From Methanobacteriota archaeon (GTDB lineage Archaea; Thermoplasmatota; Thermoplasmata; Thermoplasmatales; Aciduliprofundaceae): DNA of 38,302 nt. Position numbers and translations under genes: made by a program. Each line of letters begins with the position of its first letter. Position 1 is the stretch's first letter. Shown here one piece after another: positions 1 to 38,302 of the stretch. The notes beneath the pieces are model-generated. The model made no database searches and was not told where the DNA came from. It saw only the letters and a program-made list of their open reading frames with translations. The DNA lies in NCBI GenBank assembly GCA_013154005.1, contig JAADDK010000016.1, positions 1 to 38,302 on the forward strand, in the 5' to 3' direction.

Positions 1-455
1 TTGTTGGGATACATAATGATAAACGCACCCATTATGCCGAATATTGCGCCGGAAGCGCCAATCAAAATCGAGTTCACTCCGAAAATATGAAGATACAATG
101 AATATCCCAGATTTGCAATCACTCCGGATATCAGAAATATGGCGGTAAATTTGCGGCTTCCTATCTCACGCTCAAAGGGCATGCCCGCCAGAAAGAAAAA
201 CAGGATATTGAAAAACACGTGCCCGGGCGAGATGCTGTGCAAGAACATGCCCGTGAATATCCCAACGTCCGGAGGATATTTTGCCCCCAGCGTCATGAAA
301 AAGCTGTAAAGTGCGGGCAAATCAAAATAATAAAGCAGAATTTCAATAACATAAATAATCGTGAATGACAGAGATAGCATAACCACTGCATTTTTACGAA
401 ACGCCAAAAGCGTAAATACGACCATGATTATTATCGCAACGAGCTCAGCAAGCAT
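1..455 (-). CDS. Rhomboid family intramembrane serine protease (C-terminus runs off the window edge)
   Basis: Manual minus-strand translation from ATG at 455: MLAELVAIIIMVVFTLLAF...HVFFNILFFFLAG...LIGASGAIFGIMGAFIIMYPN; has HxxxN and GASG motifs of rhomboids; not in the ORF track because it is open at the edge. Confidence 0.88.
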   Translation of the reverse strand, partial: MLAELVAIIIMVVFTLLAFRKNAVVMLSLSFTIIYVIEILLYYFDLPALYSFFMTLGAKYPPDVGIFTGMFLHSISPGHVFFNILFFFLAGMPFEREIGSRKFTAIFLISGVIANLGYSLYLHIFGVNSILIGASGAIFGIMGAFIIMYPN

Positions 456-556
456 GCATGTGAGCATTGAGGGCGATTATTTTAAGTTTGGGTTTTTCAA
501 ACAGAAATTAAATAATATGCTTGCATAATCTCTCACACAATGGATTTGGTGGTGCT

Positions 557-1117
557 ATGTTCTTCATATTTGGAAGAAAAGATTGCGCAAAGTTGAAAAA
601 AGAATACAAAAAAATCAAAAAAGAACGCGATTCTCTTTATTCATTTTATCAACGATTTTATTATGGTAACCCTGCAACTATGAGAGAGGCAATTAAAAGA
701 GGAATAATGCACAACCAAGATAACATTCGAAATTTTAATTATAAGGATAAAAAATATCATACTCGGAAATACGTATGCATAGACGGCCAAAAAGTACGCT
801 CAAAAGTAGAACGTGAAATTTACAATTATTTGATTCTAAACGGAGTTAAAGTTAGATATGAAGCCATATACAAAACTCCATGGGGCTCTATAATCAGACC
901 TGATTTCTACCTTCCTGAGTATCAAATTTACATTGAATATTTCGGAAAAGAGATTGGCGAGGATAAGAAATACGATGAGATTATGAAATTTAAAAATGGG
1001 CTTTACTCCACCTCCGCAGTTCCCTTCGTAATTCTGCACCGCCACGATGAAGAAAATTTGTATCTAAACATAAAAAATAAACTTGGGAAATTCATAGATG
1101 TTTCCGGTTGGATTTAG
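557..1117 (+). CDS. Small PD-(D/E)XK-like nuclease-domain protein (related to domains fused to UvrD-type helicases)
   Basis: KVEREIYNYLILNGVKVRYEAIYKTP...RPDFYLPEYQIYIEYFG pattern; ATG at 557 preferred over the TTG at 521. Confidence 0.6.
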   Translation: MFFIFGRKDCAKLKKEYKKIKKERDSLYSFYQRFYYGNPATMREAIKRGIMHNQDNIRNFNYKDKKYHTRKYVCIDGQKVRSKVEREIYNYLILNGVKVRYEAIYKTPWGSIIRPDFYLPEYQIYIEYFGKEIGEDKKYDEIMKFKNGLYSTSAVPFVILHRHDEENLYLNIKNKLGKFIDVSGWI

Positions 1118-1206
1118 TGCAATAATATGCGCGTATCGTCTATTGCCGAATCAAAAAACGATAAACTCTAAATACTTCTTTATTCTTCTGCCAGACAGGT
1201 GAGATT

Positions 1207-2250
1207 ATGGTTGGTATAGTGACCTACGGTAGTTATGTCCCGTTATACAGAATTAAGACCGCAGAAATTGCCCGAATATGGGGTGACGAACCCTCACACC
1301 CGGAAAAAGGGCTGGGCATAAAGAGCAAGACCGTACCCGCATATGATGAGGACGCCGCAACAATCGCCGTGGAAGCCCTGCGCAATGCACTGCGCAGAAA
1401 AAACATTCCCGGAGAGAGAATAGGCGCGATTTTCGTGGGCAGCGAATCGCACCCCTATGCTGTGAAGCCCACCGCGTCGCTCATCGCCGAAGTGGTTGGC
1501 GCGTACAACGCCCACGCCGCTGATCTGGAGTTTGCATGCAAGGCAGGCACAGCAGCCATGCAGAACGTTTATGCAATGGTCAAAGCGGGCATGATTGACT
1601 ACGGTATCGCAATAGGCACAGACACCTCGCAGGGCCAGCCCGGTGATGCGCTCGATTATTCTGCGTCTGCGGGAGGCACCGCATACATTATTGGAAAAGA
1701 CGAAGTTATTGCCGAAATCAATCATACCATTTCATTCGTTACGGATACTCCCGACTTCTGGCGCAGAGAGGGTCAGAGATATCCCTCGCATGGCGGAAGG
1801 TTCACGGGTGAGCCTGCGTATTTCAAGCATGTGATGACCGCCGCCAAGCGCCTTATGGAAGAGATGGGCACCGGGCCAAAAGATTACGATTACGCAGTAT
1901 TTCATCAGCCCAACGGTAAGTTCCCGCTTAGAGTGGGCAAGAGACTGGGATTCACAAAAGAGCAGATAGAGCAGGGATTGCTCACACCCTACATCGGCAA
2001 CACATACTCTGGAGCAACGCCCACGGGTCTAAGCGCGGTGCTGGACGTGGCCAAGCCGGGAGATAGAATCATAGCAGTATCGTTCGGAAGCGGAGCCGGC
2101 AGCGATGCATTCGACATAACCGTGACAGATGAGATTGAGAAATTCAATCGCGATGCCGCACCCAAAATCTGGGACCAGATTAAGAGGGCGAAGTACATCG
2201 ACTATGCGCAGTATCTCAAATTCAGGCGCATGATTGTGGAGGTGGATTAA
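1207..2250 (+). CDS. Hydroxymethylglutaryl-CoA synthase (archaeal type)
   Basis: [26 protein letters not shown]..., [12 protein letters not shown] active-site Cys region, [11 protein letters not shown]; followed directly by thiolase and DUF35. Confidence 0.95.
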
Positions 2251-3417
2251 ATGCGAGAAGTTGCAATTATCGGAGCAGGAGAGACAAAATACGGTGAGCA
2301 CTGGGACAAGAGCCTCAGAGACCTGGTTGTAGAGGCGGGATTGAAAGCTGTGGAAGATGCCAACATCACCGCAGATGACGTTCAGGCAATATTCGGCGGA
2401 AACATGAGTGCAGGTAGCTTTGTGGGTCAGGACCATGTGGGCGCATTAATCGCTGATTTTGCCGGTGTGGCAGACAAGAAAATCCCGGCAATGCGCATTG
2501 AATCGGCATGTGCCAGTGGTGCGGCAGCGCTGCACGCAGGATACATGGCAATCGCGTCCGGCATGTACGATATCGTCCTTGTGGGCGGCGTGGAAAAGAT
2601 GACCGACCTGCCCGGAGATATGGTCACGGACATTCTGGCAGGTGCGGCAGACAGAGAATGGGAAGTGTTTTTAGGTGCGACTTTTCCGGCGCTGGCAGCC
2701 ATGATGGCTCGGCGCTACATGCACGAGTTCGGAATGACCAAAGAGCAGATGGCTCTGTTTCCGGTAATAGCGCACAAGCACGGTGCGCTGAATCCCGACG
2801 CGCATTTTCAGCGTGAGATAACCGTGGATGCTGTTCTCAAAGCGCCGATGGTCGCAGACCCGCTAACCATTATGAACTGCTCACCGGTAAGTGATGGCTC
2901 GGCCGCCGTGGTGCTTACCTCCGCGGACATGGCCAGAAAATACACAGACTCGCCAATAAAAATCTCCGCGTCCGCGTTCGCGAACGAGTACATATCTCTG
3001 CACTCCCGTGAATCACTGATTCGCTCCGTATCCACCATAGAAGCCGGGCGCAAGGCGTACAAGATGGCAAAGAAAGAGCCAAAAGATATAGACCTCGTGG
3101 AGATTCACGACGCATTTTCGATAATTGCCATTGAGGGCATAGAGGACCTCGGCTTTGCGAAGAAAGGCGAAGCGTGGAAACTGGCAGAAGAGGGACAGCT
3201 CAATTTAGATGGCTCGCTTCCGTACAATCCCTCTGGCGGTTTGAAAGCAAAGGGACATCCTGTGGGTGCCACGGGTGTTGGGCAGGTTGTGGAGATCGTC
3301 AAGCAACTGCGCAACGAGGCGGGCAAAAGGCAGGTTGACGGTGCAGAGGTGGGTCTCGCGCACAATGTTGGTGGCACAATGACTTCAAGCATCGTGCATA
3401 TTCTGGAGGTGATGTAA
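2251..3417 (+). CDS. Acetyl-CoA C-acetyltransferase (archaeal thiolase)
   Basis: ESACASGAAALHAGYMAI, NPSGGLKAKGHPVGATGVGQ, thiolase family motifs. Confidence 0.95.
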   Translation: MREVAIIGAGETKYGEHWDKSLRDLVVEAGLKAVEDANITADDVQAIFGGNMSAGSFVGQDHVGALIADFAGVADKKIPAMRIESACASGAAALHAGYMAIASGMYDIVLVGGVEKMTDLPGDMVTDILAGAADREWEVFLGATFPALAAMMARRYMHEFGMTKEQMALFPVIAHKHGALNPDAHFQREITVDAVLKAPMVADPLTIMNCSPVSDGSAAVVLTSADMARKYTDSPIKISASAFANEYISLHSRESLIRSVSTIEAGRKAYKMAKKEPKDIDLVEIHDAFSIIAIEGIEDLGFAKKGEAWKLAEEGQLNLDGSLPYNPSGGLKAKGHPVGATGVGQVVEIVKQLRNEAGKRQVDGAEVGLAHNVGGTMTSSIVHILEVM

Positions 3418-3819
3418 ATGGTGGTACCTCGATTCTGGAGAGAGCGCAGATACAGGTATTCGCTTATCGGCACTCGCTGTCCTGTGTGCGGCACAGTGTA
3501 TTTCCCACCGCGTAATGTATGCCCAAAATGCGGACGCGAAAGCGTGGGCAAGATGGAAGAGTTCCAGCTCAGCGGCAAGGGCGAAGTTTACTCGTACACG
3601 GTGGTGCATCAGAACGTGCTGGGATACAAATACCAGAAGCCGTACGTGATGGCCATAGTGCAGACTCCCGAAGGACCCCGGATAACCGGCCAGATTGTGG
3701 ATATTGACCCGGAAGAGGTGCACATTGGCATGCCCGTGCGTGCCGTGTTCCGCAGAATCGCAGAGGACGGCAAGGCGGGCATCATTCAGTACGGATACAA
3801 ATTCGTGAAAGACGAATAA
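3418..3819 (+). CDS. DUF35 / Zn-ribbon OB-fold protein, scaffold of the thiolase-HMGCS complex
   Basis: CPVCGTVYFPPRNVCPKCG zinc ribbon followed by an OB-like region; start codon abuts the thiolase stop. Confidence 0.93.
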   Translation: MVVPRFWRERRYRYSLIGTRCPVCGTVYFPPRNVCPKCGRESVGKMEEFQLSGKGEVYSYTVVHQNVLGYKYQKPYVMAIVQTPEGPRITGQIVDIDPEEVHIGMPVRAVFRRIAEDGKAGIIQYGYKFVKDE

Positions 3820-3854
3820 AAAACTTTAAATTTTTTTAATTCTTTCCCGATTTT

Positions 3855-4469
3855 ATGTTGTGGATCATTGGATTATTAGTTGCATTCATGGGTACCGGGC
3901 TTGTGTTTATAGCAACGTGGAAAAATTACAGCGGTGAGCAGAAAAACTGGGCGATTATATTCGGCATTCTCGGAGCTCCGGGAGCCATGTACACTTTGAT
4001 TACCGCCATGCTCGTGTACAAAATGGCACCGTCATTGCTCGATTACATTGTCATACCTCTGGGTTTAACTGCCGGGCTTGTAAATGCTGGCAGAGCATAC
4101 GCCAGCGGAGAGTTCATGCAAAAAATTTCTAAAAATAGTCAGCTACGGGCAGTAACCCTTGTTAAAACCATAATGTTTGAGCCATTTATGATATACGCAT
4201 ATATGATTGCCATACTAATCACCCAGCTACCAAGCGAAGGCGTGCATATCCCGCTGAGCCATATTAGCTATGCTATGTGGATCGTATCCATCGCAGGCAT
4301 GGCGGGAGGTCTCATACTCGGATTCTCCGCAAATAGATACGAGAAAGAAACGGACATAGAAGATTCAAAAAACATACGTGGGTTCATAATTAAAGCCCTG
4401 CCGGCTCACATAATCGGCGCATTGGGAGTGATTCTGGCAATAATATTCCTGATGCCATACATGCAATAA
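3855..4469 (+). CDS. Multi-pass membrane protein of unknown function
   Basis: 204-aa ORF with several hydrophobic segments; AT-rich promoter-like sequence upstream. Confidence 0.75.
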   Translation: MLWIIGLLVAFMGTGLVFIATWKNYSGEQKNWAIIFGILGAPGAMYTLITAMLVYKMAPSLLDYIVIPLGLTAGLVNAGRAYASGEFMQKISKNSQLRAVTLVKTIMFEPFMIYAYMIAILITQLPSEGVHIPLSHISYAMWIVSIAGMAGGLILGFSANRYEKETDIEDSKNIRGFIIKALPAHIIGALGVILAIIFLMPYMQ

Positions 4470-4479
4470 AAGAAAAAAA

Positions 4480-5658
4480 TTATTTGAGTTTGTGGCCGCA
4501 GTACGGGCAGAACGCCACGTCCGGAGGAATCTCCTTGCCGCAGTTGGGACAGTGCATTTTCGCCGGCTCTTGCTTTGCACCGCAGTACGGACAGAACATG
4601 GCATCTTCCGGAATATCGCGTCCGCAGCTCACACATTTTTTCATCTTCTTTTCCACAAATTTATGGCCACAGTACGGGCAGAACTGCGCATCTCCGGGCA
4701 CCATCTTTCCGCACTCCGGACACTTCTTCATGGCAGCCTGCGGTCCCGGCGGCGGTGCCTGCTGCACCCCCTGAGCGGGCTGCATGCTCTGGCCCATGGC
4801 GTTGGCCATGGAGAGCCCGGCACCCATGCCGGCACCAAGCTCGGCCATACCTCCTCCGCTGCCACCCTGTGCCGCACCTTTGCCTATATCCTCTATCGCC
4901 TTGCCGGTCTGATACTGCATGTAATTTACACCCAGTGCAGCCATCGCACCGCGCTTATCAATTGCCTGCTGCACCTCTTCCGGCAAATTGAGATTCAATC
5001 CGGCAATTTTTGTAACTTCCAGTCCGTAGCGGGCGGTATCATCTTTCAACTTTGTAAGCAAAACCTGCTCAATTTCCTGCAAATACGCGGGCAGGTCAAG
5101 AATACTCATATTATGCTTCAGTTTCAGCTCGCCCACCGTGTCGTTCAGGTCCATCACAATCTGGTCCTTGAGCCACTCAATAACTTCCTCGCTCTTCGAA
5201 TATCCTTTTGTGCCCACAAACTCGGTGATGAACACCATGGGCTCGGTGACCTTGTATGCAAACTGTCCAAACGCACGTATGCGCACCACTCCAAAATCCG
5301 GGTCTCGAAAACTCAGAGGCTCCGAGGTTCCAAACTTACCCCGCAGCTCCCGGCGCTGCAGATAGTAAATCTCACCAATCTGCTGCACGCCTGTAACTTT
5401 CTTTACTATGGTGCCCAGAACCGGAACGTTCTCCGTGGTGAGCGCATATCTGCCGGGTCGGTCAAACACGTGCAGCGCCTTACCATCTCTGAAAAACACC
5501 GCCACCTCATCTTCCCGAACCACCACATTATCGTTCCAGCGAATATTGTGCGGCAGACGCCACATCACATTCTCTCCCTTGTACTGGTCCACCCAGAAAA
5601 AGGTTTTCCGGGCATCTGCACCTTCTAAATTGCTCGTCTTTTCACGTTTCAAAATCAT
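4480..5658 (-). CDS. SPFH/Band-7 family protein (virion core protein-like) with three C-terminal zinc ribbons
   Basis: WVDQYKGENVMWRLPHNIRWNDNVVVREDEVAVFFRDGK... SPFH-like start; C-terminus has three CxxCxxx...CPYCG ribbons. Confidence 0.88.
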   Translation of the reverse strand: MILKREKTSNLEGADARKTFFWVDQYKGENVMWRLPHNIRWNDNVVVREDEVAVFFRDGKALHVFDRPGRYALTTENVPVLGTIVKKVTGVQQIGEIYYLQRRELRGKFGTSEPLSFRDPDFGVVRIRAFGQFAYKVTEPMVFITEFVGTKGYSKSEEVIEWLKDQIVMDLNDTVGELKLKHNMSILDLPAYLQEIEQVLLTKLKDDTARYGLEVTKIAGLNLNLPEEVQQAIDKRGAMAALGVNYMQYQTGKAIEDIGKGAAQGGSGGGMAELGAGMGAGLSMANAMGQSMQPAQGVQQAPPPGPQAAMKKCPECGKMVPGDAQFCPYCGHKFVEKKMKKCVSCGRDIPEDAMFCPYCGAKQEPAKMHCPNCGKEIPPDVAFCPYCGHKLK

Positions 5659-6176
5659 CTAAACACCCCCAGCATCTTATTTCTTCTGGTTCTAAACAGA
5701 GAGTTGAAATCCTTCATCATACCTAAATACTGCTTCATCATTCTGTGCAGCTCGTGAATATTCTCCTCCTCAGCCATTTTAACTGCATAATCCCTCAGCG
5801 CCTGCACCTCCTCTATGAGCTTAACATCAAACTCGTAGAGGCGATTAAGCTGGTCGGTATCCACCCTGTAATCGCTCACCAATCCCATGTAGCCCTGCTC
5901 GGCATGCCGCACCGACTCTTTAAGGGCAACCATATTGTTAATTAACCTTCCAATCAAGCTCATCTCGTCCAGCGCCATGTTCCGGCTTAAATTCTCACGC
6001 ACCTCTTTGAGATTCTCGTGCGCATCATCTAAAATTCGGGCTATGTAATCTCTGAGCAGACTGTCCGCTATGCGCAAATCTTCTCTTTTTCTGTACCCTC
6101 TAAATCCGGGTATGGCCAGCTCGATTTTCTTCAGCAACGTTCTCTCTCTCTCCACTTTATCTCGCATATCGTTCAT
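5655..6176 (-). CDS. Helical/coiled-coil protein with an N-terminal PGFRGY motif, partner of the SPFH gene
   Basis: ELAIPGFRGYRKREDLRIADSLLRDYIARILDD; helical throughout; 4-nt overlap with the SPFH gene. Confidence 0.75.
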   Translation of the reverse strand: MNDMRDKVERERTLLKKIELAIPGFRGYRKREDLRIADSLLRDYIARILDDAHENLKEVRENLSRNMALDEMSLIGRLINNMVALKESVRHAEQGYMGLVSDYRVDTDQLNRLYEFDVKLIEEVQALRDYAVKMAEEENIHELHRMMKQYLGMMKDFNSLFRTRRNKMLGVFR

Positions 6177-6496
6177 TTTTTCTCACCTCTCAACCCATGC
6201 ACAAGCACCACCGCGCCGATAATTATCACGACGAGCACCGCCGTTAGCACGGCATTAAGTCCTGCAAGTATCGCGTAAAGCAATATGCCAATGAGCAAAA
6301 ATCCAATACCTCCATAAAACCGGACCGGTTCTTTTCCAGACAGCACCAGCAACGTAATACCCACGCCGCCAAAAAGAACAAATGATGCATAGGCCCAGAA
6401 ACCTTCGTAAGCAAGAGCCGCCGCTATGCCAATGAGTACGATAGCGATGCCCCACGCCATATAGAATATTCTATCTCCATCTTCCATCTTTATCAC
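6173..6496 (-). CDS. Small integral membrane protein
   Basis: 107 aa, about four hydrophobic segments; 4-nt overlaps at both ends. Confidence 0.75.
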   Translation of the reverse strand: MIKMEDGDRIFYMAWGIAIVLIGIAAALAYEGFWAYASFVLFGGVGITLLVLSGKEPVRFYGGIGFLLIGILLYAILAGLNAVLTAVLVVIIIGAVVLVHGLRGEKK

Positions 6497-7074
6497 CCCG
6501 TATATTTTCTGAATGCGGGCACATAGTAGCCTCTGTAATTCATGGGCATGTACACCAGCTCTCTGAAACTCGCCTCAAACGAGTAATCAATGCGCTGAAG
6601 CGTGCCACGCATCTCCACCTCGTACGAGAGAAACAGAAACTCTGCCAGTTTCTCACCTTCTTCAATCGTGATACCCACTGGCAGAGCGCTCACTCCCCGG
6701 AAACTGTCAATCTCATGAGGCCTGTCTGGCGGGTTCGATGTGAGCAACTTTCCGATTCGTACAATCTCCTCCGCCGGAAGCTCGGCCCATGCGGGTATGT
6801 ACGAGAGCCATTCACCGCTCTTTCCATGCTGTGCCAGCAGCCCTTTCACCTCCTCCCTGTATATCTGCACCTTTGTGAGATATGTGAAAAACGGCATATA
6901 AGCTTTATCTTTACTGTCCACCTCAAAATCGTATATCTTTCCAGGAATGGTTGCTCCGGTGGGCGCATATATAAACTCACCGCAGTTTTCGCATCGGAAT
7001 ACCATATCCTTTCCCGAGCCCTTGACCACTGAGCCGCATTTGGGACATTTGAGCGGCACGAGTTTTATGCCCAT
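6493..7074 (-). CDS. Zinc-ribbon protein of the SPFH operon
   Basis: LKCPKCGSVVKGSGKDMVFRCENCGEFIY zinc ribbon at the N-terminus; overlaps neighbouring genes. Confidence 0.75.
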   Translation of the reverse strand: MGIKLVPLKCPKCGSVVKGSGKDMVFRCENCGEFIYAPTGATIPGKIYDFEVDSKDKAYMPFFTYLTKVQIYREEVKGLLAQHGKSGEWLSYIPAWAELPAEEIVRIGKLLTSNPPDRPHEIDSFRGVSALPVGITIEEGEKLAEFLFLSYEVEMRGTLQRIDYSFEASFRELVYMPMNYRGYYVPAFRKYTG

Positions 7075-8033
7075 TTTAGCACCCCCTTCAAATAGGGTAT
7101 ATCCACACCTTTATAGGGCTTCTCTATGTCTCCCTCTACAATCTCAGAGCCATGACGGAAAAACGAATACGCGCCCAGAAATATAATGCCTCCTATAATG
7201 AGCAGAAACAGCCCCGCTCGCGCATCTACGTACTGCATTGCAGGCAGAGCCAGCCCCACAAGCACGCCGCCCACAGTCGAACCCGTCGCAATGGCGAGCC
7301 CCTGCCACACCGAGTCTCCGGGCGCACGGCCAGAGAGAACCTGCCCGGTCACACCGTCCACCGTGAGGAAATACATCTTATCTTTATACTCGTACCGAAT
7401 AATCCAAACCGGATAATAGAGAAGCACAAAATGCCTGGGCACCACGAAAGTCTTTGAGAAGGTGATGTTCTGAATCTGCGCTTCTTTCACAATGCGCTTG
7501 GATATTTCCTGAACACCCATATCCACCGCATCGTCCTTCGAGGTGGTGACTTCGAACGTCGGGGCGTCTTCAGGCAGAGGAACAACCTCACCACGATAGT
7601 TACGAAGATGCATTATACCTATATCTCCCGCATCGCAGGCAATGTGTGACCAGTCGTAATCTTTCATTATCTCCTTTTCTTTGTACACCTTCTCGGTATT
7701 GCCCCGGGAATCGGTACGATAGTTATAGCCACACACCACGCCGAGCCCCTTCGCAGTGTAGCGCCAGAAAGGTAGATACACGTGGTAAATTTCCTTTATC
7801 TTTCCCACTTCTTTCAAATCCCTCGCTTTGAACCCGTGCTTGAACCATTTATGCGCCGCCTCCAGCGCCTTCTTCTCGTCCACCACAAGGGCGTAGGCAA
7901 GCGTTTTCACGTCATCTTCTCCTTCAATCTTCGAGACAGTATGGCAGAACGGGCATATGGCAAGATGGTCTCCTTCCTCCACATCGATTCTGCCTCCGCA
8001 GCTGGGACAGCTTAACCCAAACGTGAGTTTCAT
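7065..8033 (-). CDS. Zinc-ribbon membrane protein
   Basis: SCPSCGGRIDVEEGDHLAICPFC N-terminus and hydrophobic C-terminal segments (GLAIATGSTVGGVLVGLALPAM; LFLLIIGGIIFLGAYSFF). Confidence 0.75.
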   Translation of the reverse strand: MKLTFGLSCPSCGGRIDVEEGDHLAICPFCHTVSKIEGEDDVKTLAYALVVDEKKALEAAHKWFKHGFKARDLKEVGKIKEIYHVYLPFWRYTAKGLGVVCGYNYRTDSRGNTEKVYKEKEIMKDYDWSHIACDAGDIGIMHLRNYRGEVVPLPEDAPTFEVTTSKDDAVDMGVQEISKRIVKEAQIQNITFSKTFVVPRHFVLLYYPVWIIRYEYKDKMYFLTVDGVTGQVLSGRAPGDSVWQGLAIATGSTVGGVLVGLALPAMQYVDARAGLFLLIIGGIIFLGAYSFFRHGSEIVEGDIEKPYKGVDIPYLKGVLKWA

Positions 8034-8042
8034 AATACCACC

Positions 8043-8783
8043 TCAGAATTTTTTCGCAATGAAATAACCTCCTATTCCTCCAACCAGAAAGCCCGCGAGC
8101 ACCAGAAACCAGAGCACACCGGATATCATCACTCCACCGGCGGCGCCCGCCATGGCAAGCACAAACGCAATAACCGCTAAAAGCAGGTACGGTGCGGAAG
8201 AGCGTGTGGGATAATACGATGAAAACACCTCTCCCGACGAGCCGTCAATAAGTACGTTGTACTCCTGTCCGTTGAACACGTACCGAATTTCGTACAGTGG
8301 AAAATACACAATCTCCTGCTCTTTCGCCTCACCAGGAAGGTTGCCAAGATACGCGTCCATGGAGGTATCTGGTTGAATGACCTCCGCGTCCCCGGTATCG
8401 TATTTGTCGTCAAAGATTCGCATATCCCCCGGCGGAATTTTGAGATTACTCATTCCCGGAAGCAACGTGGTCTTTGCGGGCTTAATCACATCTTCTTCCC
8501 GGCCATTTATGCGGCGCACAAACCGATACACGGGGAAATACATCTTCTTTATCGATTTGATTTGCGCGGCATCGAGCCCCTTCGCCTTCGTGGAGCCGGC
8601 GGCCCAGCGCCTGAACACTTCCGTGGCCTGCTGAGAATTGAGCGAGAAAGGAATGATGTAATAGAACATCACACGGCTCTTATCTATGTAAATCATTGTG
8701 CCGCAGTAATCGCATTTTTTGAATCGCATTCCCGGCTCGTACTCAAAAGGTGCCCCACATTTCGGACAGTTCATCGTAACCAT
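8043..8783 (-). CDS. Zinc-ribbon membrane protein, first gene of the SPFH operon
   Basis: MNCPKCGAPFEYEPGMRFKKCDYCGTMIY; two C-terminal TM segments; similar layout to the 7065-8033 product. Confidence 0.75.
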   Translation of the reverse strand: MVTMNCPKCGAPFEYEPGMRFKKCDYCGTMIYIDKSRVMFYYIIPFSLNSQQATEVFRRWAAGSTKAKGLDAAQIKSIKKMYFPVYRFVRRINGREEDVIKPAKTTLLPGMSNLKIPPGDMRIFDDKYDTGDAEVIQPDTSMDAYLGNLPGEAKEQEIVYFPLYEIRYVFNGQEYNVLIDGSSGEVFSSYYPTRSSAPYLLLAVIAFVLAMAGAAGGVMISGVLWFLVLAGFLVGGIGGYFIAKKF

Positions 8784-8837
8784 ATCTATCCCACCATATA
8801 AACGAGATTGTATTATTTAATGATTTCTGGAATTGTC

Positions 8838-9095
8838 TTATCCGAATTTCAGCTTAGCCACCAGCACCAGGGCCGCGAGAATCACCGTCACCACGTTAGC
8901 AATTATTATCGGCCAGTCCATTAGCGCTATGCCGTACACGAGCCAGAGCAAAACGCCGAGTGTGAACAATAGAAACATACCCAGCGATACGTCTTTCGTG
9001 CTCTTCGTCTTCCACGCTTTGATTACCTGCGGTAGAAAGGATATCGTGGTGAGCGTGCCTGCTGCGAATCCGAGAATTTGAATTGCATAACTCAT
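8838..9095 (-). CDS. SemiSWEET / MtN3-saliva (PQ-loop) family transporter
   Basis: 85 aa, three TMs; GFAAGTLTTISFLPQVIKAWKTKSTKDVSLGMFLLFTLGVLLWLVYGI. Confidence 0.9.
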   Translation of the reverse strand: MSYAIQILGFAAGTLTTISFLPQVIKAWKTKSTKDVSLGMFLLFTLGVLLWLVYGIALMDWPIIIANVVTVILAALVLVAKLKFG

Positions 9096-9134
9096 ATCTG
9101 TGTGGATACCGTGCAGGTATTAATAATATTCCGC

Positions 9135-9941
9135 TCACAAAAGTGAAAGTATCTTTTCGGATTGCATTTTATCGAGAGCACATATATCGTAGCCCTTTTG
9201 AACGAGCCGCAGAATCAGCGCAGTGCCTGCCACATAGCCCGTCTTCTCTTCGCCGTAGAATTTACCGGCAAGCTCTGGAGTTATACGCTCGTCTTTTATC
9301 GCATCGAGCTCGCGCAAAGCCCGTTCTATTCTCCCAGACATGTTTTCGCAGGGTACGTCAATATATTTGCACATACGCTCCGGGTCAAACTCGTTATCGT
9401 AGAGCATAGAAAACGCCACCCCCAGCCCCTCAAACACCGCAAGCTCCGAAAATCTCATCTGATACGGCGAATCCACACCCTGCGGCAGGAGCACGTTTTG
9501 AATGCGCACGACATGAGCATACTCGTGAGGCAAATACACGTGAATTCTATCCGCAGAAAACCCCGGAGCCACGCCAAACATCACGAACGCCCCCAATTCT
9601 TCGGAATGCTGGGTTACAATCATATCACCCGACACGGGAACCGGCAGGAAATAAACGGTAAATGGAGCGGATGGCGCGCAGATTTCCATGCAGCGCCCGA
9701 TAATTTTTTCGATGTGCGCTCTCTTTTCTTCCAGAACATTCATAATCTCCCGTATGCGGTCAAGCTTTTCCCGGCTCTCATCTGCAGTATCCGCCTCGAA
9801 CAGCATTTTCGCAGAGGCGTTCATCATTTTACCTATTGCCGCCTCAAAAATCGTACCGAACTTCTCATAAAAGCATCGCCATGGCTTCTCGCCACCCATG
9901 CACTTTTCAAACTCACGGGTCCCGTAAACAAGCTTATACAT
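9135..9941 (-). CDS. Putative Zn-dependent protease, DUF2268-like (HExxH)
   Basis: HVYLPHEYAHVVRIQN has HExxH; overall layout fits predicted Zn-dependent proteases. Confidence 0.7.
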   Translation of the reverse strand: MYKLVYGTREFEKCMGGEKPWRCFYEKFGTIFEAAIGKMMNASAKMLFEADTADESREKLDRIREIMNVLEEKRAHIEKIIGRCMEICAPSAPFTVYFLPVPVSGDMIVTQHSEELGAFVMFGVAPGFSADRIHVYLPHEYAHVVRIQNVLLPQGVDSPYQMRFSELAVFEGLGVAFSMLYDNEFDPERMCKYIDVPCENMSGRIERALRELDAIKDERITPELAGKFYGEEKTGYVAGTALILRLVQKGYDICALDKMQSEKILSLL

Positions 9942-10048
9942 ATACCATTATCCGGACCACACAATATCAATCTTTCGGACACTGCGCATTTCGAATCACG
10001 CACATACCGCTCACAAAATGTTATTTACGTTGCCCTGCATGCCCGCCC

Positions 10049-10498
10049 ATGATTCATGCGGTCATAGTGCACATAATCAAAGACGGCAAAATCCTGCTTC
10101 ATTACAAGAAGCGCGGGCACGGCGCAGGCAAATGGAACGGTGTGGGCGGGAAAATCGAAAAGGGCGAGACGCCGGAAGAATGCGCTGTGCGGGAAGCGCA
10201 GGAAGAGATGGGCGCGCGAGTAATCAACCTGCAACGGCTGGGCGAGATAACCTTTTACGACGTTCAGGGCGAGAACTGGCTCGTTTATGTTTTTCGCGGT
10301 GAGATAGACGGTGAGCCGGTAGAAAGCGAAGAATCCCGGCCACAGTGGTTTCCGCTGTCGGCGGTGCCCTACGATGACATGTGGGAAGATGACCGGTACT
10401 GGCTTCCTCTGGTGATTCACAATTTGCGCTTCAAAGCCGAATTTTACTTTGATGGCGAAAATATGCAGCGGTTCAAAATGAACGCGTGGAAAGGGTAA
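10049..10498 (+). CDS. Nudix hydrolase (8-oxo-dGTP diphosphatase-like)
   Basis: Nudix box GVGGKIEKGETPEECAVREAQEEMGA; ATG at 10049 in frame (track start 9836 is too far upstream). Confidence 0.92.
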   Translation: MIHAVIVHIIKDGKILLHYKKRGHGAGKWNGVGGKIEKGETPEECAVREAQEEMGARVINLQRLGEITFYDVQGENWLVYVFRGEIDGEPVESEESRPQWFPLSAVPYDDMWEDDRYWLPLVIHNLRFKAEFYFDGENMQRFKMNAWKG

Positions 10499-10503
10499 AA
10501 CTC

Positions 10504-10510
10504 TTATATA
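10504..10510 (+). promoter_or_regulatory. TATA-like promoter upstream of rps19e
   Basis: AAAACTC-TTATATA, about 30-36 nt upstream of ATG 10540. Confidence 0.5.
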
Positions 10511-10539
10511 GGTAATGTATTTGGCGTCTGGCGATTGAT

Positions 10540-10995
10540 ATGGTCACAGTGTATGATGTTCCATCGGACAAACTGATACGTGCGGTATCCGAGGCTCTGA
10601 AGGAAGAAGGTAAAATAACCCCTCCAGAGTGGACCGACTGGGTTACCACGGGAGTGCATAAAGAGCGCGGACCAGAACAGGAGGACTGGTGGTACGTGCG
10701 CGTGGCTTCAGTGCTGCGTAAGATTTACGTGTACGGCCCGGTGGGTGTGTCGCGGCTTGCAGCGCAGTACGGAGGCAAGGAAGACCGCGGCTCAAAGCGA
10801 TACAAAGCACGGAAAGGTAGCAGGGCAATACTTCGCAAAGCGCTTCAGCAGCTGGAAGAACTTGGATACGTGAAGAAAGAAAAAACCGGTCGTGTGATAA
10901 CACCTCAGGGACAGTCGTTCCTTGATAATATTGCGAAGAAAGTTATGGATGAACTCGTGCAGGAGCGCGAAGAGTTGAAAAAGTACACAAAGTGA
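10540..10995 (+). CDS. rps19e: 30S ribosomal protein S19e
   Basis: TVYDVPSDKLIRAVSEALKEEGKITPPEWTDWVTTGVHKERGPEQEDWWYVRVASVLRKIY. Confidence 0.97.
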   Translation: MVTVYDVPSDKLIRAVSEALKEEGKITPPEWTDWVTTGVHKERGPEQEDWWYVRVASVLRKIYVYGPVGVSRLAAQYGGKEDRGSKRYKARKGSRAILRKALQQLEELGYVKKEKTGRVITPQGQSFLDNIAKKVMDELVQEREELKKYTK

Positions 10996-11001
10996 TGAGA
11001 C

Positions 11002-11328
11002 ATGAGTGAGGATGAGGAGCTTGAGGCAATAAAGCGACGCAAAATGATGGAGTTAATGGCTGCGCAGCAGGGAGAGAGCAAGGAAGAGAGGCAAGAGGAG
11101 GAGATGCTGCGCCAGAACATACTCCGTCAGATACTCGAGCCCGCCGCCAGGGAGCGCCTTGCCCGACTCAAGCTCGCCAGACCTGATGTGGCTCAGGTTG
11201 TGGAAAACCAGCTTATAATGCTTGCACAATCAGGTAGAATATACAAAAAGATAAGTGATGATGAGCTTAAAGAAATCTTGAGGAGATTAACCTCTCAGAA
11301 AAGAGAAATAAAAATCGTGAGGCGATAA
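11002..11328 (+). CDS. DNA-binding protein, PDCD5/TFAR19 family
   Basis: [21 protein letters not shown]...[41 protein letters not shown]. Confidence 0.95.
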
Positions 11329-11330
11329 AT

Positions 11331-11486
11331 ATGTCGAGAAATAAGCATGTTGCAAGGAAATATCGCTTGCTGAAAAAAATGAAAGGAAACAGACGCGTGC
11401 CAGCATGGGTGGTGCAGAGAACGCAGAGGAAGTTCCAGATGCACCCGCATCGCAGAAACTGGCGCCGCAATAAGCTGAAGGTGTGA
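11331..11486 (+). CDS. rpl39e: 50S ribosomal protein L39e
   Basis: Manual translation: [51 protein letters not shown]; 51 aa, below the ORF-track cutoff. Confidence 0.96.
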
Positions 11487-11496
11487 GGTGAGTAAT

Positions 11497-11760
11497 ATGG
11501 CAGAGAAGGAGATGATTTACAACATTCCGCTTCGTGACGTTAAGAATATTCCCCGAAGCAGACGGGCTAACTACGCGATTAAGTTGGTGCGCAGTTTTGT
11601 TGCAAGGCACATGAAAGTGGACGAGGAAAACGTGTGGATTGACAATCAGGTAAACGAGAAGATATGGAGCCGGGGCATAGAGAAGCCCCCTTCAAAGATT
11701 ACAGTGAAAGTGATTAAGTTCGAAGAGGAAGACAGCGTGGAAGTGCTTATGCCAGAGTAA
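11497..11760 (+). CDS. rpl31e: 50S ribosomal protein L31e
   Basis: EKEMIYNIPLRDVKNIPRSRRANYAIKLVRSFVARHMKVDEENVWID. Confidence 0.96.
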   Translation: MAEKEMIYNIPLRDVKNIPRSRRANYAIKLVRSFVARHMKVDEENVWIDNQVNEKIWSRGIEKPPSKITVKVIKFEEEDSVEVLMPE

Positions 11761-11762
11761 TA

Positions 11763-12425
11763 ATGATTGCAAAACTCACTATTTTTGGAAGCCCCTATGT
11801 GGGGGTTTATATTGTCGCCAATGAGAAAATTGCTGTTGTACCCGTAGGTATAGATAAAAAAGAAAAGGATAGGATAGCAAAAACGCTTGGTGTGGAAGTT
11901 TTCGAGACGGTCCTGGGTGGAAGCCATCTTATAGGTAGCCTTGCGGTGATGAACTCAAATGGAGCAATTATAACCAACTTTGCAGAAGAGGGAGAAGTGC
12001 GTTTTTTGATGGATAAAATGAACGTGTTGTTTATCGATGACAAAATTAATGCTGTGGGCAATGACATTCTCGCAAACGACCACGCAGCACTGGTGCATCT
12101 GGATTTTGACAAAAAAACCGTGAAACTGATAGAAGATGCCCTGGACGTCGAGGTGGTGCGCGGGCAGATAGGCGGAATCAAAACGGTGGGCTCAGCAGCC
12201 GTTGTTACAAATAAGGGGATGCTTGTGCACCCGGACGTGGAAGAAAGTGAAATAGATTTCTTAAAAAAGCTATTTAAAGTGCCTGTGTATCTAACCACCG
12301 CAAACTATGGTAGCAAATATGTGGGTGCAGGGGTGGTGGCAAACACAAAAGGGGCATTGGTTGGGGAGAACTGCAGCAATGTGGAAATCGACAGAATTGA
12401 AAATGGCCTTGACCTTATAAGTTAA
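11763..12425 (+). CDS. eif6: Translation initiation factor 6 (aIF6)
   Basis: Repeated penteins, e.g. SPYVGVYIVANEKIAVVPVG, GSLAVMNSNGAIIT, GSAAVVTNKGMLVHPDVEESEIDFLKKLF, YVGAGVVANTKGALVG. Confidence 0.96.
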   Translation: MIAKLTIFGSPYVGVYIVANEKIAVVPVGIDKKEKDRIAKTLGVEVFETVLGGSHLIGSLAVMNSNGAIITNFAEEGEVRFLMDKMNVLFIDDKINAVGNDILANDHAALVHLDFDKKTVKLIEDALDVEVVRGQIGGIKTVGSAAVVTNKGMLVHPDVEESEIDFLKKLFKVPVYLTTANYGSKYVGAGVVANTKGALVGENCSNVEIDRIENGLDLIS

Positions 12426-12428
12426 AAC

Positions 12429-13073
12429 TCAGTACGTGAATACCCAAACTTCCTGTTCTTTGGGCAGCTCTGCGCGAGATATTTCTATTTCGTTTCCCAC
12501 ATGAAGCACCCGGTCCTCGGGATACAGTGCCAGAAAATCATCCACCGGCCCTATCGCCAGGCTCAGCCCCGGCAGACGATAATGCATGGGTATGACAACC
12601 TTTGCTCCGACGGTCTGCGCGGTTTCATATGCTTCTTTTGCATCTATAGTATATTTACCCCCCACAGGTAACATAAGAACGTCGACTGACCCTATCTTCT
12701 CCAGCAATTCATTATCAGGAACAGTGCCCAGATCCCCGGCATGAAGAACCGATATACCCTCCGCCAGAATTTTGAACATGGTTATTTTCCCGCGCTTTGC
12801 TCCCTGCACAGCGTCATGATATGCGCCGATACCCAGAATGGTCACCCCATCAAACTGATATCTACCGGGATTCTTTATTAAATCGGGCTTTCCCGACACC
12901 ATATGCACTGCGTTGTGGTCAAAGTGGTCATGAGTGACCAGCACCACATCTGCCCTGAGTTTCGGCGGTTTGATACCTATAGCACGTCCATTGTGCGGAT
13001 CAACCACAATACGCATTCCCGTTACTATCTCAAAGCATGAATGCCCGTGCCACCGGATAAGCAGAGACATCAC
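12429..13073 (-). CDS. UPF0173-type metallo-beta-lactamase-fold hydrolase
   Basis: IRWHGHSCFEI, VTHDHFDHN, HAGDLG, VIPMHY. Confidence 0.88.
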   Translation of the reverse strand: MMSLLIRWHGHSCFEIVTGMRIVVDPHNGRAIGIKPPKLRADVVLVTHDHFDHNAVHMVSGKPDLIKNPGRYQFDGVTILGIGAYHDAVQGAKRGKITMFKILAEGISVLHAGDLGTVPDNELLEKIGSVDVLMLPVGGKYTIDAKEAYETAQTVGAKVVIPMHYRLPGLSLAIGPVDDFLALYPEDRVLHVGNEIEISRAELPKEQEVWVFTY

Positions 13074-13597
13074 CTCTCTTTACCCCGATAGTAAACCTCT
13101 CCGCCGGCCAGAATGAGCAGCGTGCCACTCAGAGCAACCACCGATGATGGGGGATACGAAATAAGATGCCATCCGTTCCACCTAAGGTAAAATGCCAGAA
13201 CATATATGGCAAACCCAATAATGATAAGCACCGCAGATGCAATTTTAAAGCCGCTTCCATGTTTAATTGCTTTCTCAGGAGTCATAGTAGGGGCGGGTTT
13301 TGGTTGCGGTTTCTGCTCTTCTTTTTCTTTCTTGGGTTCTTCATGTTTACTCTCTGATTTCTTTTCTTTCTTTGGTTCTGCAGCAGCTCCGGCAGCCCCT
13401 GCAGCAGCCTTTTTATCCGTTTCTTTCTTTGTCTCAGATTTTTGCTCTTTCTGCTTCTTTTCACTCTTTTCAGAGGTATCCGAGGACACATCCTTCGTTA
13501 TTTCCTCTATTTCCTGCAGTCCCTTTTCAATATCCTCTTCGCCTTCAACTATCTGCGATAGTTCCTCAAGTTCGCCCAGAATGTCATCGTCAGGCAT
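13070..13597 (-). CDS. Membrane protein with a Lys/Glu/Ser-rich N-terminal linker
   Basis: Low-complexity KE-rich stretch, then two TM segments; 4-nt overlap with the downstream hydrolase. Confidence 0.7.
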   Translation of the reverse strand: MPDDDILGELEELSQIVEGEEDIEKGLQEIEEITKDVSSDTSEKSEKKQKEQKSETKKETDKKAAAGAAGAAAEPKKEKKSESKHEEPKKEKEEQKPQPKPAPTMTPEKAIKHGSGFKIASAVLIIIGFAIYVLAFYLRWNGWHLISYPPSSVVALSGTLLILAGGEVYYRGKER

Positions 13598-13644
13598 ATT
13601 AAATCCCCAAAATTATAATGTATATCTCCCATATAACCTTTTTG

Positions 13645-14181
13645 ATGAGAGAATACCCCCCTTCGGAAGACACATATCTGTTAATCGACCATATGAAATG
13701 CGGTAAGAGGGTACTTGAAATCGGCACAGGATCAGGAGAAGTGGCTATTGAATGTGCCAAGAGGGGTTCAGAAGTCACTGCAGTAGACATTGATTCTGCA
13801 GCAATAGAAAAGTTAAAAGAGCGATGTGCAAGGGAGGGGCTTAACATCTCATGCATACAGTCTGATTTGTTTGAAAACGTACATGGAAAATATGATACTA
13901 TAATTTTTAACCCTCCATATTTACCCGGCGAGCCAGAAAGCATCGTAGATTATCAATGGGCAGGAGGAGGTAAATACGGAGATGAGATAATACTGCGATT
14001 CCTCAGCGAAGCACACAAATATTTAGAAGATTATGGCGAAATATACCTGATATTATCCTCATTTAACAGGTTAAACCGGATATTTGCATACCCCTACGAA
14101 TTTAGAAAAATCGCAGATTTAAAACTCTCATTCCATTCAATATATTTGTATCTGTTAAAAAAGCGTAAGGTATATATTTGA
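13645..14181 (+). CDS. HemK2/PrmC-like N5-glutamine methyltransferase
   Basis: REYPPSEDTYLLIDHM, VLEIGTGSGEVAIECAKRG, FNPPYLPG. Confidence 0.88.
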   Translation: MREYPPSEDTYLLIDHMKCGKRVLEIGTGSGEVAIECAKRGSEVTAVDIDSAAIEKLKERCAREGLNISCIQSDLFENVHGKYDTIIFNPPYLPGEPESIVDYQWAGGGKYGDEIILRFLSEAHKYLEDYGEIYLILSSFNRLNRIFAYPYEFRKIADLKLSFHSIYLYLLKKRKVYI

Positions 14182-14190
14182 TATCACTAT

Positions 14191-15021
14191 GTGCGCCTTA
14201 TGAAACTGTGGGTGTATGTTACAGTGCTCCTGGTGATAATGGTGGGAGTATCTGCGGGAATATATGTGTACAATGCGCACACTTACTCCACCAGCAAAAG
14301 CGTACCTGTAGTTGAGGAAGGAGATAAGATTTCTGTAAGATATTATGGTTACATATATTATGGAGGAGAAAGGCGAGTGTTTGATACGAACATAGAAAAA
14401 GTGGCCGTGGATAACCTTACCTATCCAAAAACAGTTACATATAAATGGCCCGGAAAATTCGATTTACTCACATTTACCGTGGGCAGTGGCACTATGATCA
14501 AAGGATTTGACCTGGGAGTTAGAGGAATGAAACTCGGAGAGACAAAAACCATAGTAGTTCCCCCGGACGAGGGATATCCCTTTGACTGGAATAAAGTAAA
14601 AAACGAGTCAACATATCAGACTGTGCCCGTGATAGAGAATCTTACTCTTGATCAGTTCTACAACAGATTTGCACATACTAATCCGGATATAAACTCAGTA
14701 TGGAAAGACAAATGGTACGGGTGGAACGTTATAGTTCTTTACGTTAGCGGTGAGAAAAACATAGTGACCATCCAGAATAACCCGGACGTGGGCAAAGACT
14801 ATGAGCCTTTTGGTGACCCTTCATTTATAATGCATGTAAATGCAATAAAAAATGGAAAAATCTACGTTCATTATATAATAAAGAGCATTCCCATTCTACT
14901 TCCAAACGGAGGCATAATCGACAAAGTATGGGACGATCACTTTAGAATCAACTACAACAAGGAAGTTGCAGGAAAAACACTGTATTTTGTTGTAACTGTG
15001 GTGGATATCAAATCGAGTTAA
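14191..15021 (+). CDS. FKBP-type peptidyl-prolyl isomerase with N-terminal membrane anchor
   Basis: Hydrophobic N-terminus then EEGDKISVRYYGYIYYGGERRVFDT...FTVGSGTMIKGFDLGVRGMKLGETKTIVVPPDEGYP; start may be ATG at 14200. Confidence 0.88.
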   Translation: MRLMKLWVYVTVLLVIMVGVSAGIYVYNAHTYSTSKSVPVVEEGDKISVRYYGYIYYGGERRVFDTNIEKVAVDNLTYPKTVTYKWPGKFDLLTFTVGSGTMIKGFDLGVRGMKLGETKTIVVPPDEGYPFDWNKVKNESTYQTVPVIENLTLDQFYNRFAHTNPDINSVWKDKWYGWNVIVLYVSGEKNIVTIQNNPDVGKDYEPFGDPSFIMHVNAIKNGKIYVHYIIKSIPILLPNGGIIDKVWDDHFRINYNKEVAGKTLYFVVTVVDIKSS

Positions 15022-15433
15022 AAAACTCTATTAAATTTTTTATTGCTTTATCTTTTCTCCAGGGATAACTCAATATTTTCATCTTCATAACAATAGTATC
15101 CCCACCATGAGAGATGGCAATGTTACCGCGATACGCCTCCTGTTTATCAAATCTTAAATGCAAATAGCCAGCATCATCCACCAGCTCATCCAGATTATTC
15201 TGGATCTCATCCACCACCCCAAACTCCTTCATACGTCTCCAGAACCTGACAAATTCCCGCGATTTTGTCATGGTTAGAGAGAGTAAAAAGATATCATTTC
15301 CATGATATCCATGAGTACGCGTCACTTCGGGGCTGTCCATCCCTGTGACAAATAAAAAAGCCTTTTTTACCTTCTCAAGCTCCTCTGTCGCATGTACAAT
15401 ACAGCGAAAAGTAATACTATCAATTACTTTCAT
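15008..15433 (-). CDS. Archaeal RNA-binding/exosome-associated protein (COG1325-like)
   Basis: DSITFRCIVHATEELEKVKKAFLFVTG...TRTHGYHGNDIFLLSLTMTKSREFVRFW; typically next to L15e. Confidence 0.75.
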   Translation of the reverse strand: MKVIDSITFRCIVHATEELEKVKKAFLFVTGMDSPEVTRTHGYHGNDIFLLSLTMTKSREFVRFWRRMKEFGVVDEIQNNLDELVDDAGYLHLRFDKQEAYRGNIAISHGGDTIVMKMKILSYPWRKDKAIKNLIEFFNSI

Positions 15434-15441
15434 AATAAAAA

Positions 15442-16041
15442 TTAAAGATTTGCCCGTCGTGAGGGCCTGCTCTTTTCTGCACCCATACCTTTGTGCCGCA
15501 TTCCGCGCCCTTTCTTTCCAGCAGAGGTCAGACCACGGAATGCTCTCCCACGATGCTTGCCATTGGCAATCCAGTTAATCTTCGGGTCGCTTTTTATAGC
15601 AGGGTGATTGGGGTCTACCAGTATAACCTCATAATAGTGATGCTTACCATCCTCGCCCACATAGTACGAATTTAAAACCTCCAAGTTGGGATACTTTCTA
15701 GAGGCACGTTCCTCCGCAAGACGTCTGGTACTTTTCCTCATGGGAATCCTGAGCATACCCTTTCTCTTAGGACGTCTTCCACCTTTTATTTTCCGTCTCT
15801 GCAAGTTTCCCCTGCGTACACGCACTCGAGCAACCACATAACCCTGCTTGGCTCTGTATCCCACAGCCCTTGCTCTATCAATACGGGTGGGTCTCTCTAC
15901 CCGCACTATAGCCGGACCTTTACGCCATTCAATCATTCTGGCCCACTGTATATCACGCACATAAGTGCTATCCTTTTCTTTCCACGCATTTTTTACATAC
16001 CCATACATGTTTCCAGATCTTTTTTTAGGTAGTTTGTACAT
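15442..16041 (-). CDS. rpl15e: 50S ribosomal protein L15e
   Basis: [14 protein letters not shown]...[21 protein letters not shown]...[27 protein letters not shown]; start reset to ATG at 16041. Confidence 0.96.
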
Positions 16042-16123
16042 TCTGGTTACCTCCTTGGGGATTCTCCTGTCGGGACATCTCCCCTGCTCAGGCGAAATAG
16101 CACAGATTATAAATAACCTTCGC

Positions 16124-16966
16124 TCAATCCATATCATTAAGGATATCCACAGCCTTCTGATGCATTATTCCATCGCCGGTTTCTTCATAGAGAAGCAACG
16201 CCTCTTCCACCAATCTTCTCCGCTCATGGGCGGGTCTTAAAAATGAAAATATCATATAAACATCTGCAACATCGTGCGCATATACCATATCCTGCCCTTT
16301 TATAGACTTCCCCATCTCAAGAATCTCCTCAATTCTGGCATCATTCATTATCTTCATGGCAAGCTCTCCAGCAAACACTATTCGCTCTTCACCGATACGC
16401 TTTGCATAGTCCATAGCTTTATTAAGCCATTTCAAACTCATCTCACGATTTCCAGATACTGCATAAACCTCGGCCAGATTCTCACTGGCATATGCGGCCG
16501 CTTTTAGATCATTGTGCTTTTCTGCTTCTTCGACCAGTGCCATGAACAGCTGTTTCGCATTATCTAACTCCCCACTTTTCTTATATATATCCCCGAGATT
16601 GTGCATTGCCCCAAAGTAATATCTGGAACCCTCAGGAAGAAGTTTCACAACTTTCTGATATATGGCCTTGGAAGTCTCCAAATCTCCGTTCAAAAGATAA
16701 AACGCACCGATATGAAACATTATCTCCCCCGCTTCTTTGGTTTCCAAACCTTCCAGCACTCCAAGGGCCTTAGCGAAATAAATCATTGCCTCTGAATGCC
16801 TGTGCATGTAGTACAGAGCACTGGCTTTTTCATAAAGAAGCAGCCCCTGATCAAACGGCTCAGTTACATCCTGCATCTCTCTCTCAATTATTTCCATAGC
16901 AGCCTGATAATCTCCTGCTTTAATCATACCCTCAATTTTACCTCTCAACTCGGATACGTCCGCCAT
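16124..16966 (-). CDS. TPR-repeat protein
   Basis: Tandem helical repeats, e.g. [49 protein letters not shown]. Confidence 0.85.
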
Positions 16967-16976
16967 ATGGCAAGAT

Positions 16977-17006
16977 ATGCAAATTATTATGCATAAAGAT
17001 TTGCAT
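16977..17006. promoter_or_regulatory. 30-bp near-palindrome in the TPR/rpoK divergent region, candidate operator
   Basis: ATGCAAAT-TATT-ATGCAT-AAAG-ATTTGCAT; 8-bp arms and palindromic ATGCAT core share the same centre. Confidence 0.45.
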
Positions 17007-17034
17007 TCTCATCTTCAATTCACATGAGAAAACC

Positions 17035-17042
17035 TTAAATAT
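17035..17042 (+). promoter_or_regulatory. TATA-like promoter upstream of rpoK
   Basis: GAAAACC-TTAAATAT, about 36-43 nt upstream of ATG 17078. Confidence 0.5.
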
Positions 17043-17077
17043 GACCATCCTTTAAACCCCATTGGCTGGTGGTTTTT

Positions 17078-17251
17078 ATGGAATACACAAGATTTGAAAA
17101 GGCAAGAATAATCGGTGCTCGTGCCCTGCAGATAGCCATGGGTGCGCCGGTAATAATTCACATTCCAGATAACATTTATGACCCTCTGGAAATCGCAATT
17201 TACGAATATGAAAAAGGAGTTATACCCATAACGGTGAGAAGGGCAAAATAA
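17078..17251 (+). CDS. rpoK: DNA-directed RNA polymerase subunit K (Rpb6-like)
   Basis: [55 protein letters not shown]. Confidence 0.95.
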
Positions 17252-17255
17252 AAAA

Positions 17256-18488
17256 CTAAAGTTCAAACTCCTCATTATTTTTGGGGATAAGCACTTCCAT
17301 TCCTCTGGTTTTCAGGTCCTCCGCGAGTGCTTCGCGATTATCACCGTGCATCAAGACCACAATTTCAGGCTCACACTTTTCCGCAAACTCTATAAGCTCG
17401 CTGTGCCCCGCATGAGCAGAGAAATCGAAAAAGGAAATCTCCGCATCAATCTTCTCTTTTATACCATAAAGGTCAAGAATACCTTCATCCATAAGTAATC
17501 GGCCATTGGTACCTTCAACCTGATAGCCAGTAAGAAGAATACCGCTTCGAATGTCATTTTTAAGATAATTTATATAATGAAGCACCGGACCCCCCTCCAG
17601 CATACCGCCGGTGGTGATTATGACATCCCCCTCCATAGCTTTTTTCCTATCTTTTCTTCGCTTTACAATATTCATTTTGTTGCGCGCTCTTTTAAGATGC
17701 TTTGCGGAACGCAAATATTTGGGATACTTTAGATACACATTATTTATGAATCTACCCATGCCATCAAGCCAGATTTCTAGGTCCATCTTTTCAAGCACGA
17801 GCATAATCTCCTGCGTGCGCCCCACAGCAAATGCAGGAACTATGGCAGTACCACCTCTATCCACGATTTCTTCGATTTTTGCTTTAAAACTCTGCTCAAC
17901 CTCCTCTCTGGGAGGGTGTTCCCTACCCGCATAAGTGCTTTCCATAATCAGTATATCGGTTTTAACAGGTTTTGCGCCCCAGACAAGATGCGTATTTACT
18001 GTCTGTATATCTCCTGTGAAAAGCAGTGTCTTATCTCCCTTTATTTCATACATGGTGCTTCCCGGAATGTGCCCCGCATTATGGGGAGTTACCTCAATCT
18101 CGCCAAGCTCAATACGCTCCGCATAGCCCATGGGGACTATACATTCCATAAGATTTTCAATCTCTTCTTTCATATACGGTATCGGAAAACCCTCTATTTT
18201 AGCAACTTTAATTGTGTCATTCAGAAGAAGAGGAAGCACAGCCATTGTTGCCTCAGTCATATATATATTTGCATCATAAGTGCTGGATATCTTTGGAAGC
18301 ATCCCGGAATGATCCAAATGCGCATGAGTCACAAATACCGCATCCATTGGGGGTGCCATGGGAGGATATGCCGGAGGCTTTGAGGGCGTAAGTCCGTAAT
18401 CAATTAGCATCTTCGTATTGTTCATTTTAAGGTGCAGTGCAAGGCTGCCAACCTCCTCCGCGCCACCAAGAAATTTACCTTCAATCAT
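17256..18488 (-). CDS. Archaeal CPSF-like / beta-CASP metallo-beta-lactamase ribonuclease
   Basis: VTHAHLDHSGMLP, TPHNAGHIPGSTMYEI, LLFTGDIQT, DFSAHAGHSELIEF, VLMHGD. Confidence 0.92.
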   Translation of the reverse strand: MIEGKFLGGAEEVGSLALHLKMNNTKMLIDYGLTPSKPPAYPPMAPPMDAVFVTHAHLDHSGMLPKISSTYDANIYMTEATMAVLPLLLNDTIKVAKIEGFPIPYMKEEIENLMECIVPMGYAERIELGEIEVTPHNAGHIPGSTMYEIKGDKTLLFTGDIQTVNTHLVWGAKPVKTDILIMESTYAGREHPPREEVEQSFKAKIEEIVDRGGTAIVPAFAVGRTQEIMLVLEKMDLEIWLDGMGRFINNVYLKYPKYLRSAKHLKRARNKMNIVKRRKDRKKAMEGDVIITTGGMLEGGPVLHYINYLKNDIRSGILLTGYQVEGTNGRLLMDEGILDLYGIKEKIDAEISFFDFSAHAGHSELIEFAEKCEPEIVVLMHGDNREALAEDLKTRGMEVLIPKNNEEFEL

Positions 18489-18544
18489 AGTCTGCCCTAA
18501 TATCCATTATATTTAAATGTTCTCATGTAAAAGATGCAAAAATT

Positions 18545-18970
18545 TTAGAGGGTTAGCAGGATTATTCCTGCAAATATAACCAGCATACCTATGATTTTCA
18601 GAGGTGACAGGTCCTCTCCCAGCAGTACATATGCCAGAAACGCTACTATGAACGCATTGGCTGCCGTTATTGCCACAGTGGGGCCAGCGGGGCCCTTGGT
18701 AAGTGCAATTTTTATGGCGTACATTCCCATCGCCAGTGCCACACCTGCAGATATAGGAAGCAGAAGAAGCCAAGGATTGGTGTTCTTAAGATTTTCTGCA
18801 AATTCACGGTGATAAATCAGAAGAAACACAAAACCTGTGGCCCCTGTGGCTAGCCACAGTACAATGGACGTGAATACAGAATCCATACCACTGTGCCCAG
18901 CATACTTTACGAGAAAATTCGTCGTGCCGAACATTAGCATGGTTATCAGAGCGTAAATCCACCAGACCAT
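18545..18970 (-). CDS. EamA/DMT-type single-domain transporter protein
   Basis: MVWWIYALITMLMFGTTNFLVKYAG...GEDLSPLKIIGMLVIFAGIILLTL. Confidence 0.82.
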   Translation of the reverse strand: MVWWIYALITMLMFGTTNFLVKYAGHSGMDSVFTSIVLWLATGATGFVFLLIYHREFAENLKNTNPWLLLLPISAGVALAMGMYAIKIALTKGPAGPTVAITAANAFIVAFLAYVLLGEDLSPLKIIGMLVIFAGIILLTL

Positions 18971-19048
18971 ACGCCGGTTAAAGATTAATTCAGTAAAAAA
19001 ATTTACCGTGCAGGAATTGTTTAATATTTCCTCATCATGCACCCCAGC

Positions 19049-19291
19049 ATGAACAAGAAAGCTTTGCTGAAAGGAAAGGCCGCACTATCCATAGTGCTAT
19101 TAATTGATTTTGTGGTGGTTATGATAACTGGAATCCTGCTGTACCTCCATACAGGACCACATAACGTGGGAAAACTTCATACCATATCTGGCTTTCTTAT
19201 GGGCGTTCTTGTTACCATTCACATAATCTTGAATTTCAAACTTCTCATGGGCGAAATCACCGGAAAAATAGAGATTCGCATAAAGAAATAA
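19049..19291 (+). CDS. DUF4405-like small membrane protein
   Basis: SIVLLIDFVVVMITGILLYLHTG...LHTISGFLMGVLVTIHIILNFKLL; paired His residues in TM helices. Confidence 0.78.
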   Translation: MNKKALLKGKAALSIVLLIDFVVVMITGILLYLHTGPHNVGKLHTISGFLMGVLVTIHIILNFKLLMGEITGKIEIRIKK

Positions 19292-19322
19292 AGTTAATAT
19301 CCTTCCTTCCCATATTGCGAGT

Positions 19323-19757
19323 ATGAGTATGGTGGATATTTCCAGCAAGCCCCCCGTCACCCGGGTTGCTCGAGCCCGTGGCACAATAGTGCTGCGCAGC
19401 ACCACAATGGAAGTTATTCGCAAGGGTGAGGTTAAGAAGGGAGACGTTTTCGAAACCGCAAAAATAGCGGGTATGCTGGCGGTTAAACGCGCTCCAGAGC
19501 TGATTCCCCACTGTCATCCCATACCTGTGGAAAGCGTGAAAATAGAGTTTAAAGTGCACGGAAATCGCATCGATGTGGAATGCGAGGTAAAGGCACACTA
19601 CAAAACAGGGGTGGAGATGGAAGCGCTGACCGGAGTGAGCGTTGCGCTGCTGACAATCTGGGACATGGTAAAATACCTGGAAAAGGATGAGCACGGGCAG
19701 TATCCGATGACGCAGATAAAGGATATTGAAGTTCTCGAGAAAATCAAGGGTGAGTGA
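19323..19757 (+). CDS. moaC: Cyclic pyranopterin monophosphate synthase MoaC
   Basis: MVDISSKPPVTRVARARG...KIAGMLAVKRAPELIPHCHPIPVESVKIEF...EALTGVSVALLTIWDM. Confidence 0.96.
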   Translation: MSMVDISSKPPVTRVARARGTIVLRSTTMEVIRKGEVKKGDVFETAKIAGMLAVKRAPELIPHCHPIPVESVKIEFKVHGNRIDVECEVKAHYKTGVEMEALTGVSVALLTIWDMVKYLEKDEHGQYPMTQIKDIEVLEKIKGE

Positions 19758-19758
19758 T

Positions 19759-20265
19759 ATGGGACATAAAGAGCATAAAAAACATCGATATTCTCTGAAC
19801 GTTGGAGTTATAACGGTGTCGTCCACCCGTGACAGGGAAAATGATGTGTCGGGGGCAATTCTAAAAGATAAAATAACCGGGCACGGGCACTCGGTATGCG
19901 GGTACGAGGTGGTAAAAGACGACAAACTTGAGATACTGAGCGCGCTGTTCAACATGCTCAAATCCTGCGATGCGGTGATTGTGAACGGAGGCACGGGCAT
20001 AAGTAGAAAAGATGTAACTTACGATTCTGTGGTTTCCGTGTTTGATAAGGAACTTGTGGGGTTCGGAGAGTTGTTCAGGCTTAAAAGTTATGAGGAGATT
20101 GGCACGCCGGCCATGATGAGCCGGGCCACCGCCGGAGTGGTTGCAGGAAAAATCGTGTTTCTCACGCCGGGCTCGCCGGGCGCGGTGTGCACTGCTTCCG
20201 AGCTGATATTTGCAGAGATAGAGCATATGTGGTACGAACTGCACAAGGAAAAAGGAACTATATGA
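19759..20265 (+). CDS. moaB: Molybdopterin adenylyltransferase-type protein MoaB
   Basis: VGVITVSSTRDRENDVSGAILKDKI...DAVIVNGGTGISRKDVTYDSVV...LTPGSPGAV; ATG at 19759 just after the moaC stop. Confidence 0.94.
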   Translation: MGHKEHKKHRYSLNVGVITVSSTRDRENDVSGAILKDKITGHGHSVCGYEVVKDDKLEILSALFNMLKSCDAVIVNGGTGISRKDVTYDSVVSVFDKELVGFGELFRLKSYEEIGTPAMMSRATAGVVAGKIVFLTPGSPGAVCTASELIFAEIEHMWYELHKEKGTI

Positions 20266-20882
20266 GCCGGGCACTGTATCTTATTCTGGCGGTAATCCCG
20301 GTATTGCTAATCCCGGTTATGGGGTGCACCTGGCTTATTTTTTCAATATATGCGTTGATGCTCTACCTCAAAGAGCCTTTGCAACAGCGCTATGAAAAGC
20401 TCCCGGGTGCACCGACCGTTAAGTATTTTATTGTTTTTCTTTTGTTCGGGCTTCTTACTGAGACATTTGCAATTATTGACAATCTGCCCAGACATCCGAA
20501 TCAGCGAATACTTCTTAATCCCGCTCCGTTCACAGACCTGTACCTTGCGCTCGGATACTATGGCGGATTCGCGCTGGTGTGGAGTATGGTGAGAAAAAAG
20601 TTCAGATTCACTCATACAGAAGTCTTTCTAATAGGTGGAATTTTTGGGATAGTATTTGAACAGACCGGAAAACTTCTTTTAAGTTTGCAGATATTTGCGT
20701 GGCCGTATGTGTTTCTGGTGTATGGTTCGTTTCAGGCCATACCCGCACTGCTTGCAGAAAAAGAAAACAAAGCTTGTCCGGTAAACAAATACTGGAAAAT
20801 CGGAATGGGAATTCTAACAGAGTTTGCATGCTTCGTTTCTGCAGGATTATTTCTGTACCTGCTTTCCATACCACTTCAATGA
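20262..20882 (+). CDS. Multi-pass membrane protein, unknown function
   Basis: ATG overlaps the moaB TGA (ATGA); several hydrophobic segments. Confidence 0.75.
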   Translation: MSRALYLILAVIPVLLIPVMGCTWLIFSIYALMLYLKEPLQQRYEKLPGAPTVKYFIVFLLFGLLTETFAIIDNLPRHPNQRILLNPAPFTDLYLALGYYGGFALVWSMVRKKFRFTHTEVFLIGGIFGIVFEQTGKLLLSLQIFAWPYVFLVYGSFQAIPALLAEKENKACPVNKYWKIGMGILTEFACFVSAGLFLYLLSIPLQ

Positions 20883-21550
20883 AATATCTTATAAATCCTC
20901 CGTGCTTTTTTATCACCGATTCCATTAACCCTTTTCAGCTCAGCAATATTTGCCCGTGCCACTTTCTCGATTGTGCCAAACTCCCGTATCAGTTCTTTAG
21001 CAAGCTTCTCTCCGACAAAAGGAAGTGAGGATAGAACATAAACTTTCCATTCCTCATCACTCATATCCTTGCGGGGTATAGCTTTGCTCCAGAGTTCTTT
21101 AATCTCACCACTGTTTTTACCTTCATTTTCCCGCTTAATAAGGATTCGAATAAACTCCAAAAAAGTATTATCATCAGGCACAGAAAATACCGGAATATTA
21201 TAATTAAACTGGATGTCCTGAAGAGCACCTATTATCTGACCCCATGTCAATCCTGAACTTTCGCTCATTAACTCGACGGGGCCATGAATTAAAAGCAATC
21301 TCCGCACCACCGGTATCCCCAGCACGCCATCCACAAACATCCTCCGCAACTGCTCCCACAACCTATTGTCCTTTATACTGTTTCCAAAATCAGTTAAACT
21401 CTTACGTTCGATGAGCACCCCCTGACCGTCCACCACAACAAAGATATCTCCCACGGGAAGAGGAAGAGAGATAACGTTCTCAAATCCATCAAACATCAAT
21501 TTTTTAATCTTTTTTTCCCGATAATCCAGATAAATTGTGTACCGCATCAC
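20876..21550 (-). CDS. ERCC4/XPF-family nuclease with C-terminal HhH, no helicase domain
   Basis: YLDYREKKIKKLM...LPVGDIFVV...VLIERKSLTDFGNSIKDNRLWEQL; C-terminal SSLPFVGEKLAKELIREFGTIEKVARANIAELKRVNGIGDKKARRIY. Confidence 0.9.
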   Translation of the reverse strand: MMRYTIYLDYREKKIKKLMFDGFENVISLPLPVGDIFVVVDGQGVLIERKSLTDFGNSIKDNRLWEQLRRMFVDGVLGIPVVRRLLLIHGPVELMSESSGLTWGQIIGALQDIQFNYNIPVFSVPDDNTFLEFIRILIKRENEGKNSGEIKELWSKAIPRKDMSDEEWKVYVLSSLPFVGEKLAKELIREFGTIEKVARANIAELKRVNGIGDKKARRIYKIFH

Positions 21551-21630
21551 CTCATAATCGCAAAAATGGATAAAAACCTGTTGTTTTTTAGAAAATCTTT
21601 ATCTACAATAAATGGTATTAAGATAACACA

Positions 21631-24600
21631 ATGACCGAGATGCTAAGGCTCCCATTTATTGGAGAGGAGCGATCAAGAATACTTCTAAAAAAAGGATATG
21701 ATTTGGAAAGAATCCGAAATTCCACTCCAGAGGAGATTTCGGAAATTCTCGGGGTATCTAAATACATAGCATTTTTAATTATAAAAGCAGCCAGAGAGAG
21801 CAACCCTGAAAACGTGCCAGATGAGCTTATTGCCGAAGAGACCCTGTGCCCGGGGTGTGGAGCAATAGTCACCGAACTGGAATATGAATGTGGATCATGT
21901 GGATATGTACTCAAAGACATAAACCCAGTGGAGTACCAAACGTATATGAGCAGATACGTAGAGCTATTTATTGAGATATCAAAAGACCCTGAAAATATAA
22001 AACTGTGGGAAGATTTGAAAAAAATTCTCGAAGCACTTGGCAACATAGAAGAGGCACTGGATGTATCCAGCAAAATTGATTACATAAAATCAGGAATAGT
22101 TCTCTCCACAAAATCAGACATGGAGGAGAAGAAGCTCCCAATTAAAGAGAGCGCTCCAAAAAAGCCAAAATTCAAAAATGGTCTCGTAAATGGGTTTGGA
22201 GTCCAGTTAATAACTGTAGAAAAACGGGTTAGAGCAAGAAGATATCTTGCCATCCTGATTGTACTGGGTATAGTAGCGGGCACATTGATAGGGCTGTACT
22301 TCATGAACTCTCCATTCAAAATAGATGGAAATTTTGATGACTGGAACAGCATACCGGGATACCACACATTCGACTCTCAAATAAAAATTTTCAAAATGGG
22401 CGAATACGGCAACAATTACTATTTCTATATAGCCGGAGACCTGTCCCTTAAACTGGGTGTATCCATATTTGTGGATTCCGATGGAAATCCTGACTCGGGA
22501 TACTGGATGGGAAGTATAGGGGCCGATTATCGACTCCTCATTCACAATATCGGAAACAAACTTCAGGGAACAATCTATTCTTTTGAAGGAAATAATCCTA
22601 CAAACTGGGCATTATGGAAAAATTCAGGTGGCTTTAAAGTGGCCGGATATCACTATGGTATAGAAATGCAGGTTCCCAAAAACATATTTACCAGAAATGC
22701 CGTGGTTATGCTGGTAGACGGCGAGCATAGAGGATACCCCATAGGTCTATTTCACCCTGTTGTGCTCGCAGAGATGGAACTGGGTGGGGGTGTGGTAAAA
22801 AACGGGACTTCAGTAGGCACACTCTACCTCAACAATACATTCAAATCACCCACAAAAATAACCTCAATATCCGTGGACAATATGGGTAATGCCAGCTCAC
22901 TTCATCTTCGGGCAATCATAGACGGAAAAGACATACCTATAAAAGATGGAAAAATACTGCTAAACTCCTCATTAATTCTGGATAAAACGAAGGTGATCCG
23001 CATTGAATATCTTGAGGGAGGCACCTCCGGGTCCACCATACGACTTTCAGTAAAAAATCTGACGGGCGTAAACTCATTTAAATTTGTGACTGGCGATGGA
23101 TATTATGTGAAAAAAGCACCTTCTGCACCAAGAATAGATGGCGTTTTTTACGACTGGGCCCCGTATCGACACAGTGCCCCAGTAAACGATTTGCCGCCCA
23201 ATGTGGACATAGTATCTTACGCCAAATATATGGCAAACAACAACTCATATTTCTATCTTCAAACCAAAGGAGAGATAGCTTCCGGAACAATCATCCCTGT
23301 GTATGGGACTACTGTAAAAGATAGTGATAGAGACACCATACCCGATAACCTTGACCCGTACCCGCACGATTTTAATAACGATGGCATACCCGATGACAAA
23401 AGTTATGTGGTAATTAACGGCACCCGGTACCCGGATGTGGACGGCGATGGCATCCCTGACTATCCACAGGGACCGGATATGTGGCTTAACACAACAATAC
23501 CCAACACCACTGCATTTCCACTGCAGTATCGGGGAAAATTCGTAAGTGTGTATATAGGACCACCAAAAGCGCCTAAACCTGAATATCCGTATGATTACAT
23601 TGAAATATACATAAGCGGCAATAATGGGTATCCCATTGGAGGCATCTATGCTCAGTATCTGTTCCGACTCTACGGACTCTCTGGCACCATCAAAGGATAC
23701 AACTTTTTGGAATACCGAAACGGTAAATTTGTAAACAAAACTCTTAGTTTCGATTTGCATACCAATATTGCCGAAGGCTGGAAACAGCTGGAGATGAAGC
23801 TTCCAATATCAATCACCGGCAGAAACGTGGTTTACAGAATTGTAAGCTATGAAAAACTATGGCAGGATACCGCGCATTTGCCATTTCAAAAATCAAATAA
23901 TATTCCCATGCCCATTCCACATACAAACAAAACCAAGCCCCAAAACTCAACAGAATACATGGCCCCAGGAAAAGACGATTTTGAAGCAGGTGCATACGGA
24001 GAATGGCTAAAACAGAAATTCGGAAATGAAGTGCGGCTCAACACGCTGACCTCTTGGATCTCATCCCTCAATCTTTCAGAGGGAGCAGAGAAAAATCATG
24101 TGTTCACCGCCAGTGATTTCATTGACGGAAACGTATCTCATTTCAAAGAGGAAAAATATGCAGCAAATAAACTCAGAGAACTGAAAAAAGAGGCACCTGA
24201 TAAACCAGTATATAGAGTGCAGTTGCTCAACGAATCAATTTTCAGAGAAGAATGGCAGAATTTAACCATCAAGACAAAAGAATGGGAGATTCTTCACTAT
24301 ACCCATGACCTTGAGAGATACCGGCTCAAGGAATTTGGTTATTTCAGGCCATACAAACCGAACTGGTACGATGCAGATGAGATAAGAACGATAGAGTGGC
24401 TTGTATATAAATTATCTGAAAATCTCTCAGATTGGCATACTGCTTTTGCGGTGGCAAAAGGTATAAAGAGTTTGGACGATGCCCGGCTCGGGCCACTTTA
24501 CATGCCTCATGCACCGAGTACTGAGCTGGGTGCGGGCACGCATGCTGTTACTGTTCATGTGGTAGATTATTACTCAGGAGAATCAGATTGCAACGGAGAA

Positions 24601-25920
24601 AACGATATATATTACTATGTGTGGATAGGCAATGAGGTATTTGAGTCCCCGGAGAGAGATGACCAGAATTCCTGGTCGGGTGATGATGCGTACACAAACT
24701 ATTCCGTGACCGGGGACACCGTTCAGATAGGAATCCATGTTTATGAAGCTGATTCTGGGTTATGCGGCAGTGATGACGATTACGGATACGTTACTTTCAC
24801 ATATAATCTTACCACAAAATTATGGTCTGGTGGAACATCCGCTCCGTATGCATACACAGATGGGCCGGATGGCTGGTGCGATGTATGGTTCCATGTGCAG
24901 AGTGATTCGGATAACAATCCCTCAACCATAAATTATGGTACAGTGGGAGCAGGAACATATGGCTACATCATCCAGGCATACAATGGCAAATCAAATTACA
25001 ACGACCCTTCAGATAACTGGACCTTTTCAATTGATTCAACACTGATCTCAACACATGCCGTTATATATGTGGGAATGGCACCCAACTCCGGCGCAAATTT
25101 CAATATCGCACTTTATGATCCCAATGGCAATGAAAAAGCATCCAGTGCAAGTGCAGGGACGGGTGGCGTGGAAAGAATATTTTACCAGCTTCAACTGGGA
25201 GATACCGCCGGAACATGGACCGCAACAGTATCCATAAATTCAACTGCGGATTACGGAGATTATTATATTTTCCTGTGGTGTGGATATAAGGTAGAATTTT
25301 ACGCTTATACAGACAATGCCGGTCCACATACCCCCATGCACAGCAACAATGGGGTTAACGTCTCCTATGTGGTGGAAGGAGTAACCCATTATGTATGGCC
25401 AAATGATGATTATTACTGGACCGTGTACGTTGACCGCGGCTCATCATACTCCTATGCTGCAGAATCCAATCTCTCCAACGATGCGGGAGGACACAGATGG
25501 ATTTCCCAGACTCCACCCTCAGGGACAATCTCTGCATCCACCACCATCACCGGGCACTACTATGAGCAGTTCTATCTAACCATTAACACCACCTACGATA
25601 CTGGCTACTCATCGGGGCAGCTTTTCGGCGCTGCTAAAAACTATTCGGCACCTGGTTCAGGCTGGTACGATGCGGGCTGTAAGGTAACTATAAAGGTGGA
25701 CTCCCCGGTATCCGACAGTAGCGGTAAAGAATTTGCGTTCACATCATGGACCGGCTCGGGCACGGGCAGTTATTCGGGCACTGCAAATCCAGCTAACTTT
25801 ACAATTCAGGACGTTACCACCGAAACCGCGAACTGGGAGCAGGTTCCAGAGTTCTCAGGGCTCGTATGGGTCGCTCCTGCTCTGGCTCTGCTGTTCATAA
25901 CACGCCGGCGTAGAAAATAA
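21631..25920 (+). CDS. Giant surface protein: cytoplasmic HhH and zinc ribbon, TM, exported beta-rich domains, Ca-binding-like repeats, PEF-CTERM-like C-terminus
   Basis: N-term LPFIGEERSRILLKKGYDLERI...CPGC-x-CGSCG; TM RYLAILIVLGIVAGTLIGLYFM (about 22240-22305); two IDGxFxDW motifs; DSDRDTIPDNLDPYPHDFNNDGIPDD; C-term VPEFSGLVWVAPALALLFITRRRRK. Confidence 0.85.
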   Translation: MTEMLRLPFIGEERSRILLKKGYDLERIRNSTPEEISEILGVSKYIAFLIIKAARESNPENVPDELIAEETLCPGCGAIVTELEYECGSCGYVLKDINPVEYQTYMSRYVELFIEISKDPENIKLWEDLKKILEALGNIEEALDVSSKIDYIKSGIVLSTKSDMEEKKLPIKESAPKKPKFKNGLVNGFGVQLITVEKRVRARRYLAILIVLGIVAGTLIGLYFMNSPFKIDGNFDDWNSIPGYHTFDSQIKIFKMGEYGNNYYFYIAGDLSLKLGVSIFVDSDGNPDSGYWMGSIGADYRLLIHNIGNKLQGTIYSFEGNNPTNWALWKNSGGFKVAGYHYGIEMQVPKNIFTRNAVVMLVDGEHRGYPIGLFHPVVLAEMELGGGVVKNGTSVGTLYLNNTFKSPTKITSISVDNMGNASSLHLRAIIDGKDIPIKDGKILLNSSLILDKTKVIRIEYLEGGTSGSTIRLSVKNLTGVNSFKFVTGDGYYVKKAPSAPRIDGVFYDWAPYRHSAPVNDLPPNVDIVSYAKYMANNNSYFYLQTKGEIASGTIIPVYGTTVKDSDRDTIPDNLDPYPHDFNNDGIPDDKSYVVINGTRYPDVDGDGIPDYPQGPDMWLNTTIPNTTAFPLQYRGKFVSVYIGPPKAPKPEYPYDYIEIYISGNNGYPIGGIYAQYLFRLYGLSGTIKGYNFLEYRNGKFVNKTLSFDLHTNIAEGWKQLEMKLPISITGRNVVYRIVSYEKLWQDTAHLPFQKSNNIPMPIPHTNKTKPQNSTEYMAPGKDDFEAGAYGEWLKQKFGNEVRLNTLTSWISSLNLSEGAEKNHVFTASDFIDGNVSHFKEEKYAANKLRELKKEAPDKPVYRVQLLNESIFREEWQNLTIKTKEWEILHYTHDLERYRLKEFGYFRPYKPNWYDADEIRTIEWLVYKLSENLSDWHTAFAVAKGIKSLDDARLGPLYMPHAPSTELGAGTHAVTVHVVDYYSGESDCNGENDIYYYVWIGNEVFESPERDDQNSWSGDDAYTNYSVTGDTVQIGIHVYEADSGLCGSDDDYGYVTFTYNLTTKLWSGGTSAPYAYTDGPDGWCDVWFHVQSDSDNNPSTINYGTVGAGTYGYIIQAYNGKSNYNDPSDNWTFSIDSTLISTHAVIYVGMAPNSGANFNIALYDPNGNEKASSASAGTGGVERIFYQLQLGDTAGTWTATVSINSTADYGDYYIFLWCGYKVEFYAYTDNAGPHTPMHSNNGVNVSYVVEGVTHYVWPNDDYYWTVYVDRGSSYSYAAESNLSNDAGGHRWISQTPPSGTISASTTITGHYYEQFYLTINTTYDTGYSSGQLFGAAKNYSAPGSGWYDAGCKVTIKVDSPVSDSSGKEFAFTSWTGSGTGSYSGTANPANFTIQDVTTETANWEQVPEFSGLVWVAPALALLFITRRRRK

Positions 25921-25991
25921 CGAAACTCGTTTTTTCTTCTATTTCTGTGAAAACTTAATATTCATAATTGCGATATCCCGGCGGTGATGTT

Positions 25992-27077
25992 ATGATAGAG
26001 AATACCCCCAAACTGTTCATTCCCGGACCCACGGAAGTGGATGAGAGAGTTCGTCTCGTTATGGCTCAGAGAGTGATTGGACACCGCACCTCCGAGATGA
26101 CAGATCTCTACGGAGGTATAGTGGAAAAACTGCAGAAATTCTTCGGCACCAAGCACTACGCTCTGGTTTTCACGTCCAGCGGCTCCGGTGTTATGGAGGG
26201 CACCATAAGAAATCTGGCTGCAAAGCATGTGCTGCACGGTGCCTGCGGCGCGTTCAGCAAGCGCTGGTACGAGATGAGCCTTGCCAACGATAAAGAAGCG
26301 GACCTTGTATGGGCCGACTGGGGCAAGGCAGTGAAACCGGAGATGATTGCCGAAGCCATGGAGAAGAAAAAATACGAGCTTCTGGCACAGATACACAATG
26401 AGACTAGCACGGGTGTGCGCAATCCAACCGACGAAATTGCAAAAATAGCCCACGAGAATGACACGCTAATCGCCATAGACGCGGTGTCCTCGCTGGGCGG
26501 AGATATGATTAAGATTGATAACTACGACGTGGTTATCGCATCATCTCAGAAAGCACTTGCACTCCCTCCGGGTCTGGCAGTGGCGTTTGTCAGCGAGGAC
26601 GCGATGGAGAGAAGCAGGAACATGAAGAACAAGGGTTTCTATTTCGATTTTGTGCGCATGCTGGCAAGATACGAGAAAAACAAACAGCATCCGTCCACGC
26701 CGGCAGTTTCTCTGCTATACGCCATGGACATGCAGCTGGACCTGATGCTCAAAGAAGGCTATCAGGGCAGGTACGAAAGGCACCTGAAGATGCAGAAACT
26801 GGTGCACAACTGGGTGAAGAAGCGCGGTTTTGAGTTTTTCGCCGAGCCGGGATACGAGAGCGTGACCGTGACGACGATAAAGAACACTCACGGCATATCC
26901 GTCAAGGAGCTCAACAAAGAGCTGATAAAAAGAGGTATGATGCTGTCCAACGGCTACGGCTCGAATTTGAAAGAAAAGACATTCCGCATTGCGCACATGG
27001 GCCAGCTCACACCTGCAGATATTATGGCTCTCCTCGACAGTGTGGACGAGATTCTGGAATCTTGGGGGGTGTACTAA
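25992..27077 (+). CDS. Class V aminotransferase (serine-pyruvate/alanine-glyoxylate type)
   Basis: KLFIPGPTEVDERVRLVMAQRVIGHRTSEMTDLY, ...AIDAVSSLGGDMIKIDNYDVVIASSQKALALPPGLAV (PLP Lys); ATG at 25992. Confidence 0.93.
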   Translation: MIENTPKLFIPGPTEVDERVRLVMAQRVIGHRTSEMTDLYGGIVEKLQKFFGTKHYALVFTSSGSGVMEGTIRNLAAKHVLHGACGAFSKRWYEMSLANDKEADLVWADWGKAVKPEMIAEAMEKKKYELLAQIHNETSTGVRNPTDEIAKIAHENDTLIAIDAVSSLGGDMIKIDNYDVVIASSQKALALPPGLAVAFVSEDAMERSRNMKNKGFYFDFVRMLARYEKNKQHPSTPAVSLLYAMDMQLDLMLKEGYQGRYERHLKMQKLVHNWVKKRGFEFFAEPGYESVTVTTIKNTHGISVKELNKELIKRGMMLSNGYGSNLKEKTFRIAHMGQLTPADIMALLDSVDEILESWGVY

Positions 27078-27992
27078 ATGAAAGTGGGCATATGTGATGC
27101 GCTGGCCAAGGAAAGTTTTGAGGTGCTCCGCAGCAGGGGCATTGAAGTGCTGGACCTCTCTTCAATTCCCAAAGATGAGCTCATCAATCACGTAGCGGAG
27201 CTCGACGCAATAATCGTTCGTTCGGCCACCAAGGTTCGCAGAGAGATGATTGATGCTGCGAAAAATCTAAAGGTGATCGGCAGAGCGGGCGTGGGACTGG
27301 ACAACATAGATGTCGAGTACGCAAAGAGCAAGGGCATAAAGGTACTCAATACCCCGGGTGCAACGAGCATAAGCGTGGCCGAGCTCACCATCGGACTGAT
27401 TTTAGCAGTGATGCGCAAAATTGCCTACGCAGATAGAGAGATGCGCAAGGGTGCCTGGCCCAAGAAGAAGTGCAAGGGCATAGAGATGTACGGCAAGACG
27501 CTGGGCGTGATAGGCATAGGCAGAATTGGCAGAGAGGTTGTGAAAAGAGCCCGTGCTTTCGGAATGCGCGTCATTTACTATGATGTGTTCAAGCTCAGTG
27601 ACGAGCAGGCCCGCGAGCTGGGCGTGGAGTTCAGAGAACTCGACTCGCTTCTTGCAGAATCCGATGTGGTCTCTCTGCATGTGCCGCTTCTTCCAGAGAC
27701 CAAGCATCTCATCAACAAAGAGAGATTGGAGAAGATGAAAGACGGCGCGATTCTCATCAACGCAGCCCGGGGCGGCATAGTGGACGAAGAGGCACTTTAC
27801 GATGCGCTTAAATCGGGCAAACTGTACGGTGCGGCGCTGGACGTTTACGAGCACGAGCCACTGAAAGAGAGCAAACTGTTCGAGCTGGATAATGTGGTGC
27901 TCACACCCCACATAGGCGCTCAGGCCAAGGAAGGGCAGGCGCGCGCGGGTATAGAGATTGCAGAGAAGGTTGCCGACGCACTTCTCTCCTGA
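27078..27992 (+). CDS. serA: D-3-phosphoglycerate dehydrogenase-type oxidoreductase
   Basis: AIIVRSATKVRREMIDAAKNLKVIGRAGVGLDNIDVEYAKSKGIKVLNTPGA, GKTLGVIGIGRIGREV, NAARGGIVDEEAL; abuts the aminotransferase. Confidence 0.92.
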   Translation: MKVGICDALAKESFEVLRSRGIEVLDLSSIPKDELINHVAELDAIIVRSATKVRREMIDAAKNLKVIGRAGVGLDNIDVEYAKSKGIKVLNTPGATSISVAELTIGLILAVMRKIAYADREMRKGAWPKKKCKGIEMYGKTLGVIGIGRIGREVVKRARAFGMRVIYYDVFKLSDEQARELGVEFRELDSLLAESDVVSLHVPLLPETKHLINKERLEKMKDGAILINAARGGIVDEEALYDALKSGKLYGAALDVYEHEPLKESKLFELDNVVLTPHIGAQAKEGQARAGIEIAEKVADALLS

Positions 27993-27997
27993 TTTTT

Positions 27998-28726
27998 TTG
28001 GAGTGTCCACAGTTGACACGAACCTACCCGGAACGAAAATACCGTGAGCTCAGAGGAAAACGCCGGGTTCGTGCACTTTCATTTTTTATCCTATCGTTCG
28101 TGCTGTTTTTAACGGCCATATACATTTCATTTCGAGCAGGTTCTCAACAGCATGGTATTATAATATCCCTGGCAACTCTGCTCTCTGGCTTAATCTTTGC
28201 ATTACTTGGAAAAAGGGCACTTAAAATCAGCGCGGAGGAGCGTATATATCGAGCCGGAGCAATGGGTGAAAAGCAGTTCAAAAAGATTCTGAGCCAAACA
28301 GATGGATACAAATTTTACGGTGTGCCTCTCAAATACGGTGATATTGACGCGCTGCTCATCAGCAAGCGGGGTGTGTTCGCATTTGAAGTAAAAAACTATT
28401 CTGGAGAAATTCACTGTGAGTCAGGCATATGGTATCGGATACTCAGAGGAAAAAAAGAACATATAAACTCACCATCGGAAGAGGCACTCAGGCATGCCAA
28501 CGCACTATCACGATTACTTGAAAATTGCGGAATTCACACCCATGTGAGGCCCGTGGTGGTGTTTATGAATGCGCAGGGAAGGTTGCAAATCCACAGATGC
28601 TCAGTGACCGTGATTCATGATAAAGAGCTCCTCCCTTTTCTAAGCAAATTCCCGCCAATCCTGAGAAAAAATGACAAAAAGAGCATTGCAAAATGTGTGA
28701 AAGAACAAATGTTCCGAAACTATTAA
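27998..28726 (+). CDS. NERD (nuclease-related) domain membrane protein
   Basis: Two TM segments, then GAMGEKQFKKIL...KYGDIDALLISKRGVFAFEVKNYSG; start codon uncertain (TTG at 27998 or 28013). Confidence 0.82.
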   Translation: MECPQLTRTYPERKYRELRGKRRVRALSFFILSFVLFLTAIYISFRAGSQQHGIIISLATLLSGLIFALLGKRALKISAEERIYRAGAMGEKQFKKILSQTDGYKFYGVPLKYGDIDALLISKRGVFAFEVKNYSGEIHCESGIWYRILRGKKEHINSPSEEALRHANALSRLLENCGIHTHVRPVVVFMNAQGRLQIHRCSVTVIHDKELLPFLSKFPPILRKNDKKSIAKCVKEQMFRNY

Positions 28727-28751
28727 AAGGAACCTTTAAGATTTTGAATTA

Positions 28752-29156
28752 TTGGCTCATAAATACAAGAGCTACAAAGTATATCGAGTAATCATCTTAA
28801 ATATGCTAGCGCATGCTCTAAACATCAACATATATCAGAGTCACCTCGACGAAAAGATAAATAGCATACTGGCCAAAGCAAAATACGAAATTTCCAAGTC
28901 GGATATAAGACATGAGATACGGAGCAATCACAAAATGACAGAAAAGGTGCTTAAAGAACTCGAAGAAGAAGGTCTAATATATCTTGAAACGTCGGGAAAA
29001 AAGACCCTGGTGAAAATAACAAGAAAGGGGATATTTCATCTCAGGAAATGGAATAGATTCTACATGGAACTTTACAGGGAGCAATTAAAGGACCACTACA
29101 AATATGTCGGATATCCAGAGTGGCTCACGGGAGATGATCCGGACGGGGTGCAATAA
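28752..29156 (+). CDS. Winged-helix protein
   Basis: SDIRHEIRSNHKMTEKVLKELEEEGLIYLETSGKKTLVKITRKG; start may be ATG at 28803. Confidence 0.7.
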   Translation: MAHKYKSYKVYRVIILNMLAHALNINIYQSHLDEKINSILAKAKYEISKSDIRHEIRSNHKMTEKVLKELEEEGLIYLETSGKKTLVKITRKGIFHLRKWNRFYMELYREQLKDHYKYVGYPEWLTGDDPDGVQ

Positions 29157-29874
29157 ATGGTATGCAATCATAGGTTCCATCATCCATCTCCACCACAATC
29201 TGCAGCGGAACCTCTATATTGCCAGATGTGACATACTCATAAGCATCGTCTCCAACACTCCTCGCCAGCACCACTATTCTGCTCAACTCAACTCCCCGGT
29301 CACGGGAATTGTTCTTTGCATGCTCACATATCTTCCGGAGTGTTTTCACATCCGCATGCTCAACACTTACCACATATAGGGAATAACCTCTTCCCTTGCG
29401 TAACACACCAGGCTTAATCTCTGCATATACATCAAAGCTCACATCACCGATTTTCAGATTCCTGTAAATTTTACCGTTTTTTCTGGAGAGTATCTTTTGA
29501 AAATCATACTGTCTGTTGAGGTAGTTCAGGAAACGCTCAACAGCATTTACTCCCTCAGGGATACTTAAATCCGCACTCTCGATAAAACGATACACTTCAT
29601 ATTTGCGTATCACGCGAGCAAGACTCTCTCTAATATCCACCAATCTCAGCATGGTTACAAGAACTATAACAATAAGCACCGCGTAAGAAATTATGTCAAA
29701 CGGAGTGAGCGAGATTATAGAGAGAACCCAGAGAACAACCGCAAAAATAAGCCATACAAGAAGCAAATAAAACGCACCCATCAATCTCCTATCCATACTG
29801 GACGCTTTTTCAGCGAGTTCGTTGAGTGCTGAAAGAATTGCACTCACGGGGTCCTCGTTGGCACGGTCATGCAT
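29125..29874 (-). CDS. Two-TM membrane protein with soluble C-terminal domain, unknown function
   Basis: LMGAFYLLLVWLIFAVVLWVLSIISLTPFDIISYAVLIVIVLVTML then soluble domain; start reset to ATG at 29874, fitting a TATA-like box at 29897-29904. Confidence 0.7.
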   Translation of the reverse strand: MHDRANEDPVSAILSALNELAEKASSMDRRLMGAFYLLLVWLIFAVVLWVLSIISLTPFDIISYAVLIVIVLVTMLRLVDIRESLARVIRKYEVYRFIESADLSIPEGVNAVERFLNYLNRQYDFQKILSRKNGKIYRNLKIGDVSFDVYAEIKPGVLRKGRGYSLYVVSVEHADVKTLRKICEHAKNNSRDRGVELSRIVVLARSVGDDAYEYVTSGNIEVPLQIVVEMDDGTYDCIPFIAPRPDHLP

Positions 29875-29896
29875 GGTTTTGCAATGCGCACATAAG

Positions 29897-29904
29897 TATA
29901 TAAA
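29897..29904 (-). promoter_or_regulatory. TATA-like promoter element for the 29125-29874 gene
   Basis: Minus strand TTTATATA about 23-30 nt upstream of ATG 29874. Confidence 0.5.
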
Positions 29905-29973
29905 CGTATGGGAAAATTTTTCTGAGATTCCTGAGTTTTTTGCGAAACTCATAAATAGGTGTTACGCTATATT

Positions 29974-29988
29974 TTCTCATAATGAGAA
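29974..29988. promoter_or_regulatory. Palindrome TTCTCAT-A-ATGAGAA, candidate operator in a divergent intergenic region
   Basis: 7+1+7 perfect inverted repeat between the 29874(-) gene and the pilin-like/GH25 operon. Confidence 0.4.
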
Positions 29989-30084
29989 TGGGTCAAGTTG
30001 TCGTTGACTTAATTTGTGGTGTTTGCGAGATATTGGGGGTTATGGAGGTATATTTATCATACAGTGCACATGGGGTGGTAATGA

Positions 30085-30540
30085 ATGTATAAAGAAAATG
30101 CAACCTCTGGTTTCTTCGAAGAAATAATTTTGTTCGCGGTAGTAAGTATCCTGTTTGTATCATCTATAACATTCGCCGCATATTACAGCGCAATGAAAGC
30201 CACTGAGTACCAGAAAGAAGAACTTGTTAACGAGGTATACAATTTTGTAATGAAAGTAATGGGATACCAGCCACTGATACACAACGGTGTGGAAGGGCTA
30301 TTTGATTATCATAAAATTAAAAGTGTAACCATGGAGGACCTTAAAAAGGATCTCACACCAAACTTCAAATTTTCAATGACCATAGAAGATGTAAGTGATT
30401 ACTATCATTATTCCAAAAAATGGGGTAATATAAGCAACTCCTATGGATATTACAGGGTGGTTGTCATTTACCCCGTGGACATATGGGTAAGCGACCATGA
30501 AATTCATGCGGCTAAGTTAGAGGTGGTAGCATGGAGGTAG
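30085..30540 (+). CDS. Pilin-like/TadE-like exported protein
   Basis: Short hydrophilic N-terminus NATSGFFEEIILFAVVSILFVSSITFAAYY then an extracellular-type region; overlaps the next gene. Confidence 0.65.
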   Translation: MYKENATSGFFEEIILFAVVSILFVSSITFAAYYSAMKATEYQKEELVNEVYNFVMKVMGYQPLIHNGVEGLFDYHKIKSVTMEDLKKDLTPNFKFSMTIEDVSDYYHYSKKWGNISNSYGYYRVVVIYPVDIWVSDHEIHAAKLEVVAWR

Positions 30541-31046
30541 ATCGGGGACAGTCTGCAGTTATAGATGCTGCGCTTATCGCACCAATTCTTGTTCTGATAC
30601 TCCTGATGGGCTATGTAATAGTATCTTCAAATACGTCGGTATTCATGCTGGAAAAAAACGAAGTTAGGTACACCCAGGATTTAACATATGCAGTTCTTAA
30701 ATCAACCGTGCGATATGTATGGTACGATACCACCTCTGGACAGAAAATAATCTTAGAGGATAAAACAGTGGAGCATCTCATATCCGAGGATTTGTACTTA
30801 CGTGAGCATGGCGATGTATGGATACCTTCTCTCAGAACGGGGCTGGAAAGCAAAATAGATACTATTCTCTACAACCTCACCACCCCAATATACAGATATT
30901 CCTTACATGCCTCGTATCATAATGTAAGTTTTTACATAGGCGCAAAATATCTGCCTGCAAACCGTATGAGCTATACCACATATATCGATATGCCCACTAA
31001 TAATGATAAAGCAACCATAACACTATATGTATGGAGGGTGAGTTAA
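30531..31046 (+). CDS. Pilin-like/TadE-like exported protein
   Basis: MEVDRGQSAVIDAALIAPILVLILLMGYVIVSS: class III signal-peptide-like RG/QSAV followed by a hydrophobic helix. Confidence 0.7.
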   Translation: MEVDRGQSAVIDAALIAPILVLILLMGYVIVSSNTSVFMLEKNEVRYTQDLTYAVLKSTVRYVWYDTTSGQKIILEDKTVEHLISEDLYLREHGDVWIPSLRTGLESKIDTILYNLTTPIYRYSLHASYHNVSFYIGAKYLPANRMSYTTYIDMPTNNDKATITLYVWRVS

Positions 31047-34000
31047 ATGAAAATAATAAAAAAGGAGGGTGGAAGAATACCGTTTGCGTATGTGTTTGCC
31101 ATAATATTTGTGCTTATGCTTTTACTGGCGGGCATATACGCAAGTATACTGGGCAGACATAATATAATAAGCATAGATAAATTCTATAAGGAATCGGACC
31201 AGGACCTTAGAAACATAAATGATATGGTAAGAGAGAAAGCGTACCACAGTCTGATGGAAATCATACATAATATAACGAAACAGAGAGATCCCAAGTTGTA
31301 TATGATTCAAAAATATTTAGAACAAAACATGTCAAATTACATAAATGCCACATTTCCTATAATAACCCAGGATTACGTCGTGAAAGTTGATAATTATACT
31401 GTAAAAGTGGTTATGGATTACAAAAAAACAAAAGCTTTTATAAAAGATTTTAAACTAAAATGGATAGACTATACTTACGGACTGGACAATCTTCAGGAGG
31501 GATATAAAAAGCAAACTCAGTTACCCGTATACCCATATGTGGTGGGATACTTCAATTACACATTTAAGGATAGACGTAGCGGATTCGTAATGAAAAGATT
31601 AATGAAGTTCAATCGTATCGTATATTCCCCACTTCCACTTTTAAAATTCGAATTTGATGAATTCAGAACCTCCACCACCAACGCGGGAGACTTTGGGAGA
31701 CTTATCAAATATATTCTTACAACGATAACCGAATACCGCATACTTATAGGCGATGCTGCGGGGCAATATGGTGGATATAACGTTTCGGTTACCCAGGTAT
31801 TAACAAAAGCAGATGTGGAAAAGGCAGTGAATCTTGCCCTGCTCTTAGAAAGTGTACGTTATTTTGGAACGTATGATAAGAACACCGCAGCTAAAATGGG
31901 TATCGGCACGATTATCGACCAGTATCTTAAAAAGGGAACCATTGACGCTGCGGATATCTATTTCCTCTGGAACCATATGAATTCATACGTATGGGCAAAT
32001 CGCATACTGGGTCAGAGCATATACAGCTATGCAGATAGATTCGTTTACGAATTACTACGAGAATTCTGGACAAACAATGATCTGTACGCAGACCCAACGC
32101 TTAAAGAACCTCTGCTTAACTGGGAAAAAATAAAACAGAAAGGTGACGACTGGATTAAGGATATGCTGGCCAAGTATCTGGACGTGTGGCGAGGCTGGCT
32201 TCAAATACCTAAAATAATTATACCTCACTACGCAAAAGTAGACATCACTGAGAAATTTGACATAGTAATCATACTGCCCAAACCCCCATACATCATATAT
32301 GAACCAGACCAGACAGTTACATTGCACTGGGTAATATGGAACATGCCTGTGGAAAATACCGTGGACCTGATACTCGGACCCAAACCTAAAAACTTCGAAC
32401 TTTATGCCCTGGGAACCTCCACAGATCCGCCATATGTACATATCGGCCATTATCAATATCAGCTAGTAAAGCAATCATTTATAGAAGAGCATCAGCATTA
32501 CAAAGGAGGCAGTGATCCATATCTTAGTACGTTGGAGTATGTGATGGATGCACTTACCAGGTCTATGAAAAAGAGGTCAAATACATGGGATAATACCTCC
32601 CAGAAAGGATTCATAGATTTTGCGGCCTATGATGCTTCCATGTTAAGTTATATCGATAACCGCAATATAAACCTGGCCGGAAATCCAAAAGACGAAAATA
32701 CAATATTAATAAACGGCACCCAGGAAATAGTTAACGGGCCGCTGACCCAGGCGTCAAATACATTTTCAAAATGGATATATCCGCTGAAAGAAACATGGTG
32801 GAAGTATGGTGCATATAGAGAAAATTCGACAGGAGATAACGATGCATATCTTTATTACCTTACAAAAGACACCGTCGATCTGTGGTATCAGGCAATGAAA
32901 AATCTATATGACGGCGGAGATCCCTCACATACAGACGATGCAGGACCTTATGACTCAGACTGTAATCATTATCCATCTCATCATCAGGTCAGCACATGGC
33001 CCACACCGTACTCCGGCTATCCATTCTATGGAGTGGGAAACCACAACGGCTCATTTAATTTTCATAGAGATCTTACCCGTGATGCGTACAACGATATAAG
33101 AGAGCTTATGTGGGAAAAAGCCATTGAAAAAGGACTCGAAAAAGGAGGTGTGGGAATTCCCATATACAGCCACGAAAACGTATGGAACGATGTCAAACAG
33201 AAAACGGAAGATGCAAGACAGAAAGTGGTGGGTCAAGATGGACTTATAAAAAATCTGAATTTCTGGTTCTGGCCATACGTATATTTCAACAAGGCATATT
33301 TCATAGTAAAACAATTTGGAGATTTACGAACGTTTATGGATTACATAACTGACAATGGATCATACAAATCAAAGAGCGATTCAGATTTATCTAATTTCTA
33401 TAAGTTTGTAAGGTGGCGTGTAGGATTACCAATCTTGGGAATAGCTGGATTACCACCCGTAAACCCGGGAAACAGCAGTGGAGGCGGTGGAGGAAATAAT
33501 ACCACCCATGTTACCGGACTGGGGCTGGACGTATCGCATTATCAGGGAACAATAGACTGGACAAAGGTACGCAACGCAGGATACACCTTTGTATTTGTAA
33601 AGGCAAGTCAGGGTACAAGTTATGTGGATCCTCTGTTCTCCACCAATGTCCAGGGTGCGAGTGCGGCAGGACTGAAAGTGGGAGCATATCACTTTGCAGA
33701 ACCAAGTGATGACCCAATTGCAGAAGCTGACCATTTTGTAGATGTGATTAAACCTTACCTTAGTTACATGTCACTGCCACCGGCACTGGATCTGGAGCAA
33801 ACAGGAGGTTTGAGCTGGAGCGCACTAAGCAATTGGGCGAATGAATTCGAGAAAGAAGTGCAGGCTAAAACAGGAATTACGCCGATAATTTACGTTAATG
33901 TGAATTATGCCACAAACTTAGATTCATCAGTCACACAGTGGCCACTATGGATTGCAGACTGGACATACAATCCAAATGCCACACCCAGAACAGGAAAATG

Positions 34001-35780
34001 GAGCTCATGGAGCTTTTGGCAGTACAGTGATAGCGGATCAGTACCAGGAATTGCAGGAAGCAGTGTTGATCTGGACAAGGCATCAGGCAGAACTTTAGAG
34101 ATGCTGTACAGTATAAGAGCGGGATCATCCTACTCCGTAAATGGACTTCTGGGAGAACTAGCAAAATGGATTCCAAACTCATATCAGGTTATGGAAAAGA
34201 ACATAATTCTCAACGCAAGATACAGTTCCATTCCAATATTCCCCTCTGTCCACTCCAATCGCCACATATTCTGGGACACCACTCATTTCCAGGACGCAAA
34301 CATGCATAGGACAAAGAACGAAACCGTGTGGGTGGATTTCCAGCCAGATTACCTTGAAGCGGGAAAGAATCTCAATATAGGCATATCTCTCGGACCCGGC
34401 CACAAGTTTGTAGATGTGCAGGATACAGATTATGATATGAGCGAAGCACCGTACGAGTATCAGTACACAGTAACCATATCCGGCACACTGAATCTGAATC
34501 TTCACACAGATCGCACATCTCTGGTATATGGAGGGATACACTGGCTCACGTGGTACAACGGCACAGTGCCAATTAACCTGAACATTAAAGTGCCCATTTA
34601 TTCGGCATGGTTCCTGGAGTCACACTGGAACAGTTGCACCGCGGCGGATAACTGGGCATTTCACACAGATGTCCCATTCAGTTACACTCGCGGCTACTTC
34701 AATATGCTTGGCAAAGATTCACCAACCAAGCCGTTCTTCATAAGCCAGCCACTCAATACATTTATATACGACTACGAGAAGATTGGCGAGGTGTGGAACA
34801 GATATGCGACATTCACCAACTTCGCGCTGATCAACATAAAAGACGAGCTTGCTGCATGGAATTACACCTATCACAGAATAATCACCAACGCGACCAAAGA
34901 GGTAGCCACCGGGATAAATGCCGCATCATCGGGCTTCAGCACTGCCCAGAATGACCTCAACAACGTATTTGCAAAGGCTAACGGGTACACAAATCAGCTA
35001 CACTTTTTCTACTTCTCACGTGATTTCACGGTGACAAGTTCACAGGTACAGGAAAACAACGGATACCGACAGTTCAACGTGAATTTAGGCAGCAAAACGG
35101 TGCAGGAAAAGTATCAGGAAGGCAAATATTCGGTGCAGGGTCAGCTTTCAGGAAGCGGTGTGAATTTACAGATGAGCAATTACTACGACTACATGCATAT
35201 CAGCTTGAGTATAAAAACAGGGTCAATTACCCCGTATTTCCTATCGTACCACAATATAAGCGGAGGCAGGTCAGTGCGAATGTATGTAGAACGTTTAGAT
35301 AATGTGCTTAAAACCGACTTTGGACTTGTAGGAGATAGCAGTGCAATCAACAACCTTGCAAAGTATTTTCCAAAAAATATCACATATCTAACTCAGGAAT
35401 CATTGATAAAAGTATTCCATCAGATTCTGAAAGATATATACGTAAACGAGACCATTAGCTACAGATTTGGAATATTTGTAAATCTGATAGGCGGAAATCA
35501 GCGCCTTACTTATATTATATGGTACAATGGAACACCCACTCCAGACTCGTTTATTATCTGGCTCAACAACGAAATAAGACCCATTGTCTACGAGCTGGGA
35601 ATATCAGAGTTCCCACAGTACAGTTATGATTTACTGACACTGAATAACATATATTACTCAGTAAACAATCTGTGGATGGACACAGACTACGACTCTTCAT
35701 CGATATTTGGATACGCAACACAGGGTCACGCACGTGCAGCGTGGGACGGATACGTGATAGAAATGTCCTATCATCTCTGA
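31047..35780 (+). CDS. 1577-aa exported protein with N-terminal TM and internal GH25 lysozyme domain
   Basis: N-term IPFAYVFAIIFVLMLLLAGIYASIL; GH25 motifs GLDVSHYQGTIDWTKVRNAGYTFVFVKASQG, GAYHFAEP, PPALDLEQTG, YVNVNYA, LWIADW, WQYSDSGSVPGIAGSSVDLDKA. Confidence 0.93.
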   Translation: MKIIKKEGGRIPFAYVFAIIFVLMLLLAGIYASILGRHNIISIDKFYKESDQDLRNINDMVREKAYHSLMEIIHNITKQRDPKLYMIQKYLEQNMSNYINATFPIITQDYVVKVDNYTVKVVMDYKKTKAFIKDFKLKWIDYTYGLDNLQEGYKKQTQLPVYPYVVGYFNYTFKDRRSGFVMKRLMKFNRIVYSPLPLLKFEFDEFRTSTTNAGDFGRLIKYILTTITEYRILIGDAAGQYGGYNVSVTQVLTKADVEKAVNLALLLESVRYFGTYDKNTAAKMGIGTIIDQYLKKGTIDAADIYFLWNHMNSYVWANRILGQSIYSYADRFVYELLREFWTNNDLYADPTLKEPLLNWEKIKQKGDDWIKDMLAKYLDVWRGWLQIPKIIIPHYAKVDITEKFDIVIILPKPPYIIYEPDQTVTLHWVIWNMPVENTVDLILGPKPKNFELYALGTSTDPPYVHIGHYQYQLVKQSFIEEHQHYKGGSDPYLSTLEYVMDALTRSMKKRSNTWDNTSQKGFIDFAAYDASMLSYIDNRNINLAGNPKDENTILINGTQEIVNGPLTQASNTFSKWIYPLKETWWKYGAYRENSTGDNDAYLYYLTKDTVDLWYQAMKNLYDGGDPSHTDDAGPYDSDCNHYPSHHQVSTWPTPYSGYPFYGVGNHNGSFNFHRDLTRDAYNDIRELMWEKAIEKGLEKGGVGIPIYSHENVWNDVKQKTEDARQKVVGQDGLIKNLNFWFWPYVYFNKAYFIVKQFGDLRTFMDYITDNGSYKSKSDSDLSNFYKFVRWRVGLPILGIAGLPPVNPGNSSGGGGGNNTTHVTGLGLDVSHYQGTIDWTKVRNAGYTFVFVKASQGTSYVDPLFSTNVQGASAAGLKVGAYHFAEPSDDPIAEADHFVDVIKPYLSYMSLPPALDLEQTGGLSWSALSNWANEFEKEVQAKTGITPIIYVNVNYATNLDSSVTQWPLWIADWTYNPNATPRTGKWSSWSFWQYSDSGSVPGIAGSSVDLDKASGRTLEMLYSIRAGSSYSVNGLLGELAKWIPNSYQVMEKNIILNARYSSIPIFPSVHSNRHIFWDTTHFQDANMHRTKNETVWVDFQPDYLEAGKNLNIGISLGPGHKFVDVQDTDYDMSEAPYEYQYTVTISGTLNLNLHTDRTSLVYGGIHWLTWYNGTVPINLNIKVPIYSAWFLESHWNSCTAADNWAFHTDVPFSYTRGYFNMLGKDSPTKPFFISQPLNTFIYDYEKIGEVWNRYATFTNFALINIKDELAAWNYTYHRIITNATKEVATGINAASSGFSTAQNDLNNVFAKANGYTNQLHFFYFSRDFTVTSSQVQENNGYRQFNVNLGSKTVQEKYQEGKYSVQGQLSGSGVNLQMSNYYDYMHISLSIKTGSITPYFLSYHNISGGRSVRMYVERLDNVLKTDFGLVGDSSAINNLAKYFPKNITYLTQESLIKVFHQILKDIYVNETISYRFGIFVNLIGGNQRLTYIIWYNGTPTPDSFIIWLNNEIRPIVYELGISEFPQYSYDLLTLNNIYYSVNNLWMDTDYDSSSIFGYATQGHARAAWDGYVIEMSYHL
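33516..34110 (+). other. GH25 (muramidase) domain coding region within the 31047-35780 gene
   Basis: Conserved GH25 motifs from GLGLDVSHYQG to SVDLDKASGR; preceded by linker NPGNSSGGGGGNNTTHVT. Confidence 0.93.
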
Positions 35781-35840
35781 TTTATTTTTAAACAACGACG
35801 AAATCGGAAAGTTTTTTTCCATGTAAGTTATGCTCCTCGT

Positions 35841-36941
35841 ATGTTTGAAAAAGTGAAAGTAGATGAAAATGAGTATGTGAGGGTGCCCAGAGACGAGCTT
35901 TTTAGAGTGGTCAAGGACGTTTTTATGGCCATGAACGTACCCGAGGAAGATGCGGAAATCGTCGCGGAGAACCTGGTTATGGCGGACCTGCGCGGCGTGG
36001 AGAGCCACGGTGTGCAGCGTTTGAAGAGATACGTGGACGGCATCAAGGCCGGCGGCGTGAAGATAAACCCGAACATAAAGGTGGTGAAAGAATCGCCCGT
36101 TTACGCGGTTCTTGATGGTGATGAAGCTCTTGGTCAGGTTGTGGCGTACAGGGCAATGCGCATGGCCATCGAGAAAGCGAAGAAGAACGGAATAGGTATT
36201 GTGGGTGTGAAGAACAGCAATCATTACGGCATCGCTGGCTATTATGCGTACAAGATGGCAAAAGAGGGACTTGTGGGTATGAGCCTGACCACCTCGCGCC
36301 CGCTGGTGGCACCCACCGGAGCGATGGAGAAATTTGTGGGCACTAATCCCATAGCGCTCGGCGCGCCCGTGGAAGGAGAAGAGCCGTTTCTGCTGGATAT
36401 GGCCACAAGCGTGGTGCCCAGCGGAAAGATTGAAGTGTACCGGCGCAAGGATAAGCCAGTGCCTGAGGGCTGGGGCATAAGCACCGAGAACGGCGAAATA
36501 ATAACGGACCCGCACGTGATACTGAGCCCGAAGGGCACCATACTCCCTCTTGGCGGTCTGGGCGAGCTGCACGGCGGACATAAGGGCTACGGGCTCGGCG
36601 TTCTGGTGGATATTCTCAGCGGTGTGCTGATGGGCGCAACATGGAGCAGGCATGTTGGCGGAACGAGCGATAAGCACAGCGATGTGGGGCATTTCTTCAT
36701 GGCGATTGACCCCGGCGCGTTTGGCGATGCGGAAGAGTTCAAGAAAAATATGAAGAAAATGAAAGAAGAACTGCACAACGCCAAAAAGCACCCGAACTTT
36801 GAGAGGATATGGGTGCACGGCGAGAAGGGACATCTCACGGCACAGACGAGATTGGAGATTGGCATACCCATATACCGCAAGGTGTTCAACGAAATTAACG
36901 AAATTGCGAAAGAAGTGGGCGTTGAGCCGCTTAAAGAATAA
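35841..36941 (+). CDS. LDH2/malate/L-lactate dehydrogenase family oxidoreductase
   Basis: MNVPEEDAEIVAENLVMADLRGVESHGVQRLKRYVDGIKAGG, GVKNSNHYGIAGYYA, GHKGYGLGVLVDILSGVLMGA. Confidence 0.93.
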   Translation: MFEKVKVDENEYVRVPRDELFRVVKDVFMAMNVPEEDAEIVAENLVMADLRGVESHGVQRLKRYVDGIKAGGVKINPNIKVVKESPVYAVLDGDEALGQVVAYRAMRMAIEKAKKNGIGIVGVKNSNHYGIAGYYAYKMAKEGLVGMSLTTSRPLVAPTGAMEKFVGTNPIALGAPVEGEEPFLLDMATSVVPSGKIEVYRRKDKPVPEGWGISTENGEIITDPHVILSPKGTILPLGGLGELHGGHKGYGLGVLVDILSGVLMGATWSRHVGGTSDKHSDVGHFFMAIDPGAFGDAEEFKKNMKKMKEELHNAKKHPNFERIWVHGEKGHLTAQTRLEIGIPIYRKVFNEINEIAKEVGVEPLKE

Positions 36942-37061
36942 TCTTTTTCTTAATTTTTCATATGTTTTTCCGAGATTATCAACTGTTACATGAGGAGCGG
37001 GGATCTGAGATACTAAGTGTGGCGATATCACTGGAAATTATCAGAAAATATGAGCAAAACA

Positions 37062-37072
37062 TTTAAATATAT
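37062..37072 (+). promoter_or_regulatory. TATA-like promoter for the 37106 gene
   Basis: TTTAAATATAT about 35-45 nt upstream of ATG 37106. Confidence 0.5.
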
Positions 37073-37105
37073 CTTAAACTATTCATACAATTAAGGTGTT
37101 GGAAT

Positions 37106-38302
37106 ATGAAATGGGGACTGGTTATAGTGGGAATAGTGAGTGTGCTGCTCCTCAGCGGGCTGGGGGGGGGCGATGGGCGCGCATCCGCATGGTAAGCTGA
37201 TAGATCACGGATACTTTAAGGGCCGCATATTTTACAACGGGCACATAAAATATGTGATTCATGGCCTTCACGCCCGGATTTTTAATGCCCATGGTGGAAT
37301 GTATGTTAGAGACGTGCATCCAGAGATACTGGTTCATCTTAACAAATGGAAGAGAATAAAATTTGTAAATATCAGTGAGGAAGAGTACAGTGCGAACGGC
37401 ACGCATTTTGTGGTGGTGGAAGCTGAGCATCATGGTGTGGTGTATGCGCACATATCCATAATGTACCGGCAGAAGGTTAACTTTTCACTGTACGAGCCAT
37501 TGTATCCAAGAATGTGGCTCACATTTAACAGTAGTGTGGAGTACAGAATAATATGGAAAATAGATGGAATACACATACCCCGATTGATGATAAAAGACAA
37601 CGGCACGGGATACACCGAGCCGCCGTTCAGGCACGGGCACATGAAGCGAGTGCTGTTCAACGGCACTGTAAGGAAAAACATGGTGTTCAGAGACTGGCAG
37701 GACATAATGATTGGCTACGAGGGTGGAAAGAAAAGATTCGGGTTCAACTGGGAAGTGTCAAAAGAGCGGTTTCGGGTGCTGAAATTGAGCAGAGTTCGGG
37801 ATGGTGTAAACGCGGAGGTGAGCACGGAGCCACAGGAAAGCGATGCATATCAGAGTTATACATTTAATCCGCCGACACCGGATACAGGGGGCGGAGGCGG
37901 CTCCGGCGGTGGCGGCAGCACCCCGCAGGACTCTGACCACGACGGCCTGAGTGATAATACTGAGGTTGCGGGGTGGTATGTGTACTGGTATGATTCCTCT
38001 GGAAGGTATCACTGGAAGCATGTCACATCTGACCCAAACAAACCGGACACGGATGGAGACGGTTTAAATGATTCAATGGAATACAAGTATCAGTTAGACC
38101 CAAGAAACAAAGACACCGACGGAGATGGAATGAGCGATTACTACGAGGTGCACTATGGCAAGCCGGCGGGCGGCTGGCAGGAGCCGCATTATTACAATCA
38201 CCGGTACGCGGTGATAATTGTTGGTGGGGGATATGATTCCAACACGTTTTATCCCGCTTTCTGGAACGATGGCAAGGCGATGTATGATAAGCTGGTGAAC
38301 GA
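37106..38302 (+). CDS. Secreted protein with TSP3-type Ca-binding repeats and probable C13/caspase-like peptidase domain; reading frame broken at a 9-G tract (37162-37170); runs off window
   Basis: ATG 37106 gives MKWGLVIVGIVSVLLLSGLGGGDGRASAW-stop (37195). The frame from ATG 37173 is open to the window end: MGAHPHGKLIDHGYFKGRIFYNG...DSDHDGLSDNTEV...DTDGDGLNDSMEY...DTDGDGMSDYYEV...RYAVIIVGGGYDSNTFYPAFWNDGKAMYDKLVN. Confidence 0.7.

Follow-up and report, generated by a model that had tools for sequence, protein, structure and literature searches.

The stretch of DNA analysed here, referred to below as the window, is 38,302 nucleotides long and is contig C118 of a 1.64-Mb genome in 135 contigs. 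The host is an archaeon from a deep-sea vent and has no peptidoglycan of its own. The genes and features with which we are concerned are as follows.

30085..30540, + strand: P1, a 151-residue pilin-like protein with one N-terminal hydrophobic helix and a ..TSGFFEE.. motif
30531..31046, + strand: P2, a 171-residue pilin-like protein with a class-III-like site, RG/QSAVID
31047..35780, + strand: P3, a giant pilin-like subunit of 1577 residues, with a DUF7286-related scaffold and an internal GH25 domain
31065..31155, + strand: N-terminal segment of P3 (GGRIPFAYVF...), with a prepilin-like site and hydrophobic helix
33444..33515, + strand: G/N/S-rich linker preceding the GH25 domain of P3
33516..34091, + strand: GH25 muramidase domain of P3 (residues 824-1015), with D828, D915, E917 and D1008 conserved as catalytic residues
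34167..35780, + strand: P3 residues 1041-1577, the C-terminal half of the scaffold, which in homologues lacking GH25 follows on directly from the N-terminal half

The P1-P2-P3 operon

The initial annotation had described three co-oriented genes that overlap or abut, each beginning with one long hydrophobic helix, and the open reading frames lie exactly where it had placed them, P1 and P2 overlapping by 10 nt. In each product there is a single 19-mer of strong hydrophobicity, beginning at residue 6 in P1, 5 in P2 and 7 in P3; such a single N-terminal hydrophobic stretch is found in just one of the 31 other genes of the window. The RGQSAVID motif reported for the second gene is present at residues 5-12 of P2. 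Judged by eye, there are putative class III sites at RG/QSAVID in P2 and at GG/RIPFA in P3, and the same motif would put an alanine at the presumed -1 position of P1, where the orthologues have glycine. Also by eye, a TATA-like element (TATATTTATC) and a purine-rich one (GGGGTGGT) can be discerned upstream of P1, at window positions 30049-30079.

P1, P2 and the scaffold proper cannot be named with confidence from Pfam or NCBIfam. P2 scores 13.5 bits against TadE (PF07811), under the cut-off of 22.9, and a weak, sub-threshold match to TadE occurs in register in all six P2 orthologues; P3 of the window scores 11.4 bits against DUF7286 (PF23957), under the cut-off of 27. Among 20 homologous scaffolds, DUF7286 is matched by seven (best E 7e-7) and LTD by ten, and a P1 homologue from another family has a weak match to DUF7287. 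The DUF7286 family is also found in Haloferax volcanii and Methanosarcina acetivorans. The structure predicted for P2 (pLDDT 85) consists of a 53-residue N-terminal helix followed by an alpha/beta head, and that for residues 1-818 of P3, which is of moderate confidence (76), begins with a 65-residue helix. When the P2 model was compared with solved structures using Foldseek, most of the hits were ribosomal proteins with E > 0.006 and none had E <= 0.001; the best hit to the scaffold model had E 0.47 and was taken as no match. Solved structures were also searched by sequence, with no hit for the scaffold and nothing above noise for P2. Since neither model matched any solved structure at E <= 0.001, it is their anatomy that suggests a pilin fold for P2 and P3: a long helix and a head are seen in the P2 model, and a known pilin fold was not confirmed by Foldseek.

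P1, P2 and P3 occur together in six DHVE2-group vent genomes of the genus (that of the window and five others), in which the 10-nt overlap is kept, and a further congeneric contig, cut within P3, also carries the P3 GH25 domain. Because gene order, overlap and the P3 GH25 recur among congeneric genomes, the operon is more than a chance arrangement. P3 is present in seven of the eight genomes of the genus and absent from the other family members searched; its orthologues, at 56-63% identity, keep the same continuous frame in seven genomes that were assembled separately. When 300 sampled Thermoplasmata genomes were searched with a profile built from P3 residues 1-818, the scaffold was found in 102 of them, covering 44 of 91 genera, in proteins that are mostly 1300-2000 residues long. 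P1-P2-P3 operons free of GH25 occur across the class Thermoplasmata, and both P1- and P2-like genes stand directly upstream of the scaffold in several of the loci examined.

A possible companion is encoded elsewhere in the window (21631-25920, + strand). This is a 1429-residue surface protein with an HHH and zinc-ribbon start and a PEF-CTERM-like tail, of which residues 783-1211 share 43-49% identity with the product of a fourth operon gene, with LTD and Ig-like domains, in the congeneric genomes G003 and G006. Its membership of the operon system is uncertain.

The muramidase domain of P3

That the third gene encodes 1577 residues with a GH25 domain in the interior, as the initial annotation had it, is confirmed by a Pfam match at residues 828-1002 (PF01183, E 2e-50, 172 bits against a cut-off of 27). 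The catalytic D, D-x-E and D of the family are all present in P3, and the catalytic acids are intact in all nine GH25 domains found on giant subunits. In the comparison of G002 with G007, GH25 has a dN/dS of about 0.025 and the scaffold one of 0.033-0.035. At the level of sequence, the active site is thus intact and under purifying selection.

Scaffolds without GH25 run straight through its position when aligned with P3, and because these homologues are continuous across the site, the domain in P3 is a clean insertion. A different arrangement occurs in another order (G144 and G138), where GH25 is at the C-terminus of the scaffold, after a polyproline linker; G144 also has a second scaffold copy, a GH25-free paralogue that stops just short of the GH25 position. 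In the GH25 tree, the giant domains of the window's genus form one clade (100/99) with the pro-kumamolisin/GH25 protein of G003 as its neighbour, the domains of G144 and G138 group with secreted-type GH25 proteins of family f15 (92/85), and lysozymes of the A. boonei family are among the closest relatives. A single fusion origin for all the giant GH25 domains was rejected by an AU test (p = 0.019, a result of moderate strength). GH25 joined the scaffold at least twice, internally in this genus and C-terminally in the other order.

GH25 is rare in the class Thermoplasmata, occurring in 24 of 400 genomes. Other arrangements of the domain were seen. A 1207-residue protein cut by a contig end (L044:2-3622, - strand) has a pro-kumamolisin-type protease start, a fibronectin-like end and two GH25 domains, the second without D-x-E, and multidomain GH25 proteins whose N-termini resemble signal peptides are numerous in the f15 genomes (L120-L136).

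The GH25 domain of P3 had been tied in the initial annotation to the lysozyme described by Metcalf et al., and this link did not hold. That lysozyme is encoded in A. boonei by a 1725-bp gene adjoining App-1 (PMC4241558). In genome G011, which we infer to be A. boonei, a 574-residue GH25 gene adjoins a macro-domain-like gene, which fits the description of Metcalf et al.; P3 is a separate protein of 1577 residues with an internal GH25. The counterpart in the window genome is on contig C50 (L002:481-2133, - strand) and encodes 550 residues with GH25, amidase and SH3 domains. It is this protein, and not P3, that is of the A. boonei type (about 570 residues, GH25 near the N-terminus). Its end, a hydrophobic segment and a basic tail, may anchor it at the surface. 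Both the operon and the C91-type ATPase described below are absent from A. boonei, and Aciduliprofundum is without the operon.

A pilus-type machine in the same genome

The initial annotation had proposed that the genome be searched for a PilB/TadA-type ATPase, PilC/TadC and a prepilin peptidase, and such a search found all of them, on contigs C91, C66 and C108. The ATPase on C91 matches TIGR03819 (E 1e-38, below the model's own cut-off) and T2SSE (3e-16, above the Pfam cut-off), and adjoins a TadC-like protein whose match to T2SSF (E 0.005) is below the cut-off; C108 carries further ATPases and a TadC above the cut-off. The genome therefore has both a TadA/PilB-class ATPase and a TadC-like platform protein, two components expected of a type IV filament system. 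The peptidase, encoded on C66, is an archaeal A24 enzyme (Arc_PepC_II, E 3.5e-14, above the cut-off).

There is evidence that this machinery belongs with the operon. T2SSE ATPases are found about 6-10 kb from giant subunits in several f15 genomes and in G104 of family f12, and in the loci examined the ATPase, TadC, P1, P2 and the giant cluster with further pilin-like genes having N-terminal helices. The ATPases of the f15 and f12 loci and the C91 ATPase of the window genome form one clade in the ATPase tree (100/100), far from the C108 and C69 ATPases of the same genome. Every one of the eight genomes of the genus has a C91-type ATPase, at 77-81% identity. None was found in the other members of the family and order that were searched, where the only related ATPases are paralogues at about 25-30% identity. 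In G002, the ATPase and the operon share a contig, about 7 kb apart. Counted against the filament reading are the alanine in P1, the sub-threshold TadE and DUF7286 scores and the lack of a match between the P2 and P3 models and any solved pilin, and also that ATPase and operon sit on different contigs in the window genome and that G004 has the C91-type ATPase and lacks P3. The separate contigs are, in our view, no objection because, as Makarova et al. note (PMC4858521), the ATPase/TadC modules of archaea can work with pilins from another locus.

It was also observed that, in G011, a macro-domain gene and the lysozyme gene stand beside S8e-like and SRP19-like genes (L046 5745-8035); the corresponding slot in the window genome (L050 2285-6817) holds the ATPase/TadC pair instead. 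A candidate major pilin is encoded beside the C91 TadC, at L050:6822-7298.

Possible function and comparison with known systems

We consider it reasonably probable that P1-P2-P3 encodes the minor pilins, two of them small and one a giant that carries GH25, of a dedicated TadA/TadC-type filament belonging to the archaeal type IV class. The N-terminal helices of the three proteins would be processed by the A24 (FlaK/PibD-type) peptidase of the genome; bundled as a heterotrimer at the end of the filament or close to it, they would be pushed outward by the TadA ATPase of C91 type together with its TadC. The giant subunit has, in this genus, received a GH25 muramidase of bacterial type, inserted into its exposed part; displayed at the cell surface or at the end of the filament, the enzyme could cut the peptidoglycan of neighbouring bacteria, be it for antagonism, feeding or both. 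On sequence grounds, GH25 appears to be grafted on a giant pilus-machine subunit in an archaeon without peptidoglycan, and the lysozyme is likely to be brought to neighbouring bacteria by a pilus-type surface machine. The more specific proposal of a contact-dependent antibacterial archaeal pilus, with the muramidase on an end-located giant minor pilin and the weapon arisen independently at least twice by GH25 grafting, is put forward tentatively. The delivery idea of the initial annotation is well supported because the operon is conserved, the machine is in the genome and linked loci exist in other families; pilin-like partners, a giant scaffold with an intact muramidase and a matching machine were all found. 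Its interpretation as a whole is supported in part, and it is the connection with the lysozyme of Metcalf et al. that fell away.

The muramidase might serve for scavenging on peptidoglycan and dead bacteria rather than for killing live competitors, which would fit the same delivery machine and is quite conceivable, if short of an even chance. Since peptides are metabolised by strains of Aciduliprofundum, Metcalf et al. (PMC4241558) suggested a nutritive role for the enzyme of A. boonei, and one congener joins a pro-kumamolisin-type protease domain to GH25 in one protein. Against this, the GH25 domain of the A. boonei lysozyme is lethal to Firmicutes, and expression of the lysozyme gene rises in coculture (PMC4241558), evidence that holds nothing specific to P3. 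It is unlikely, as we see it, that P1-P2-P3 is a non-filamentous, membrane-anchored complex in which the helices stay in the membrane and the muramidase is held just above the S-layer: the single N-terminal helices, the missing fold match to pilins and the detachment of the window operon from the ATPase locus would suit such a complex, whereas homologous operons lie inside TadA/TadC loci of two other families, and ATPase and P3 co-occur at genus level. Still less credible is a GH25 that is solely a peptidoglycan-binding adhesion module. There are known pilins that bear a grafted adhesive domain (PMC10191384), and other scaffolds of the same family carry LTD domains, but the catalytic acids are kept in every giant GH25 domain, and their absence from a tandem GH25 copy in G003 shows that elsewhere such a loss can be tolerated. 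An assembly or annotation chimera, which might be suspected because the titled genomes of the genus are metagenome assemblies, can practically be dismissed, being refuted by the P3 orthologues in one frame across seven separate assemblies, and an independent C-terminal version exists elsewhere.

If the filament reading is right, P3 would be a type IV filament subunit with a grafted wall-degrading enzyme, an arrangement that arose twice, and a role is suggested for a giant uncharacterised family encoded by roughly one in three of the Thermoplasmata genomes sampled. We found no literature on DUF7286, on a DHVE2 lysozyme or on archaeal type IV pili with a peptidoglycan-cutting glycoside hydrolase.

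The closest parallel in anatomy is provided by the Kil pili of Myxococcus xanthus, which have TadEFG-type Tip complexes with a variable domain exposed on the large subunit and kill prey on contact (PMC12075869). In both systems, two smaller pilin-like subunits and a large one go with a Tad-type machine, and the large subunit has an extra exposed domain; the likeness is one of anatomy, the sub-threshold TadE match of P2 being all that was seen in sequence. A role against bacteria has been demonstrated for Kil and is proposed for P1-P2-P3; in the case of P3 the host is an archaeon and the subunit itself includes the enzyme. Because neither 'hydrolase' nor 'peptidoglycan' occurs in the text of PMC12075869, we regard a wall-cutting domain on Kil tips as undescribed. 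The euryarchaeal clade 2 type IV pili, which include the PilB4 type of H. volcanii, have their own pilin set with an ATPase/TadC module and pilins sometimes encoded in trans, as in the window genome; in the part of the source available (Makarova 2016, PMC4858521) no muramidase is described for them, unlike P3. The DUF7285-7287 families provide a further likeness, DUF7286 being matched by scaffold homologues and DUF7287, weakly, by a P1 homologue. Modular pilins such as PilB and PilC of Streptococcus sanguinis (PMC10191384) resemble P3 in having a foreign domain grafted on a pilin, with the difference that their domains are adhesive and that of P3 is an intact glycoside hydrolase.

Two archaeal systems share the enzyme rather than the machine. 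The A. boonei lysozyme has a related GH25 domain; unlike P3, it has this near the N-terminus, and its C50 counterpart is without adjoining pilin-like partners. Woldo and Danwoldo (PMC12352652) are, like P3, archaeal enzymes directed at the bacterial wall, but they have Tat signal peptides and are secreted into the supernatant, and the word 'pilin' is absent from the main text of that paper. Of the archaeal peptidoglycan hydrolases surveyed there, two thirds have no recognised signal peptide, which leaves open how they exit the cell (PMC12352652). For such enzymes a muramidase carried in a pilus-type subunit, as proposed for P3, would be a concrete and testable exit route.
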